From assembly GCA_943787535.1 (NCBI GenBank), contig CALSMU010000013.1, forward strand, positions 142,529 through 206,528: a stretch of 64,000 bases of DNA. Reading direction: 5' to 3'. A program made the position numbers and the translations under genes. Below are positions 1 through 64,000 of this stretch, one piece after another. The notes below the pieces were generated by a model. It searched no databases. It worked only from the letters and a program-made list of their open reading frames with translations, and was not told where the DNA came from. The DNA is from an uncultured Flavobacteriales bacterium (GTDB lineage Bacteria > Bacteroidota > Bacteroidia > Flavobacteriales_D > Parvicellaceae). Each line of letters opens with the position of its first letter. The first letter of the stretch is position 1.

Positions 1-278
1 TCTAAACCTAAAACATCCATTATTTCTTTAAATAGATGAGATATTTTAACTTTTTTCTCCTTGTCTGACATGGCAAATGAGTCCTTTTTCATGGGAGTTT
101 CAAGTCCCGTTGAAATATGGTCGTCTCCCGCATCATCGCATGATAAGTTAGAATTTTCAATGTAATCTTCAATTAGTAAGTTGTCTTTTTTCAATTTCTT
201 TTGTTTTAATGTTTGACTGTATACTTTGTGTTCAGATAGTTTTGAAATAATGTAAACTTTGCAAGTTCTAGCTTGCAT
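1..278 (-). CDS. folE: GTP cyclohydrolase I, N-terminal part (cut by window edge)
   Basis: Reading leftwards from the ATG at 276-278, 92 codons stay open to the window edge. The last ~35 residues (HISTGLETPM, then a charged stretch, then FKEIMDVLGL) match the start of the GTP cyclohydrolase I domain as found in Bacteroidota. The family converts GTP to 7,8-dihydroneopterin triphosphate, the entry step to folate, tetrahydrobiopterin and 7-deazaguanine compounds; its catalytic Cys/His zinc ligands lie beyond the window. The first ~50 residues are Lys-rich and not typical of the family. A -7 element at 285-292 leaves only six bases before this ATG, so the mRNA is either leaderless or starts at a later codon, such as the TTG at residue 29. 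A PTPS homologue lies 1 kb away. Confidence 0.8.
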   Translation of the reverse strand, partial: MQARTCKVYIISKLSEHKVYSQTLKQKKLKKDNLLIEDYIENSNLSCDDAGDDHISTGLETPMKKDSFAMSDKEKKVKISHLFKEIMDVLGL

Positions 279-284
279 TTTGAG

Positions 285-292
285 CAAAGTTA
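285..292 (-). promoter_or_regulatory. Bacteroidota -7 promoter element upstream of folE
   Basis: On the minus strand this reads TAACTTTG, matching TAnnTTTG. It sits six bases upstream of the first possible folE ATG. No well-spaced -33 TTG is evident, so support is the -7 match and position only. Confidence 0.45.
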
Positions 293-440
293 CGTAATTG
301 TTTATCAAAAAGTCACAAATATTAAACAAAACTATTTTTTTATGTTAATTATATGCAGAGCTATTGTACATTTACCAACCTAAATAATAAGTTGTTACAC
401 AAGCCAAAGGAGCTAGAAAATATTTAACAAGAAAATCATT

Positions 441-1211
441 ATGTCCAAATTGCCTAAACAATACAGGTTTTTAGATTTTTCAGATTATGGAAGACCTCTG
501 GCGCGGATTATAGCTAATTCTTTGAAAGAAACTTCTTGCACTCCAATTGATGTTACTTTATGGTTTATTGTTTCCGGTCTGATAGCTATTGCATGCATCT
601 TATTTGAATACCACTGGTTTGCAGCCTTTTTTTTAGTTTTAAAATCGATCTTGGATGCGGCAGATGGAGAATTAGCGAGAGTAAAAAAAACCCCTTCGCA
701 CACGGGTAGGTATCTTGATTCAGTTGCAGATATCATATTAAATTTTTTCATTTTCTCTGCTCTCTGGTACTGCACGGAAGCCAGTATAATAATTACTTTT
801 TTTGCTTTTTTAGGGATCCAATTACAAGGAACTTTGTACAATTATTATTATGTTATTTTGAGGAATAATGTAAATGGTGACACCACAAGTAGAATATTCG
901 AATATAATACACCTACCGCCTTGGGTGCTGAAAAACAAGAAAATGTAGATTTACTGTTTCGAATTTACAAAGGGCTTTATGGCGTGTTCGATAAGGTGAT
1001 TTACTTGCTAGATTCAAATGCTTCCGAATCTAAAAAAATACCTAAATTGTTGATGACAGCTTTGTCAACTTTTGGTCTTGGATTTCAGCTTTTGATTATA
1101 AGTTTAATGCTGGTTCTTGGATTAAAAGATTATATACTTGTTTTTTTTCTTTGGTATTCTCCAATGATTTTTGTTTTCATTGGTCTGAGAAAGATCTTCC
1201 AGCAAAATTGA
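441..1211 (+). CDS. CDP-alcohol phosphatidyltransferase family membrane protein
   Basis: A 256-residue integral membrane protein with the complete family signature at residues 72-97: D72-x2-D75-G-x2-A-R80-x8-G89-x3-D93-x3-D97. These four aspartates bind the metal ions and CDP-diacylglycerol-type donor. The family moves a phosphatidyl or phospho-alcohol group from a CDP-linked donor to an alcohol such as serine, glycerol phosphate or inositol phosphate. Hydrophobic segments flank the motif and a further pair lies near the C-terminus. The acceptor alcohol cannot be read from sequence. It is a single rightward gene between two leftward pterin genes, with its stop only 20 bases from the 3' end of the PTPS homologue. 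Confidence 0.85.
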   Translation: MSKLPKQYRFLDFSDYGRPLARIIANSLKETSCTPIDVTLWFIVSGLIAIACILFEYHWFAAFFLVLKSILDAADGELARVKKTPSHTGRYLDSVADIILNFFIFSALWYCTEASIIITFFAFLGIQLQGTLYNYYYVILRNNVNGDTTSRIFEYNTPTALGAEKQENVDLLFRIYKGLYGVFDKVIYLLDSNASESKKIPKLLMTALSTFGLGFQLLIISLMLVLGLKDYILVFFLWYSPMIFVFIGLRKIFQQN

Positions 1212-1231
1212 AAATCAGAAATCTTACTACA

Positions 1232-1645
1232 TTAATGGTGGGGGTATTCAACATAGTTTCTTGCTGTTTCATAAAGCTTTATTTTTAGTTCTAGGCTATT
1301 GTCTAATTCAGGCTTTAGGATGTTGTAAATTACCATTGCAATATTTTCTGCAGTTGGATTCAAATTTTTGAATTCCTCTGTATCTAGGTTAAGGTTTTTG
1401 TGATCAAACCTATCTAGCACTTTTTCTTTAATTAAATCAGAAAGAACTTTTGCGTCCATCACATAACCAGTAGAAGGGTCGCATATTCCAATAACTTTAA
1501 CTTCTAAGTCGTAGTTGTGTCCATGGTAATTGGGATTATTACATTTGCCAAAAATCATTTGATTTTTTTCCTCGCTCCAGTCAGGATTATGCAATCTGTG
1601 GGCTGAGTTAAAATGTTCGCATCGGACAATTGCTGTTTTGTTCAT
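1232..1645 (-). CDS. 6-pyruvoyl-tetrahydropterin synthase / QueD family enzyme
   Basis: A 137-residue enzyme of normal family length. Zinc ligands are H16 (SAHRL), H41 and H43 (HGH). The catalytic cysteine C35 lies in FGKCNNPNYHGHNY, and D81-H82 (FDHKNLN) plus E126 (YETARN) complete the catalytic and pterin-anchor set. The family acts on 7,8-dihydroneopterin triphosphate, the FolE product, making either 6-carboxytetrahydropterin (QueD, queuosine route) or 6-pyruvoyltetrahydropterin (biopterin route). The spacing here is C-x5-HGH, as in animal-type PTPS, not the C-x3-HGH usual for QueD. Because queE is also in the window, a QueD role stays possible; I leave the symbol blank. Confidence 0.88.
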   Translation of the reverse strand: MNKTAIVRCEHFNSAHRLHNPDWSEEKNQMIFGKCNNPNYHGHNYDLEVKVIGICDPSTGYVMDAKVLSDLIKEKVLDRFDHKNLNLDTEEFKNLNPTAENIAMVIYNILKPELDNSLELKIKLYETARNYVEYPHH

Positions 1646-1930
1646 AATGGTTTGTTTTCTAGATAATTCAAAAATCTAAATTGGATGTAAAGGTATTTAT
1701 ATTTTTGTTTATATTTTTTACTAATTTACCAAACAAAATAATTATTGTCATTGATTTCTTGGTTTTATTTAAGTTTTGATTGGAATTATTTTGGTTACTA
1801 AATTTTTCTGGTAGAGGTTTACTTGAATGCTGTCTCTGTAGGTTACGTTCTGTTAATATTCAGTCTTTTTTATGATTTATTCTGTTATTAATTAGTGCAT
1901 TAGTAAATATATTTTTCAATATTTGAAAAA

Positions 1931-3229
1931 ATGAAAGCTCCAGATAAAATAGGGTTTTGGCCCACCACTTCTTTAGTAGTAGGAAACATGATCGGTTCGG
2001 GTGTTTTTTTACTTCCAGTTGCATTAGCTTATTATGGATTGAACAGTGTTTTTGGTTGGCTCTTTTCTGCATTTGGAGCAATTTTATTGTCAATCATTTT
2101 CGGCTATTTAAGTAAGCATTTAAAAAATTCAGAAGGCGGTCCTTACGCCTTTACAGTATTCGGACTCGGGAGGTTTCCAGGCTATTTAGTTGCTTGGGGA
2201 TATTGGATTTCAATTTGGTCTACAAACGCTGCTATTGCAGTAGCTTTGGTAAGTTACCTGAGTGTAATATTTCCAATTGTTGGCGCTAGCGCTCTCAATT
2301 CTATTATTACCGGTTTAGCTTTTGTTTGGTTTTTTACATGGATAAATACCAAGCAAATAAAAACGATTGGAATTGTACAGCTTTTAACTACTGTTCTTAA
2401 AGTAGCTCCATTAATTTTTTTAGCAATCGTTGGAATTTTTTATGTGGAACTATCGAATTTAAAAATTTGGGCAGCAGAAGCTTCTGTTAGTTTTGAAAGC
2501 ATAACTGCAGCAACTACTTTGACTTTTTTCGCATTTCTCGGAATGGAAAGTGCTACAATTCCTTCAAAAGGAATCGCAAATGCAGAGCAAATCATAAAAA
2601 AAGCTACTATTTACGGAACCATTTTTACAGCAGCTCTTTACATCATTAGCTTTCTTGTAGTGTCAAGTATAATTCCGCCAGGAGCACTAAAGAATTCGAG
2701 TGCGCCATTTGCAGATACAGCCAATGAGTTATGGGGTGGAACAGGAAAGATGATCTTTGCTTGGGGTGCTGTTATTGCTTCGTTGGGAGCCTTAAATGGT
2801 TGGATCCTGATACAAGGAAGAATTCCCTACAGCGCAGCAAAAGACAATCTGTTCCCAAAAATATTTGCGAAGGTGAACAGAAATGATTCTCCTGTAATTG
2901 GAATAATAATCTCAAGCATATTGGCTTCTGCATTGATGATGTTGAATTATAGTAAATCCTTGGTTGATGCCTTTTCATTTATGATGAAACTCTCTACACT
3001 ATCAGTGCTCACGCCTTACCTTTTTTCTATCGCTACATTTTGGATAATGATTAATAAGGACAAGAAGAGTTTGAAAAACAAAGCCAATGTTCTTGTGGCA
3101 CTACTAGCGTTTATATTTTCTATTTGGGTAATAATTGGTTGTGGGCAAGAAGTTGTTTTTTATGGTTTTATTCTTTTAATGATTGGAATTCCTTTTTATA
3201 TTTATATAAATAATAGTAGTGATGATTAA
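1931..3229 (+). CDS. APC-superfamily amino acid/polyamine permease (AdiC-like)
   Basis: A 432-residue polytopic inner-membrane protein with about 12 hydrophobic segments. The first helix carries GNMIGSGVFLLP, the substrate-backbone motif of the basic amino acid/polyamine antiporter branch, and the sequence resembles the arginine:agmatine antiporter AdiC over its whole length (GGPYAF after helix 2, GMESATIPSKGI in helix 6). It should take up or exchange an amino acid or amine; the substrate cannot be fixed from sequence. Its last codons overlap the start of the Rieske oxygenase gene (3222), so it heads a translationally coupled operon that continues into the kinase/PLP fusion gene. That context suggests it imports the substrate of those enzymes. 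Confidence 0.85.
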   Translation: MKAPDKIGFWPTTSLVVGNMIGSGVFLLPVALAYYGLNSVFGWLFSAFGAILLSIIFGYLSKHLKNSEGGPYAFTVFGLGRFPGYLVAWGYWISIWSTNAAIAVALVSYLSVIFPIVGASALNSIITGLAFVWFFTWINTKQIKTIGIVQLLTTVLKVAPLIFLAIVGIFYVELSNLKIWAAEASVSFESITAATTLTFFAFLGMESATIPSKGIANAEQIIKKATIYGTIFTAALYIISFLVVSSIIPPGALKNSSAPFADTANELWGGTGKMIFAWGAVIASLGALNGWILIQGRIPYSAAKDNLFPKIFAKVNRNDSPVIGIIISSILASALMMLNYSKSLVDAFSFMMKLSTLSVLTPYLFSIATFWIMINKDKKSLKNKANVLVALLAFIFSIWVIIGCGQEVVFYGFILLMIGIPFYIYINNSSDD

Positions 3230-4318
3230 CGATTTGGAAATAAATGAAAATATTGAAGAGGCGGAAACTTTCCCAGCAACGTTTTACCAAAGTCAAGAGG
3301 TTTTCGATCTAATTCGAGAGCGTGTCTTTGTTCGCTGCTTGGCATTGGGTTGGGAATGGAAAAAGATTTATTGCCTTTTTCTGAATCTGTTTTTCCACTC
3401 ACTTTATTTGATGGGTACTTGGATGAGCCAATTGTGCTCGTTAAAAATGCGAAGGATGAAATTATAACATTAAGTAACGTTTGTACACACCGTGCCAATA
3501 TAGTTGTTGAACATGCAGGTAGGCAAAAGCAGTTAGCTTGCATGTATCATGGAAGAAGATACAATCTGGACGGAACTTTCAAAATGATGCCTGAATTTAG
3601 TGAAGCGAAAAACTTCCCGCGTCCATGTGATGATTTGCATTTATTTTCATCTTCCTTGTTTAAAGGGCATTTATTTTCAAGTTTAGATAAAGCATTTGAC
3701 TTTGAAAAAGTGACAAATGTGCTGCAAGAGCGAATAGGGTTTTTACCGCTGGAAGATTTTAAGTTGGATGAAACAATTTCAAAAGATTATTTGATTAATT
3801 GTAATTGGGCATTGTATTGCGACAATTACTTAGAAGGGTTTCATATTCCTTTTGTACATCCGGATTTAAATGATGCGCTCGATTATGGTAGCTATGAAAC
3901 GGTACTTTATGATTATTGTAATTTACAAATAGGGTATTCATCTGGTGGAGAAGAAGTGTTTGATTTACCTGAGGGTCACCCGGATTTTGGAAAACAAGTT
4001 GGTGCTTACTATTATTGGATTTTCCCTAATATGATGTTTAATTTTTACCCTTGGGGATTATCAATAAATATCGTAAAGCCTGTGTCAATAAATAGAACCA
4101 GAGTTTCTTTTGTCTCTTATGTGTATGATGAATCAAAGCTTTCTGCAGGTGCTGGAGCCTTGCTAGATAAAGTTGAAAGAGAAGATGAATATGTTGTAGA
4201 AGGTGTTCATAAGGGGCTTAAATCAAGGTTTTACAAAGCAGGTCGATTTTCTCCAACTAAAGAGAGAGGCGTTCATCATTTTCAGCGCTTATTATTGAGA
4301 TTTTTAAAAGAAAATTAA
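3222..4318 (+). CDS. Rieske non-heme iron oxygenase, alpha-subunit type (frameshifted)
   Basis: Three reading frames combine into one ~364-residue Rieske oxygenase. Frame 1 (from ATG 3222) gives the N-terminus through FYQSQEVFDLIRERVFVR. Bases 3337-3357 in the next frame give AWHWVGN. The third frame runs from about 3359 to the stop and gives the rest. In that last part, counted from a TTG at 3350, the [2Fe-2S] ligands are C45-x-H47 and C64-x2-H67, followed by the mononuclear iron motif DNYLEGFHIPFVHPD. This motif resembles choline/carnitine/betaine-type monooxygenases more than aromatic dioxygenases. The start overlaps the permease gene by eight bases. No reductase or ferredoxin gene is adjacent. 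The frame breaks may be sequencing errors or a real lesion. Confidence 0.82.
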
Positions 4319-4358
4319 GAATTAATTTGTTTTATTTTTTGATTAGCGAAGTGTAATT

Positions 4359-6641
4359 ATGACTGTTTTACAAGAGTTACTGCAATCTGAATTCAGTTTT
4401 GAAGCCATCGAGATAAAAAAAATTGGAGGCTACGACAATGCAAATTACAGCGTAATCGGTGATTCCAATAAATACATATTTAAAACATATGTGTTTAGCA
4501 AGGATGTGCTAGCTCACCTTGAAGCAGAAAACGAGGTTCTTTTAAGTTTGGAGTGCAACGACAAATGTTTGTTTCCTATTCCTAAAAAGTTTTCGGATGG
4601 GTCTTACTTGAAGTTGATGGAAATTGCTGGTGAACAGCATATTTGTAGAATGTTGAACTTTATCGATGAAAAATTCTTTGCGGAAGTTGACCATTCACAT
4701 GCGTTATTAACTTCTTTTGGTGGCTTTTTGGCAGGATTGAATTTACAACTTCAAAAAGCAACAAGTTATATACTTCAAGCACGCGAATGCGAATGGGATT
4801 TACAATACTATCATTTTAGTTTGGCGTACATTAAAGATATTCCAAATGCTCATGACAGGGGTATTGTTGAATATTTCTTTCAGCAGTTTGAAGCCCAAGT
4901 TTTACCGCGTATTTCTACGTTTCGTCGTCAAATAATTCATGGTGATTATAATGAAGGAAACGTTTTGGTAAAGAACAATCGAGTAGTGGGAGCTATCGAT
5001 TTTGGAGACCTTACTTACGCACCATTGGTTTATGAATTGGGAATAGCATTGGTTTATAGTTGTTACGATAAAGACAAGCCATTGGAGTGGATAGCTTCTA
5101 CTTTAAAAGGATACAATGCGATAATTCCGGTTGAAGAAAAAGAAGTCGAAATATTGTTTTATGTGATGGCTACCAGGCTTGCTGTTAGTGTATGTAGATC
5201 AGCGCATTCTAGAAAAAAAGATCCTGACAATGCGCATGCGTTAAATAGCGAAAAACATTCATGGAAGTTGTTGAAGTACTTATTGCGAATAGGTCCAATT
5301 GCTGTTGAGAAAATGTTGCGTGAAGTTTGCGAACTCCCAAAAAGAAAAGAGCTATTGGCAGAAGCAGAATTACAAAAACGCTTACAAGTTGTAAGTCCAC
5401 TCTTATCTGTCAGTTACAAAGATCCAATTGTAATGGAAAAAGCAGCTTTTCAATACATGTATGATAGTGCAGGAAATTCAATTTTGGATGCGTACAATAA
5501 TATACCACATGTAGGGCATTGTCATCCTAAAGTGTTTGCTGCTGGGCAGCAGCAAATGGCGGCTTTAAATACAAATACACGGTATTTATATCCGGAGTTA
5601 TCTAGCTATGCAGAACATTTGTTGTCTAAGTTTCCAAAATCACTTACTAAGGTGTTTTTTGTTAATTCTGGAAGTGCAGCAGCCGATTTAGCATACAGAA
5701 TGGCGTATGCGCATGCAAAAAGAAAAAGCGTTATGGTTATGGAACATGGTTATCATGGTAATACCCAAATCGGAATGCAAATGTCTGATTATAAGTTTAG
5801 TAATGAAAAGGGTGATGGAAAGCAAAATCATGTTTTAAAAGTGCCTATTCCTGATACTTACAGAGGAGTTTATGGAAGTGAAAACCCTAATTCAGGAATA
5901 AAATATGCCGAAGAGGCGATTGCTCAAATGAAAGAATTTGGGCTTAAAATAGGAGCATTTATAACAGAGCCAATAGTTGGTTGTGGAGGGCAGGTTCCGC
6001 TAGCTGCAGGTTATCTAAAAGCGCTATACCCAGCAATAAGAGCACAAGGAGGAGTTTGTATAAGTGACGAAGTTCAGACTGGTTTTGGTCGTTTAGGAGA
6101 TTTTTTTTGGGGGTATGAAGCGCATGGAGTTGTGCCTGATATTGTTATTTTGGGTAAGCCTATGGGTAATGGTCATCCGATGGGTGCTGTTGTAGTTACG
6201 GATGAAATTGCAGCATCTTTTGAGCAAGGCGTTGAGTTTTTTAGCTCGTTTGGAGGCAATCCGGTTTCTTGTGCAATTGGTAAAGCTGTTTTGGAGGTTA
6301 TAGAAGAAGAAAAACTCCAAGAAAATGCAAAAGACGTAGGCGATTATTACCAGTTACTTCTAAAAGAGTTACAAAGTCGGTATAATGTAATTGGCGATGT
6401 AAGAGGTTCGGGGTTATTTATTGGAGTAGAAATAGTTAAAGAAAATTCTAATGAACCCAACACAGCTCTGGCGCAGCATATCAAAAATGAATTGAGAAAT
6501 GCCAATATTTTGATAAGTACAGATGGGCCTTTCGATAATGTGCTTAAATCTAAGCCACCATTGTGTTTTTCTAAAGAAAATGCCAAAGAGGTGGTTAATT
6601 GTTTGGAAGGTGTTTTGTTGAATATAGAAATAAAAAATTAA
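4359..6641 (+). CDS. APH-family kinase fused to class III PLP aminotransferase/phospho-lyase
   Basis: A 760-residue two-domain enzyme. Residues ~1-330 are an aminoglycoside phosphotransferase/homoserine-kinase-like fold, with catalytic loop HGDYNEGN at 194-201 and metal-binding DFGD at 214-217. Residues ~345-760 are a class III PLP enzyme with cofactor aspartate in ISDEVQTGFG (D570) and Schiff-base lysine K600 in LGKPMGNGHP. The same two activities occur as separate human enzymes: hydroxylysine kinase, and the phospho-lyases acting on phosphoethanolamine or 5-phosphohydroxylysine. By inference the fusion phosphorylates an amino alcohol and then eliminates phosphate and ammonia. It lies 40 bases after the Rieske gene in the same operon. 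True transamination is an alternative for the PLP domain. Confidence 0.88.
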   Translation: MTVLQELLQSEFSFEAIEIKKIGGYDNANYSVIGDSNKYIFKTYVFSKDVLAHLEAENEVLLSLECNDKCLFPIPKKFSDGSYLKLMEIAGEQHICRMLNFIDEKFFAEVDHSHALLTSFGGFLAGLNLQLQKATSYILQARECEWDLQYYHFSLAYIKDIPNAHDRGIVEYFFQQFEAQVLPRISTFRRQIIHGDYNEGNVLVKNNRVVGAIDFGDLTYAPLVYELGIALVYSCYDKDKPLEWIASTLKGYNAIIPVEEKEVEILFYVMATRLAVSVCRSAHSRKKDPDNAHALNSEKHSWKLLKYLLRIGPIAVEKMLREVCELPKRKELLAEAELQKRLQVVSPLLSVSYKDPIVMEKAAFQYMYDSAGNSILDAYNNIPHVGHCHPKVFAAGQQQMAALNTNTRYLYPELSSYAEHLLSKFPKSLTKVFFVNSGSAAADLAYRMAYAHAKRKSVMVMEHGYHGNTQIGMQMSDYKFSNEKGDGKQNHVLKVPIPDTYRGVYGSENPNSGIKYAEEAIAQMKEFGLKIGAFITEPIVGCGGQVPLAAGYLKALYPAIRAQGGVCISDEVQTGFGRLGDFFWGYEAHGVVPDIVILGKPMGNGHPMGAVVVTDEIAASFEQGVEFFSSFGGNPVSCAIGKAVLEVIEEEKLQENAKDVGDYYQLLLKELQSRYNVIGDVRGSGLFIGVEIVKENSNEPNTALAQHIKNELRNANILISTDGPFDNVLKSKPPLCFSKENAKEVVNCLEGVLLNIEIKN

Positions 6642-6783
6642 CTGAATTTAGGCACTATGATTTTTAGCTGTTTGAAAAAGATATGGATTGTGTTGTTAAA
6701 TTAAGTAGCTCTTAATCAAGATGTTTATAAATTAATTATTTGCAATTTTGTCGTTCGGTATAGTGTTCATTCAATATTTTTTT

Positions 6784-6791
6784 TATATTTG
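6784..6791 (+). promoter_or_regulatory. Candidate -7 element upstream of the secreted protein at 6915
   Basis: TATATTTG matches TAnnTTTG inside the 273-base AT-rich spacer 6642-6914, which holds no other recognisable feature. It would give a leader of ~115 bases. No clear -33 box at 17-23 bases. Confidence 0.35.
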
Positions 6792-6914
6792 AATTAATAA
6801 TATGTATTAATTTTTTTTGTGAGTTTTGTTTAGTCAACACTATCAGATGAAAAAGGCATCATCAGAAGCTAAGAATTAATTTATTGCTCACTGAATACAG
6901 TAAAGGTAGAAAAT

Positions 6915-9266
6915 ATGAAAAAGCTAAAACTACTCTGTTCAATACTTTTTTCTGGAATCACTTCTTTTGTCCTATCTCAACCAACACATGTATGGCAATC
7001 CAACCAAACAGGAACATGGTCTACGTCGTCTATTTGGGATGTGTCGGGTAGCGCATCTGGAGCACCACCAGCCACCCTTAACAGCGATTATCGGGTAACC
7101 ATTGCGTCAGGAGATACGGTAACGCTCTCTTCAGCACAGCTGCAGGTGAAATCTGGTGCGGATCTTTTTGTTTATGGTTATCTAATTGTGGATCATGTTG
7201 ATGGTTTAGAGTTTTTCAATGGATCTACAGTTACAATTTATTCAGGAGGAACATTACAATGCACTTCAGGTGAAGTTAGAAATAATGCCGTAGGAACACA
7301 GGTAAACGGAACGTTATTGTGTACAGGAGATTTTTCGGCTGGAAATGGTTCTTCTATTTCAGGAACGGGAACAATGAATGTTGAAGGTGATCTAACTATT
7401 TCTGGTACAGCGACGGTTATGGGTAATGGAGATAACTGTACTAGCTGTGAACTAACTACAGCAGGATATACTTACGTGTTTTATGTTGCAACCACAGGAG
7501 ATAACTCAAATACAGGTAAGAGTTCATCCGATCCTTTTTTAACAATAGCGAAAGCTATTACAGAAATATCATCGCAAGCGGATGATGGAAGAATAGAAAT
7601 TGCAGACGGGACATACGATGAAAGTGCTGCTGATTTAACTGTAGCTTATTCCACTTACTTTGAGGGGACCTCCAAAGCAGGAACAATAATCAATAATATA
7701 AATAATATGACAATAGATGCATCACAGACGTTAACTATTTCGAATGCATCCGTTACCTCTACAGGAACGACTGATGTTAATGGAACACTTTTAATGGATG
7801 GAGCAGGGTTGTATGATGCAGATGGTACTTTTGATGCTACAGGTGGAAATTTAACATTTTCAGGCGATGGAGAATTATCATGCGCAAATACTGTAACTAG
7901 TTTGGGGACCTTTACGCCGAGCACTGGAACCGTCACCTACGATGGAGGCGCTCAAAATGTTCTAACAGAAACTTACAATCACTTATCAATTTCAGCTGCC
8001 GGTACCAAAACTGCCACAGGAAACCTCGATGTTAATGGAAATTTGACAACCGCCGCAACTGCTTCTTGTGTTTTGGATCTCTCCTCGCATGACCTAAATG
8101 TTGCTGGAAACATTACTATTGGTGCCACAGATGGGTTAGATTTGTCAGACGCATCGTGTTTGCTAACCATTGATGGTGGTGCGGGAGATCAAACAATTAC
8201 ACATGCGGGTAATACGGGTTCTGAATTATCGGCAGTTACATTGAATAAAGCTGCGGGTAATGCTGTATTGGCCTCTGCTGTTGAGCTAGATGGTTCTTTA
8301 ACTTTAACGTCTGGAGATATAGATGCAAGTGCCAATAACTTAACGCTAACGAGTGTTGCAACATCTTCAGCTGGAAGTGATGCTTCGCACATAATTGGAA
8401 CGATGGTAAAAACCACTGCAGCAACCTCAGATTTCACTTTTCCTCTTGGCGATGGAAGCCAGTATAAAGCAATAACAATTACACCTTCTTCAGGAAGCTC
8501 TACTGTTTGGACAGCTGAATACTTTCTACAAGCAAATACGCCTATTGCGACAACTTTAGATGGATCTGCAGCAGGTGATTTAGATCATGTAAGTACATAT
8601 GAATATTGGGATTTAGATAGAAGTGGATCTGCAAATGCAAAAATTGCAATTCCATGGGTAGCAGCCAATGCAGTCCTAGCCCCTGCTGATTTACGACTTG
8701 CTCATTTTGATGGAGATTGGGATTTGATTGAAGCTACACCTGTCGGGGTTGAAGCTTCAGGGGTTATTACTTCATCAGGAGCAGAAGAATATGTGTCGAC
8801 TTTCAGCCCTTTTACTTTAGGAAGTAGTTCATCCACAAACGTTTTACCAATAGAGCTAGTATCTTTTTCTGGTGAGAAAAAAGACAACAAAAACATACTG
8901 AATTGGACAACGGCAAGTGAAATCAACAATGCATTTTTCACAATAGAGAAGTCTTATAATGGAATAGACTTCGAGTGGGTTGGAAGGCAAGAAGGAACCT
9001 CACCTTCTATACAAATTGTAAATTACAGTTTCACGGATTACAACATTCTCAAAACGATTAATTATTACCGCTTAAAACAAACAGATTTTGATGGAAAGTC
9101 TGAGTATTCGAGCACGATAAGTATCGACAACAGAATTGATTATTCTTTTAAAGAAATAATCGGTAGAAGGAATCTATTGGGGCAAGAGGTAGATGAATTT
9201 TACAACGGCATTGTTATTGTCAATTACAAAGACGGTACTTCCGAAAAGTTCTATCAGTTTAAGTAA
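6915..9266 (+). CDS. Large modular secreted beta-repeat protein with C-terminal sorting-type region
   Basis: 783 residues with a Sec signal peptide (~1-21). The middle is rich in Thr, Ser, Gly and Asn and forms repeated beta-strand units typical of right-handed beta-helix surface proteins. One stretch (DNSNTGKSSSDPFLTIAKA, then IADGTYDES) resembles pectin-lyase-fold repeats. The last ~110 residues begin LPIELVSFSGEKK and hold the ILNWTTASEINN block common in T9SS-exported Bacteroidota proteins, ending in a basic beta-hairpin tail rather than the usual PNP-type motif. No enzymatic residues are evident, so a structural or adhesive surface role is inferred. The gene at 9609 is a paralogue: bases 8803-9266 align without gaps to 13261-13724. 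Confidence 0.8.
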   Translation: MKKLKLLCSILFSGITSFVLSQPTHVWQSNQTGTWSTSSIWDVSGSASGAPPATLNSDYRVTIASGDTVTLSSAQLQVKSGADLFVYGYLIVDHVDGLEFFNGSTVTIYSGGTLQCTSGEVRNNAVGTQVNGTLLCTGDFSAGNGSSISGTGTMNVEGDLTISGTATVMGNGDNCTSCELTTAGYTYVFYVATTGDNSNTGKSSSDPFLTIAKAITEISSQADDGRIEIADGTYDESAADLTVAYSTYFEGTSKAGTIINNINNMTIDASQTLTISNASVTSTGTTDVNGTLLMDGAGLYDADGTFDATGGNLTFSGDGELSCANTVTSLGTFTPSTGTVTYDGGAQNVLTETYNHLSISAAGTKTATGNLDVNGNLTTAATASCVLDLSSHDLNVAGNITIGATDGLDLSDASCLLTIDGGAGDQTITHAGNTGSELSAVTLNKAAGNAVLASAVELDGSLTLTSGDIDASANNLTLTSVATSSAGSDASHIIGTMVKTTAATSDFTFPLGDGSQYKAITITPSSGSSTVWTAEYFLQANTPIATTLDGSAAGDLDHVSTYEYWDLDRSGSANAKIAIPWVAANAVLAPADLRLAHFDGDWDLIEATPVGVEASGVITSSGAEEYVSTFSPFTLGSSSSTNVLPIELVSFSGEKKDNKNILNWTTASEINNAFFTIEKSYNGIDFEWVGRQEGTSPSIQIVNYSFTDYNILKTINYYRLKQTDFDGKSEYSSTISIDNRIDYSFKEIIGRRNLLGQEVDEFYNGIVIVNYKDGTSEKFYQFK
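8803..9266 (+). repeat. Direct paralogous repeat, first copy (matches 13261-13724)
   Basis: These 464 bases align without gaps to 13261-13724 (offset 4458), both ending at the stop codon. Differences are mostly at third codon positions. Shorter conserved blocks upstream also match, for example around 8297 against 12729. This marks an old tandem duplication of the C-terminal coding region. Confidence 0.8.
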
Positions 9267-9538
9267 TGTTTAAAGCAATTGGCGCAGATTTTTAATTTCT
9301 GGGGCATTTTTTTGCAAGCACCTTTTTTTTGAAGATCTATCACGCTCATAACCAGCTTTTTTTAGGGTGATACGAAAAGTGTTGATTATTTTTTTCTAAT
9401 TACGCTCGATTTTGAAAAGCATTTTTTTACAGATAAGCAACTGGGATAAGCAACGTTTTTAAGTTTTATTCGTCATTGAGTATAAATGTAATAGCTAGAG
9501 TTAATCTGTAAAGCGGGAATTCACTAACTACTGGTTTT

Positions 9539-9571
9539 TTTGATTTTAGATTAAATAAATGCTTATATTTG
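9539..9571 (+). promoter_or_regulatory. Bacteroidota-type promoter upstream of the second paralogue
   Basis: A -33 TTTG at 9539-9542, a 21-base spacer and TATATTTG at 9564-9571 match the TTTG/TAnnTTTG promoter pattern. It lies 37 bases before the ATG at 9609. The rest of the 342-base spacer 9267-9608 is T-rich and shows no further feature I can name. Confidence 0.6.
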
Positions 9572-9608
9572 TTCATAAATTGCTAATTAATACTTTAACC
9601 TAATCATT

Positions 9609-12600
9609 ATGAATCTTAAATTCGACCACAAAATACCTAGCTTACTTTTTGTGATGCTGTTATCGTTGTCTTCAGTTAGTTATGGCCAACTATCCTATTC
9701 TTGTGATATGGGGAGTGGAGCTGGTGAGTGTGGAAGAGATTGGGATATCAATGGGTTTGCTGATGGTACCTCATACTCTGGTGGATGTGCCGGTAACGGT
9801 CTTTATGATAATGTTTGGTCAGGCAACACTGCCGTTGAAGCATATTCTGGTGCAGCAATAACAGGGCATACAGGGGGTTCAATTATTTTAGATTTCCAAA
9901 CTAAGTTGAGAGATTACTACTCTCCTTACACAGATAATGCATCTACGCAATGGGGTACTTTAAAAGTTTATTGGAAGGCATCTACTCCTTCAGCTGGTGC
10001 TCCTGGAACGCAAATAGGCTCTGATATTACATCTGCAACAGACTGTCAAGTGCATACGATTAACTTTGATCCTGGTGGTACAGTAACCAATCTCTATATA
10101 ATGTTTGTTTACACTCTTGGTTCCGGTGATAATTGGATAATTTTTGATAATGTAAATCTTACAGAGGTTACATGTGCTGAGCCAACCTTACCAACTTCTT
10201 CTTCAATAACTTCTACTGAGGCAACAATCTCCTGGACGGCACCTGGTTCGCCTCCAAGCAATGGTTATGATTATTATTATTCTACATCATCTACTACACC
10301 AGATAACGCTACTACTCCATCAGGTTCTGTTGCGGCTGGAGTGGTCACAGATAACTTATCTGGATTAACTCCAGGTTTTACTTATTATTATTGGGTAAGG
10401 TCAAATTGCGGGTCTGGAGATTCTATCTGATTGGACTTCTGGAGGTACTTTTACAACTCTTGAAGCTGTTTCCTACAATTACCTCTTTTACTCCTTCCAG
10501 CGGATGTCCAAGTCTTGCTGAAGTTGTAGTTACGGGTACCAACTTTGGAGGAGTTACTGACGGTATGACTATAGGTGGAACTGCTGTTACTTCATTCACG
10601 GTTGATAGTGACACCCAGATTACAGCTACGGTAGGTACCGGAACGGACGGTGTTATATATGTACAGAATCACTGCGGGTAATGCTTCGAGTTCTGGTTCA
10701 TTTACGTTTACTACAACTACTGCTTCTATATACCACTAACCCGAACTACTGACTAGATATTGTTGCAGGAAATGTCTGATGTTATTTCAGTTGTTGCTGC
10801 AGATGTTTCAAGCTACCAATGGCAGTATAGCGTAACTGGTTCCAGCGGTTGGTCCGATATTGTTGATGGTACGCCAGCCAATGTTACTTATTCTGGTGCT
10901 ACTACTGCTGATCTATCAATCCAGCCGAATACCTCTGTTGCTGGTGCTACGGGATATTATAAATGTGTTGTGACAATGTGGGGATGTTTCTTCGAACAAT
11001 CGGCAAGTTACTTTTGTTCAGTATTGTGATCAGCTGGAGGAGTATCTTCGGGTATTACGGGTGTAAGCTTTTGGTACAATAGATAATACCATCTGGTAAT
11101 TCCAGTTTGACCTGCTATTCTGATTTTTACCCTGACTATCAAGAACAGTTTTTAAGAGATTCTCCTACGACTTTAAATGTTTATCGTATGACACAGATGG
11201 TCACATATACCAATTATCAAACAGCTTGGATTGATTGGGATGGCAGTGGAACTTTCGATGTTGATGAAGAATATGATTTAGGTACTGTTACTTCGGTTCA
11301 AGTGGCTTGTGCTAGCTCTGTGTCCTAAGTCCATAACAGTTCCTGCGGATGCTGTTGAAGGAAATATTCGGATGCGAATCTCTTGAGGTCTTGGTATCAG
11401 CTTAGTGTCATCATCCACTTATGGAGAGGTGGAAGATTATCGATTGGTAGTTAGGTTTCCAAACTATATGGGATGGTGACAACAGGTACTGATTGGCATA
11501 CCGCTGCTAATTGGATCAGGTGGTGAACTTGCCGACTACCCTTTCTGATAGTTGAATATACCAGAGTTCTGCTGCTAACCAGCCGGAAGTAACTCAGGCT
11601 GTTACAATAGCAAGTCTTAAAGATTGATCCAGGTATACCTGTTACATTGTCTGCAGGTTCGCTAAATGTTTTGGGTGATTATATTAAGTGCTAGTGATGT
11701 GTTTATTGGTAAATCAACAGTTGAATGTAGATGGTGATTTTGACGGGGCAGCGGGTACTATTACGATGACGAATGCTGACGCAAACCTTGAGCTAGGTTC
11801 TACGGTTACGGGCTTAGGTGGCATCAACTCTGATATGGGCACAGTAACCTACGATGGTGCCACACAAGATGTTGTAGCTGGCACCTACAATAATTTATCA
11901 ATAGCAAGTGCTGGTGTGAAAACAGCATTAGGTACTCTAACGCTGAATGGAAACTTAACAACCGCGGCAACTAATGGCAACCGATTAGATATGGGGGCTA
12001 ACCCGCTTAATGTGGCTGGAGACTTTAACAGTGGGTGCTCAAAATGGTTTGGACTTAACAGATGCCAGTGCATTGCTAACGTTGAACGGTACATTAGATC
12101 AATCCATTACGCATCCAGGAAATGCAACTGCTGCAGCAGGTGCAACGGTGACTGAAGATTTTGACTACTGCTAGCTACTTTTCAGACCACTGATAACTCT
12201 GGATCATATGATGCCTGGGTTGGGGCATCAACACCTACTGGTAATACTGGTCCTAGCAGCGGTTATTTAGGTGTTGGCGATTTCGCTTATTTCGATGGTG
12301 CCGGTGGTATTACTGGCGAGACCAATTTTATATCGAGAGACTCTTTGATTTTTCACCTTATAATAGTCCGCAAATTTCATACTATTATCATATGTATGGT
12401 GCAGACATGGGTTCTCTAGCTCTGCAGGTTAATACAGGCGGGGGTTGGACATCACTTTGGTCTGTATCAGGACAGCAACAAGGAGCTGAAGGATCGGCTT
12501 GGAAGCAAAATAGCGTGGATTTGTCAGCTTATGCAGGCGAGGCGAGTTGCCAGATTAGATTCTTTGCTACACGTGGGGCTGGAAATTTTCTCTGATATAG

Positions 12601-13724
12601 CTTTGGATGATATTGTAGTTTCTGATTTGGTGGGTGCTATTACCGGTAATTTTGAGTTTGTCAATTTAACAGTTAATAAATCTGGAGGTAATGTTGTATT
12701 GGCTTCTGCTGTGGAGATGGATGGTGCTTTAACTTTAACGTCTGGAGATATAGATGCTAGCGCATTTGATTTAACGCTTTCAACGAATGCAACAGCTTCA
12801 GCTGGTAGTGATGCTTCGCACGTTATTGGAACGATGGTAAAAACCACTGCAGCTATTTCCAAATTTACCTTCCCTCTTGGCGATGGAACGTACTATAAGT
12901 CAATTGCTATTACACCTTCAACAGGAACCTCTAATGTTTGGACAGCTCAATATAATAATACAGCGCATCCTACTCCAGGCGACCAAACTAGTGGTTTAGA
13001 TGACTCTGGAACCAATGGAACTACAACATCTGGTGATATAGATCACATTAGCACATATGAATGGTGGGATTTAGACAACGGTGGTTCTTCTGAGACTGCA
13101 ATAATTGAAATGGCATGGGTATCGCAAAATGCAGTCTCGGTCTATGCTGATTTAAGGATTGCGCATTTTGATGGAACAGATTGGGATAAAATTCCCAACA
13201 ATGCCCCTTCAGGTGATAACACAGCAGGTACATTGACTTCTTCCTCTGCGGTAAGCTCTTTCAGCCCTTTTACTTTAGGAAGTAGTTCATCTACAAATGT
13301 TTTACCAATCGAATTAGTATCTTTTACTGGAGAGAAAAAAGACAACCGAAACATATTGAATTGGACCACTGCAAGTGAAATTAATAACGCATACTTTACA
13401 GTAGAAAAATCCTACAATGGAATTGACTTTGAATGGGTAGGAACGCAAGAAGGTTCTTCTCCTTCTACGCAAATTATAAACTATAGTTTGTCTGATTACA
13501 ATATTCTAGAAACACTAAACTATTATCGTTTGAAACAAACTGATTTTGATGGGAAATTTGAATATTCAAAAACAATTAGTATAGACAATAGAGTTGATAA
13601 TTCATTCAAAGAAATAATCGGAAGAACAAATCTGTTGGGACAAGAGGTTGATGAGTTTTATAATGGAATTGTAATTGTTCGTTACAAAGATGGTACTTCT
13701 CAAAAGTTCTATCAGTTTAAGTAA
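9609..13724 (+). pseudogene. Large modular secreted protein (FN3, IPT/TIG, Ig-like, GEVED, MAM-like), many frame breaks
   Basis: The N-terminus (signal peptide, 9609-10430) and C-terminus (about 12595-13724) are clean, but the middle is split into short open stretches in changing frames. Read frame by frame it gives one ordered protein of ~1370 residues: signal peptide, FN3-like domain (~10170-10430, continuing SDWTSGGTF after a shift), IPT/TIG-like domain (~10480-10680), Ig-like domain (~10780-11020), GEVED domain (11150-11460; AWIDWDGSGTFD, then YGEVEDYRLV), beta-repeat region (11640-12110), MAM-like domain (12180-12620), then the same repeat and sorting-type end as the neighbour at 6915. 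I count at least ten shifts between 10.42 and 12.60 kb. Poor consensus over a repetitive stretch or real decay are both possible; I favour the former. Confidence 0.7.
13261..13724 (+). repeat. Direct paralogous repeat, second copy (matches 8803-9266)
   Basis: Second copy of the gapless 464-base repeat that encodes the LPIELVSF block and the basic C-terminal hairpin. Confidence 0.8.
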
Positions 13725-13741
13725 AGATTAAAGTATAGAAT

Positions 13742-13772
13742 AAATGGCTCGGATTTCCGAGCCATTTTTTTT
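13742..13772 (+). terminator. Rho-independent terminator after the second paralogue
   Basis: An 11-bp perfect stem (13742-13752 with 13757-13767) around a four-base ATTT loop, followed by an unbroken T run to 13772. It lies 17 bases after the stop at 13724. Confidence 0.9.
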
Positions 13773-13814
13773 GTCCTGTTTTTTGTAGTAATTTAGTTCA
13801 AGAATTTTACCGTT

Positions 13815-14921
13815 ATGAATTATATTTTCTTTTTCAGTTCTTCTTTTTTCTTGTTTCTAGTAAATACATCTGTTTACGCTCAATGCAATGGAAGCGTGGA
13901 TAATTGCGGAAAGCAATACAACCAAGTTGCTTATTTAACAACACACAATGCTTATAATACGGATTCAGAAGGTTTCTCACTACCCAATCAACATTTGGGA
14001 ATTGCCGATCAGCTGAACCAAGGAGTAAGAGCTTTTATGTTGGATGTTTATGATTTTTTTGGTACACCAACGCAATACCACGGTAGTGCCCTTTTGGGAA
14101 CACAGGCATTATCTTCTGATTTAGATGAGCTAAAAAACTTTTTGGATGCCAATTCGAATGAAATTGTAACGCTTATTTTAGAATGCTACGTTTCAGCAGA
14201 TGACATTGAATCTGAGTTAATCAATGCTGGTTTGATGCCGTATGTTTATACCCATGTAAATGGCAATGCTTGGCCCACATTGCAAGAAATGATTAATCTT
14301 AATAAACGATTGGTTGTATTTTCGGATGTTGCCGATGCATCCGCTTCTCAAGGTTGGTACCATTATGTTTGGGACTTTGCCGTGGAAACCCATTATTCTG
14401 TTAATAATGTGAATGATTTTACAGATGACTATAATAGAGGGGACTCGTTGAATGATTTATTTATATTTAATCATTTTGTCACCAATTCTTTAAGCGGAAC
14501 AGGTATGGATGCCGAATCGGCTATCGCAAATGAATACAATTTTTTATTAAACAGAATAGAATTGAACAATCTATTAAAGGCTAAGTTTCCCAATTTTATT
14601 ACTGTAGATTTTTTTGAATTAGGCAATGCCTTGGATGTGGTAAATACGCTTAACGCAGGTTATTTGGGGCTGCATCATTCTCTCAAAAATCCAGAAATAC
14701 TGGTGGGACCCAATCCAGCAAATAACTTTATCCAGTTGAATGTTCCAAATAATGCTGCATTTTCGGTAGTTATGTCCAACTTAAAAGGACAAGCAGTATT
14801 TACAAAGACAAATGCTTTTGGCGGGTTAAAAATTAATACAGCCGATTTTCTAAAAGGGTTATATTTATTGAAGATAAAACAGGGTCAATATACAATTTTT
14901 AAGAAGATAGTATTGCTTTAA
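13815..14921 (+). CDS. Secreted PLC-like phosphodiesterase (PI-PLC X domain) with T9SS sorting domain
   Basis: 368 residues. A signal peptide (~1-22) is followed by a PI-PLC X-type TIM-barrel domain (~30-285): LTTHNAYNTD carries the first catalytic histidine (H44) and QYHGSALLG the second (H89), as in bacterial phosphatidylinositol phospholipases. The family cleaves the phosphodiester bond of phosphoinositides or related glycerophosphodiesters by acid-base catalysis. Residues ~295-368 form a T9SS type A sorting domain starting VGPNPANNF and ending KGLYLLKIKQG plus a short tail, so the enzyme should cross the outer membrane. Substrate cannot be read from sequence. It stands alone after a strong terminator. 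Confidence 0.82.
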   Translation: MNYIFFFSSSFFLFLVNTSVYAQCNGSVDNCGKQYNQVAYLTTHNAYNTDSEGFSLPNQHLGIADQLNQGVRAFMLDVYDFFGTPTQYHGSALLGTQALSSDLDELKNFLDANSNEIVTLILECYVSADDIESELINAGLMPYVYTHVNGNAWPTLQEMINLNKRLVVFSDVADASASQGWYHYVWDFAVETHYSVNNVNDFTDDYNRGDSLNDLFIFNHFVTNSLSGTGMDAESAIANEYNFLLNRIELNNLLKAKFPNFITVDFFELGNALDVVNTLNAGYLGLHHSLKNPEILVGPNPANNFIQLNVPNNAAFSVVMSNLKGQAVFTKTNAFGGLKINTADFLKGLYLLKIKQGQYTIFKKIVLL

Positions 14922-15005
14922 AGTGATAGTATAACATCCAAAATTTTTATTGTGTTTTTTAATCATTCTTATTTTGTTAATGATTTCTAGTATCTTTATA
15001 CTACT

Positions 15006-15494
15006 ATGAAAGATGCGAATTATTGGATTGATAAATTAGAGTTACAGCTTCACCCAGAGGGTGCATATTTTAAAGAGACCTATCGTTCTAAGGAAAATTT
15101 GATCAATAAAAATGGTAAATTAAGATCTGCAGCAACAGGTATTTATTTTTTAATTACTGGTGATAATTTTTCGGCTTTTCACAAAATTCAATCTGAAGAA
15201 ATATGGTATTTTCATGGGGGGTCTCCGCTTTCGGTTTACGTTTTATTACCAAATGGAGAATTGGATATTCTTCAAATAGGAAATGACATAGATAAAGGTC
15301 AAACACCTCAAGCTGTTGTTCCTGCAGGATGTTGGTTTGCTTCTAAAGTTCAGGTGCCTAATAGCTATTCATTTGTTGGTTGCACGGTTACGCCTGGTTT
15401 TGATTTTGAAGATTTTGTGTTAGCAAATCGACAGGAATTGATTCACGAGTACCCTGCGCATCATGACCTTATTACGCAGTTGACTAGACCGTAA
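15006..15494 (+). CDS. DUF985-family cupin protein
   Basis: 162 residues, cytosolic, no signal peptide. It matches the DUF985 cupin family: the N-terminal WIDKLELQLHPEGAYFKETY, then ATGIYFLI, FHKIQSEEIWYFHGG with the cupin metal-type residues, and PAGCWFASK. The family has a small RmlC-like beta-barrel; its biochemical role is not settled, so no reaction is assigned. The gene is monocistronic, between the phosphodiesterase and a terminator hairpin at 15511-15560. Confidence 0.85.
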   Translation: MKDANYWIDKLELQLHPEGAYFKETYRSKENLINKNGKLRSAATGIYFLITGDNFSAFHKIQSEEIWYFHGGSPLSVYVLLPNGELDILQIGNDIDKGQTPQAVVPAGCWFASKVQVPNSYSFVGCTVTPGFDFEDFVLANRQELIHEYPAHHDLITQLTRP

Positions 15495-15510
15495 ATGCAA
15501 AATGGTTTGA

Positions 15511-15560
15511 AAATCTAGCAGATGTTTAATCCTGATGGAATGCTAGATTTTTTTATTTTT
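15511..15560 (+). terminator. Hairpin terminator after the cupin gene
   Basis: A perfect 10-bp stem (15511-15520 with 15541-15550) with a 20-base loop, followed by a T-rich tail, 17 bases after the stop at 15494. Confidence 0.75.
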
Positions 15561-15597
15561 CGGTGTTTGGAGTGATCTTTATTTTGGTTGGTCAATT

Positions 15598-15605
15598 TAT
15601 ATTTG
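15598..15605 (+). promoter_or_regulatory. Candidate -7 element for the HNH gene
   Basis: TATATTTG matches TAnnTTTG, 44 bases before the ATG at 15650, directly after the preceding terminator. No well-spaced -33 box. Confidence 0.45.
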
Positions 15606-15649
15606 AAGATCTTGGTGATAAAATTTGTATAATTTTTTAACTATAAAAT

Positions 15650-15949
15650 ATGAGTAATTCGGATGTATGTGAATTGTGCCAAAGAGCAAATATGAAGTTA
15701 ACCTTTCATCATTTGATTCCGCGCAAGATGCACTCCAAAAAGTATGTTCAAAAAGTTCACCCCAACATAGAACTCAATAGACATGGAATTAACCTGTGTG
15801 TTCCATGCCATAAACAGCTCCATAAATTATTTACGCATAGAGAATTAGCGCTAGAATATTATAGCGCTGAAAGAATTATAACTTCCGAAAGAATGAAGGC
15901 AGCGATAAAATTTAATGCGAAGCAGAAAAAGCTTAAAAAGCCTTTATAA
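15650..15949 (+). CDS. Small HNH-type nuclease-fold protein
   Basis: 99 residues. Two CxxC knuckles (CELC near residue 8 and CVPC near 51) frame the HNH core: FHHLIPRKMH supplies the first histidines, an asparagine follows near NRHGINLC, and CHKQLH supplies the last. This is the zinc-stabilised beta-beta-alpha-metal fold of HNH endonucleases. It lacks any targeting or restriction partner, and the Lys-rich C-terminus (~85-99) may bind nucleic acid. Many stand-alone HNH proteins in Bacteroidota have no known role. It has its own candidate promoter and sits convergent to the amidotransferase lipoprotein. Confidence 0.8.
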   Translation: MSNSDVCELCQRANMKLTFHHLIPRKMHSKKYVQKVHPNIELNRHGINLCVPCHKQLHKLFTHRELALEYYSAERIITSERMKAAIKFNAKQKKLKKPL

Positions 15950-15984
15950 TTTAGTTTATTGTAAGCATAAAACGCTTCGTGTTT

Positions 15985-16767
15985 TTATTCTATCGAATTT
16001 AAAAACAATGCTCCAAATAGGTTTGAAATAGAATCTCTTAATATTTCTGGATGAAATTGAACCCCCATGGTAAATGGATGAATTGATTTATCTCTAATAT
16101 AGATTGCCTCAATTACACTGTCCGGCGCATACGCAGCAACTTCAAAACCTTGAGCAAGCCTGTCAACACATTGATGGTGTATACTGTTTACCCAAAAAGT
16201 ATCTTGTTGAATATATTCAGTTAACCATGTCTCTTTTACGGGTAAAATATAATGTGTAGTAGAATTACCTTCTTCATCTCTATGTTCTGTAAACTCATTT
16301 ACGTAAGTAGGTATATCAGGAATTAAACTCCCGCCATGCGCTACATTAATTATTTGTTGACCTCTACATATTCCCATAATAGGAATCTTATTTTCAGAAG
16401 CGTAATCAATCATCTTAAACTCCAGGCTATCTCTGTAATTGTCAAATTTCCCACAAATTTCCGCATATTCTGGTTTGTTGTAATGGACTGGATTAACATC
16501 ATTTCCTCCTCCAATAATAATTGCATTAGCAATATTTAAATAATAATCTAATGAGTCGTTAGATAGGTCATAACATTCTACAATAGTAATTTCACTATCT
16601 AATGAACGTATCCACTGCCGAATATTTCCGCTACCGTCTTTAGAAATTAATAAAACAGATTGTTGACTTACCTCAACTGCAGGTGGATCCGATTTTTTTG
16701 GTGAATCACATCCTATTATAAAAATAAAGGATAAGAAACATAAGTACTTTAAGGTTGTAGCAAGCAT
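15985..16767 (-). CDS. Lipoprotein with class I glutamine amidotransferase (peptidase C26, PuuD-like) domain
   Basis: 260 residues. A lipoprotein signal ends at C20 (FIIGC). The rest is a class I amidotransferase/gamma-glutamyl hydrolase fold: oxyanion strand IIIGGGNDVNP, nucleophile C134 in GICRGQQIIN, and the His-Glu pair H239/E241 in GVQFHPE. Such enzymes hydrolyse gamma-glutamyl bonds, for example gamma-glutamyl-GABA in polyamine degradation; the substrate here is unknown. An export signal is unusual for a family that is mostly cytosolic. The gene is monocistronic and faces the HNH gene. Confidence 0.83.
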   Translation of the reverse strand: MLATTLKYLCFLSFIFIIGCDSPKKSDPPAVEVSQQSVLLISKDGSGNIRQWIRSLDSEITIVECYDLSNDSLDYYLNIANAIIIGGGNDVNPVHYNKPEYAEICGKFDNYRDSLEFKMIDYASENKIPIMGICRGQQIINVAHGGSLIPDIPTYVNEFTEHRDEEGNSTTHYILPVKETWLTEYIQQDTFWVNSIHHQCVDRLAQGFEVAAYAPDSVIEAIYIRDKSIHPFTMGVQFHPEILRDSISNLFGALFLNSIE

Positions 16768-16974
16768 TTTTTTTATTTACGATTTTGGCTAAGATAAGTA
16801 GAAACTGCTTGCCAGACAAGGAATATATATATCCGAATTTATTCGCTTATAGCCTAATACAATACAATTGAGCCATAGGCATTGGATCAAATAATCCTTT
16901 AACAAATTATTTTATCGAATATTATTTACGATATTTATTAAAAATATTCTTACGAGAAGTTTAATTATGCTTTT

Positions 16975-17628
16975 ATGAAAAATATATTTTGGTTATTGAT
17001 TTTATGTTTAGTTTCAGTTACAGGATGTTCACCCTCTCAAGAAATGGAGTTGGATACCAATGAAATCCTTTTAGATGGGACCTTAAATTTAGAGGACTCT
17101 TTGCCAAAAATTGAAATAACGAATACTGAAATTGTTGATAATATTGAATATAGCAATGCTGTATGTGATGACAGAAAATATAGATTAAACCTTATCAATG
17201 GAAACATAGAGACACCAAAAGGAATTCTATCAGATTCCGTCGAAATGCAATGGGAGATAATTGACTCTACTGAAATTAATGCTAATCAATCCTATCAGTT
17301 ATGTGTCGCTTTAAGTCCGGAATATGATGATGATGGTTCAATATTCACGATTGTATTATTTTTGGTAATTGACAAATCCAGTGGTGACATTTTGTACAAA
17401 AGAGAGAATGATGAGAAATGGATGTTAATTCAAACTAAAAATCTTGAAACATGTAATAATTGTTACAGTTTTAATTTTAGTTATAACATTAATATGTTTG
17501 AGGTGTTTGAGGCTACAAATGATTCTACTGGAGCTATCTTTAATTTAATTGGACATAATGGTGAGATAACGAAAAGAGAAAGTTGGATTTGGGAAAAGGG
17601 AAGGTGCAAGGAAAACGATATGAGATAA
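16975..17628 (+). CDS. Hypothetical lipoprotein
   Basis: 217 residues. A short hydrophobic N-terminus ends in the lipobox VTGC (C18), followed by an acidic low-complexity stretch, so export and lipid anchoring are likely. I do not recognise the mature part; it has paired cysteines (CNNC near residue 160) and alternating hydrophobic patterns that suggest a beta-rich domain. Its 3' end lies 17 bases from the 3' end of mnmE on the other strand. No functional partner is visible. Confidence 0.65.
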   Translation: MKNIFWLLILCLVSVTGCSPSQEMELDTNEILLDGTLNLEDSLPKIEITNTEIVDNIEYSNAVCDDRKYRLNLINGNIETPKGILSDSVEMQWEIIDSTEINANQSYQLCVALSPEYDDDGSIFTIVLFLVIDKSSGDILYKRENDEKWMLIQTKNLETCNNCYSFNFSYNINMFEVFEATNDSTGAIFNLIGHNGEITKRESWIWEKGRCKENDMR

Positions 17629-17645
17629 TCTAGTTATGTTCTAGC

Positions 17646-19003
17646 TTACTTTCCAATACAGAAATTAGCAAAGATATTCCCCAACAACTCATCTGTAGAA
17701 ATTTCTCCTGTTATAGTTCCTAAGTGATGTAAGGCTTGTCGAATATCCATAGCTACGAAGTCGCCAGATAGGCCGGTGTCGATGCCGTCAATTACTTTTT
17801 GAAGATCTTCATTTGTTCGAATTAGCGATTCGTAATGCCGCGCATTGGTAACGATAGTGCTTTCAAGGTTAAAACCTTCTTCAACAACAGTATTGTACAA
17901 TGCAGATTTAACTTCCTCAATTCCTTCTTTTTTAAGCGCAGAAACGAAGAATTGCATCTTTCAATGTACTTGGTCTGGGATAAGATCTGCTTTATTGGCA
18001 ATAACTAACAATAGAAGCGTTTTGATTCAACGTGCGCTAAATCTTTTTCTACTTCTTTGGCAGTAGTGCTGTTTACATCGTATAAATAAACAACAATTGC
18101 AGATTGGTTTATTTTTTCAAAAGTTCTTTCAATCCCTAACTTTTCAATGGTGTCTTTCGCTTCGCGAATTCCAGCAGTGTCAATTAAGTTAAATTCAAGA
18201 CCGTTAATGGTTAGAGATTCCTCTAATGTATCTCTGGTAGTTCCAGGAATGGCAGAAACAATGGCTCTTTCTTCATTTAGTAAGCCGTTTAATAAAGTAG
18301 ATTTACCCGCATTAGGTCTTCCTACAATAACGGTTTGAACGCCGTTTTTAATAGCGTTACCTAATTTGAATGATTGTGCTAATTTGTTCACGTGCTCAAT
18401 AACTTCACTTACTAATTTGTGCAATTCAGTTCTATCTGCAAACTCCACATCTTCTTCTGAGAAATCCAACTCTAGTTCAATCATGGAAGCAAAGTGAATT
18501 AGCTTTTCACGTAACACTTTTAGGTCGTTCGAAAAACCACCGCGCATCTGATTCATTGCCACTTGGTGAGCTGCTGATGAGGTAGAGTGAATCAAATCTG
18601 CAATGGCTTCCGTTTGCGAAAGATCCATTTTACCGTTAAAAAAGGCGCGTTTAGAAAACTCACCAGCTTTGGCCATGGTAGCACCGTTTTGTAAAAGCAA
18701 TTCTATAATCGATTGTTGAATAAATGTAGACCCATGACAAGCAATTTCAACTATGTTCTCTCCTGTAAAAGATTTCGGGCCTTTGAAGATAGTTGCGATT
18801 ACATCGTCAATCGCTTTTTCTTCATTCTTGATAGAACCGTAATGCACGGAGTAACCATTAGCATTCAAAATGTCTTTATCAAAAACCTTGTTGGTAATCG
18901 TTATTGCATCGTTACCCGATAATCGGATTAATGCAATTGCACTCACCCCGGGGGGAGTAGATAATGCTACTATAGTTGATCTGTCTAAAAGGTTTTCTTG
19001 CAC
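17646..19003 (-). CDS. mnmE: tRNA modification GTPase MnmE (frame-broken)
   Basis: Two open segments (GTG 19003 to 18005, and 17957 to 17646) together give a ~452-residue MnmE, the family's normal length. MnmE with MnmG installs the carboxymethylaminomethyl group on U34 of tRNAs. N-terminal formyl-THF-binding domain: TIVALSTPPGVSAIALIRLSG. GTPase motifs: GRPNAGKS, AIPGTTRD, DTAG, then NKAD, which falls in the broken stretch. The C-terminus is the hallmark FCIGK. Near 18013-18020 the frame shifts by one (SKRFYC to LLLLVIANKADL), and an in-frame TGA follows at about 17961-17963 before KMQFFVSAL. The start must be the GTG at 19003, since no other start codon precedes the conserved region. The lesions are probably consensus errors. 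Confidence 0.9.
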
Positions 19004-19007
19004 GGTG

Positions 19008-19015
19008 CAAAGATA
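19008..19015 (-). promoter_or_regulatory. Candidate -7 element for mnmE, implying a near-leaderless mRNA
   Basis: Reads TATCTTTG on the minus strand, ending four bases upstream of the GTG start at 19003. If used, transcription would begin at or next to the start codon. Confidence 0.45.
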
Positions 19016-19065
19016 ATTTTAATTTTCAGTCTAAATTTATTAATGAATGAGAATTCATTGCTGGT

Positions 19066-19240
19066 CTTCGACTCCGCTCAGTTACTCTAAATGAACTCTT
19101 CGGCTCACGGTCTTTCTAAAGCTTTTCTCGATCTTCACTTAATCAAAAAGGCCGAAAGGAGAGGTTGTTGTCGTTATTTATTCTTAGCCTTATGCAGTGA
19201 TAGAATATGAAGGAGTGAAATTGCGTAGCGAAGTCGAAAG
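19066..19240. repeat. REP-like intergenic repeat elements in the 503-base gap
   Basis: The longest gene-free stretch (19004-19506) holds CTTCGACTCCGCTCAG at 19066-19081 and a partly complementary GCGTAGCGAAGTCGAA at 19223-19238. Both resemble the short GC-richer repeats scattered between genes in many bacterial genomes, including Bacteroidota. The following bases to ~19400 are open on the plus strand but look like non-coding repeat sequence, not a protein. I assign no function beyond a dispersed intergenic repeat. Confidence 0.4.
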
Positions 19241-19446
19241 AGCATGCAGCACGAGAATATTCGATGCGCAGCAATCACCTTTTAAGGGTCTAGTATTTTT
19301 TGCTTCGTTTTTTTGTACAATGAAAAAAATGAAGAGCCCCCACGGCTTGAGTGGTGCTATTAAGAAAAAGGATAATTTTCAGCTTAAAATATCAAAGAAC
19401 TTACCTTATGGAATAATAATTGAACCTTATACCTTATTCAACGTAA

Positions 19447-19474
19447 TTGAATCTGATAACTTTAGTTATTTTTG
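19447..19474 (+). promoter_or_regulatory. Promoter of the YwqK-like/queE/porE-like operon
   Basis: TTG at 19447-19449, a 17-base spacer and TATTTTTG at 19467-19474 fit the Bacteroidota pattern. It lies 32 bases before the ATG at 19507. Confidence 0.55.
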
Positions 19475-19506
19475 ATAATATCGTATTTTTACAAAAACGT
19501 GTTTTT

Positions 19507-20622
19507 ATGAAGCTAATTTTCACGCTAATACTTCTTGCTATTTCATCATTTGCTTTCTCTCAAATTACCAGAGGAGGAGAAGGAGAAAGAGAAGGAGCGG
19601 ATGAAAATAACAATGGATTTAATGAAGATGGTAGTCCACGGTATAGAGGAAAAGGTGAGATGGCTGTTAACTGCAATACAGACTTGGAATTAGAACAAGC
19701 AAATAATTTAATATATCACAAGAAAACAGGAAAACCTTACACCGGTTTATGCATTTCTTATTATGACAACAGACAGTTAGAAAGAAAAGTTCGTTTCCTC
19801 AATGGAAAAGAGCAAGATACTTCATTCACATTCTATAAAGATGGAAAACAGTGGACAGAATTAAGTTGGGATCATGGCATTGAAAATGGTACATCAAAAT
19901 TTTGGTATGAAAATGGACAATTGGCTTGGGAAAACACTTATTTAATGGGAGAAAAAGAGGGTGTTTGGAACTTTTATGCGGAAGATGGTAAGCCTGTTAA
20001 AACGCTTTCCTACAAGAGGAATCAAATGGATGGTGTATCTAAGTATTATCATAAAAATGGAATCCTTAAAAAATCTGTGGAATACAAAAAGGGAATAATG
20101 AATGGCGATTTCACCACTTATTACGATGACAGTACCTTAAAAATGAAAAAAACCTATAAGGGAGGAGAAATGGACGGTGTGGTTTTATTTCATTATCCAA
20201 GCGGTCAATTATCTGTTGAACAGCATTATAAAAATGGAACGAAAGCAGATAAATGGCAGTTCTTTTTTGATAATGGTCAATTAAAACAAACCGGTAGTTT
20301 CAAAGAAGGCGAAAAACACGGGCTTTGGGAGTATTTTCTTGCAGATGGCAAAAATGCTTTGAGTATTCTTTTTGAAAAAGGAAAAGAACTAAAAGTGGTG
20401 GAATACGATAAGTTTGGTAAACCCAGAAATGAAGAAGATTTACTCGAACTCAACAGAATCATGTCTGGCCAAGTGTTAGGAGAAGAAACAAAAGCCGAAA
20501 AGAAGGCCAGAAAGAAAAAAGAGAAAGCCGAAAAGAAAGCTGCTAAGAAAAGGGAGAAGGCCGCAAAGAAAAAAGCGAAAGCGGATAAAAAGGTTTTGGA
20601 TAGTGAAGAGAATAAAGAATAA
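19507..20622 (+). CDS. Secreted MORN-variant (YwqK-type) repeat protein with charged C-terminal tail
   Basis: 371 residues from the ATG at 19507, chosen because it opens a clean signal peptide (~1-19); an in-frame start at 19447 would lie on the promoter. Residues ~80-330 hold about eight repeats of ~23 residues with the W/Y-Y-x-N/D-G-x-L pattern of YwqK-type MORN variants. These form beta-hairpin scaffolds; the family name antitoxin comes from distant relatives, and no toxin gene is adjacent. Residues ~335-371 are almost entirely Lys, Ala and Glu and probably form a helix or disordered tail. The stop codon abuts the queE ATG, so the genes are coupled. Confidence 0.78.
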   Translation: MKLIFTLILLAISSFAFSQITRGGEGEREGADENNNGFNEDGSPRYRGKGEMAVNCNTDLELEQANNLIYHKKTGKPYTGLCISYYDNRQLERKVRFLNGKEQDTSFTFYKDGKQWTELSWDHGIENGTSKFWYENGQLAWENTYLMGEKEGVWNFYAEDGKPVKTLSYKRNQMDGVSKYYHKNGILKKSVEYKKGIMNGDFTTYYDDSTLKMKKTYKGGEMDGVVLFHYPSGQLSVEQHYKNGTKADKWQFFFDNGQLKQTGSFKEGEKHGLWEYFLADGKNALSILFEKGKELKVVEYDKFGKPRNEEDLLELNRIMSGQVLGEETKAEKKARKKKEKAEKKAAKKREKAAKKKAKADKKVLDSEENKE

Positions 20623-21252
20623 ATGGGTACAAAAGTGAAAGGAGATAATTTTAAGAATAGCTTACCTTTAATGGAGCAATTCTATTCTATTCAAGGAGAA
20701 GGACATTACAGTGGTAGACCAGCTATCTTTATACGTTTGGCTGGATGTGATGTAGGATGCATTTGGTGCGATGTGAAAGAAAGTTGGAATAAGAATGAGC
20801 ATGCTATTGAACCGATAGAAAAAATTATTTCCCATGTTCAAGAAACCAATTGTAAATTTATAGTTATAACAGGAGGAGAGCCTGCTATGTATGATTTAAC
20901 TAATTTAACAAACGAACTAAAGTTATTAGGTTGTGAAATAGCTATTGAAACTTCCGGAGTTTACCCTATTATTGGAAACATTGATTGGGTCTGTTTTTCT
21001 CCTAAAAAGTTTAAAAAGCCCAATGAAAATGTATTTGCTATGGCCAATGAATTAAAAGTAATCGTATTTAATAAATCCGATTTTTCTTGGGCACAAGAAT
21101 ACGCTGCTAAGGTAGGACAAGAATGCAAGTTGTATTTGCAGCCAGAATGGAGTAAAGAGAAAGAAATGACTCCCTTAATCATTGATTTTGTGAAAAAGAA
21201 TCCAGATTGGAATATTTCCTTACAAACACATAAATATTTAGATATAAGATAA
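20623..21252 (+). CDS. queE: 7-carboxy-7-deazaguanine synthase (radical SAM)
   Basis: 209 residues. QueE rearranges 6-carboxy-5,6,7,8-tetrahydropterin to 7-carboxy-7-deazaguanine on the way to preQ0 and queuosine. The conserved start MEQFYSIQGEG (from residue 17) is followed by the [4Fe-4S]-binding C42-x3-C46-x2-C49 and the SAM-binding TGGEPAMY. The end, QTHKYLDIR, is typical. The extra 16 N-terminal residues are poorly conserved, so a start at M17 is possible, but the first ATG directly abuts the previous stop codon. Its own stop overlaps the next start (TAATG). Substrate would come from the FolE/QueD-type enzymes at the window start. Confidence 0.92.
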   Translation: MGTKVKGDNFKNSLPLMEQFYSIQGEGHYSGRPAIFIRLAGCDVGCIWCDVKESWNKNEHAIEPIEKIISHVQETNCKFIVITGGEPAMYDLTNLTNELKLLGCEIAIETSGVYPIIGNIDWVCFSPKKFKKPNENVFAMANELKVIVFNKSDFSWAQEYAAKVGQECKLYLQPEWSKEKEMTPLIIDFVKKNPDWNISLQTHKYLDIR

Positions 21253-23267
21253 TGAAAGTGACTTTTTTTAACAAAGTAATGGGTTTGATTCTAGTGATAC
21301 TCACGGTTACATCTTGTAAAATGACTGCTCAACCTGGAATGTCTTATTCTACCAGCAATAAGAAAGCAATAAAATTGTATGAGGCATCAAGAACTTGTTA
21401 TGGGCAAGTAAATCCTGCAACTGGTAGGAGAAACCTTACTTGCGCAGAAGAAAAGGCAAAAAAGGCATTAGAGAAAGACCCCTCTTTTACGGAAGCCTAT
21501 GCAATGCTCTCTCAAATTAATATTGAAAACGGCGAGTTTAAAGTGGCAATTATGTATAAACAAAAGATGATGCAATTATCTAAACAATTTTCGCCATCTG
21601 AATATTTTTATTTAGCTAGTTTACAAATGGCCATTGGTGATTATGAAGGAGTAAAGAAAAATGCTCGTAAGTATTCTCAAAATAGAAATGCAAATCCCGA
21701 TTTTCTTGAAAAATGTAGGAAATATATTATAAACGCGAATTTTGCGATTAAGGCAATGCAAAATCCAGTCGAATTTAAACCCGTTAATTTGGGGCCAAAT
21801 GTAAATACGGAAAGACCTGAGTATTTTCCTTCTTTAACCGCTGATGACCAGACGTTACTTTTTACAAGAGATGTGATAGATGCTAATGCGGTTCGTGCTG
21901 GTCATCAAGAAGATATTTGGGTCAGTCAGAAAAATGGAAGCCAATGGGATTTAAGTAATCCGATTAGCAATAGTGTAAATTCTATTTATAACGAAGGTGC
22001 ACCAACATTTTCTGCAGATGGTAAGTACGTCATATTTGTGGGGTGCGAATTTGGGGAGAGAGGTGATTTTGAATATGGTGAAGGTAGGACAGGGAAAGGT
22101 AGTTGCGATTTGTTTGCAAGTGAAAAAGAAGGAAATAAGTGGTCAAAACCATTCAATATGGGTGCGCCAATAAATACGGGAAATTGGGAGTCACAGCCTA
22201 GTTTTTCTTCTGATGGAAAGACCTTATATTTTATTAGAGGTAAAGTTCGGTATAAGCAAAGAAGAAATCCGGGCGAACAAGATATTTACATGACCCAAAT
22301 TCAAGATGATGGAACCTGGTCTGTTCCTAAAAGATTGAGTGATAAAATAAATACACCGGGAAGAGAAGAGTCTGTGCAAATTCATCCTGATGGTCAAACT
22401 TTGTATTTTTCATCTGATGGTCATCCAGGAATGGGGAGTTTAGATATTTATCTAAGTAGATTGGATGAAACAGGTGAGTGGGGCAAGCCAGAAAATATGG
22501 GGTACCCTATCAATACTTTTAAGGAGGAAAATAGCACCTTGGTTTCTAGTGGTGGAGAGTTTGCATATTTCGCTTCAAATAGAGAGGGAGGAGAAGGGAG
22601 CCTTGATTTATATTCTTTCGTAATGCCCGAAAGCAAACGTCCGATTAAAACAACGTTTATGAAAGGGAAAGTTTATGATATTGAGACAAAAGAGCCATTA
22701 GCTGCAGATTTTCAGCTCATTGATTTGAAAACGGGAGTGATGTTTAAACGTGCTTTTGCAAATAAAGGCAATGGAGAGTTTATTGTAGCGCTTCCAATTA
22801 ATAAGGATTTTGCCCTAATTGCGGAGCATGATGGGTATTTTTTTTATTCGAAGAATTATTCTATCGATAAGTTAGTAAAGAATGAAGCTGGTTTTTTGGT
22901 AGATGTACCGATGAGACCAATTCAGAAAGGTGCACCATTTGTTTTGGAGAATATTTTCTTTGATTCTGACAAGTCCATACTAAAGGCAGAATCAGTAACA
23001 GAATTAAATAAGCTTTTAGCGATTTTAAATAAAAATGCATCTTTAAAGATAGAGTTGGGGGGGCATACTGACAGCGATGGGAATGATGATCACAACATGC
23101 AACTTTCTCGTAATAGAGCAAAAGCAGTTGTTGACTGGTTGATAGAAAAGGGGATAGACAAGGCAAAACTTAGCTATAAAGGATACGGAGAAAATAAGCC
23201 AAGAGTTGAAAATGACACACCTCAAAATAAAGCTTTGAACCGAAGAACAGAAGTAATTATTCTTTAG
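21252..23267 (+). CDS. PorE-like lipoprotein: TPR, beta-propeller (PD40), carboxypeptidase-regulatory and OmpA domains
   Basis: 671 residues. Lipobox VTSC ends the signal (~C22). Order of domains: TPR-like helices (~60-155), WD40-like PD40 propeller (~180-470; repeats such as EYFPSLTADDQTLLFTRD and PSFSSDGKTLYFIRG), a carboxypeptidase-regulatory-like beta-sandwich (~475-555), and a C-terminal OmpA peptidoglycan-binding domain (~560-671, GGHTDSDGND then LSRNRAKAV). This architecture is that of PorE, which links the type IX secretion complex to the cell wall. Bacteroidota genomes have several such paralogues, so assignment as the T9SS member is inference. Translation is probably coupled to queE. 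Confidence 0.82.
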   Translation: MKVTFFNKVMGLILVILTVTSCKMTAQPGMSYSTSNKKAIKLYEASRTCYGQVNPATGRRNLTCAEEKAKKALEKDPSFTEAYAMLSQINIENGEFKVAIMYKQKMMQLSKQFSPSEYFYLASLQMAIGDYEGVKKNARKYSQNRNANPDFLEKCRKYIINANFAIKAMQNPVEFKPVNLGPNVNTERPEYFPSLTADDQTLLFTRDVIDANAVRAGHQEDIWVSQKNGSQWDLSNPISNSVNSIYNEGAPTFSADGKYVIFVGCEFGERGDFEYGEGRTGKGSCDLFASEKEGNKWSKPFNMGAPINTGNWESQPSFSSDGKTLYFIRGKVRYKQRRNPGEQDIYMTQIQDDGTWSVPKRLSDKINTPGREESVQIHPDGQTLYFSSDGHPGMGSLDIYLSRLDETGEWGKPENMGYPINTFKEENSTLVSSGGEFAYFASNREGGEGSLDLYSFVMPESKRPIKTTFMKGKVYDIETKEPLAADFQLIDLKTGVMFKRAFANKGNGEFIVALPINKDFALIAEHDGYFFYSKNYSIDKLVKNEAGFLVDVPMRPIQKGAPFVLENIFFDSDKSILKAESVTELNKLLAILNKNASLKIELGGHTDSDGNDDHNMQLSRNRAKAVVDWLIEKGIDKAKLSYKGYGENKPRVENDTPQNKALNRRTEVIIL

Positions 23268-23330
23268 CATCCAAAAAGGTAACGAAGTTTTATTTTCTCC
23301 GTACGTAGAATAAGAAAGGATTGATTAATT

Positions 23331-24050
23331 ATGAAAAAAGCCCTCAGCAAGTTTGTAAAAAAGCTTCCCATCGATTTTATGAAAGAGCGAAAATATGATG
23401 CGCTTATCAAGAAAATTATGCGCATTGTATTGGAAGAGGATTCGTCATTCATTGATGTTGGTTGTTATAGAGGAGACTTCCTTATTGAAGCAAATAAATT
23501 TGCTCCTAGCGGCTCACATATTGGGTTTGAACCTATTCCAGATATTTACAATAAAGTAATTAAAAGTTTGGGAGGGGTTAATGATATCAGGCAGTTGGGT
23601 CTTAGTGATGAAAGAGGCGAAACTACATTCAATTATGTGAAATCCAATCCTTTGTATAGTGGGATAAAAAAAAGGAGTTATCCTGGAAAAGAGTCCATTA
23701 AAGAACTTGTTATAAAAGTTGATACATTGGATCATCAGCTTTTTCAGTCGCCAAGAGTTGATTTGATAAAAATAGATGTGGAAGGTGCTGAGTTAAATGT
23801 TTTGAAGGGAGGTGTTAACACAATTACGAAATTTAATCCGGTAATTGTTTTTGAGTATGAACAAGGAGCATCCGATGTTTATGGTGTAACTCCAGCGGAG
23901 ATGTGGAGCTTTTTTGATAAGGTTAAGTACAGTGTTTATACTTTGAAAAATTTTATTGATAACCCTTTACCTCTGTCATTCGCTAAATTTACAGAGATTT
24001 ACAATTCTAAAGATGAACATTTTTTTGTTGCTCGATTTAGATCTTCGTAA
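23331..24050 (+). CDS. FkbM family methyltransferase
   Basis: 239 residues, cytosolic. SAM-binding motif I is FIDVGCYRGDF (~residues 42-52) and the FkbM hallmark IKIDVEGAELNVLKGG lies near 145-160, followed by VIVFEY. The family O-methylates sugars or other polyols, often in surface polysaccharide or natural product pathways. No glycosyltransferase lies next to it, so the acceptor is unknown. It ends 14 bases inside the 3' end of the convergent T9SS cargo gene. It could be co-transcribed with the porE-like gene 63 bases upstream. Confidence 0.88.
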   Translation: MKKALSKFVKKLPIDFMKERKYDALIKKIMRIVLEEDSSFIDVGCYRGDFLIEANKFAPSGSHIGFEPIPDIYNKVIKSLGGVNDIRQLGLSDERGETTFNYVKSNPLYSGIKKRSYPGKESIKELVIKVDTLDHQLFQSPRVDLIKIDVEGAELNVLKGGVNTITKFNPVIVFEYEQGASDVYGVTPAEMWSFFDKVKYSVYTLKNFIDNPLPLSFAKFTEIYNSKDEHFFVARFRSS

Positions 24051-25467
24051 ACGGGTAAGCTTTATTTGAAATAGAAGGTATGTTAATAAAGTAAATCCCG
24101 TTTATTAGTTCAGAAACATCTATTTGATCCGATTTGAAAATTCCATTGCGAACTAACTCTCCCAAGAGGTTAAATATCTTATATGGGTGATTTAATGTAC
24201 TAGTTTGGCTTTTAAAGTTAAGGTTGCTTGCAGTTGGGTTTGGGTAAATAGATAAAGCACTTTTAAAGTCAAAAGCATAAACGCTGGAAATATCAAATAC
24301 TTGATTTAATGAAGCATTAACATTTAAAAGTGTATCCGTTTTCATTACAAAAACACTTTTAATTCCATTAAGCGTTTCATCTGTGGTCCCAACTATCACA
24401 ATAGATCTGTCTGCGGTAGTGTCAGCTTGTTCAATAATTTCATTCCCAGAAGATCCATCATTGGAAAAAATAATACCCCATCCGCCTTGACTTATTTTAA
24501 GTGCTTTTAAATCAAAACCACCACTTCCATCGGATGAAGTGCTTCCTCCTAACAAAACATCTGTACTATTCGCATATTGTAAAATGTATTTTCCCGTTTC
24601 ATCTAAAGTTTGGTCATAGTAGTTTCCGCTCAAATAAACACCATCTTTACTTATTTTCTGAAAGTCCATTACCAATCCAGTTCCAGTAATTGATTCTTTG
24701 GTGCCAATAAAATAATAATTACTGTCAACCAAATCTACTGCGCTATTAACAACTTCATCTAATGAATCTCCTGCTGTGTACTGCCATATTTCATTCCCTA
24801 AATTATCTGTTTTTACCAACCAATAATCAGTATCACCATCAGAAGTTGTTGCAGAACCAGCAAATAGTAAATCACCGCTTTTGGTTTCAATAACATCCTT
24901 AAATACATCTTTTCCAGCTCCTCCAAAAGTTTTTGTCCATAGCGTATCTCCTAGACTGTCTAGTTTTATTGCGTAACCATCCGACAAACCCGAACCATAA
25001 CTGTATGTTTCTCCAGCAATAATGTATCCTGAATCTATGGTCGTTGCAATACTATAGCTAAAGTCCCAGTCACTTCCACCGTAGGTGTTAGTCCAAAGGC
25101 TGTCGCCAACAGAATTTGTTTTCACCACATATATGTCGTAATCCCAAGAATCGCTGTTGGAGTAACCTGTCAGTATGTAACCCGTGTCAACTGTTTGTTT
25201 CAAATCCATTCCCCAATCTACATTTGATCCTCCATATGTTTTAGACCAAAGCAGGTTGCCTAAAGAGTCAATTTTAAAAAGATACATATCTGTATTGCCA
25301 CTTCCAAAACTTTCTGTAGCACCAATAACTGCGTATGCTGTGTCTATAGTTGTAATAATACTTTTTCCATGATCATTTCCTTGGCCGCCATAGGAATTAA
25401 AAAAAGTAGTTTGTCCCCAAAAAACAGTTGGGTTGAGTATGAGAAATATGTATATAATTAATTTCAT
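24037..25467 (-). CDS. T9SS cargo: secreted beta-propeller-like repeat protein
   Basis: 476 residues. A signal peptide (~1-18) is followed by six or more repeats of ~48-50 residues with the pattern GYIIAGET..GSGLSDGYAIK.DSLGDTLWTKTFGG (delta-60/propeller-like), then a T9SS type A sorting domain (~405-476: SIYPNPTASNL, then a final strand pair). Exported surface or extracellular protein; no catalytic residues are recognisable. It is the last gene of a leftward trio; its start overlaps the stop of the barrel gene (25464-25467), so translation is coupled. Its 3' end overlaps the FkbM gene by 14 bases. Confidence 0.8.
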   Translation of the reverse strand: MKLIIYIFLILNPTVFWGQTTFFNSYGGQGNDHGKSIITTIDTAYAVIGATESFGSGNTDMYLFKIDSLGNLLWSKTYGGSNVDWGMDLKQTVDTGYILTGYSNSDSWDYDIYVVKTNSVGDSLWTNTYGGSDWDFSYSIATTIDSGYIIAGETYSYGSGLSDGYAIKLDSLGDTLWTKTFGGAGKDVFKDVIETKSGDLLFAGSATTSDGDTDYWLVKTDNLGNEIWQYTAGDSLDEVVNSAVDLVDSNYYFIGTKESITGTGLVMDFQKISKDGVYLSGNYYDQTLDETGKYILQYANSTDVLLGGSTSSDGSGGFDLKALKISQGGWGIIFSNDGSSGNEIIEQADTTADRSIVIVGTTDETLNGIKSVFVMKTDTLLNVNASLNQVFDISSVYAFDFKSALSIYPNPTASNLNFKSQTSTLNHPYKIFNLLGELVRNGIFKSDQIDVSELINGIYFINIPSISNKAYPFTKI

Positions 25468-26696
25468 TTAAAATTATATTTTAAAGATATCCCAGCTGCC
25501 TTTCCATATTGTTCCCTAGAAAATACTCCAAGTAAGTTGTTGCTGTTTATTTCGACTAGTAACTTATTTTTAAATCGTTTGTTTATAGCAAGTCCAAATT
25601 GTAGGTTACTGTAACCTCCATAGCCTAAATAAGAAGAAATATTCATCTTACTTGTTAAGTGGAGGTTACCCCCAAAATAGAGAAACGCTCTGTATGAACT
25701 TTGTATTTTATACCGAAAACCATAAATAATTTCCCATTTCTTCAGATAGGTAGGAGGTTTGTAAAAATAGATTTCAAAGGGAAGTAAGCCTACAAATCGA
25801 GTTGTGTCAGATATTGTTCTAATAGAGTCGGTTAGTTCCTGTTGACTAATTATGGAATTTCCAAAACTAGAAATGCTAGAGACATTAAAACCATTGTAAT
25901 TGTATGTTGAATCCACTTTTGTTAAAACCGAATTTTTCCGAGAAACGTACATTCCAATGTTTTTAACTCCAATAATTATAGTAGTCGATTTGGAATGAGA
26001 ACTATCCTTGGCGATAAGTTCTTGTGATAAACGATATTCAAAATCTAAGGCAAATCCACTACCAATTTGTTTCAATACATTGGTACTTTGGATCTGACTT
26101 CCATTTAGATTTAAAGAAATGTTACTGCCCATTGAATCTGTATAAGTATAACCGCTTTGAACTAATCCTTGATTGTAGTTGCTAAAGCTTAAAAATGAAA
26201 CTCCAATTTTAAGTTTGTTGTTGTCAATTCCTGCTGAAAATTTCTTAAAACTTCTTGAATGAAATCCAGTTTGACCAATAAAAGAAGTGTCTCCCGCATT
26301 GTTTTTATTTCCATAAAAGACTAATTCATATAAGTCATCTGTAAACTGAATGGCTCCTGATGCGTTAGAGGAAATATCGACGTAATACCCCCAATTTCCA
26401 TATAGTTTGTGAATGGGGTCAGAAAAAGAAACTCCAAATGAACCTTCACCGCCAAAATAATTGATTCGCTTTGAATTGGAAAGCGCTGTGCCTTTCATTT
26501 GATTGTCAATAAAACCGCCCAATCTAAACACATCTATGAATTCATTATTGAAAATAGACGATCCATAATTTCCATTTGCGTAAATATTTAAAACTGCGGA
26601 GCTTGTGTCAGTATATTCAAATAGCTGATTATTTCCAGTGTTTTGAGCGAATATTGGGCTCGTAATAATCAGAAATATGTAAATTAATTTTTTCAC
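25464..26696 (-). CDS. Predicted outer-membrane beta-barrel protein
   Basis: 410 residues with a signal peptide (~1-17). The rest alternates hydrophobic and polar residues with frequent aromatic girdle positions and closes on an aromatic C-terminal strand (ISLKYNFK), the usual pattern of outer-membrane barrels. It resembles the DUF5723/PorV-like outer-membrane families only in general form; I cannot name a family securely. It lies between a lipoprotein gene (2-base gap) and a T9SS cargo gene (overlap), so the three probably act together at the outer membrane. Confidence 0.7.
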   Translation of the reverse strand: MKKLIYIFLIITSPIFAQNTGNNQLFEYTDTSSAVLNIYANGNYGSSIFNNEFIDVFRLGGFIDNQMKGTALSNSKRINYFGGEGSFGVSFSDPIHKLYGNWGYYVDISSNASGAIQFTDDLYELVFYGNKNNAGDTSFIGQTGFHSRSFKKFSAGIDNNKLKIGVSFLSFSNYNQGLVQSGYTYTDSMGSNISLNLNGSQIQSTNVLKQIGSGFALDFEYRLSQELIAKDSSHSKSTTIIIGVKNIGMYVSRKNSVLTKVDSTYNYNGFNVSSISSFGNSIISQQELTDSIRTISDTTRFVGLLPFEIYFYKPPTYLKKWEIIYGFRYKIQSSYRAFLYFGGNLHLTSKMNISSYLGYGGYSNLQFGLAINKRFKNKLLVEINSNNLLGVFSREQYGKAAGISLKYNFK

Positions 26697-26698
26697 CT

Positions 26699-28278
26699 TT
26701 ATTCTATTTCAACCCCGTATTCAAAATTGGCTACTACGTTAAATTTAAGCTTATAGTAGTCGTAAATATTAATATGATCAGAGGAAGTTGGTGTATTGAA
26801 AATAATGTTTAAAACTATTTTTTTGTTTTGAATGAGCGTATTGAAGTCCTTTTGATTCAATGTTAATTGATGCGTTGAAGATGAAATGTCTGAAACAACT
26901 CCGTTTCCATTAACAGAAGCACTTGGAACTAATGCAGGAGATAGAACATGGCTAACAACCATGTTGTTTTGATCTAGTAATATTAAATCTAGCTGAGCTT
27001 CTAAGGGAAATCCATTTTGAAGGTTGATGTTTAGCATTACAGAATGAAGACCAGTTGTGTCACTTATGTCAATGTTTAATGTGTCCGCAAGAGTTAGATT
27101 GTTTGCAATTATACTTAATGGCAGTTGAATGTCCATATTTAATTCCATCGGGGCATCCGAGGATATAAAGTCATTATGAGCAGAAACATTTCCTAATGGG
27201 TTTAATTCTAGTGCTAATCCATACTCAACGGAATCAGGTAATAATTCTAACATAAGATCAATGTTTGAATTAGAATTGTTTAGTTCATTTATATAGTAAT
27301 ATGGAAATATAGCAGAGCCAACTTCAGTCGCTCGATTAATATTTATATTGTTTCCAATAATTGCATGATTTAAGGCTATTGCAGTATTACTATTTGAAGC
27401 TGTGAATGAATTCATAGTTATACTAGCTTCCGCTCCAATTCCATTGATTAATTCTAAATCTACATCTATTTGGTCAATGTTAAGGCTTCCTGAAATTAGT
27501 TTGTTAAAAGCTGTTAGGTTTGTCTTTTCTGGTCCAATATTAAAGCTTTGGTTTCCAAAATACCCTTTTGCATAATCAATTTTGATATTACTGAGCTCAT
27601 TCGTTACATATACTGTGTCTTGGCTAGAAGCTGAAACATCCGTTGGGTTTGTTGGGTCTACTTTTATGTTAACATTCGTTGGAATAATATTAAAACTATT
27701 TCCAGAAGAACCTGATAAGTTGATAGAGTAACCACTTAAATCAAAGCTTCCACTTGCAGATGCAGTCGTTCCAGGTAATGCTCCTGAGACATAAACTAAT
27801 TGACTGAAAGAGTCTCCATTGGCATCTATAGCAAAAGGTATTTGGTATTCATAAATGATTTTTCCTTGAATGGTGCTTTTTAAGTGATAGTCAATTGACC
27901 CGCTCTTGACTTTAACATAAGTAAGCTCCGCACCTCCTATATTTATGGTGTTTTCTTCTGGCTCATTGATAAAAACTTGACCCGGTGATGCCGTAATCGG
28001 AAAAGGGAAAGGTAAAGCAAAAGTATCTAGCAATGAGGTGTCTGGAATTCCAACTAAAGAATCTAAATCTAATCTAAATAGATTTAAGTCTAGGTTCATA
28101 CTTACTGAGCTGTCTATTTCAGAAATCAGCACCGAATCAGGGAGGATATCATATATTGATAATTCCCCATATGCTAATGGTGCTATGCCTTCTATGCTCC
28201 AACGAATCATGTCCTCTCTTTTTTTACAAGAGAACAACATAGTAGGATAGGTATTAGAAGCAAAAGGATCTTCTTCAT
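26699..28278 (-). CDS. Large hypothetical lipoprotein (frame break in a homopolymer)
   Basis: The open frame to 28288 starts without a signal peptide, but ATG 28276-28278 in the next frame gives a textbook lipoprotein signal (MKKILLLLIPILLCCS). It runs into the main frame if the 7-T run at 28219-28225 is read as eight. The corrected protein is ~526 residues. The 28288 start is also unlikely because a -7 element covers 28286-28293. The mature part is rich in Asn, Ser, Ile and Asp with beta-strand character, has no motif I recognise, and ends NFEYGVEIE. It is the first gene of the trio with an outer-membrane barrel and a T9SS cargo protein. Confidence 0.72.
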
Positions 28279-28285
28279 ATTGGTT

Positions 28286-28293
28286 CAAAAATA
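28286..28293 (-). promoter_or_regulatory. Candidate -7 element for the lipoprotein/barrel/cargo operon
   Basis: Reads TATTTTTG on the minus strand, seven bases upstream of the ATG at 28278. It overlaps the alternative in-frame start at 28288 and so argues against that start. Confidence 0.45.
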
Positions 28294-28366
28294 GGGAATT
28301 GTTTCTCGTATATCATAAAAAAAGTAAGATTGTCAGATTTATTCACTGATAAATACGATTAAGAAT

Positions 28367-28374
28367 TATATTTG
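28367..28374 (+). promoter_or_regulatory. Candidate -7 element for the membrane protein at 28391
   Basis: TATATTTG matches TAnnTTTG, 16 bases before the ATG. Confidence 0.45.
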
Positions 28375-28390
28375 CGCTAGCAAATTAGTC

Positions 28391-28828
28391 ATGAAGTTAC
28401 CCCGATTTTTAATAGCTACAGTTTTAAGTGCAACCCTAATGTTTACAATCTCATATTATTGGCATGGAGTATTGTTAAATGATTTAGAGCGCATATCTTA
28501 TGACAGAACTTTATTCTTTGGGTTGCTTGGGATTCTCTATATATCGGTTGGTGCAGCATTGTCATTTGTGTTAATGGCATATAAGCCAAAAGAACATAGA
28601 GTTTTTAAACACCTTACGATTGGGATCTTAGCAGGTTTTATCATTTACCTAATTGCTTTTGTGCTGGGCGTCTCATTCCAAGGTGTGGGTATAGAGCATA
28701 CTATTGTAAATTTTACATGGCAAATGTTTGAACAAGGTGCAGGTGGTCTTTCTATTAGTATTTACTATGTCATCGCGCATAGAAGAGAAAAGCTAAGGGT
28801 TTTTGCAGACGTACGAGACGAAGATTGA
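28391..28828 (+). CDS. Small four-helix integral membrane protein of unknown function
   Basis: 145 residues with about four hydrophobic helices (near 7-27, 42-64, 76-96 and 115-130) and a short charged C-terminal tail. No family motif is recognised and no partner is adjacent: it is divergent from the lipoprotein operon and convergent with rarA. A candidate promoter lies directly upstream. Confidence 0.65.
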   Translation: MKLPRFLIATVLSATLMFTISYYWHGVLLNDLERISYDRTLFFGLLGILYISVGAALSFVLMAYKPKEHRVFKHLTIGILAGFIIYLIAFVLGVSFQGVGIEHTIVNFTWQMFEQGAGGLSISIYYVIAHRREKLRVFADVRDED

Positions 28829-28865
28829 TTTAAGAGGAGTAGATCGTATTTGTTCATCTTTGTCC

Positions 28866-30119
28866 TCAATAACCATATTTTCCCTTCCAAATAAAATTCA
28901 AGTACTTTTTTAAGTCCTGTTCACGTTGGTTGTTTTTTGGTTGGTAAATAATTTTTCCTTCCAATTCCTTTGGCAAGAACTCTTGCTTATGCAATTCATT
29001 TACATTTGCCGCATGCGAATAAGCATACTCCTTCCCGTAACCAAGTTCTTTCATTAGTTTAGTTGGCGCATTTCGCAAATGCAACGGTACGGATAAATCT
29101 CCCGATTTTTTAATGATTGTTTGTGCTAATCCTATCGCTTCGTAGGCGGCGTTGCTTTTTGAAGAAGAGGCTAAATAAATCGCACATTGCGATAATATAA
29201 TTCTACTTTCCGGCCATCCAATTTTACTTACAGCTTCAAAACATGAATTAGCCATAATTAATGCGGTAGGATTAGCATTTCCAATATCTTCTGATGCAGA
29301 GATCAGTAATCTTCTGGCAATAAATTTTGGGTCTTCACCACCTTCTATCATTCTGGCTAGCCAATAAACAGCCCCATTGGGATCACTTCCACGTATCGAT
29401 TTGATAAGGGCAGATGCGATATCGTAATGTTGTTCTCCATTTTTATCATACATCGCAATTTTTTGCTGAACATTAGCTAAAACAAAATCATTTGTAATTT
29501 CCTTTTCACCAATTGGTAATGCATTAATTGCAATTTCTAATATATTAAGAAGTTTTCGTGCATCTCCTCCGGATATTCTAAGGAGAGCCTCCGTTTCTTT
29601 AATTTTTATTTTTAACGGCTTTAAAATAATATCTTCAGATAAAGCTCTATTTAATAAACCTTCAAGATCTTCTTTTGTGTGGTGCTTCAGGATATATGTT
29701 TGACACCTTGATAGTAAAGCAGAAATTACTTCAAACGAAGGGTTCTCCGTTGTAGCCCCAATTAAAGTAATTGTTCCTTTTTCAACAGCTCCTAATAAAG
29801 AATCTTGCTGCGATTTACTGAAACGATGAATCTCATCAATAAATAATACAGCATTACCGCCACTAAACATTCCGGTTCCCTGCGCTTTACTAATTATTTC
29901 TCTAATGTCTTTTACGCCACTACTAATTGCAGACAAAGTATAAAAAGGTCTATCCAGAGTTTCTGAAATAATTTGCGCTAAAGTGGTTTTGCCTACTCCT
30001 GGAGGGCCCCAGAATAACATTGAAGGTAAACTGCCACTTTCGATAGCTTTCCTTAAAGGTTTTCCTATGCCTACTATATGTTCCTGGCCTATATAATCAT
30101 CCAATGATTTAGGACGCAT
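28866..30119 (-). CDS. rarA: Replication-associated recombination protein A (RarA/MgsA, clamp-loader-like AAA+ ATPase)
   Basis: AAA+ ATPase acting at stalled forks. Walker A FWGPPGVGKTT, Walker B AVLFIDEIHRF, sensor 1 GATTENPSFE and arginine-finger region ALLSRCQTY are all present, followed by the C-terminal tetramerisation domain ending near KYLNFIWKGKYGY. An open frame extends upstream to 30236, but its first ~25 residues are hydrophobic and non-conserved, and a -7 element lies inside it (30170-30177). Conservation begins at PLAERMRPKSLDDYIGQ, so translation starts either at the ATG 30117-30119 (used here) or a few codons earlier at a non-ATG codon. The exact start is uncertain. Confidence 0.88.
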   Translation of the reverse strand: MRPKSLDDYIGQEHIVGIGKPLRKAIESGSLPSMLFWGPPGVGKTTLAQIISETLDRPFYTLSAISSGVKDIREIISKAQGTGMFSGGNAVLFIDEIHRFSKSQQDSLLGAVEKGTITLIGATTENPSFEVISALLSRCQTYILKHHTKEDLEGLLNRALSEDIILKPLKIKIKETEALLRISGGDARKLLNILEIAINALPIGEKEITNDFVLANVQQKIAMYDKNGEQHYDIASALIKSIRGSDPNGAVYWLARMIEGGEDPKFIARRLLISASEDIGNANPTALIMANSCFEAVSKIGWPESRIILSQCAIYLASSSKSNAAYEAIGLAQTIIKKSGDLSVPLHLRNAPTKLMKELGYGKEYAYSHAANVNELHKQEFLPKELEGKIIYQPKNNQREQDLKKYLNFIWKGKYGY

Positions 30120-30169
30120 CCTTTCGGCTAATGGTATGTTTTGATTCGAAATGATAATAGGACTTTTTT

Positions 30170-30177
30170 CAAAGATA
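30170..30177 (-). promoter_or_regulatory. Candidate -7 element for rarA
   Basis: Reads TATCTTTG on the minus strand, 50 bases upstream of ATG 30119 and inside the non-conserved upstream extension of the frame. It helps reject the distal start at 30236. Confidence 0.45.
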
Positions 30178-30272
30178 AATTTTAAAACTAATAGATAGAT
30201 GTTTATAATTCCAAAAATGGAAAATATTATGAACATGTATAATCTATATTTTTAATAATAATTAATAAAAAG

Positions 30273-31634
30273 ATGAGAGTACATTTTATAGCAATAGGAG
30301 GGAGTGCAATGCATAACCTTGCAATAGCTTTACATTTAAAAGGATATCAGGTGAGCGGTTCTGATGATGAAATTTTCGAGCCATCTAAAGGACGGTTAGA
30401 TAAATATGGTTTACTGCCTGCTAAAATTGGTTGGGATGAAACAAATGTTTCTTCTGATCTAGGTTCTATTATATTAGGAATGCATGCAAGGGAAGATAAC
30501 CCAGAGCTACTGAAAGCACAAAATATGGGTTTGAAAATTTACTCTTACCCTGAATATATTTACGAGCAAACCAAGCAAAAAACACGAATTGTTATAGGAG
30601 GTAGTCATGGCAAAACTTCCATAACTTCCATGATACTGCATGTGCTGAATTATCACAATATTGATCATGATTATATGGTTGGAGCCCAGTTAGAAGGTTT
30701 TGAGTGTATGGTGAAGCTTACCGAAAATGCAAAAATAGCAGTCTTAGAAGGTGATGAATATTTAAGTTCACCGATTGATCGGAGACCAAAATTTCATTTG
30801 TATCATCCAAATATAGCGTTGCTTAGTGGTATCGCATGGGACCACATTAATGTATTTCCGACATTTGAGAACTACGTTGAGCAGTTTAAAATTTTCATAG
30901 ATAAAATAGAGCCAAATGGAACTATTGTTTACTGCGTATTAGACGATAAAGTAAAGGAAGTTTCTGAAAAAGCTGCTGTAAATGTTAAACAGATTCCTTA
31001 TGCAACGCACAAGCACAGAATTGAAAATGGTGTTTCGATATTAGAAGATGAAAACGGAATTGAACATGCTCTTGAAATATTTGGCGAGCACAATCTTCAA
31101 AACTTGAATGGAGCACTTTTAGTTTGTGAAGAAGTTGGTGTTACTCAAGCTGATTTTTATACAGCTATCCAAAGTTTTTCAGGAGCTTCAAAAAGACTTG
31201 AGTTAGTGAAAAGGACATCGAATTCAGTAATGTATAAAGATTTTGCTCATTCACCTTCAAAGTTGAAAGCAACTACGCAGGCTTTAAAAACACAATTTCC
31301 AGAGAGAGAGCTGATTGCTTGTATGGAGTTACATACTTTTAGCAGCTTAAATAAAGAGTTTTTAAGTCAGTACGATGGAGCTATGAAAAATGCAGATAAA
31401 GCATATGTTTATTATAGTCCTAAGACTTTAGCTCATAAGAAATTACAGAATCTTTCTCCTGAAGAGGTTAAACAGGCGTTTAATTCTGATAATATAACTG
31501 TATTTACAGATTCGAAAGAATTGGTCGGAAACTTAAAAACCAACAATTGGCACAATAAAAACCTCCTAATGATGAGTAGTGGTAATTTTGATGGTGTAGA
31601 TTTTGCTGCGCTGGGAGAAGAGTTGCTATCCTAA
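30273..31634 (+). CDS. mpl: UDP-N-acetylmuramate:murein tripeptide ligase
   Basis: 453 residues. Mpl joins UDP-N-acetylmuramic acid to recycled L-Ala-gamma-D-Glu-meso-DAP in cell-wall recycling. The N-terminal Rossmann part begins HFIAIGGSAMHNLAIAL, the ATP loop is GGSHGKTS (109-116), and the central domain carries EGDEYLSSPID and ALLSGIAWDHINVFPT, which distinguish Mpl from MurC. The C-terminal Mur ligase domain contains the FAHSPSKLKAT stretch. The length fits the family. Its end overlaps the convergent DUF4199 gene by nine bases. Confidence 0.9.
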   Translation: MRVHFIAIGGSAMHNLAIALHLKGYQVSGSDDEIFEPSKGRLDKYGLLPAKIGWDETNVSSDLGSIILGMHAREDNPELLKAQNMGLKIYSYPEYIYEQTKQKTRIVIGGSHGKTSITSMILHVLNYHNIDHDYMVGAQLEGFECMVKLTENAKIAVLEGDEYLSSPIDRRPKFHLYHPNIALLSGIAWDHINVFPTFENYVEQFKIFIDKIEPNGTIVYCVLDDKVKEVSEKAAVNVKQIPYATHKHRIENGVSILEDENGIEHALEIFGEHNLQNLNGALLVCEEVGVTQADFYTAIQSFSGASKRLELVKRTSNSVMYKDFAHSPSKLKATTQALKTQFPERELIACMELHTFSSLNKEFLSQYDGAMKNADKAYVYYSPKTLAHKKLQNLSPEEVKQAFNSDNITVFTDSKELVGNLKTNNWHNKNLLMMSSGNFDGVDFAALGEELLS

Positions 31635-32192
31635 CTTGGCAAGTATAAGCCTATTAAAAGCTGTTACTAGAAAGGAGTAAAACATTCCTAAGACTAGTAA
31701 TGCTAATAACGTCATGAGGAATACGTTGTTTGGATTAAGCAACATGTTTATCCCTTCTTGTTCATTATCTCTTATGTCTTCAGAAGATTTTCCGTAGAAC
31801 ATATCAGGATTGTCAAGTATCTTTTTATCAACATCTTCACTGAATTGTTTCGTTTCTGTAGCTGCAATCCATTGCTGCCTTCGAATCTCTGGGTATTCAG
31901 GGTCAATCCATTTGTAATAAATCAAAACAAAAGAAGCAATTGTTAAAGCGTATATAGCACTTGTTTTTATACCGGTTTTAAGGTCGATAACAATACTAAC
32001 TCCTTCGTGCTTTTTCTTGTTGAAATTGGAAACAATACTGATCCCAACAGCAAGTAATAAACAAAGTGTATTTACCCCAAAGGCAATAACATGGACATTA
32101 GGGTCGTGGCTATATCCGGCCAAAACAATTCCAATCTCGATAGCCATATAAATTCCGGCCCAAATTAACGCTGTTTTGATTTCGTGACGCAT
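31626..32192 (-). CDS. DUF4199 family membrane protein
   Basis: 188 residues with about four transmembrane segments (near 7-26, 34-54, 76-94 and 155-180) and a soluble loop between the last two. The overall pattern matches DUF4199, a Bacteroidota-specific family of unknown function. It lies downstream of rho on the same strand but behind the rho terminator hairpin, so it probably has its own promoter. Confidence 0.8.
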   Translation of the reverse strand: MRHEIKTALIWAGIYMAIEIGIVLAGYSHDPNVHVIAFGVNTLCLLLAVGISIVSNFNKKKHEGVSIVIDLKTGIKTSAIYALTIASFVLIYYKWIDPEYPEIRRQQWIAATETKQFSEDVDKKILDNPDMFYGKSSEDIRDNEQEGINMLLNPNNVFLMTLLALLVLGMFYSFLVTAFNRLILAKLG

Positions 32193-32204
32193 AGGTATGA
32201 AAAG

Positions 32205-32232
32205 AAACGGTTGCTAAAAAAAGCAACCGTTT
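32205..32232 (-). terminator. Terminator hairpin after rho
   Basis: A perfect 10-bp stem (32205-32214 with 32223-32232) around an eight-base A/T loop, 11 bases beyond the rho stop in its direction of transcription. It is followed on the minus strand by a pyrimidine-rich TTTCTTTT-like tail. Confidence 0.75.
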
Positions 32233-32242
32233 TATTAATTTA

Positions 32243-33820
32243 TTATCCATTCATTGATACCAAGAACTCTTCGTTGCTCTTCGTGTTATGAATTCTATCC
32301 TTCATAAATTCCATCGCTTCAAGAGGTTTCATATCCGCAAGGTACTTTCTCAATAGCCAAATACGTTGAAGAGTTTCTTTATCGTATAATAAATCTTCTC
32401 TTCTTGTTCCAGATGTTAGAATGTCAATTGCCGGAAATATTCTGCGATTAGCTATTTTTCTATCCAATTGTAATTCCATATTACCTGTACCTTTAAATTC
32501 TTCAAAGATAACTTCGTCCATTTTAGATCCGGTTTCTGTTAGCGCGGTAGCAAGGATTGTTAAAGAACCTCCGTTTTCAATTTTTCTAGCTGCTCCAAAA
32601 AATCTTTTTGGTTTGTGCAATGCATTTGCATCAACACCACCGGTAAGAACTTTTCCAGACGCTGGCATTACAGTATTGTAAGCTCTTGCTAAACGCGTAA
32701 TAGAATCCAATAAAATGCAAACATCATGTCCACACTCAACCATTCTTTTCGCTTTTTCAAGAACAATATTAGCCACCTTTACATGTCTATCTGCAGGTTC
32801 ATCAAATGTTGAAGCAATTACTTCTGCATTTACACTTCTTTGCATATCGGTTACCTCTTCTGGTCGTTCATCTATTAATAGAACCATCAAGTAGGTTTCA
32901 GGATGATTAGCTGCAATTGCATTTGCAACGTCTTTTAATAGAACAGTTTTACCCGTTTTTGGCTGTGCTACAATCATTCCTCTTTGGCCTTTACCAATAG
33001 GTGCAAATAAATCCATTATTCGCGTAGATATTGATTCTTTTGAGTGCCCTGTTAACTTAAATTTCTCAGAAGGAAATAAAGGAGTCAAATATTGAAATGG
33101 AACCCTGTCTCTAATGAATTCAGGAGTTCTACCATTAATTTTTTCTACGTTTATCAGAGGAAAGTATCTTTCACCTTCTTTTGGAGGTCTTACTCCACCT
33201 CTAATTGTATCGCCTGTTTTCAATCCAAATAATTTAATTTGAGATTGAGAAACATAAACATCATCAGGTGATGATAAATAGTGATAATCAGATGATCTTA
33301 AAAAGCCATATCCATCCGGCATAATTTCTAAAACACCTTCACTAATAACTATTCCATCAAAATTATATCCATGTTCAACAGCTGGATCTTTTCTTGATGG
33401 TCGGTTTTCATTCCTCTTTGGATTATTCTGTTTGTTTCTACCGTTCTTGTCCCCTGGCCTTGAAACTGGGTTAGGTCTAGACGGGTCGTCTCTTTTAGCC
33501 ATTGACTCACTAATTTCAATAACTACTTCTTCTTTTGAAGGTGAATTTTTCTCCTTTGTTTCTTTTGGTTTTTCTTCAGACTTATGAATGTCTACCTTGT
33601 TTTTCGGCCTATTGTTAGCGGGTCTTTTATGTGCTGGTTTTTTGTCAGTTTTAACCGTTTCTTTCCTTTCTTCTTTGGGAGGGTTAATAGCTTGCTCGTC
33701 TAAAATTTTATAAACAAGTTCTTGCTTTTTTAATTTATCAAATTTTGTAAGATTTAGCTTTTCAGCTATGTCTTTTAATTCACCAACTTTTTTGTTGTTC
33801 AAATCTAAAATGTCGTACAT
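32243..33820 (-). CDS. rho: Transcription termination factor Rho
   Basis: 525 residues. Hexameric RNA helicase that ends transcription. Rho_N SAP-like domain at ~1-45 ([17 protein letters not shown]), then a ~100-residue Lys/Pro/Asn-rich insertion typical of Bacteroidota Rho, the cold-shock RNA-binding domain (~155-230, [15 protein letters not shown]), and the RecA-like ATPase with Walker [21 protein letters not shown] and the Q-loop/R-loop ending [10 protein letters not shown] -7 element at 33927-33934 gives a ~100-base leader. Confidence 0.96.
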
Positions 33821-33926
33821 GTATTCGTGTTGATTATGTTTTTATGAGAATTTATTCTTAGTGTTATTCTGAATTCTTTTGGGAAAATTGTGTTTACTCG
33901 ATCGAGTACTTTTTGTTAGAACACTA

Positions 33927-33934
33927 CAAACATA
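33927..33934 (-). promoter_or_regulatory. Candidate -7 element for rho
   Basis: Reads TATGTTTG on the minus strand, ~106 bases upstream of the rho ATG. A leader of this length would leave room for autoregulation, as known for rho in other bacteria; no attenuator structure is obvious. Confidence 0.4.
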
Positions 33935-34051
33935 AGTAAAATTATGCATTTCTAGATGACTTTTTAATATTTTTATAGGTTAGATAAATACAAGGATAAT
34001 TTAGTCAGCTGATTTGTTCTTTAATTTCAGAATAACAAAGGATAAAATAAA

Positions 34052-34059
34052 TACCTTTG
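34052..34059 (+). promoter_or_regulatory. Candidate -7 element for the DUF4293 gene
   Basis: TACCTTTG matches TAnnTTTG, 19 bases before the ATG at 34079. Confidence 0.5.
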
Positions 34060-34078
34060 CAACTCAATAATTGCAAAA

Positions 34079-34537
34079 ATGATACAACGAATTCAGACGA
34101 TTTATTTGGCACTTGCCGCGCTTCTGCTAGGTCTAACTTTTGCTTTTCCATTCGCTACTTATGCCTTAAGTCAAGGAGATGTGATATTCAATGCCTATGG
34201 TGTAACGGACAATGCAGAGGAGATAAACACTTTTTTTCCTTATTATATTACTATAGCACTTTCCATGGGGTTAGCATTGTTCTCGATTCTGCAATACAAA
34301 AAGAGAAAACTACAAATTACTGTTGGTCGTTTTGTATATTTACTGTTAGCGGTAACCATTGCTTTTGTATTTATAGATTTTTATTCACTAAAAGGGCAGT
34401 TTGAGATTGATTCTGCCGCTGTTTCTTATGGTGTTAGTATGTTTTTACCTGTTGCTGCATTGCCTATACTATTTATGGCAAATAGAAACATACGAAAAGA
34501 TGAAGATTTAATTAAATCTCTAGATAGATTGCGTTAA
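34079..34537 (+). CDS. DUF4293 family membrane protein
   Basis: 152 residues with four hydrophobic helices (near 7-27, 53-70, 81-101 and 118-136). The N-terminus MIQRIQTIYL and the overall layout match DUF4293, a Bacteroidota family of unknown function commonly encoded divergently from rho, as here. It overlaps the 3' end of the convergent phosphoesterase gene by four bases. Confidence 0.82.
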   Translation: MIQRIQTIYLALAALLLGLTFAFPFATYALSQGDVIFNAYGVTDNAEEINTFFPYYITIALSMGLALFSILQYKKRKLQITVGRFVYLLLAVTIAFVFIDFYSLKGQFEIDSAAVSYGVSMFLPVAALPILFMANRNIRKDEDLIKSLDRLR

Positions 34538-35031
34538 ACTCTTTCTCCTAGTTCAACAACTTCTAAGTCTGTTATCCGTCCATGGTCTAAGGTAAACCTG
34601 ATAAGAGTTCTAACTTTATGGATGCCGTAAATTCCAGCGGCACCAGGGTTCATATAAAGCATTTTCAAACGTTTGTCCATTTGGATTTTACAAATATGTG
34701 TGTGTCCACAAATGAACAGCTGTGGAGGTTTCTGCGTAATTTCACTTCTAATTTTCCAGTTATACACATAAGGTTTTCCTCCGATATGGGTTAACCAAAC
34801 TTCAACACCCTCTAAAACAAATTTTCTATGTTCAGGAAACTCCGCTCTAAGAACATGTCCGTCAATATTTCCATAAACCGCTCTTAGCGGAGCAATTTTT
34901 TTTAATTGGTCTGTTACACGAACATCACCAATGTCGCCGGCGTGCCATATTTCATCACATTCCGCAAAGTATTTTTCATACTTATCATCGAAATGGCCAT
35001 GAGTGTCAGAGATTAATCCAATTCTTTTCAA
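34534..35031 (-). CDS. YfcE/MJ0936-type metallophosphoesterase
   Basis: 165 residues, cytosolic, of normal family length. All metal-binding blocks of the calcineurin-like fold are present: LISDTHGH, HAGDIGD, YGNID, THIGG and CGHTHI, ending with NPGAAG. Such enzymes cleave phosphodiesters, and some hydrolyse cyclic nucleotides; the natural substrate is unknown. It is a single gene convergent with DUF4293. Confidence 0.9.
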   Translation of the reverse strand: MKRIGLISDTHGHFDDKYEKYFAECDEIWHAGDIGDVRVTDQLKKIAPLRAVYGNIDGHVLRAEFPEHRKFVLEGVEVWLTHIGGKPYVYNWKIRSEITQKPPQLFICGHTHICKIQMDKRLKMLYMNPGAAGIYGIHKVRTLIRFTLDHGRITDLEVVELGERV

Positions 35032-35107
35032 TTTTCAACTCTTATATTTTACAGAAACCTTCTATATGTTTATATTAGCGTGAAATTAGAAAAATAGTTA
35101 TTAAACT

Positions 35108-37753
35108 ATGAGATTATTCACTTTTATTGTAGCGCTTTTTATTGGTCTGACTTCTTTCGCTCATCGAGGAGATTTTTTGGCTATTGTTGATGTCGAAATC
35201 TCTGAGACGGAAGACAATTATATTTACTCTTTTAATGTTGAGAATATTAATGCTGTAGAGGTACGTAAGGTGAAAATTGAGTTTGTTGTGAATTCAAAAT
35301 CTGTATTTCAAAAATATTATCCGGTTGTAAAAGCGGACCATAAGTTTTTTTCAGAAAAGTTTATTATTCCAAAAAAATGGATTAACCCAGAGGTGGATTT
35401 AATTCAAATCGAAATAACTGAGATATTTGGAAGAAAAGATGATTGGGGAGGATGGGATAGTCCAACATTTAAACAGAGTAATACACCTTTTTCTGAGTTT
35501 ATTGCTGATGCACCTTGGAGAATGAAAAAAACAGATGAAAATGGTAGTGAAGTGGGAATTCCGGTTCATATGTTTTTACATGATGCAGATGAAGTTGTAG
35601 GAACTAGTCCGCAAATTGATTATATTAATGTTAAAGTAAAGAATGTTGCGGATAATTCATTTGGTTCGGCATTGACATATAATTCATTGAGTACTGCAGA
35701 TTTTGAAAGTTTGTTTTCTACTCAATCTCAACAAAATAACGTCCTTGGAGTTAGAGGATTTAGCCAAGGTGATCTTGTGTCATCCTCTTCGTATACTATG
35801 GATTTCAATAAAGACTCAGATATATTTGGAGGAGATTTTCTAGAGATTTCAGACGAATTTTGGTATTTCACGTTTACTATACCTCCCTCGAGTTTAGTTG
35901 GTTTATCTGATGTAGTTGATATAGAAGTAACCTGTGCATATGATAATTTCACATTTACAGATGATGTAATTCGATTAAGAGTTTTTAGATCTACCGAAGA
36001 CTTACCTGCTCAAGCAAATTATTATCGTGGAGATACGCACCTTCATTCTATGTTTACTCAAAATACAGCCGAAATTGGTCTCTCCCTATCTGGAACGAAA
36101 GAAGCTGCCAAAAAAATTGGATTGGATTGGATTACAACTACCGATCATACTTCAGATTTTGATAATTATGGTGATGAAAATATTAACACAAATTGGGGGT
36201 TGATTAAAGCAGAGGCAGCAGCGTTAAACTTAGAGGATTCATCTTTAATTTATATTCCTGGACAAGAAGTTGCTGTGAATAATTCTAATGGCGATTTAGT
36301 TCACATGTTGGCCTACCCAAGTTATTCATCGGTTTCTACGTTTCCTTTTTTAGGTGATGGTGATGGAGATTTATCAGGAACTTCGAAAACGGTTGATATC
36401 GTAGCAACAGAGTTAGCATCATTTAATGGATTTTCCTATGCAGCTCACCCCTTTTCTACGGCTTCAGAGTTATCAATAACTGTTGGGGGAGGGATTTGGA
36501 ATCTTGGTCACCCTGGATTTACCTCAAACGGATTGGATTTTCCTGAAACCGGAGGGGAAATTATAGCAAATGATCTATCTGCAGCTTCAGATGTTCTTCA
36601 ATTATCAGATGGTAAGTTAATAAAGGATGGGATTAAAGGAGCTCAAATATGGAATGTGAGAAATTCATTAGTTACTGGCGGTGATGCGAATGATCCATGG
36701 GACGTATTAAATATCTCAGATCCTTTTACACAAAATGATACGACTTCTTTTAGTTTTCATATTAAGAAGTTTAGACAAGCACAAGAGGTAACAAATTTTA
36801 TTAATCAACTGGGACTTCAGTTGAAAAACCAGGATGAAAATTATAAAAATTGGAAAATGTATATTTCTGCCGGAGCTGATGCTCATGGTTCTTTTAATTT
36901 TTCAAATACAGATGATTTTTGGGGAGTTGGTGTAGTTGGATCTATTAGTAGCAATGCTGTAGGGAAATTGGCAACAATGGCTTATTCTGAAAATGGAATG
37001 GGGGCAAATGGAGAAAATGTATTGAAAGCTATGTATGAAGGGAATACAACCTTGTCAGATGGACCGATTTTGTCGATAGGTATTAGTGATGATGGAGAAA
37101 ATACTTCCAATGAAATCTTGATGGGTGCGGATGCTATAGTCAATACGCTTTCGATTGATGATTACTATTTTAATATGCATTATACCACAACTGCAGAGTT
37201 TGGTGAGGTTACTAAGGTTACAATGATTGTAGGAACTGAAACAGGAGAAACTAGAAAAACTATTTCACTGGGCTCAACTTCAGGAGATAATGAAGTTAGT
37301 TATACATTGACAGATATATTAGATATGGTGCTCGGTTCAGGAAACACTCCGCAAGAAGAGTATTTTTATGTTAGAGCTGAAATGCAAACATTTATTGATT
37401 ACACAGGGCAAGAATTAATTCGAAGAACGGATTTTGATTTCTTTCACTCTTTCACAAATCCAATTTGGCTTAAATTAAGTGAAGTAACCACAGCAGCGAT
37501 AGAAGATGTTGCAGTCATTGGACCAAGTCCGTTTCGCGAATCGTTTACATTGTATGTGTCTAATCCAGATTTAGAGGAGGTAACAGTTGAAATCTATAAT
37601 GATATTGGTCAATTAGTTTTTCAAGAGGTTAAGGTAATTAATGAAGCTGGAGTTCTATATTCAGCGGAAGAAATCGGTTTATCTATCGGAATGTATACGG
37701 TTAAAGTATATGTTGGTAATCTGAATAAGGTAATAAAAGTCGTTAAGGACTAG
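35108..37753 (+). CDS. Secreted PHP-domain (metal-dependent phosphoesterase-like) protein with T9SS sorting domain
   Basis: 881 residues. Signal peptide ~1-18, then ~280 residues of beta-rich sequence, then a PHP-fold domain starting GDTHLHS (308-314), with TTDHTSDFDNY (344-354), AAHPFS and SAGADAHGSFNF further on; these supply the metal-binding histidines and aspartates. Residues ~810-881 form a T9SS type A sorting domain (IGPSPFRESFTLYV to a final VIKVVKD). PHP domains usually hydrolyse phosphoesters in the cytosol; here the fold is exported across the outer membrane. Whether it acts on phosphate esters or another polymer is unknown. Confidence 0.83.
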   Translation: MRLFTFIVALFIGLTSFAHRGDFLAIVDVEISETEDNYIYSFNVENINAVEVRKVKIEFVVNSKSVFQKYYPVVKADHKFFSEKFIIPKKWINPEVDLIQIEITEIFGRKDDWGGWDSPTFKQSNTPFSEFIADAPWRMKKTDENGSEVGIPVHMFLHDADEVVGTSPQIDYINVKVKNVADNSFGSALTYNSLSTADFESLFSTQSQQNNVLGVRGFSQGDLVSSSSYTMDFNKDSDIFGGDFLEISDEFWYFTFTIPPSSLVGLSDVVDIEVTCAYDNFTFTDDVIRLRVFRSTEDLPAQANYYRGDTHLHSMFTQNTAEIGLSLSGTKEAAKKIGLDWITTTDHTSDFDNYGDENINTNWGLIKAEAAALNLEDSSLIYIPGQEVAVNNSNGDLVHMLAYPSYSSVSTFPFLGDGDGDLSGTSKTVDIVATELASFNGFSYAAHPFSTASELSITVGGGIWNLGHPGFTSNGLDFPETGGEIIANDLSAASDVLQLSDGKLIKDGIKGAQIWNVRNSLVTGGDANDPWDVLNISDPFTQNDTTSFSFHIKKFRQAQEVTNFINQLGLQLKNQDENYKNWKMYISAGADAHGSFNFSNTDDFWGVGVVGSISSNAVGKLATMAYSENGMGANGENVLKAMYEGNTTLSDGPILSIGISDDGENTSNEILMGADAIVNTLSIDDYYFNMHYTTTAEFGEVTKVTMIVGTETGETRKTISLGSTSGDNEVSYTLTDILDMVLGSGNTPQEEYFYVRAEMQTFIDYTGQELIRRTDFDFFHSFTNPIWLKLSEVTTAAIEDVAVIGPSPFRESFTLYVSNPDLEEVTVEIYNDIGQLVFQEVKVINEAGVLYSAEEIGLSIGMYTVKVYVGNLNKVIKVVKD

Positions 37754-37794
37754 TTGAGAATCCATTCTTAAAAGAGTTCTAACACACTTTTTTG

Positions 37795-38535
37795 CTATTG
37801 GACGTATCTTTTAAAGTCTTTGTTTTTATCATACTTAAACGTACAGTTTTTTTGCATTTTTGTTGCTATTTCATCTGTAATTCTGTATACTTCAATTGGG
37901 TCCCAGTTATACAAAAGATCTTCTTCTTGGGCACCACTTCCAATATTGTGAATAACCATAAAACCTCCGTGATTTGGAGATTTTTTGTTACTTACAATAC
38001 CCACATGTCCTGCAGCAATATCCCAAAATACTATATCACCTGGTTTGTAGTTACATACTTTTTCAGGAGTTGATATGTTAGCCCCCATTCTTGTCAAATA
38101 AGTTTGAATATTTTGCGTTCTTCGATGATCTATGTTATTGTCCAGTTTTTTGGTAGTATACTTTTTGTTATAAGCATCATGAGCAATCTTCATATCCTTG
38201 TGAATCAATTCTTGTAAATCAATATCAATAAATCTTAAGGCTCTAATAACAACATCTGTGCAAACACCTTGTTGGTAGCCAGGATCTCCACCAGGATAAC
38301 CAATATTGACCCAACTGCCGTCATATACGGTGTTTTCCTTTAATTGAAAACTTGCATGATGCGCAGTTTTTGCAGCTTCGGTTTGGAAATTACTGGTGTC
38401 ACTTAATTTTATTGGTCCATTTGTGTCCCCTGATTCCAGCCACTGACCTGGTGTAGGTTTCCATAGTGTTTGTTCATCACATGCTACTATAAGAAGATTT
38501 AGTGATAGGAATAAAATTGAAATTATATTTTTCAT
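37795..38535 (-). CDS. DUF1287 family lipoprotein (NlpC/P60-like fold)
   Basis: 246 residues. Lipobox LIVAC (C19) after a hydrophobic start. The DUF1287 core is clear: YDGSWVNIGYPGGDPGYQQGVCTDVVIRALR carries the putative nucleophile cysteine (in pieces GVCTDVV), and FWDIAAGHVGIVSNKK supplies the histidine. The fold is that of cysteine peptidases acting on cell-wall peptides, but activity of this family is not established. The next gene in the same direction, 94 bases upstream, is an L,D-transpeptidase-like protein, which supports a cell-wall role. Confidence 0.82.
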   Translation of the reverse strand: MKNIISILFLSLNLLIVACDEQTLWKPTPGQWLESGDTNGPIKLSDTSNFQTEAAKTAHHASFQLKENTVYDGSWVNIGYPGGDPGYQQGVCTDVVIRALRFIDIDLQELIHKDMKIAHDAYNKKYTTKKLDNNIDHRRTQNIQTYLTRMGANISTPEKVCNYKPGDIVFWDIAAGHVGIVSNKKSPNHGGFMVIHNIGSGAQEEDLLYNWDPIEVYRITDEIATKMQKNCTFKYDKNKDFKRYVQ

Positions 38536-38629
38536 ATTACTTGAATTTGTTCATTTATAGAGTCTCTTGAATTTTAAAATTTTAGGTATATACAAATGCC
38601 GAAAACGTAAATATCGTGCAAAGTATATG

Positions 38630-39268
38630 CTAATTATAAATCCACATAAGAGTGGGTTTTTCTTGATTTTTTAATAATTTGTCTACCGCCAAAAATGCGT
38701 TATCCGAGATAGCTGGACAGCCCCAACCTTCTGGAGCGCCGGCAGGATATACTTCTGCATCTGCAATCTCTTTCCAAGAATGAAAGACAATATCTCTTTT
38801 ATTAGCATTAGAATTGGTTTCATCTAACCCATGTAATCTGTAGTTAATATTAACGCCAAAACTACTCCAACCCCGTTCGCCTATTTTATATTTGCCAAGT
38901 GATGAAAGATGTGAGTCTTCCGTGTTGCTAAACTGTGGATTGGTTTTACTATGGTCAAGTGTCCAGGGATTATTGCCGCAACCATGGGCTACTAGGTATT
39001 CGGCTATTGGTCCTTGTTCTATAAAACTCCAAACATAAAACCTATTTTTACCAGAATGCTTGCTCATATCTATGAGAATGCAAAAATCCTGGTTCATACC
39101 ATTATCTAAACAAAACTTTTTAGCTTGTTGCGCTTTTAAGCCTAAATCTTTTTCTTGTTTTAATTCGGTTTTTGCATTTTGTTCTACTTTGGAAGGTGTA
39201 CATAGAATAAAAACATAACTCAATCCAATTATCAGAAAAAATAATACGGTTATTTTTAAATTTTTCAT
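38630..39268 (-). CDS. Murein L,D-transpeptidase catalytic-domain protein (YkuD-like)
   Basis: 212 residues with an N-terminal signal or anchor (~1-24, possible lipobox FILC). The catalytic core carries SSLGKYKIGERGWSSFG, LHGLDETNSNA, the histidine H163 in IVFHSW and the nucleophile C184 in GWGCPAIS, the H..GC pattern of the YkuD_2 branch. Enzymes of this fold form or cleave L,D peptide bonds of peptidoglycan in the periplasm. It shares orientation with the DUF1287 gene but the spacer allows separate promoters. Confidence 0.85.
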   Translation of the reverse strand: MKNLKITVLFFLIIGLSYVFILCTPSKVEQNAKTELKQEKDLGLKAQQAKKFCLDNGMNQDFCILIDMSKHSGKNRFYVWSFIEQGPIAEYLVAHGCGNNPWTLDHSKTNPQFSNTEDSHLSSLGKYKIGERGWSSFGVNINYRLHGLDETNSNANKRDIVFHSWKEIADAEVYPAGAPEGWGCPAISDNAFLAVDKLLKNQEKPTLMWIYN

Positions 39269-39487
39269 ACTTTCAATTTTTATCTTAAAGCTATTTGGCT
39301 TTTTTGTTAAGTAAATCCTTGACAGGTAAATTCATTTTGAAAAAAAAGGTACAACAATAGGATGTGTTTTTTGTTGAATAATTTTATTCGCTACGTTCTA
39401 CTTATTATGTGAATACAAATAAAAATGTAATGTATCTGCTATTATTTTCAATATTAATAACCTACTTTAGAGAAAAAGCATGGAAAA

Positions 39488-40105
39488 ATGAAATGGGTAT
39501 TAATTATAACAATTATTTTTGGCTGTTCAAATCCACAGATTAGTGAAAAGAATACAAGTATAAATAAACCATTAAATATGGATACAATAACATTGGGTGC
39601 AGGATGCTTTTGGTGCGTAGAAGCCGTTTTTAGTGAGTTAAAAGGTGTTGAGTCTGTTGTGTCTGGGTATGCAGGAGGAACAGTTGAAAACCCTTCTTAT
39701 TCAGAGGTGTGTAAAGGTAAAACTGGTCATGCGGAAGTAGCGCAAATAACTTATGACCCTTCTAAAATATCATTAGCCGATATATTGCAAGTGTTCTGGC
39801 AAACGCATGATCCAACTACTTTAAATCGACAAGGTGCCGACGTAGGTACGCAGTATAGATCAGTAATCTTTTATCATTCAGAAGAACAGGGGAAACTTGC
39901 GTTACAATTAAAAAAGGAACTTTCAGAATCTGGCGCTTGGGAAAATCCTTTGGTTACAGAGGTGTTGCCTATCCCTCAATTTTATAAAGCAGAAAATTAC
40001 CATCAAGACTATTATTTGCAAAATGGTGATCAACAATATTGTAAGTATGTTATTCAGCCCAAGTTGGATAAGTTCAGGAAAGTATTCGCTTCAAAAATTA
40101 AGTAG
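39488..40105 (+). CDS. msrA: Peptide methionine-S-sulfoxide reductase MsrA, lipoprotein form
   Basis: 205 residues. Catalytic motif GCFWC at 39-43 with nucleophile C40, then GYAGG and the typical GHAEVAQITYDP, QTHDPTTLNRQGADVGTQYRS (in parts) and AENYHQDYY. The enzyme reduces methionine-S-sulfoxide in proteins. The N-terminus is a short lipoprotein signal ending FGC (C13), so it should be anchored in the envelope and repair periplasmic or outer-membrane proteins; its electron donor is not encoded nearby. Confidence 0.92.
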   Translation: MKWVLIITIIFGCSNPQISEKNTSINKPLNMDTITLGAGCFWCVEAVFSELKGVESVVSGYAGGTVENPSYSEVCKGKTGHAEVAQITYDPSKISLADILQVFWQTHDPTTLNRQGADVGTQYRSVIFYHSEEQGKLALQLKKELSESGAWENPLVTEVLPIPQFYKAENYHQDYYLQNGDQQYCKYVIQPKLDKFRKVFASKIK

Positions 40106-40201
40106 TATTTTAAACAGTAGCGGAATAAGCCTTTTTTTTATACTTTCGAAATATACTTTGGCAAGCATTTTGAATTAGTCAAGGTAAATAAAATTAATTA
40201 T

Positions 40202-41410
40202 ATGAAAAAAATATTATTACCAATAGCAATATTAATAGGTGGATTGACTTTTGGTCAAAATGTTCAAGACCAGAAAGTTTCATTTAAGTATGTCCAATTA
40301 CCAACGAATCCAATACCAAAGGACATTTCAAATTATAATTTGGTTGTAGATATTTCTGGCTATGCAAAAAGTAATGAAGATTCCATGTCTGTATATCAAA
40401 ACAGGCTATCTACTTTTGAAGCAGAATTCGAAACGTGGTTAGAAGATAAAAAGCGAGTAGATAAGCTGTACCTAATGGAGTTAGCTAAGTGGGAAAGGGC
40501 AGTAAATGCAACTGTTTCACCTGCTGTGGCACCAGTTATGCCGATAAAACCTCCATATTCTAAGCAACCTATTAAAGAAGATATAAAACTTCCTTTATTA
40601 ACAGAGGATGTTACTGAAGCGCAAACAAATGGATTAATTAACCTTGAGGGATATACAAAAGGTGAGGGTGGAGCTGTTGTAACATTAGAAATATTAGGTT
40701 TTCAAAATGCGAGCATTTCTGTGAAAAAAACTGGTACGGGTGCAGCAACTAAGTATACATATACAAGTTCTTGCAAAATGCCAGTCAAGGTAACTATAGA
40801 AGCTCCAGGATCAGGTATAATTCTTTCAGAAACGGTTAATGATAATCTACAAACATCAGTAATTAAGTCATATGATAACCAATATGAGCACAAACTATGG
40901 TTGATTGATAACTACGACACTTTTTGGGCTCAGAAACAAAAATCAATGTTGACTGCTTCTTTTAAGTCGGTAAATGCAATAATTAATGATAAATGTGGGT
41001 ATCCGAAGAAAACGCGTTCTACAGAAATCTACACTGTTAAAAAGCATAAAGGGCATGATTATACAGATTTGATTGATGCTTATACAAATGTAAAATCTGG
41101 ATACGATTTACTTTTTAAGGATGTTGACAGAACAAGTGCAATTGGTAAAATTCAAACTGGAATAGAAATTTGGGAGGATGCTCTAGAAGAAACTAACCCT
41201 TTTTATAATAAAGATAGGGTTAATAAAAAAGTAACTGCATTATTATATGCTAATTTAGCTGAAGCTTATATGTGGATAAATGATTTTGATTCTGCGGACA
41301 ATTATCTTCAAAAGGCGAAGATTGGAGGTGTTTTAAAGTACAAGAACTTTGCTAAGAGATTGCAGGGTGTATTAAATGGATTGAAAGCTAGATATGAAGT
41401 AAACAACTAA
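40202..41410 (+). CDS. Secreted protein of unknown function
   Basis: 402 residues with a signal peptide (~1-18). Residues ~60-130 are charged and helical with a Pro-rich turn (PVMPIKPPY), ~140-220 look beta-rich, and ~285-400 are helical and resemble TPR-like repeats (LYANLAEAYMWINDFDSADNYLQKA). No catalytic motif is recognised; a periplasmic scaffold or outer-membrane-associated role is plausible. It is monocistronic with a strong terminator 23 bases downstream. Confidence 0.72.
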   Translation: MKKILLPIAILIGGLTFGQNVQDQKVSFKYVQLPTNPIPKDISNYNLVVDISGYAKSNEDSMSVYQNRLSTFEAEFETWLEDKKRVDKLYLMELAKWERAVNATVSPAVAPVMPIKPPYSKQPIKEDIKLPLLTEDVTEAQTNGLINLEGYTKGEGGAVVTLEILGFQNASISVKKTGTGAATKYTYTSSCKMPVKVTIEAPGSGIILSETVNDNLQTSVIKSYDNQYEHKLWLIDNYDTFWAQKQKSMLTASFKSVNAIINDKCGYPKKTRSTEIYTVKKHKGHDYTDLIDAYTNVKSGYDLLFKDVDRTSAIGKIQTGIEIWEDALEETNPFYNKDRVNKKVTALLYANLAEAYMWINDFDSADNYLQKAKIGGVLKYKNFAKRLQGVLNGLKARYEVNN

Positions 41411-41432
41411 AAAACAATAATATCCCATAACT

Positions 41433-41468
41433 AAAGCACTTATTTTAACCCAAATAAGTGCTTTTTTT
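41433..41468 (+). terminator. Rho-independent terminator after the 40202 gene
   Basis: A perfect 13-bp stem (41433-41445 with 41452-41464), a six-base loop and a T tail to 41468. Confidence 0.9.
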
Positions 41469-41537
41469 GTTGTTATATCCCTTATAAACATTGTAATTCA
41501 AACAATTTTCAGTAAACTCGCAGTTCGCTAGGATGAA

Positions 41538-42512
41538 ATGTCAATATTTACAAATATGAGTCGGGTAGTTTTAATCGAAAATAATTCAGAAATTGGTGCT
41601 GGTACTAGAGGTGCAAGTCTTGGTGTAGATGCATTAAGGATAGCCGCTTTTAATAGTAATAGTGATTATTTTAACAGATATACACTTGAAAAAATTGAAA
41701 ATGAAAATCATCGATTATTTGAGGAGATAGACTTCCCAAGTGCAAAGAGAATGGAAGATGTATTTAAAGTCTTTAATAGGATTTGTAATAAGGTTGATGA
41801 AACACTTCAAAAGAATAGATTTCCATTGATATTAGCAGGAGATCATTCAAGTGCTGGAGGAACTATTGCTGGGATCAAAAAATCGAATCCCGATAAACGC
41901 CTAGGAGTAATATGGATTGATGCACATGCAGATTTACACTCTCCATACACTTCTCCCTCTGGTAACATGCATGGTATGCCTTTGGCTACTGCCTTAAATT
42001 TTGATAATATAGATCATAAAATAAAAGAATTAGAACCAGAAGTAATTGAAACTTGGAAGAAATTGAAAAATGTTGGCGGCGTAGCACCCAAAATTAATCC
42101 AGAAGATTTGGTTTTTATAGGAGTAAGAGATACAGAAGAATCAGAAGATTATTTTATTGCCAATAATTCTATTCATAGCGTTAGTGTAGAGTATGTTAGA
42201 AGGAATGGTGTCGAAAAAGTATCTGCCGAAGTACTTGATTACCTTAGAGAATGCGATATTCTTTATCTTTCGTTCGATGTTGATAGTATGGACTGCGATT
42301 TAGTTTCTTATGGAACAGGCACACCCGTGTCGAATGGAATTACGGAACAGGAGGCGAGTGGATTAATCAATCATTTTCTTATTGACAAAAGAGTAGGTTG
42401 TTTTGAAGTTGTTGAAATTAATCCTTGTTTGGATAACAAACAAAATAAAATGGCTGAGACAGCTTTCCGGATTTTAGAGAATGCTACCTCAATCATTGAA
42501 AAAAGAGGATAA
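41538..42512 (+). CDS. Arginase/agmatinase-family ureohydrolase, probably arginase
   Basis: 324 residues. The binuclear manganese site is complete: GDHSSAGGT, WIDAHADLH, and SFDVDSMD, followed by EINPCLD. Extra loops relative to the compact agmatinases (for example MHGMPLATALN and the KELEPEVIETWKKL helix) match the arginase branch of Bacteroidota, which converts L-arginine to ornithine and urea. Agmatinase cannot be excluded, since an arginine decarboxylase is encoded at 54833. The start is read as ATG 41538; a second ATG six codons later is nearer the conserved region. argS follows 54 bases downstream. Confidence 0.86.
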   Translation: MSIFTNMSRVVLIENNSEIGAGTRGASLGVDALRIAAFNSNSDYFNRYTLEKIENENHRLFEEIDFPSAKRMEDVFKVFNRICNKVDETLQKNRFPLILAGDHSSAGGTIAGIKKSNPDKRLGVIWIDAHADLHSPYTSPSGNMHGMPLATALNFDNIDHKIKELEPEVIETWKKLKNVGGVAPKINPEDLVFIGVRDTEESEDYFIANNSIHSVSVEYVRRNGVEKVSAEVLDYLRECDILYLSFDVDSMDCDLVSYGTGTPVSNGITEQEASGLINHFLIDKRVGCFEVVEINPCLDNKQNKMAETAFRILENATSIIEKRG

Positions 42513-42566
42513 TACGCATTCCTTTATTAGTTGCAATAAAATTATTTATTAGAGAACAATATCTAA

Positions 42567-44348
42567 ATGAGAGTAGTAGATAATATCATTCGAAATGTGG
42601 TAAGAGCTATTGAAGCTTTATACTCCCAAGAATTGCCAATACAGCAAATACAGATTCAAAAAACAAAAAAAGAATTCGAAGGAGATTTAACCTTGGTTGT
42701 TTTTCCTTTACTAAAAGTTACAAAAAAATCGCCTGAACAATCAGCTGAAGAAATAGGGAATTGGCTTATAGATAATGCTGAAATTACTGATTCTTACAAT
42801 GTTGTAAAAGGATTTTTAAATCTTTCGATAAAAGATGAAGTTTGGTTAGCTCAGTTCAATGTATGGGCAAAAAATGAAAATTTTGGTAAATCTGCTTCTT
42901 CTACAGGAAAAACTTTTATGGTGGAGTATTCTTCTCCAAACACCAATAAGCCGCTGCATTTAGGGCATTTGCGAAATAACTTTTTAGGCTATTCAGTAGC
43001 TGAAATATTAAAGGCAAATGGCCATGAAGTTTATAAAACACAAATAATTAACGACAGGGGAATACACATTTGTAAAAGTATGTTGGCATGGCAAATATTT
43101 GGCAATAATGAAACACCTGAGTCTACGGAAATGAAAGGTGATCATCTTATTGGGAAATACTATGTTGCATTTGATAAGGAGTACAAAAAGCAAATAGCAG
43201 CTTTGGTAAAAGATGGAATGGATTCGAAGGATGCTGAGAGAGAAGCTCAAATATTTAAAGATGCACAAGCCATGCTTCTTAAATGGGAGGCACGAGATCC
43301 CGATGTATATGCGCTTTGGGAAACTATGAACGCATGGGTATATGAAGGTTTTGAAACTACTTACAAGGAAATGGGGGTTGATTTTGATAAACTTTATTAT
43401 GAATCTAATACGTATATTTTAGGCAAAGATTTAGTAGAGAAAGGTTTAGCGGATAATAATTTTTACAAAAAAGAAGATGGTTCAGTTTGGTGCGACTTAA
43501 GTGATCATAAAATGGATGATAAATTATTACTCCGTGCGGATGGTACATCTGTTTACATGACACAAGACCTAGGTACAGCTATAGAACGTTATAAAGATTA
43601 TCCAAATTTATCAGGTCTTATCTATACAGTAGGTAACGAACAAAATCACCATTTTAATGTTCTTTTCACAATTCTAAATAAATTAGGTTATTCTTGGGCT
43701 GAAGGGTGTTATCATCTTTCTTATGGTATGGTAGACTTACCTACTGGTAGAATGAAGTCGAGAGAAGGAACTGTTGTAGATGCCGATGATTTGATGAAAA
43801 GTGTAATTGAGGATGCCAAAAAAATCACCCAAGAAAGAGGGCATTTAGATGGTCTTTCTGATTCAATTAAAAATGATTTGTATAAAACAATTGGTCTTGG
43901 CGGCTTAAAATATTACTTACTAAAAGTTGACCCTAAAAAAGGAATGCAATTTAATCCTGCAGAGTCAGTTGATTTAAACGGAAATACCGGTCCTTTTATT
44001 CAATATACATATGCGAGAATCCAATCCATATTGCGAAAAGTTGGAACCTTTGCTAAGGTAGCTGAGATAGATTTATTGCTGGAACCTGCGGAAAAGACAT
44101 TGTTGAAAGATCTTTCAGAATTCCCTAGCGCGATTGAAGAAGCTGGCAAAAGCTATAGTCCCGCAATAATAGCTAATTACACTTATGAATTGGTGAAGAA
44201 TTATAATTCATTTTATCAATCCCTATCCATTATAAAGGAGGAGGATGCGAACAAAAAAGCATTTAGAATAGCAATTAGCTATAAGGTAGGTACGGTAATT
44301 AAATTATCGATGAAATTACTAGGAGTAGACGTTCCTGACAGAATGTAA
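42567..44348 (+). CDS. argS: Arginine--tRNA ligase
   Basis: 593 residues, complete class I synthetase. N-terminal tRNA-D-loop recognition domain (~1-105), VEYSSPNTNKPLHLGHLRN with the HIGH-type HLGH, the Arg-tRNA synthetase inserts, and the KMSKS-equivalent GRMKSREG. The anticodon-binding domain ends LLGVDVPDRM, the standard C-terminus. It charges tRNA-Arg with arginine. It lies just behind an arginase-like gene on the same strand, so the two may share a transcript; no T-box or similar leader is visible. Confidence 0.96.
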   Translation: MRVVDNIIRNVVRAIEALYSQELPIQQIQIQKTKKEFEGDLTLVVFPLLKVTKKSPEQSAEEIGNWLIDNAEITDSYNVVKGFLNLSIKDEVWLAQFNVWAKNENFGKSASSTGKTFMVEYSSPNTNKPLHLGHLRNNFLGYSVAEILKANGHEVYKTQIINDRGIHICKSMLAWQIFGNNETPESTEMKGDHLIGKYYVAFDKEYKKQIAALVKDGMDSKDAEREAQIFKDAQAMLLKWEARDPDVYALWETMNAWVYEGFETTYKEMGVDFDKLYYESNTYILGKDLVEKGLADNNFYKKEDGSVWCDLSDHKMDDKLLLRADGTSVYMTQDLGTAIERYKDYPNLSGLIYTVGNEQNHHFNVLFTILNKLGYSWAEGCYHLSYGMVDLPTGRMKSREGTVVDADDLMKSVIEDAKKITQERGHLDGLSDSIKNDLYKTIGLGGLKYYLLKVDPKKGMQFNPAESVDLNGNTGPFIQYTYARIQSILRKVGTFAKVAEIDLLLEPAEKTLLKDLSEFPSAIEEAGKSYSPAIIANYTYELVKNYNSFYQSLSIIKEEDANKKAFRIAISYKVGTVIKLSMKLLGVDVPDRM

Positions 44349-44374
44349 TTTAGAAACTTGTACTCGTTTTTCTT

Positions 44375-45304
44375 TCAGTTGGCTCTTCTTCCGGTAAATC
44401 TTCCTTCTTCTTCTGGAACTTCAGGTGCTTTATTAAGGTTTAAAGAAAGCATAATTTCATGCGTTCCAGATGTATTTGAACCAACACCCGAACTGCTAAA
44501 TTCGAAGGCATAAGTCAGAGATAATTTGTCCTTCAATTGCATGCCCATATTTAAAATGAATACCGAATTGGATCTATGTCCTATTCCTCCCCAGAGCTTA
44601 TTGTTATATTTGACATTTCCAAAAACTTCGACTTGCGAATTTTTCTTTTGTGCGTTTCGTATCATAACTAATGGTATAAATTCAAATTGCTCATCAACTT
44701 TCAACTTGTAAGAAATATATACATTACTATGGCGTACTAGGTTATATTTACTTCCATCAATAATGTCGACAGTAGCCTTTGTTCCTAGTAATTGAGGAAG
44801 TGCTATTCCAATATTTAAATCTCTATCAAAAGTGTATGCCATGCCAAAGGCTGCATCAAAAGTCATTTTTAATGGAGCGCTTGTGAGAACAATGTCACTC
44901 ATATCATCTGCTTGAATAGTACTTAAATCCAAAGTTCCTTTCATAATCCCAGCCGAAAGCCCAAATCGAATTTTACTCTTGTTATCAATGTGTAATTTGT
45001 AGGAATAACTTGCATTAGCATTTATTCTTTGAATGAAAGCAATTTTATCTAAGGAGACGTTTCCACCAATGCCCATTTTAGAATTTAGCTGACGTTGCGC
45101 TGATAAAAAGGTGGTATTTGGACTACCTACAAAACCCACCCACTGCTGTCTGTGTCCTAATTGTACTTGAGTTCCTTTTTTCGTTCCAACCTCTGCAGGA
45201 TTAATAAAAGAAGTATTGTAAGGGTACATAGCACTAATTGGTACCTGTTGGGAAAATGCACTAAACGATATTAATATTATTATACCTAAAAATAGATTCT
45301 TCAT
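44375..45304 (-). CDS. PorP/SprF family outer-membrane protein
   Basis: 309 residues. Signal peptide ~1-18, then QVPISAMYPYNTSFINPAEVG, the family's conserved opening, followed by HRQQWVGFVGSP and an amphipathic beta-barrel region with a final STSGTHEIMLSLNL strand. Members of this family are outer-membrane components that pair with specific T9SS type B cargo, as SprF does with SprB in gliding flavobacteria. The gene immediately upstream encodes exactly such a cargo, 13 bases away. The last ~15 residues are acidic. Confidence 0.9.
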   Translation of the reverse strand: MKNLFLGIIILISFSAFSQQVPISAMYPYNTSFINPAEVGTKKGTQVQLGHRQQWVGFVGSPNTTFLSAQRQLNSKMGIGGNVSLDKIAFIQRINANASYSYKLHIDNKSKIRFGLSAGIMKGTLDLSTIQADDMSDIVLTSAPLKMTFDAAFGMAYTFDRDLNIGIALPQLLGTKATVDIIDGSKYNLVRHSNVYISYKLKVDEQFEFIPLVMIRNAQKKNSQVEVFGNVKYNNKLWGGIGHRSNSVFILNMGMQLKDKLSLTYAFEFSSSGVGSNTSGTHEIMLSLNLNKAPEVPEEEGRFTGRRAN

Positions 45305-45317
45305 AAAAATAAATTTA

Positions 45318-48300
45318 TTATCTCATCAATAAAATACTGCCTTTGTATTCTTGTTGAGCACATTTAATTAAATAAAAATAAGTTCCTTCTGGTAAAGGCT
45401 CTCCTGATTCGTTCGTTCCGTCAAAGTTATTTTCATACGAAGTGGATTCCCAAACTATTTTCCCCCATCTGTTGTAGATAGCCAATGGACAGCCTGAGAT
45501 TAAGGAAGGTTTATTTACAGTCCATGTATTATTTGATAAATCACCATTTGGAGAAAGAAAGTTATTTATTTCCAATGAGTCAATTGTATTTACTAATATT
45601 AAAACAGAATCAGTAGCAGAACAACCGTCTGCACTTGTGGAGTAAATAGTATAATAAGTTGCAGGTTCTGTTGGAGCTACGCTAGGGTTTAATATGGTGT
45701 CATTATCCATATTGTAAAATGGAGTCCATAAAATATTTCCACCATTACTAACAGTAGCATCAAGCACTGCACTATCTCCTTCTTCAATTAAAACGCTAGT
45801 CCCTGCAAATAAAACAACAGGAGCAAATACTTTTAAATCAAACGTACATGTAGTTGTATTTCCTACTAAGTCTGTTACAGTGTATTCCAAGAGTTGTAAT
45901 TCCTACGGGAAAAGAATCTCCAGATGTAAAGCCCGTAGCATCCGTTTGTGTTGTAATGGAACTTCCGCAATCATCTGTTCCGATTGGAGCAGTATATGCA
46001 ATTACATCATTACATGTGGAATCGTCATTGGGACAAACAATAGTCGGAGGAACAGTATCATTTGGAATAACGTTAAAAGTACAAGTGGCAACATTTCCAG
46101 ACGAGTCTTGAACCGTCATTGTTATTGCATTAATACTGTCCATGGTTACGCCTACCCCAATGCTCTGCGAAATCAATGGTGTGGCATCACAAAAATCGTT
46201 TGCTACCACTATTCCGGAGAAATCGGGTAAGGTGTATTGGCAAAGTCCGTTAATGTCAAGTGTTTGATCTCCAGGACAAGTTATAGTTGGTGCCAAAGTA
46301 TCTACAACTGTTATTGTAAAGGTGCAAGAGTTTGAATTTCCTGAAGTATCTTCCACAAAAATCGATATAACTTGTGTTGAAGAAATGCCTGATAATATTG
46401 TTCCAGAAGCAATGGATTGAGAATAGGTGAAACTTGAACAGTCATCTGTGATATTTAAAGTTGTGTCATACGATGGAATTAAATAATCACAATTAATATC
46501 TGCAGCAACACTTGAATTATTCGGGCAATTTATTGCCGGAGCTGTATTGTCAACAACCAAAATGTTAAAAGTACACGTTGATGTATTACTAGAATCATCC
46601 ATTATAGATAATACTACTGGATAAGGTCCTCCAGCCGCTAGTGCAGTTCCAATAGCAATATCTTGCGATTCACCAGCTGCAGTGGAGCAATTGTCAATCG
46701 CTGAAATAAACCCTGTGAAATCTTCCATAATATATTCACAGTTAGCATCAGCCGATACTGCAGTATCAGGAGCACATCCTGAAATGATTGGAGTAATAGT
46801 ATCTGAAATATTTACATTAAAGCTACATGAAGAGGTATTCCCTAATGCATCTTCCGCTAGGTAAGTAATAACAATAGGAGAGTTTGTGCCAGTAAATAGG
46901 GTGTTGACAGAAGGAGTTTGTGTAAAAAAGACAGAACCTCCACAATTATCAATACCAGTTACTAAAGTAGAGTAATCCAAAGCCCTAAACTCACAGATGG
47001 CATCTAAAAAATCAGTTTGATCAGCAGGGCAAGTTACTACTGGAGCAATAGTGTCAACAAAGGTTAAGGAGAAAGAACATACAGACGCGTTTGAAGAAAT
47101 ATCTGTTACACTAAATGATACAAAAGATGGCGCTCCTCCGGGTACTGTTGTTCCGGGTGCTGGAGCTTGTATAATACTAGGGTTGTTGTCGCAATTATCA
47201 ACTATAACTACAGAGCCGGTATAATCAGGAAGAACGTATTCACAATTCCCATCAACGAAAACAGTTTCATCAGAAGGACATGTTATTGTTGGTGCTGTTG
47301 CGTCATCAACAGTCACGAGAAAAGCACAAGTAGCTGTATTTCCACTTGCGTCTGTTGCGGTTAATGTTACTACTTGAGATGTTGTAATAGTTGTGCCAGA
47401 AACTGGGCTTTGCGTGGCAACGGGACTGGGGTCACAATTATCTGTCATTATTGCTAAACCTGTATAGTCTCCTAATATTGCTGTGCAAGCTGTTGTAGCA
47501 GAAACATTTTGATCAGGAGGGCAAGTTATAGTGGGAGAAATTGTATCTACAATGTTAACTGTGAAAAGACAGTCAGAAGAGTTTCCACTCACATCCGTAG
47601 CTGTTAATGTAACCGTAGTATTTGCAGTTATAATAGTTCCGGGTGCAGGCAATTGGGTAACTATTGGATTTAAATCGCAATTGTCATCAACAACTGCAGC
47701 TGACGTATAGTCACCTACAACCGCATCACAGTTTACATCAGCAAATTCACTTTGTGTTCCAGCGCATGTAAGTCCTGGAGCTTCATTGTCAACTACAATT
47801 ATTTCTATTATACAAGAAGATGCTCCTGGGTTTCCAGTATCATCCGTTACAGTAAATTCTTGAAACGTAGACCCGAGCGGAAAAGTGTCGCCATTTACAA
47901 ATCCCGTTGCATCAATTTGCGTTAGTGTAGTATTCGCGCAGTTATCAGCTGCAACGGGCATTGCATATGATACAACCGCATCACATAGTCCATTGTCGTT
48001 GTTAAATGTTTGTGGAGTAACACAACTAGAAAAAGTAGGTAATTCCACGTCAGCAACTGTTACTGTGAAATTGCAAGTTGCTGTATTTCCTGCGGTATCT
48101 GTAGTTATCCAAATTTGATTCGTAACCCCAACTGGGAAAAAACTTCCTGCAGTCAAGCCCGTTCCATCGGTCTGAATAGTTTGTGGAATACCACAATTAT
48201 CAATTCCTTTTGGTCTTGTATATGATGTAGAAGAACCACATAAGCCTAAATCAGAATTTACCGAAATATTTCCTGGACAAGGCGGCGAGAATGTTGGGTT

Positions 48301-48612
48301 TTCAGCGTCTACGACTATTATCATAAATGAACAAGTAGATGATCCGCCTGCACTGGTAATAGTATATTCTAAAAGAGTTGTGTCTAAAGGGAAAACATCT
48401 CCTGAAGTTAGTCCGGTACCATCGGTTTGAGTTATTGTTTCTCCACCACAATTAGTAGCACAAGTAGGAATGGTGTAAACCACGGTTTCTCCACAGATTC
48501 CAATTGCATTATCGACGATAATATCTCCAGGACAATTCAATGTCGGCACTTGTCCATAATATGATTGGCTCATTACGAGCAAAGAAAAAATAAAAAAATA
48601 GAATGATTTCAT
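45318..48612 (-). CDS. Giant HYR-repeat protein with T9SS type B (gliding-motility-associated) C-terminal domain (frame break)
   Basis: Start placed at ATG 48612, which opens the signal peptide; the upstream ATG at 48630 would lie at the transcription start implied by the -7 element. Eleven HYR-type Ig-like repeats of ~80 residues follow, each with a PTITCP-like entry and a DxSGNxATCxFxV exit and paired cysteines. Then come a PKD-like domain and the type B sorting domain (FLSPNGDLSNNTW, IYNRWGKIVWE, GTYFYLIKC, ending GSILLMR). The frame breaks at 45887-45888: removing one C of the CC pair joins GITTL to EYTVTDLVG, giving ~1098 residues. It is probably a surface adhesin exported through the PorP/SprF-type partner downstream. 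Confidence 0.87.
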
Positions 48613-48634
48613 AATAATTTTGAATAACAATCCC

Positions 48635-48642
48635 CAAATATA
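48635..48642 (-). promoter_or_regulatory. Candidate -7 element for the HYR cargo/PorP operon
   Basis: Reads TATATTTG on the minus strand, 22 bases upstream of ATG 48612. Only four bases separate it from the alternative ATG at 48630, which supports the downstream start. Confidence 0.5.
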
Positions 48643-48693
48643 ATAAAATAGAATGCAAAAAGAGAGGAGTTTCCCCCAAGGTAATTTTTGCTA

Positions 48694-48731
48694 ATAAAAA
48701 AAGCTTCTAGTAAAGTTATTACCAAAAGCTT
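48694..48731 (-). terminator. Terminator after the glucosaminidase gene
   Basis: On the minus strand a 13-bp stem with two G-U pairs (48719-48731 with 48701-48713), a five-base loop (48714-48718) and a T run across 48696-48702. Confidence 0.82.
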
Positions 48732-48788
48732 CGATTTGTTGCTCACTGCAAGGCGAAACCAATATATTCACTTTGTATAAACTATATC

Positions 48789-49244
48789 CTATATGCCTTT
48801 TATTGATTTTAATCTTTTCACATAATTAGGGTCCGTAGCGAAACCTACTTTTTTTAAAAAAACGTAATAATCTCCACCAGAATAATGTCTGTCTTGCCAT
48901 CTTTTATAGTAGGCAACACAATCTTTCCAATTATCGAACTGAATGTATTTTTTCTTATACCAAAAACCAAAGATATTGTTTCTGCTAAGTGAGCACTTTG
49001 TACATTTAAACCACCCTGTTTCCAAAATGGCTTGCCTTAAAACAATATCAGCATGTTGCACACCCGCATTTTCTAAAGCAATTTTTAGATTCTTCACAGA
49101 TAATGTAAATGGGGGATATTCAGCAGAAGGGTCCGTGTGCTTGTTCGAACTTGAAAATATGCACATTGGGTTAAGGTGCATAAAAACAATAAGAAGTAAA
49201 ATTTTACATGAAAACGTACTTATAATGTTAGTTAATTTTTTCAT
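48789..49244 (-). CDS. Exported glucosaminidase-domain protein (GH73-like)
   Basis: 151 residues. A hydrophobic signal or anchor (~1-31) precedes a compact glucosaminidase domain: IVLRQAILETGWFKC carries the catalytic glutamate, SRNNIFGFW the substrate loop, and YYKRWQDRHYSGGDYYVFL the conserved aromatic part. The fold cleaves N-acetylglucosaminyl bonds in peptidoglycan. At 151 residues it is short for FlgJ/autolysin relatives but common as a stand-alone form in Bacteroidota. Flanked by its own -7 element and terminator, so monocistronic. Confidence 0.87.
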   Translation of the reverse strand: MKKLTNIISTFSCKILLLIVFMHLNPMCIFSSSNKHTDPSAEYPPFTLSVKNLKIALENAGVQHADIVLRQAILETGWFKCTKCSLSRNNIFGFWYKKKYIQFDNWKDCVAYYKRWQDRHYSGGDYYVFLKKVGFATDPNYVKRLKSIKGI

Positions 49245-49279
49245 AATTCTCTAGTTTAAAGATTTTTAGAAAAGCCGTG

Positions 49280-49287
49280 CAAAGGTA
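49280..49287 (-). promoter_or_regulatory. Candidate -7 element for the glucosaminidase gene
   Basis: Reads TACCTTTG on the minus strand, 35 bases upstream of ATG 49244. Confidence 0.5.
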
Positions 49288-49477
49288 AAGCTAAATATTA
49301 CCTCGCTTAAGATAATTAAGACAAACTGCTGATAACTGCAGACGAAAAGCGAGTAATCTGCTTTCATTCAACTGTTTTTATTGATGAAACATTACTCTTT
49401 TTTATTGTAAATGTCGCTGAAATTAGTAGATTTGATTCAGTTCTGTTTAGATTTGATAGCTACTACAATTTGGTAAA

Positions 49478-50425
49478 ATGGACAAAAAAAGATCGTACAA
49501 TGATTTTCCACAATGGAAAGATTTTCAAATGTATTATCCGGAAGAGTTCAGGATAATCGACGGAGAAGAACCCTCTGAAGAGTATTGGGAATGGAGAGAT
49601 TATTCTGTTCACCTAGATCGCTATATTCCCAAAGAAAATAATAAGCCATTAAAAATTATACTTGTCCATGGTGGTGGAGGCAATGGAAGGCTTTTAGCGC
49701 CAATGGGATCTTATTTAAGAGCAGAAGGGTACGAATGTGTAGCTGCTGATATGCCTGGTTTTGGATTGACAGAAATTAGAAAGCCAAATAGTTATTCAAC
49801 TTGGGTAGAGCTCTTAAATGACATGCTGGATAGGGAGAAGGGAATGTGTGGACGAAAAGTTTTGCTTTGTGGTATTAGCCTTGGGGGTATGTTGTCTTAT
49901 CATGTTGCCTGCTTGAATGACAATGTTGCGGGTCTAATGGTTTCTAGTTTAGCCGATACTTCTCAAAAAGAAGTGCAAGTGCAACTGGCTAAAAACGATA
50001 TAATGGGTAAATTGGGAGCGAAAGGTTTGTCTTTATTTAAGGGGATTACCGATAACATGAAGGTGCCAATAAAGATGACCACAAAAATGTGGGCCATGGC
50101 GAATGATCCATCATTTGTGAAAAAATTAAAGAAAGACAAAGTAGGTTCAGGAAGCTGGGTTTATTTAAAGTTTTTAAGGACACTATTTGAAGCAAAAGCA
50201 GCTATTGAGCCTGAAGATTTTACAAAGTGCCCTTTGTTGTTTTTTCAGCCGAAAGAAGATTACATAATTCCATGGATTATCTCCGAGTCATTCTATAACA
50301 GGTTAGCCTGCAAGAAAGAGGTTGTTTTTCTAGATAATTGTGGTCATATTCCGATGGAGGAACCCGGGATATTTCAGTTAAAAGAGCATGCTTTAAAATT
50401 TATTTCCGATTTAGAAAATACCTAG
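49478..50425 (+). CDS. Alpha/beta-hydrolase fold protein
   Basis: 315 residues, no signal peptide. The oxyanion region is ILVHGGGGNGR, the nucleophile elbow GISLGG, and the catalytic histidine lies in LDNCGHIPMEEP near the C-terminus; an aspartate in the PLLFFQPKEDYIIP strand probably completes the triad. Substrate is unknown: esterases, lipases and C-C hydrolases share this pattern. It is monocistronic and ends one base from the convergent coiled-coil gene. Confidence 0.85.
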   Translation: MDKKRSYNDFPQWKDFQMYYPEEFRIIDGEEPSEEYWEWRDYSVHLDRYIPKENNKPLKIILVHGGGGNGRLLAPMGSYLRAEGYECVAADMPGFGLTEIRKPNSYSTWVELLNDMLDREKGMCGRKVLLCGISLGGMLSYHVACLNDNVAGLMVSSLADTSQKEVQVQLAKNDIMGKLGAKGLSLFKGITDNMKVPIKMTTKMWAMANDPSFVKKLKKDKVGSGSWVYLKFLRTLFEAKAAIEPEDFTKCPLLFFQPKEDYIIPWIISESFYNRLACKKEVVFLDNCGHIPMEEPGIFQLKEHALKFISDLENT

Positions 50426-50426
50426 A

Positions 50427-51026
50427 CTAACTATTTTTGTTAATCTCATCTTGCAGTTTTCTCATTAGTTCCTGCTGTTTAATTCTAGCTTTCTTTTTTG
50501 TTTCCTCAAGTTCAAATTCAATTTCTTTAAGTTTTTCTATAGCACCTTTTGTTACCCTGGTGCTATTTTTGAATTTAATTAGAAAGAATAATAAGAATGA
50601 AATTAAGCTAAAAATAATAATCCAAACTAAGGACTTGTACGAGCTTTTCGAGGTAAGCGATCCAAAAAGGGTAATGTTATCTTTTTCAACATTTACAGTT
50701 GCTAGCTCTTTCTTTAATGCCGTAATTGACGTTAATGCATTCTTTGATACTTTTATTTCTTCTGAGTAGGCTTTCTCAAAATTAGAGCTTTCATATTTAG
50801 CTGATTCTAAAGAGTCTTTTACGTTGGAGTAAAACTTTTCAATCCATTCAATTTTAACTACTTTATTGTTGACATAAGTTCTGGATCGCTCCATGATAAA
50901 TTTATGTTGACTATAAAGAGTAGATTTCTTACTGTTTAATGGGTTATCAAGGGTAAATTCAGGGGTTTGTCCTAGAAAAGATAATGAACAGCAAAGTAAT
51001 AAGCTAATTGATAAAACTTTAAACAT
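50427..51026 (-). CDS. Membrane-anchored coiled-coil protein of unknown function
   Basis: 199 residues. A signal peptide (~1-19) is followed by a helical, Lys/Glu-rich region, one transmembrane helix (~132-151), and a cytoplasmic coiled coil (~165-197) dense in Glu, Lys and Gln. No family motif is recognised. It has the form of a periplasm-to-cytoplasm spanning structural or signalling protein. It follows phoH in the opposite order on the same strand, with 52 bases between. Confidence 0.65.
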   Translation of the reverse strand: MFKVLSISLLLCCSLSFLGQTPEFTLDNPLNSKKSTLYSQHKFIMERSRTYVNNKVVKIEWIEKFYSNVKDSLESAKYESSNFEKAYSEEIKVSKNALTSITALKKELATVNVEKDNITLFGSLTSKSSYKSLVWIIIFSLISFLLFFLIKFKNSTRVTKGAIEKLKEIEFELEETKKKARIKQQELMRKLQDEINKNS

Positions 51027-51078
51027 GATGAAATATTTACAAATAATATTCCCTTACTACGTTATTTATCACTAAAAG

Positions 51079-52410
51079 TTATAGCATTTCATTAGCCAGA
51101 TTTGCTAACTCGGACCTTTCACCTTTTTCTAATCGAATGTGAGCAAATAAATTACTTCCTTTTAGCCTATCAATTAAATAGGACATCCCATTACTTTGTT
51201 CATCTAGATAAGGGGTGTCAATTTGAAAAACATCTCCGGTAAATACAATTTTAGTGTTTTCTCCTGCTCGCGTGATAATTGTTTTTACTTCATGGGGAGT
51301 AAGATTTTGCGCTTCATCAACAATGAAAAGCATGTTAGAAAAACTTCTGCCTCGAATAAAAGCTAAAGCTGTAATTGATAGCTTTCCTACTTCTTCCATT
51401 TCTTCAATCTTTTTGTGTTTCTTTTCATTTGGACCAAATTGGTTTTTAATGAATTTTAAATTGTCAAAAAGAGGTTGCATGTAAGGGTTTATTTTGTCCT
51501 CTGCATTTCCAGGTAAATATCCGATATCATTATTGCTTAATGGGACAATAGGTCTGGCTAACACAATTTGATTGTACGAATTGTGTTGCTCAATTGCACT
51601 GGCTAGTGCAAGTAAAGTCTTACCTGTTCCTGCTACACCTTGCAATGTTACAAGCTTTATGTTTGGATCCATTAAAGCTCTAATGGCCAATGTTTGCTCT
51701 GCATTCTTTGGTTTTATACCGTATATATATTCTTTCTCAACTCTTTCTAGAACTTGCGAGCCTCCATCAAAGAAAGAAAGAATTGAAGTTTTTCCATTTT
51801 TCAATATGTAAAAACCATTATTAATAGGAGGGGTAGGCATGAAGCTGGTATCTTCCAAGCTACCTTCTTTGTAGAGTTTATTAATTACTTCTGTATCTAC
51901 ATTTTCTAAAATAACTTTACCAGTATATCCAGCACTTTCTTTATCAACCTTGTCAGTTGTATAGTCTTCAGCATGCATGCCTAAAGCTTTTGCTTTTAAT
52001 CGAAGATTAATATCCTTAGATACAATAATTATTGATCTGTCTGGTTCTTGTATTTTTAGAGTCAGAGCGGCATTCAATATTTTATTGTCATTTGTTTTAC
52101 CAAACACTTTTACAGCATCAACTTCTAGTTCAGCATTAACCATTACGAGTTTAAATCGTCCAGATTTGCCTCCATTAATTGGATTCCAGTCCTGAATAGT
52201 TTTGTCCTTACTTATACTATCAAGGAGTCTTATGAACTCCCTAGCAGCAAAATTTTTGGAATCATTCCCCCTTTTAAAGGTGTCAATTTCTTCCATAACC
52301 GTAATCGGAATAGCAACATCATGCTCATCAAAACAGTTTATAGCATTATGATCATGCAGAATTACAGACGTGTCAAGGACAAATATTTTAGATTGCATTT
52401 TTTTGGTCAT
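51079..52410 (-). CDS. PhoH-family protein: PIN domain plus PhoH ATPase
   Basis: 443 residues. N-terminal PIN nuclease domain (~8-150) with acidic residues in FVLDTSVILHD, TVMEEIDTF and IVSKDINLRLKA; C-terminal PhoH ATPase (~235-443) with Walker A GVAGTGKT, then ARPIVPLSNNDIGYLPG, Walker B LFIVDEAQN and FTGDVFQIDTP. This PIN-PhoH fusion is widespread and is thought to be an RNA helicase/nuclease, but the physiological substrate is not settled. Two early ATGs (residues 1 and 5) are possible starts. Confidence 0.9.
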   Translation of the reverse strand: MTKKMQSKIFVLDTSVILHDHNAINCFDEHDVAIPITVMEEIDTFKRGNDSKNFAAREFIRLLDSISKDKTIQDWNPINGGKSGRFKLVMVNAELEVDAVKVFGKTNDNKILNAALTLKIQEPDRSIIIVSKDINLRLKAKALGMHAEDYTTDKVDKESAGYTGKVILENVDTEVINKLYKEGSLEDTSFMPTPPINNGFYILKNGKTSILSFFDGGSQVLERVEKEYIYGIKPKNAEQTLAIRALMDPNIKLVTLQGVAGTGKTLLALASAIEQHNSYNQIVLARPIVPLSNNDIGYLPGNAEDKINPYMQPLFDNLKFIKNQFGPNEKKHKKIEEMEEVGKLSITALAFIRGRSFSNMLFIVDEAQNLTPHEVKTIITRAGENTKIVFTGDVFQIDTPYLDEQSNGMSYLIDRLKGSNLFAHIRLEKGERSELANLANEML

Positions 52411-52515
52411 AGGACGTAATATTTTCGTGGATAAAAGAACGAAAAATGGAGGCGGTTTTCACAAAATCATTTTTAACTTATTAACAATTCTAATGTTGCT
52501 TATTGGTAATTGAAA

Positions 52516-52812
52516 TTATTCCGTTCTGCTCTTGTTTATTTTTTGTTTTATCGCGATTACTATGTAGGCAAAAAAGGCAAATGGAATAAGTAATCCAGTC
52601 CAGAAATTCAGGTAGTTCATATCCCACCAACTTTCTTTTATTTCGCATTTTCCATTTACAAAATTATCAACATGACAAGTAGTGCCATCTTTAACAAATA
52701 CGGAGTCTCCAATAATTAGATAAGGTTCTTTGTTAGGGCTATCTTCAGGAGCACTATTTCCTATTGAATATATAGTAAACAAGAATAATAACAAAATGAA
52801 GCGCATATTCAA
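52516..52812 (-). CDS. Small membrane protein with signal peptide, unknown function
   Basis: 98 residues: signal peptide (~1-20), a short exported segment with two cysteines (TCHVDN and KCEIKE, possibly disulfide-linked), one transmembrane helix (~68-88) and a basic tail. No family recognised. It starts 10 bases after the stop of the Lrp-family gene on the same strand, so it is probably co-transcribed with it. Confidence 0.6.
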   Translation of the reverse strand: MNMRFILLLFLFTIYSIGNSAPEDSPNKEPYLIIGDSVFVKDGTTCHVDNFVNGKCEIKESWWDMNYLNFWTGLLIPFAFFAYIVIAIKQKINKSRTE

Positions 52813-52822
52813 AGATTAGAAA

Positions 52823-53287
52823 TTATGCAATAATAGGAATTGCAGTTGTATCTTTTAATGAACTCATGACAAAAGAACTTTGAACATTAGCAATGTTATT
52901 GATTGATGACAATTTGTTTTTGATGAAGGATTGATATTCTTCCATGTCTGAAACAACTACTTTTAATTGGTAATCATAACTTCCAGTAACATGAAAACAT
53001 TCAATAATTTCTGGATACTCGATGACAGATTTTTCAAATTCAATTTGCATATCTCTTGAATGCAATATCAATGAAACAAATGATATTACCATCAAATTTT
53101 TATTGATTAATTTTCTATCTAAAATCGCAATATATTGTTTAATATATCCTTCCTTTTCCAGTCGTTTTATTCTTTCATAGGTAGGAGTAATGGATAACCC
53201 AACTTTTTGAGCTAGTTCTTTTGTATTAAGTTTTGTGTTGCTCTGCAACAAATTTAGAAGGGATACGTCAATTTTGTCAATTACCAT
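52823..53287 (-). CDS. Lrp/AsnC family transcriptional regulator
   Basis: 154 residues. The N-terminal winged helix-turn-helix (~1-60) shows LLQSNTKLNTKELAQKVGLS and TPTYERIKRLEKEGYI; the C-terminal RAM/AsnC ligand domain (~65-150) includes ECFHVTGSYDYQLKV, the effector-binding turn. Such regulators sense amino acids. It is divergent from the Cys/Met-type PLP lyase gene at 53451 with a 163-base shared region, the arrangement known for amino-acid-degradation genes and their Lrp-type activators, so it probably regulates that gene. Confidence 0.92.
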   Translation of the reverse strand: MVIDKIDVSLLNLLQSNTKLNTKELAQKVGLSITPTYERIKRLEKEGYIKQYIAILDRKLINKNLMVISFVSLILHSRDMQIEFEKSVIEYPEIIECFHVTGSYDYQLKVVVSDMEEYQSFIKNKLSSINNIANVQSSFVMSSLKDTTAIPIIA

Positions 53288-53415
53288 AATAGTTTATGTT
53301 TCTGTTCTATTTTCAAAATATAGTGTCAATACAATTAAATAGTCTATAAATATACACTTTTAAAGTATAATTTTCTAATTTAATCTTTTAAATTAAATAA
53401 ATAATCTTTAATATG

Positions 53416-53423
53416 TAATTTTG
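53416..53423 (+). promoter_or_regulatory. Candidate -7 element for the Cys/Met-type lyase gene
   Basis: TAATTTTG matches TAnnTTTG, 27 bases before the ATG. The very AT-rich upstream 100 bases, shared with the divergent Lrp gene, are a likely regulator-binding region. Confidence 0.5.
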
Positions 53424-53450
53424 CTACTTGGAAAAACTAAAAATTAAGTT

Positions 53451-54701
53451 ATGGATTACAAAAATATGAGCCCAGAAAGTTTAATGATGAGTCACGGTTA
53501 TAAACCAGAATTATCCGAAGGGGCAATTAAGTGTCCTATTTTTCAAACTTCAACATTCGTATTCAAAAATGCAGAAGAAGGTAAAGCTTTCTTCGAAGTT
53601 GCATATGGAATAAGAGAAAAAGAAAAAGAAGAGGAATTGGGGCTAATCTATAGTCGTTTAAATAACCCAGATTTAGAGATTCTAGAAAACCGATTGTGCT
53701 TATGGGATAAAGCAGAAGATTGTGCAGTGTTTGAAAGTGGAATGTCTGCAATTTCAACGGCAATGATGGAATTTTTAAAACCAGGAGATTTAATTTTATG
53801 CGGAAGACCTTTATACGGTGGAACCGATCACTTTGTGAATCATTTTCTAGAGAAAATGGGAATTCATTCAATCGGATTTAATTCTGATATGAGTAAGGAT
53901 GAAATTATTAAACTGGTAAAGGAATCTGGTCATAAATTAGCAATGATTCACATTGAAACTCCCGCAAATCCGACCAATGCACTTTTCGATATTGAAATGT
54001 GTAGTGATATTGCCAAAGAGCTTTCTTCAAAAGAAGAGAAAGTAATTGTTTCTGTTGATAATACATATATGGGGCCATTATGGCAACATCCCCTGGAGCA
54101 TGGTGCCGACATCGTGTTGTATTCAGCAACAAAATACATTGGTGGTCATAGCGATGTAATAGCTGGGGCTTGTCTTGGTTCGAAAGAGTTGATCGGGAGA
54201 ATAAAAGGTTTGCGCACCTTTTTAGGGAATATGGCGGGACCATGGACAGGTTGGCTATTAATGAGGAGTTTAGAAACGTTAAAAGTTCGAATGGATCAAC
54301 AAGCTGAAAATGCAAAATATGTTGCGGAATTCCTAAAGCAACATCCTAAGGTAGAGAAGGTGTATTATTTAGGTTTTATTGAAGACGACAATGACCCAAT
54401 TAAAACGACTTTGTATAAAAAACAATACAAAGCAGCAGGGGCTATGATCGCTTTTGACGTGAAAGGTGGAGAAAAAGAAGCTTTTAAATTTTTAAATAGT
54501 TTAAAATTAATAAAGCTGGCTGTTAGTTTGGGGAGTACAGAAAGTTTAGCAGAACACCCTGCAACAATGACGCATGTTGATATAGAGGCTGATGTAAGGA
54601 AAAGGTTGTCAATAACGGATAAACTGGTACGTTTATCAGTTGGGGTTGAAAATTCCAAGGATATTATTTGGGATGTAGAACAAGCTTTGGAAGCTATCTA
54701 A
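53451..54701 (+). CDS. Cys/Met-metabolism PLP-dependent enzyme (cystathionine gamma-synthase/methionine gamma-lyase type)
   Basis: 416 residues, fold type I. PLP lysine K228 in SATKYIGGHSDV, phosphate-binding YSRLNNPD (68-75), cofactor aspartate in SVDNTYMGP, and the C-terminal SLGSTESLAEHPATMTH motif. The family catalyses gamma- or beta-elimination or replacement on sulfur amino acids. The active-site loop reads LYGGTDH, with glycine where classical methionine gamma-lyases carry the key cysteine, so substrate choice is open (methionine gamma-lyase, cystathionine gamma- or beta-acting enzyme). The divergent Lrp-type regulator points to a catabolic role. Confidence 0.88.
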   Translation: MDYKNMSPESLMMSHGYKPELSEGAIKCPIFQTSTFVFKNAEEGKAFFEVAYGIREKEKEEELGLIYSRLNNPDLEILENRLCLWDKAEDCAVFESGMSAISTAMMEFLKPGDLILCGRPLYGGTDHFVNHFLEKMGIHSIGFNSDMSKDEIIKLVKESGHKLAMIHIETPANPTNALFDIEMCSDIAKELSSKEEKVIVSVDNTYMGPLWQHPLEHGADIVLYSATKYIGGHSDVIAGACLGSKELIGRIKGLRTFLGNMAGPWTGWLLMRSLETLKVRMDQQAENAKYVAEFLKQHPKVEKVYYLGFIEDDNDPIKTTLYKKQYKAAGAMIAFDVKGGEKEAFKFLNSLKLIKLAVSLGSTESLAEHPATMTHVDIEADVRKRLSITDKLVRLSVGVENSKDIIWDVEQALEAI

Positions 54702-54832
54702 GCAGTGTCATTTGTTTTCTGATTTATTTTAGTGGTAATATAACCTATTTTGAAAGAATAAGCATTGATCAAATTCGTCCAAAATGACTAAAAAAAGGGT
54801 TTGAAAACAACCAATTTTCTATCTTCGCATTC

Positions 54833-56224
54833 GTGAGTCTAAGATATCAAGATATAATAGAAAAAACATACGACTTTCCACAAGATGAGTTTGAAGTCAA
54901 AAACAACGAACTGTTTTTTCATGGTATTGATTTGAAGCAAATAATCAAAGAACATGGTTCTCCTTTGAAGATTTGGTATTTGCCTAAAATTTCAGAGAAT
55001 ATAAACCGGGCCAAGGAGTTCTTCAGATTAGCAATGGAGAAGGTTAATTATAAAGGAAACTATACCTATTGCTATTGCACCAAAAGTTCTCATTTTAAGT
55101 TTGTACTTGAAACAGTAATTGATTCAGGAAGTCATTTAGAAACTTCTTCCGCATATGACCTAGAGATTATTAAGAATTTGACTAATGCAGGTAAGTATTC
55201 AAGAGATAAGTTTATTTTATTTAACGGTTATAAAACGGATCCCTATATTCAAAATATAGCAGACCTTTTTAATCAAGGGTTTAACAACGGGGTAATGATT
55301 ATCGATAGCACCTCAGAGCTAAAAAAGGTGGATAAGCTTGTAGATCGGCCATTTAAAATTGGAATGCGTATAGCAACAGAAGAAGAGCCTAAATTTGGGT
55401 TTTACACTTCTCGCTTGGGGATTGGCTACCAAGAAGCAGTTAAGTATTACACGGAACACCTTCAAGGAAATAAAAAGCATGAGCTTAAACTATTGCATTT
55501 TTTTGTGAATTCAGGGTTTACCGATACCACCTATTTCTGGAATGAATTGACTAAAGTAGTTAACCTTTACTGTGAGTTGAAAAAAGTTTGTACTGAGTTA
55601 GATACTCTTGATTTAGGAGGGGGGTTGCCAATTAAAAACTCCTTATCGTTTGACTTCAATTATCAAAAAATGATTGATGATACAATTTTATATATAAAGT
55701 CTATATGTGAGGAAAAAGGAGTAGTCGAGCCTAATATAATTACGGAATTTGGGTCCTTTACAGTGGGCGAAAGTGCAATTAACACGTATCAGGTAATTGA
55801 TCAAAAAAAGCAGAATGATCGTGAAAAATGGGATATTATTGATAGTTCGTTTATGACGACATTACCGGATACATGGGCTATCAATAAAAAGTTCATTATG
55901 CTTCCTATTAACCATTGGAAAGAACCTTTTGAACGTGTTTTTCTAGGTGGAATATCTTGCGATAGCGAAGATTTTTATAATTCAGAACAACACGTAAGTG
56001 CTATTTACTTGCCGCAATACAATAAGAATACGCCTTTGTATATTGGGTTTTTCAATACAGGAGCCTACCAAGAAGCTTTAAGTGGATATGGGGGAATCAA
56101 ACATTGTTTAACCCCATCTCCAAAAACCTTAGTGCTGAGCGAAGTTAAAGGTGGTAAATTAAAAGTGCAAGTTTTTTGTGATCCGCAAAGTTCTGATAGT
56201 ATGCTCTCTGTGCTAGGTTATTAA
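54833..56224 (+). CDS. speA: Arginine decarboxylase (fold III, Bacteroidota type)
   Basis: 463 residues from the GTG at 54833. A fold III alanine-racemase-like barrel with PLP lysine K84 in YCYCTKSSH, ETSSAYDLEI, the phosphate-binding LGGGLPIKNS, EFGSFTVGES and a C-terminal domain with GFFNTGAYQEALSGYGG. It follows the short (~460-residue) Bacteroidota arginine decarboxylases along its whole length, including the start RYQDIIEKTYDFPQ. Arginine to agmatine is the expected reaction, leading to putrescine and other polyamines. TATCTTCG (one mismatch to the -7 consensus) ends five bases before the GTG, so the mRNA may be leaderless. No agmatinase is adjacent. Confidence 0.88.
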   Translation: MSLRYQDIIEKTYDFPQDEFEVKNNELFFHGIDLKQIIKEHGSPLKIWYLPKISENINRAKEFFRLAMEKVNYKGNYTYCYCTKSSHFKFVLETVIDSGSHLETSSAYDLEIIKNLTNAGKYSRDKFILFNGYKTDPYIQNIADLFNQGFNNGVMIIDSTSELKKVDKLVDRPFKIGMRIATEEEPKFGFYTSRLGIGYQEAVKYYTEHLQGNKKHELKLLHFFVNSGFTDTTYFWNELTKVVNLYCELKKVCTELDTLDLGGGLPIKNSLSFDFNYQKMIDDTILYIKSICEEKGVVEPNIITEFGSFTVGESAINTYQVIDQKKQNDREKWDIIDSSFMTTLPDTWAINKKFIMLPINHWKEPFERVFLGGISCDSEDFYNSEQHVSAIYLPQYNKNTPLYIGFFNTGAYQEALSGYGGIKHCLTPSPKTLVLSEVKGGKLKVQVFCDPQSSDSMLSVLGY

Positions 56225-56332
56225 TTCGATAAAATTGGAATCTTAACAAATATAGTTATTGCCTGAAACCCTGGTATAGAATATAGTTATCCTAAATACT
56301 TTTATTACATTTGAAGTCATTATTATATTCCT

Positions 56333-57472
56333 ATGAACGTATACCTCGATAACGCAGCTACAACGCCATTAGATCCTTTAGTACTTGATGCTATGATGCC
56401 CTATATGACAGAACATTTTGGGAACCCATCATCTACGCATGCTTTTGGTAGAAAAACAAAAAATGCCATAGAAATATCTAGAAAAAAAGTAGCTGATTAT
56501 TTAAATGCTGAACCTTCAGAAATTATTTTCACATCAGGTGGTACGGAAGCTGATAATATGGCTTTGCGCTGCGGTGTTATGGATTTAGGGGTTAAAAGAA
56601 TAATAACTTCTTGTGTAGAGCATCATGCTGTTGGCCATACAGCAGAGCATCTTAGGGACCATTTTAATGTTCAGGTTGAGTATGTTAATTTGAATCAGGA
56701 TGGTCATGTAAATGTTCAGCATCTTGAAGAGTTATTATCTGATGATTCTTTAAAAACAATGGTTTCTCTGATGCATGGAAATAACGAAATAGGAAATCTA
56801 ATTTCATTGGAAGCAATAAGTAATTTGTGTAAAAAATACAAAGCTTATTTTCATTCAGATACTGTTCAGACAATGGGACATTATCGTTTTGATATGAAAG
56901 TGCTTGATATAGATTTTATTACATGTGCTGCTCATAAGTTTCATGGACCAAAGGGAGTTGGGTTTTTGTACATAAATAAAAACACGCCAATAGAATACAT
57001 GATGTCGGGTGGTTCTCAAGAACGCGGACATAGAGGTGGAACAGAAAACCTTTATGGAATTGTAGGTCTAGCCAAAGCGATGGAAATTGCGCACGATCAC
57101 ATGGAAGAGCATCAAGTTTCAATACAAGGTCTTAAGACTTACATGAAGGAGCAATTGCAAGAAATGATTCCTACCATTATTATTAACGGAGAGGAGAACT
57201 CAGAAAGGAGTTTATACACGGTGTTAAGTGTTTGCTTTCCATTGTCAGAGAGAAGTAGTATGTTTCTGTTTAATTTAGATATAAATGGTGTCTGTGTTTC
57301 TGGGGGAAGCGCTTGCACTGCAGGAAGTAGTGTGGGGTCTCATGTACTAGCTGCGTTACCAAATTCTCAAAATTGCCAACCTGTTCGTTTTTCTTTTGGA
57401 CGTTTTACGACCAAAGAAGAGATTGATTATGCTTTGGAGAAGGTTAGGGAGATGGTAGCTATTCCAGTTTGA
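56333..57472 (+). CDS. Cysteine desulfurase (NifS/IscS-like, class V aminotransferase family)
   Basis: 379 residues. Starts VYLDNAATTPLDP, with PLP lysine K202 in AAHKFHGPKG, substrate/PLP site SGGTEADN and catalytic cysteine C328 in SGGSACTAGS. The enzyme removes sulfur from cysteine, giving alanine and a persulfide for iron-sulfur clusters or tRNA thiolation. No isc or suf scaffold gene is adjacent, so whether it serves clusters or tRNA cannot be said. Its 3' end faces the DEAD-box helicase gene. Confidence 0.93.
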   Translation: MNVYLDNAATTPLDPLVLDAMMPYMTEHFGNPSSTHAFGRKTKNAIEISRKKVADYLNAEPSEIIFTSGGTEADNMALRCGVMDLGVKRIITSCVEHHAVGHTAEHLRDHFNVQVEYVNLNQDGHVNVQHLEELLSDDSLKTMVSLMHGNNEIGNLISLEAISNLCKKYKAYFHSDTVQTMGHYRFDMKVLDIDFITCAAHKFHGPKGVGFLYINKNTPIEYMMSGGSQERGHRGGTENLYGIVGLAKAMEIAHDHMEEHQVSIQGLKTYMKEQLQEMIPTIIINGEENSERSLYTVLSVCFPLSERSSMFLFNLDINGVCVSGGSACTAGSSVGSHVLAALPNSQNCQPVRFSFGRFTTKEEIDYALEKVREMVAIPV

Positions 57473-57509
57473 GTTAACTAAACTGCGTTTTTTCAGTGTT
57501 ATTTTAGTG

Positions 57510-58736
57510 TCACTTCTTTTTCTTCTTTTTTTCAAAACGCTCATCCATGTCTAGAAGTGATTGCCAATCATCAGTGCTATCACTGGATAAGTCTTTCGTT
57601 TGTTCGTACTCTAGATTAGAAACAGCCATTATTTCAATGTTATTTCCCAAAAATCCTTCAATATTATCGAGAATAATTTTTTCGTCTTTGCTGCAAAAAG
57701 ATATTGCTTGCCCTTTTTGAGTGCCTCTACCTGTACGTCCTACCCGATGAACATAGTTTTCTGATTTGTCTGGCAAGTCATAATTTATTACAAAATCCAC
57801 ATTAGGCACGTCAATACCTCTAGCACTGATATCTGTAGCTATTAAGACTTTTGTTTTACCTGTCTTAAAATCACCTAGCAAGGTTGCTCTTTCATGTTGT
57901 TCCTTGTCTCCATGCAAAGTACTAGAACTTAACCCAACTCTTTTCATTGCTTTTAAAACGCGTTCAGCTCGTACTTTTGTTCGAACAAATACCAGTACTT
58001 TGCTGTCGGGATTGTCTTTTAGGAAGCGTTCAAGGAAGAAACGTTTGTCGTCCATTTCTACAAAAACAACAGAGTGACTAACATTTTCAGAAACAGGGTC
58101 TTTAGGTGATACTTGTATTCGTATAGCGTTTGAGACTAGCGAATAAGCCAACCTTTTGATATCTTTATTAATTGTTGCTGAAAAGAACAATGTTTGATGC
58201 CTTTGTAAAAGTTTTGATTTTATATCTGTTATGTCTTCAATAAAACCTAGGTCTAGCATGTGATCTGCTTCGTCTAAAATTAAGGTGTTGATTCTATGCA
58301 GTCGCAAGTATCCTTGGCTAATCAGGTCAAACATTCTTCCTGGGGTAGCCACTAAAATATCAACACCATGTTCTAGCTTCTCAATTTGGCTTTGTTGTTC
58401 AACACCACCGTAAATACAGAAAGTAGTAACATCTGTAAAGCGCGCTATCTCAGTAAAAACCTCAGCTACTTGAATAGCCAATTCGCGCGTTGGAACCATT
58501 ACCAAACACTTTACACCGTCTCTTCTATTTTTTATTTTAGAAGCTTGGATGTTGTTAATAATCGGAATAGCAAATGCTGCTGTTTTTCCCGTTCCAGTTT
58601 GCGCGATTGCTAAAACGTCCTCACCTTTAAGAATTGATGGGATTGATTTAAACTGAATATCCGTAGGTTTTTTAAATCCTAGTAATGCTAAATTCTTTTT
58701 AATTTGCGGTGCTATGTAATAGTCGTCAAACTTCAT
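57510..58736 (-). CDS. DEAD-box ATP-dependent RNA helicase (RhlE-like)
   Basis: 408 residues. Complete motif set: Q-motif FKKPTDIQFKSIPSIL, I AQTGTGKT, II DEAD in LDEADHMLDLGF, III SATI, V TDISARGIDVP and VI HRVGRTGR. A short Lys-rich C-terminal tail follows. DEAD-box proteins remodel RNA or RNA-protein complexes, often in ribosome assembly or cold growth. The length without a large C-terminal extension fits the RhlE group. Confidence 0.92.
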   Translation of the reverse strand: MKFDDYYIAPQIKKNLALLGFKKPTDIQFKSIPSILKGEDVLAIAQTGTGKTAAFAIPIINNIQASKIKNRRDGVKCLVMVPTRELAIQVAEVFTEIARFTDVTTFCIYGGVEQQSQIEKLEHGVDILVATPGRMFDLISQGYLRLHRINTLILDEADHMLDLGFIEDITDIKSKLLQRHQTLFFSATINKDIKRLAYSLVSNAIRIQVSPKDPVSENVSHSVVFVEMDDKRFFLERFLKDNPDSKVLVFVRTKVRAERVLKAMKRVGLSSSTLHGDKEQHERATLLGDFKTGKTKVLIATDISARGIDVPNVDFVINYDLPDKSENYVHRVGRTGRGTQKGQAISFCSKDEKIILDNIEGFLGNNIEIMAVSNLEYEQTKDLSSDSTDDWQSLLDMDERFEKKKKKK

Positions 58737-58753
58737 GGTGGTAAATTGTTCTG

Positions 58754-58761
58754 CAAAAGTA
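58754..58761 (-). promoter_or_regulatory. Candidate -7 element for the DEAD-box helicase gene
   Basis: Reads TACTTTTG on the minus strand, 17 bases upstream of ATG 58736. A TTG-type -33 box would be only 15 bases away, shorter than usual. Confidence 0.5.
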
Positions 58762-58827
58762 AGGAATCGAGATTAACAACAGTAAGTTTTGATTATATTT
58801 AGAACTTAAATAGTAATTGATAAAAAA

Positions 58828-59610
58828 GTGTCATCTAAGAATTCCATAAAACTCACATTTCTGGGAACCGGAACATCACAAGGTGTTCCGGTAATAGCTT
58901 GTAATTGCGAGGTTTGCTTGTCAGATGACAGTAAAGACAATCGTCTTCGTAGTTCAGTTTTGATCGAAACGCAAGGAGTAGCATTTGCGATAGACTCGGG
59001 TCCTGATTTCCGACAACAAATGTTAAGAGAAAATATACAACATTTGGATGCAATTGTATTTACCCATGAACACAAGGACCATGTCGCGGGATTGGATGAT
59101 GTTCGTGCTTTTAATTTCAAGTCAAAAGTTTCAATGAATATTTATTGTACTGAGCACGTTTTTCAAAACTTATCTAGAGAATTTCATTATGTGTTTGATC
59201 CAAAGTTTTTGTATCCTGGAATTCCAAAAATAGAACCGCATATTATTACAAATAAGCCATTTAAAGTAAGTGGAGTAGAGGTGTTGCCAGTCGAAGTTTT
59301 TCATTATAAATTACCCGTTTTTGGTTATCGAATAGGAGACGTAACTTATATAACGGATGCGAATAAAATCGCCCCAGAAGAGTTCGAGAAAATGAGAGGT
59401 TCTAAAACTCTTATCCTTAATGCGCTTAGAAAGACAGAACATATCTCACATTTCACATTAGAGGAAGCCTTAGCAATCATTAAAGAAATTAAACCAGAAA
59501 AAGCTTATTTAACACATATCAGCCATTTAATGGGCAGGCATAATGATGTTAGTAAGGAATTACCTGATAATGTTGCGATTGCTTATGATGGTTTGCAGAT
59601 CGAACTATGA
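58828..59610 (+). CDS. PhnP-like MBL-fold metallo-hydrolase
   Basis: 260 residues from the GTG at 58828; no ATG lies in frame before the conserved strand LTFLGTGTSQGVPVIAC. The metallo-beta-lactamase signature FTHEHKDHVAGLDD supplies the His/Asp zinc ligands and AYLTHISHLMGRH the late histidines; AIDSGPDFRQQML is typical of the PhnP branch. PhnP is a phosphoribosyl cyclic phosphodiesterase, but many members outside phn clusters have unknown substrates, and no phosphonate genes are here. It is divergent from the helicase gene. Confidence 0.88.
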   Translation: MSSKNSIKLTFLGTGTSQGVPVIACNCEVCLSDDSKDNRLRSSVLIETQGVAFAIDSGPDFRQQMLRENIQHLDAIVFTHEHKDHVAGLDDVRAFNFKSKVSMNIYCTEHVFQNLSREFHYVFDPKFLYPGIPKIEPHIITNKPFKVSGVEVLPVEVFHYKLPVFGYRIGDVTYITDANKIAPEEFEKMRGSKTLILNALRKTEHISHFTLEEALAIIKEIKPEKAYLTHISHLMGRHNDVSKELPDNVAIAYDGLQIEL

Positions 59611-59662
59611 TTTAAGCAGTTGATTAATCTTATTTAAGAAAAAGTGATGAGGTATCAGTTTT

Positions 59663-61300
59663 TTATTGCTTATAAACCAACTCACCGTTTACATAAGTGG
59701 CTTTAATCTGTGTTTCTAGTATTTCATCCTCAGGTACAGCTAGTATATTTCGGTCTAGAATTATGAAATCAGCTAATTTATTAACTTCCAAGGATCCTTT
59801 ATCTTGTTCTTCAAAATTGGAAAGTGCTGCCCAAATTGTCATTCCTTTTAATGTCTCCCAACGAGATAACGCATTCTCTATTTGAAATCCATTTTTAGGC
59901 ATTCCATTCTTGTTTTTTCTAGATACAGCTGCATAGAAAGTTTCAATTGGGCTGATGTTTTCAATTGGGAAATCTGTCCCCAAAGCAATAAATTCATTTT
60001 GATATAACAGCTTTTGATAAGCATATCCAAACCTTGTTCTCGTTTTTCCCAATCGGAGCCTAGCCCATCGCATATCACTTGTAGCGTGTGTTGGCTGGAC
60101 AGAAGGAATTATAGTAAATTCTTTAAACAATTTGAAGTCAGTGGAATCGACAACCTGCGCATGTTCAATTCTCCATCTTTTGTCATTCTTTCCTCCTAAA
60201 ATATCTCCATATATGTTTAAAATTAGTCGGGAAGTTGAATCACCAATAGAATGGGTACACATTTGGAAGCCTTTATCATAAATTAGTTGCGCTTTTTCTC
60301 TGAAGTAATTGGGGTTGTTTAATAACATTCCGTAATGCACGCTATCTACATCGGAGTAAGGGCGTAATAAACAAGCACCTCTTGATCCGAGAGCACCATC
60401 CCCATAGAATTTAAATGCCGCAACGTGTACCCGGTCAGTTTTGTAAGGCCCTCCAACAGTATCTAAATAGTAATCGAAATTCTCTTTGGTGTCACTTAAC
60501 ATTATATACATTCTCATTTTTAACTCTTCCGATTTTTCCAAGTTTTCAATTAATTGAACATCACTCTTGCTAAGTCCAGCGTCATCTACTGTTGTTAAAC
60601 CAACAGCAAAGCAATTACGTTGTGCATCTAGCAAAGCTTTTTTCTTTTGTTGTTCGTTAGGTTTGGGGATGAATTGACGAATGTGATCAACTGCGTTATC
60701 AGAAATAACTCCGGTAAGTTCGCCGTTTAGAACTTCTATAAACCCTCCTAATATTTCTGTTTCAGTTGTAATGCCAGCAATATTTAAAGCGGACTGATTA
60801 GCAATTGCCATATGACCATCTACACGTCTCAATAAAACGGGAGTGTTTGGGAATTTATCATCGAGTTCTTTTTTATTTGGGTTATCTGGGTTTTCCCAAA
60901 TAGTTTGGTCCCATCCCCTCCCTTCAATCCAGGTTGATATTCTGTTCTTATCGAAATTTACACATCTTTCAACTACTTCTTTAAATGACTTTGCTCCCTT
61001 TAAATCTAGCTGTTGCAAACTAAGACCATAACCTAAAAAATGACAATGTGCATCTATGAAACCTGGGTAAACCCAATCCAATTGCAAGTCAATGCTTTTG
61101 AGGGCACTGTATTTATTCAAAATTTGTTGTTCTTTTCCAATGGCTATAATTTTACCGTCTTTTATCGCCATTGCTTCAAATATGAGACTGTCTTCCGTTA
61201 CAGAAACAATATTTCCATTGTGGATAATTAAGTCCACTTCTTTTGTTTTCATGCAAGAACTTAACATTAGAGTAAACGATAAAATGTATAGTAGTTTCAT
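59663..61300 (-). CDS. Amidohydrolase-family lipoprotein (YtcJ-like)
   Basis: 545 residues. Lipobox LSSC (C16) after a short signal. The TIM-barrel amidohydrolase 3 fold is complete: DLIIHNGNIVSV opens the composite domain, GFIDAHCHF gives the first metal histidines, then MCTHSIGD, WRIEHAQVVD and ALGTDFPIE supply the remaining ligands. YtcJ-like enzymes hydrolyse amide or related bonds of small molecules; substrate unknown. The ATG overlaps the stop of the upstream membrane protein gene (TAATG), so the two are translationally coupled. Confidence 0.88.
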   Translation of the reverse strand: MKLLYILSFTLMLSSCMKTKEVDLIIHNGNIVSVTEDSLIFEAMAIKDGKIIAIGKEQQILNKYSALKSIDLQLDWVYPGFIDAHCHFLGYGLSLQQLDLKGAKSFKEVVERCVNFDKNRISTWIEGRGWDQTIWENPDNPNKKELDDKFPNTPVLLRRVDGHMAIANQSALNIAGITTETEILGGFIEVLNGELTGVISDNAVDHIRQFIPKPNEQQKKKALLDAQRNCFAVGLTTVDDAGLSKSDVQLIENLEKSEELKMRMYIMLSDTKENFDYYLDTVGGPYKTDRVHVAAFKFYGDGALGSRGACLLRPYSDVDSVHYGMLLNNPNYFREKAQLIYDKGFQMCTHSIGDSTSRLILNIYGDILGGKNDKRWRIEHAQVVDSTDFKLFKEFTIIPSVQPTHATSDMRWARLRLGKTRTRFGYAYQKLLYQNEFIALGTDFPIENISPIETFYAAVSRKNKNGMPKNGFQIENALSRWETLKGMTIWAALSNFEEQDKGSLEVNKLADFIILDRNILAVPEDEILETQIKATYVNGELVYKQ

Positions 61301-62625
61301 TATTTCAAAAATTTAAAAAATGGAATTTTTCCACATAGGTAATCGATATTAAGAAATGTAAGAATAGCTATTCCTAAAAAGGGTAGGGCAGGAATTTTAT
61401 AACGAACCAAAGCTCCTGCAACGGGAGTGGTAAGTCCAATTATACTAAATAAGATAAGGGTGAAAAAAACACTAAACCATAATATGTTTTTTGTTTCTGT
61501 AGTGAGTTTTACCTTTCGTTTTAACCCTGAAAAAAATGAAAGAAATATTAGAGCAACAAGCAATGTGTTTTCAATTATTGAAGGGAGGAATATAAATTGA
61601 TTCCCTTTATTAATCAAAGGTCTTATAAAACAATTTGCTAAGGCTTCCGGCACTACTCTTACTACTCCAAAAAATGTAGGTTCTAAATTAGTGAGTTCAA
61701 ACCTACTACCTGGATCTGTTACTTCAGCGAGACGTATAAAATTTTTTTGCTTTGTAATCAAGGTATCTACAAAATCAAAATGAGGAGGAATTTCTCTTGA
61801 ATTAAAAGCTAAAACACTAAAAACTATAGCTACGGAAGAATAGACTAAAAAGGGATGTTTTATCTGAAATTTCACAGAAATAAAATAGCCTATTACACAT
61901 GGGAGCAATGCAAGTAAAACATAAAACTTTATAAAGAATAAAAGAATAAAAGAAAGAAAGAATAGTGTCAAAAGTTTAATGTTGATTTTCTGTTCAGTTA
62001 ATTGCTTTAATGCGTGGATAAGAATTCCCATACCAAAGATTAGAATACTTTCCTTTAAAGCTCCTGAACTCCAAAATATTACCGATGGAATTAGGAAAAC
62101 TACAATAATTAGAGCACCCTGTTTGTTGCTGAAAAAATCCTTGAAAGATCTAAATATACACGTGAATCCAATCATACTTAAAGCTGTGAAAAAAATCGTA
62201 TGAATATGAAAATTCCCCATAGAAAATAAGCGAATCACGGCATTGAATCTAATTATGGTACGTGAGTCATTGTAGGTGCTAGATTCATAAACACGGACCC
62301 AGTTATTCATTTCTACATAATAGCTGTTAAAGAAATATTCGTTTTCATTTCCATACCCAAAAAGCATTTTAAAAAAATCTACAGGATTGGAATACAGTGC
62401 ATTATACATTACTTTACTATCGTCAAAGTACTTATATATGTCAGCATCTAAGCGATTAGTGTAGTATGCAGTGTACATCCCAGTTAAGCCAAATCCAATA
62501 ATAAGTTTAATAGAAAATAATAACCATAATTGCGTTGTCGTAATCCCAGAATCACCAAAAAATTTCCATCTTTTTAAAACCCAAAAAAATAGTAGGATAT
62601 AGAATATAAGAAGGACTGTGCTCAA
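61300..62625 (-). CDS. Polytopic inner-membrane protein, possibly polysaccharide polymerase- or GT-C-like
   Basis: 441 residues with about 10-11 hydrophobic helices and one larger soluble loop near residues 55-105. The layout and motifs (FLIPSVIFWSSGALKESILIFGMG and a late helix before PALPFLGIA) resemble EpsG/O-antigen polymerase or GT-C type membrane enzymes, but no diagnostic residue secures this. It is first in an operon with the amidohydrolase lipoprotein; that pairing is unexplained. Confidence 0.7.
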   Translation of the reverse strand: MSTVLLIFYILLFFWVLKRWKFFGDSGITTTQLWLLFSIKLIIGFGLTGMYTAYYTNRLDADIYKYFDDSKVMYNALYSNPVDFFKMLFGYGNENEYFFNSYYVEMNNWVRVYESSTYNDSRTIIRFNAVIRLFSMGNFHIHTIFFTALSMIGFTCIFRSFKDFFSNKQGALIIVVFLIPSVIFWSSGALKESILIFGMGILIHALKQLTEQKINIKLLTLFFLSFILLFFIKFYVLLALLPCVIGYFISVKFQIKHPFLVYSSVAIVFSVLAFNSREIPPHFDFVDTLITKQKNFIRLAEVTDPGSRFELTNLEPTFFGVVRVVPEALANCFIRPLINKGNQFIFLPSIIENTLLVALIFLSFFSGLKRKVKLTTETKNILWFSVFFTLILFSIIGLTTPVAGALVRYKIPALPFLGIAILTFLNIDYLCGKIPFFKFLK

Positions 62626-62648
62626 TTGGTTATGTTTATGGGTAAAGA

Positions 62649-62656
62649 CAAATGTA
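62649..62656 (-). promoter_or_regulatory. Candidate -7 element for the membrane protein/amidohydrolase operon
   Basis: Reads TACATTTG on the minus strand, 23 bases upstream of ATG 62625. Confidence 0.45.
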
Positions 62657-62754
62657 ACACCAATGCAATGAAAGTTCTCTTTGTTTAAACAAATTTTTAC
62701 TTCTTGTTAATAAATAAAGCTTTTTGGAATGGTATAAAAGCGTGATGTTATGTG

Positions 62755-62762
62755 TACTTTTG
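62755..62762 (+). promoter_or_regulatory. Candidate -7 element for purL
   Basis: TACTTTTG matches TAnnTTTG, 35 bases before ATG 62798. I see no purine riboswitch or other structured leader in this short space. Confidence 0.5.
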
Positions 62763-62797
62763 CAGAGTAAAATTAAAATTCATAACCCTACAAGAAC

Positions 62798-64000
62798 ATG
62801 AGTGTTGCCGCAACAAAAGAAGCTACTTTAGAACAAGCAAAAGAATTAGGCTTATTAGAATCTGAATTCGAACAGATAAAAGAGATAATGGGGCGTACGC
62901 CTAACTTTACAGAGATGAGTGTTTACTCAGTAATGTGGAGTGAACATTGTTCTTATAAAAATTCAATCCTTTGGCTAAAAACAATGCCAAAAGATGGTCC
63001 AAATATGTTGGTTAAGGCGGGTGAAGAAAATGCTGGGTTAGTAGATATTGGAGATGGTTTGGCTTGTTGCTTTAAAATTGAGTCACACAACCATCCGAGT
63101 GCATTAGAGCCTTATCAAGGAGCTGCAACCGGAGTTGGTGGTATTAATAGAGATATATTTACAATGGGAGCTAGACCTGTTGCACAATTAAACTCTTTGC
63201 GTTTTGGAGAGATTGATAGAGATCATACTAAATGGTTGGTGAAAGGCGTTACAAAAGGAATTGGGGATTACGGAAATGCTTTTGGTATTCCAATCGTAGG
63301 AGGCGAAGTTTTCTTTGACGAGAGCTATAATCAAAATCCATTGGTAAATGCATTTTCAGCAGGAATTATGAATACTGGAGAAATGATATCAGCCACTGCA
63401 TCTGGTGTTGGGAATCCTGTTTTTATTGTTGGTTCTGCTACTGGAAAAGATGGTATTCACGGTGCTGCATTTGCTTCAAAAGATATTACTGAAGATTCGA
63501 TGGATGATTTACCAGCTGTTCAGGTTGGAGATCCATTTCAAGAAAAATTATTATTAGAAGCTTCTTTAGAATTGGCAAAAACCGATGTTCTTAGAGGAAT
63601 GCAAGACATGGGCGCAGCAGGAATTACTTGTTCTACTTGTGAAATGAGTGCTGCGGGAAAAGTAGGAATGAAAATCAATTTAGATTTGGTTCCAACGCGC
63701 CAGTCTGATATGAAAGATTGGGAGATTTTACTTTCTGAATCGCAAGAAAGAATGTTGGTTGTTGTTGAAAAAGGAAAAGAGGCTATAGTTAACGGTATTT
63801 TTGAAAAATGGGATTTGAATTGTGCCGAAATAGGTGTTGTCACTGATGACGGAATGGTGGAGTTCTCAATGGGTGGAGAAGTTGTTGCGCATGTTAATGC
63901 TGATTCTTTAGTATTAGGGGGTGGAGCTCCACAGTATAAAAGAGATTATAAAGAACCAGCCTATTATGCAGAGTATCAAAAATTTAAAATGGAGGATGTT
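62798..64000 (+). CDS. purL: Phosphoribosylformylglycinamidine synthase subunit PurL (cut by window edge)
   Basis: 401 codons from ATG 62798-62800 are open to the last base. The N-terminal block MSVYSVMWSEHCSYKNS contains the active-site histidine; SHNHPSALEPYQGAATGVGG is the ATP/FGAR-binding signature and INRDIFTMGARPVAQLNSL follows. This is the small, Bacillus-type PurL (~740 residues), which works with PurS and PurQ and converts FGAR to FGAM in purine synthesis; the large single-chain form would begin with a PurS-like domain, which is absent. About 45% of the protein lies beyond the edge. Confidence 0.95.
   Translation, partial: MSVAATKEATLEQAKELGLLESEFEQIKEIMGRTPNFTEMSVYSVMWSEHCSYKNSILWLKTMPKDGPNMLVKAGEENAGLVDIGDGLACCFKIESHNHPSALEPYQGAATGVGGINRDIFTMGARPVAQLNSLRFGEIDRDHTKWLVKGVTKGIGDYGNAFGIPIVGGEVFFDESYNQNPLVNAFSAGIMNTGEMISATASGVGNPVFIVGSATGKDGIHGAAFASKDITEDSMDDLPAVQVGDPFQEKLLLEASLELAKTDVLRGMQDMGAAGITCSTCEMSAAGKVGMKINLDLVPTRQSDMKDWEILLSESQERMLVVVEKGKEAIVNGIFEKWDLNCAEIGVVTDDGMVEFSMGGEVVAHVNADSLVLGGGAPQYKRDYKEPAYYAEYQKFKMEDV

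Follow-up and report, generated by a model that had tools for sequence, protein, structure and literature searches.

Three genes for a permease, a Rieske oxygenase and a kinase/PLP fusion protein are arranged head to tail in a stretch of 64,000 nucleotides from an uncultured Flavobacteriales bacterium, here called the window. Do these genes serve a single purpose and, if so, on which kind of compound would their products act? In window coordinates, the relevant features are:

1931..3229, + strand: AdiC-type APC permease gene, 432 aa, predicted cationic amino acid/amine importer or exchanger (from Pfam, NCBIfam, PDB and site residues)
3222..4318, + strand: Rieske non-haem iron oxygenase alpha-subunit gene, group Va-like; frame broken at about 3336-3348, intact in the congeneric loci L002 and L003
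3222 to about 3336 and 3350-4318, + strand: open parts of the Rieske gene
4359..6641, + strand: fusion gene, 760 aa, APH-type kinase (residues about 1-325) and class III PLP phospho-lyase-like enzyme (about 338-757)
4938..4961, + strand: kinase catalytic motif HGDYNEGN, residues 194-201
6156..6158, + strand: codon for K600, the PLP-binding lysine, which all 22 aligned sequences share

The three genes are real. An earlier note, made from the sequence alone, had described them as coupled, and the coordinates, the 8-base overlap of the Rieske start (3222) with the permease end (3229) and the 40-base gap (4319-4358) before the fusion all stand. The Rieske gene as one open frame does not. The frame starting at 3222 runs as MINDLEINENIEEAET...FVRC before it is lost, the remainder (322 aa) being open in another frame from 3350. 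In L002 and L003 the gene reads through (365-366 aa), the window being two bases longer in the broken stretch, and in a third congener, G001, the N-terminal 180 codons are open as far as the contig end. The remaining part is under strongly purifying selection (dN/dS 0.03 and 0.06), and mnmE in the same window is likewise frame-broken. Therefore, the break is more probably an error of the assembly than the mark of an old pseudogene.

Pfam profile matches bear out the families that had been proposed for the permease, the Rieske protein, the kinase and the PLP enzyme. The permease matches AA_permease_2 with 162 bits and AdiC in the PDB (3ncy) with 227 bits; on the NCBIfam AdiC model it obtains 285 bits, below the cut-off of 574, and so does not reach the curated AdiC equivalog score. 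AdiC residues Y93, N101, E208, W293 and F350 are kept, and W202 is replaced by F. It is these site residues, not the curated score, that argue for an AdiC-like working of the permease. Basic amino acid/AdiC models give 282-285 bits against 43 bits for the ethanolamine permease model, and the protein also scores on a polyamine/basic amino acid antiporter subfamily.

The Rieske gene matches the Pfam families Rieske (46 bits) and Ring_hydroxyl_A (97 bits). Its cluster ligands C86, H88, C105 and H108 are invariant in 25 sequences. The 2-His-1-Asp iron site (H206, H211, D320) is present in 76 of 76 rows of an alignment of 75 of the 81 loci plus P0123, the same protein as the L003 row; six partial proteins shorter than 340 aa were left out. 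By these ligands it belongs to the alpha subunits of Rieske non-haem iron oxygenases. According to PMC7948474, an aromatic residue at CntA position 203 marks the group Va quaternary-ammonium oxygenases, to which the choline enzymes belong. Of the 76 rows, 68 have Y and 8 have F at this position, and all have the bridging Glu (CntA 205). None of the 76 has the Cys-X-X-Cys pair that flanks the iron in group V members; they carry G, and I or V, instead. PMC10952381 assigns the pair to 'some Group V' members, so that its absence alone does not exclude membership. The CntA carboxylate contact Tyr295 is not kept (F in 74 rows, Y in 2); CntA 295 and 319 are placed one residue apart by the HMMER and MAFFT alignments, of which MAFFT was followed. 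Since the AlphaFold models are of middling quality (mean pLDDT 72.8 and 72.7) and weak round the iron site (195-210), no pocket geometry is claimed from them. Judged by its residues, the active site looks like the quaternary-ammonium type and, together with the partner permease, would be better suited to a cationic amino acid, possibly a quaternary-ammonium one, than to an aromatic ring. Homologues are named choline monooxygenase (several, at JGI) or aromatic ring-hydroxylating dioxygenase in the databases. Among the matches listed, plasmid records hold Rieske relatives of at most 33% and fusion relatives of at most 42% identity. As had been remarked before, no reductase gene adjoins the Rieske gene; two NAD_binding_1 matches lie elsewhere in the genome.

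The fusion matches APH (77 bits, residues 23-253) and Aminotran_3 (273 bits, 356-752). HGDYNEGN at 194-201, DFGD at 214-217 and K600 all occur where they had been reported, and K42, D196, N201, D214, D217, D570 and K600 are invariant in a 22-sequence alignment that includes the window. The kinase half has the HxDxxxxN catalytic loop, the DxxD metal motif and the ATP-site Lys of APH-type kinases. Against the PDB, the PLP half yields 400 bits with 6tor and 307 bits with 5g4i, the next match being at 197. The suggestion that it is of the phospho-lyase type is thus upheld at the level of sequence, as it appears closer to these known phospho-lyases than to transaminases.

Conservation of the neighbourhood in relatives had been named by the earlier note as a test of its own proposal, a linear pathway. 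Permease, Rieske gene and fusion were seen together in the window's genus only, which by that test would count against such a pathway. It is the pairs that recur, so the claimed coupling holds for permease-Rieske and Rieske-fusion and fails for the whole trio outside the genus. Of the 81 Rieske loci, 28, spread over nine families, have an AdiC-like permease next to the Rieske gene, and the fusion adjoins this gene in a second family too (genus g16), there without permease; trees place the fusion-Rieske associations of the two genera apart. In g16 both genes share a strand; 46-58 bases separate them in L143 and L254, and in L139 and L255 they are separated by one gene, whose product (c15) has no Pfam match. 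Other neighbours include an HMA-MauE gene downstream of the Rieske gene in family f9 and, at five loci in other families, a DDAH/arginine-deiminase-family gene beside the permease (one of the five was scanned).

Genome-wide, 36 of 44 fusion genomes are without such a Rieske gene, some of these absences possibly being gaps, as the genomes carry no completeness figures and some are small; three of the 44 (L051-L053) hold a longer kind of protein. The Rieske product is therefore hardly an obligatory substrate of the fusion. Within the order, 45 of 55 Rieske genomes have no fusion match at E 1e-90, and the Rieske gene occurs in 10 of 19 fusion-positive genomes versus 55 among all 299 (hypergeometric 5e-4, without correction for relatedness). 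It is present in 8 of the 44 fusion genomes, against a background of 40 in 395 genomes phylum-wide (binomial 0.07) and of 55 in 299 order-wide (binomial 0.58), and co-occurrence as proof of a linear pathway was thus not obtained outside the order sample. Around stand-alone fusions no neighbour is shared by more than 6 of the 66 loci fetched, many contigs being short.

A piperidine-6-carboxylate (P6C) dehydrogenase exceeds its cut-off in 264 of the 299 order genomes. Being near universal it was ruled out as a discriminating partner and does not single out a semialdehyde route. Two linked genomes, G239 and G287, gave no match at E 1e-120, and a third, G146, gave a partial one. When the search was loosened, G146 showed a piece that begins at base 3 of a contig and G287 one of 190 positions; in G239, where fusion and Rieske gene are paired, no match exceeded 226 bits. 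None of five aldehyde dehydrogenases scanned (eight PF00171 places) reached the betaine-aldehyde or acetaldehyde dehydrogenase cut-offs. The lysine aminotransferase model TIGR03251 found no match over the 299 genomes, with the controls silent too. Two window genes score as arginine decarboxylase (below cut-off) and arginase (above cut-off).

Our preferred reading, tentative at a probability of roughly 0.3, is one unit for the uptake and breakdown of modified basic amino acids of two substrate classes. The AdiC-type permease would bring in lysine-like compounds. The Rieske protein, fed by a reductase encoded elsewhere, would hold the cationic nitrogen against Tyr201 (P0123 numbering; CntA Tyr203) and oxidise the adjacent carbon, thereby breaking the C-N bond in analogy to carnitine monooxygenase; trimethyllysine, for example, would yield trimethylamine and 2-aminoadipate semialdehyde. 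The kinase half would phosphorylate 5-hydroxylysine, or a similar amino alcohol, at its hydroxyl group, the PLP half would eliminate phosphate and ammonia to give the same semialdehyde, and the P6C dehydrogenase of the genome would then oxidise it. Because the two branches would be parallel and meet at the semialdehyde, each enzyme may also live without the other. Several observations count against this reading: the fusion-Rieske link without permease in g16 suits a direct pathway from enzyme to enzyme equally well or even better, among solved structures it is an ethanolamine-phosphate enzyme to which the PLP half is most closely related, the Cys-X-X-Cys pair is absent throughout, the DDAH/arginine-deiminase-family genes point to arginine-like compounds, and the P6C dehydrogenase match in G239 is poor.

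The linear pathway of the earlier note, in which a plain basic amine or amino acid (lysine, ornithine, putrescine) is imported, hydroxylated by the Rieske enzyme at the carbon next to the aminomethyl carbon, phosphorylated, and freed of phosphate and ammonia to leave an aldehyde, is possible but doubtful. Its gene coupling and families hold, fusion and Rieske genes are neighbours in two separate lineages, one without permease, the Rieske pocket may be roomier than that of CntA, and a C-hydroxylase is known to be a Rieske protein. However, the obligatory order is weakened by the 36 of 44 and 45 of 55 genomes with one enzyme alone, a single transamination of the unactivated amine would presumably give the same aldehyde and save ATP and NADH, and no step needs the quaternary-ammonium-type site to which the group Va aromatic residue and bridging Glu point. 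That the genes are loose neighbours, with permease and Rieske gene as one unit beside which the fusion, a housekeeping enzyme that acts alone, has come to lie by chance in one genus, is unlikely: the restriction of the trio to that genus and the lack of widely recurring fusion neighbours would agree with it, but not the separate same-strand linkage in another family (46-58 bases at two loci and one intervening gene at two others, against 40 bases in the window), nor the enrichment in the order sample.

Catabolism of phospholipid head groups appears distinctly unlikely. Here the Rieske protein would be a choline monooxygenase and the fusion an ethanolamine kinase with ethanolamine-phosphate phospho-lyase, kept together since choline and ethanolamine both come from lipids. 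The JGI names (some fusions are called ethanolamine-phosphate phospho-lyase), the place of choline enzymes in group Va given in PMC7948474 and the closeness of the PLP half to human ETNPPL speak for it; the AdiC-type permease with its low score on the ethanolamine permease model, the five scanned aldehyde dehydrogenases below both cut-offs and the arginine-type hydrolase family genes beside the permease in other families speak against it. Very unlikely in our view is a salvage operon for lysines that are methylated and hydroxylated in biomineral and structural proteins. Epsilon-trimethyl-delta-hydroxylysine is, according to PMC4557024, a diatom cell-wall amino acid also found phosphorylated. 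The permease would import this compound and its kin, and the group Va-like Rieske enzyme would strip the quaternary nitrogen in the way CntA acts on the matching -CH(OH)-CH2-N(CH3)3 head of carnitine, or remove its methyl groups; the fused kinase/phospho-lyase would finish the hydroxylysine. Least probable of all is polyamine turnover or tailoring, in which the Rieske enzyme makes a hydroxylated polyamine (compare 2-hydroxyputrescine formation) and the fusion removes it or its overflow. The antiporter subfamily score and the arginine decarboxylase- and arginase-like genes of the window would suit this, but none of the neighbours recurring in the 81 loci was recognised as a polyamine gene, few of these neighbours having been scanned.

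No title among the open-licence papers searched describes the permease-Rieske-fusion set, and no paper there joins hydroxylysine, phospho-lyase and Rieske, or putrescine 2-hydroxylase and Rieske; within the papers searched, the gene set is not described. A recurrent transporter-oxygenase pair is now named in Bacteroidota, along with a bacterial setting for the kinase and phospho-lyase chemistry of animal hydroxylysine and ethanolamine, here united in a single protein and linked with an oxygenase. Should the substrate be a methylated lysine, environmental bacteria would have a route to release trimethylamine and nitrogen from modified proteins. The salvage operon, if true, would amount to a new oxygenase-plus-ammoniophospholyase route and a new use of modified protein nitrogen by Bacteroidota.

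Among known systems, the arginine/agmatine antiporter AdiC (3ncy) shares N101, W293, E208, Y93 and F350 with the permease, which differs from it by F for W202, by a score below the curated cut-off and by its link to an oxygenase gene. The carnitine monooxygenase CntA (group Va; 6y9c, 6y9d, 6zgp) is 21-22% identical to the Rieske protein in structural alignments; its Cys206/Cys209 pair is Gly and Ile/Val in the Rieske rows, F258 is A/G, Y295 is F (74 rows) and F319 is V/T/I, and the gene described here has no adjacent reductase gene and other neighbours. The kinase-PLP proteins of NCBIfam PRK06148 and PRK06149 match the fusion with 767 and 534 bits, in two stretches each, but their models have 1015 and 972 positions against 760 aa, and the fusion stays below their cut-offs (1128 and 973). 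The Arthrobacter phospholyase A1RDF1 (5g4i) is a class III PLP phospholyase like the PLP half (304-307 bits, 31% identity), with the match over the PLP part and a solved chain (446 aa) without a kinase half. Human hydroxylysine kinase reportedly belongs together with the ammoniophospholyases PHYKPL and ETNPPL. These are enzymes of the same kinds, and the PLP half is 39% identical to ETNPPL (6tor), the one of them compared by sequence; in the window, the two activities would be joined in one bacterial polypeptide.

Three genes of the window, which covers positions 142529-206528 of contig C13 in a source genome of 3.15 Mb and 25 contigs, were assigned with Pfam and NCBIfam models:

1931-3229, plus strand: APC permease of the AdiC (arginine/agmatine antiporter)/basic amino acid antiporter kind
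from 3222, plus strand: Rieske/Ring_hydroxyl_A oxygenase gene
4359-6641, plus strand: APH kinase fused to a class III PLP enzyme, 760 codons (the fusion)

The closest relatives of the fusion protein, uncultured Flavobacteriales among them, are 87–93% identical. The Rieske gene described in the earlier note is present but not open over its whole length: the frame starting at 3222 breaks off near 3336-3348, with the other 322 codons open in a different frame. In two genomes of the same genus, L002 and L003, the gene reads through with 365–366 codons, and compared with these the window has two extra bases in the stretch of the break. In a further congener (G001), which has the permease upstream, the N-terminal part is open as far as the contig end. 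The remaining Rieske sequence is under strong constraint (dN/dS 0.03 against L003, 0.06 against L002), as are the permease (0.08–0.09) and the fusion (0.13–0.14). The mnmE gene (17649-19000, minus strand), whole in L002, is likewise divided over two frames in the window, with the joint near 17954-18011, which suggests indel errors in this assembly. Since the congeners are intact, the rest of the Rieske gene is constrained and mnmE is broken alike, an assembly error is the likelier cause of the frame break.

Downstream, at 6915-13724, lie large repeat-like ORFs with similar C-terminal ends (8856-9263 and 13314-13721), their order and breaks varying among the window, L002 and L003. They are followed at 13815-14921 by a PI-PLC-X domain protein with a Por secretion-system sorting tail, judged by its domains likely a secreted phospholipase-like enzyme. 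In L003 (3480-5128) and also in L002 an aminotransferase class IV gene overlaps a sulfotransferase gene (Sulfotransfer_5), a relative of which is also found near the fusion in L039 and L048.

How far the neighbourhood is conserved in relatives, on which the earlier note had made its pathway depend, differs with the gene from which it is viewed. Around 66 fusion loci from public genomes (up to 10 kb per side, many contigs being shorter), Rieske gene and permease were found only in the two congeners (tblastn, E 1e-8), and no further gene recurred in more than six of these 66 flanks. Taken alone, this would refute the pathway by the earlier note's own test; the Rieske side gives a different picture. 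A search at E 1e-60 places the Rieske gene in 55 of 299 order genomes and 40 of 395 genomes of the phylum. We inspected 81 loci, mainly the best-scoring matches and including several whose contig stops close to the Rieske gene; in 28 of them the adjacent gene, no more than 600 bases away, encodes an AdiC-like permease. It is located on the same strand upstream, in most cases abutting or overlapping the Rieske gene, or divergently at 50–79 bases, or downstream (three loci), and these 28 loci cover nine families (f1, f9, f15, f17, f18, f19, f35, f42, f56). In three more loci a different APC permease lies 5 bases upstream (that of L150 was scanned). Six loci of f9, genus g47 (L130, L131, L132, L133, L135, L136; scanned in L130), have an HMA–MauE domain gene directly 3' of the Rieske gene, which may point to metal or redox handling.

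The 26 upstream or divergent permeases, including that of the window, form a coherent set. With regard to positions which we take to line the AdiC substrate site, N101, E208 and W293 are kept in all 26, Y93 in 25 and F350 in 24, while W202 is replaced by F or Y; five other members of the permease cluster mostly differ at these sites. An arginine deiminase/DDAH-family gene follows the AdiC-like permease in L228, L229, L230 and L232 (scanned in the last); L165 has one beside its permease together with a gene for the citrulline hydrolase CtlX (scanned). This fits basic amino acids as permease substrates.

The fusion lies within two genes of the Rieske gene in six of the 81 loci (L002, L003, L139, L143, L254, L255); a seventh, L141, has a broken fusion copy. 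Apart from the two congeners, all of these are from genus g16 (family f8), where the fusion precedes the Rieske gene, the reverse of the window, with one gene between them in L139 and L255. In an IQ-TREE phylogeny of 77 Rieske proteins the window genus (g1) and g16 form separate clades, each with full support. In a quick tree of 58 fusion proteins the g1 sequences join first Algoriphagus (aLRT 93, not starred) and next Aquimarina (92), whereas those of g16 make up a clade of their own (99) nested inside another (95). Because the trees part the two groups and the gene order is reversed, the simplest reading is that the genes were associated separately in the two lineages. The unnamed intervening g16 protein, c15 (L139:6839-8005), has a 402-aa relative in the window (40202-41410; 28% identity, 182 bits), after which comes an arginase gene (41538-42512).

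Within the order sample, 10 of the 19 fusion-positive genomes hold the Rieske gene, compared with 55 of 299 overall (hypergeometric 5e-4, uncorrected for relatedness; in four of the 19 the match is confined to the PLP part of a longer protein, about 1000 aa in length). Both are adjacent or one gene apart in eight of these ten: the window, G002, G003, G146, G239, G241, G261 (fusion broken) and G287. Among 44 further fusion genomes, three with the longer protein, eight have the Rieske gene at E 1e-60; in the available flanks, at most 1.5 kb long, none of the eight shows the fusion and one shows the permease. Incomplete genomes may lie behind some absences. Each gene thus also occurs independently of the others, an argument against the kinase depending strictly on the oxygenase.

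The same separate occurrence weighs on the linear pathway of the earlier note, in which the Rieske product is fed to the kinase and then to the PLP half. Furthermore, from an unactivated amine a single transaminase would give the end aldehyde for less energy; a Rieske enzyme of the group Va make is needed for a quaternary nitrogen, where transamination cannot work. We regard this pathway as rather unlikely and retain it because g16 couples the two enzymes without a permease. The likeliest reading, with substrates that we infer, is that both enzymes handle modified basic amino acids in parallel: one permease would bring these in for Rieske enzyme and fusion, which would act side by side, their products joining at one semialdehyde. 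Electrons for the Rieske enzyme would come from a 353-aa FAD-NAD-Fer2 reductase on contig C10, one of two NAD_binding_1 proteins of the genome (the second, on C6, is presumably NqrF), or from another protein not seen. Aminoadipate semialdehyde would be oxidised by piperidine-6-carboxylate dehydrogenase, which is present above its cut-off and near universal in the order. The directly assayable question is the substrate of the coupled enzymes. Their families are known, and the coupling of their genes is real, recurrent and undescribed in the open-licence papers searched.
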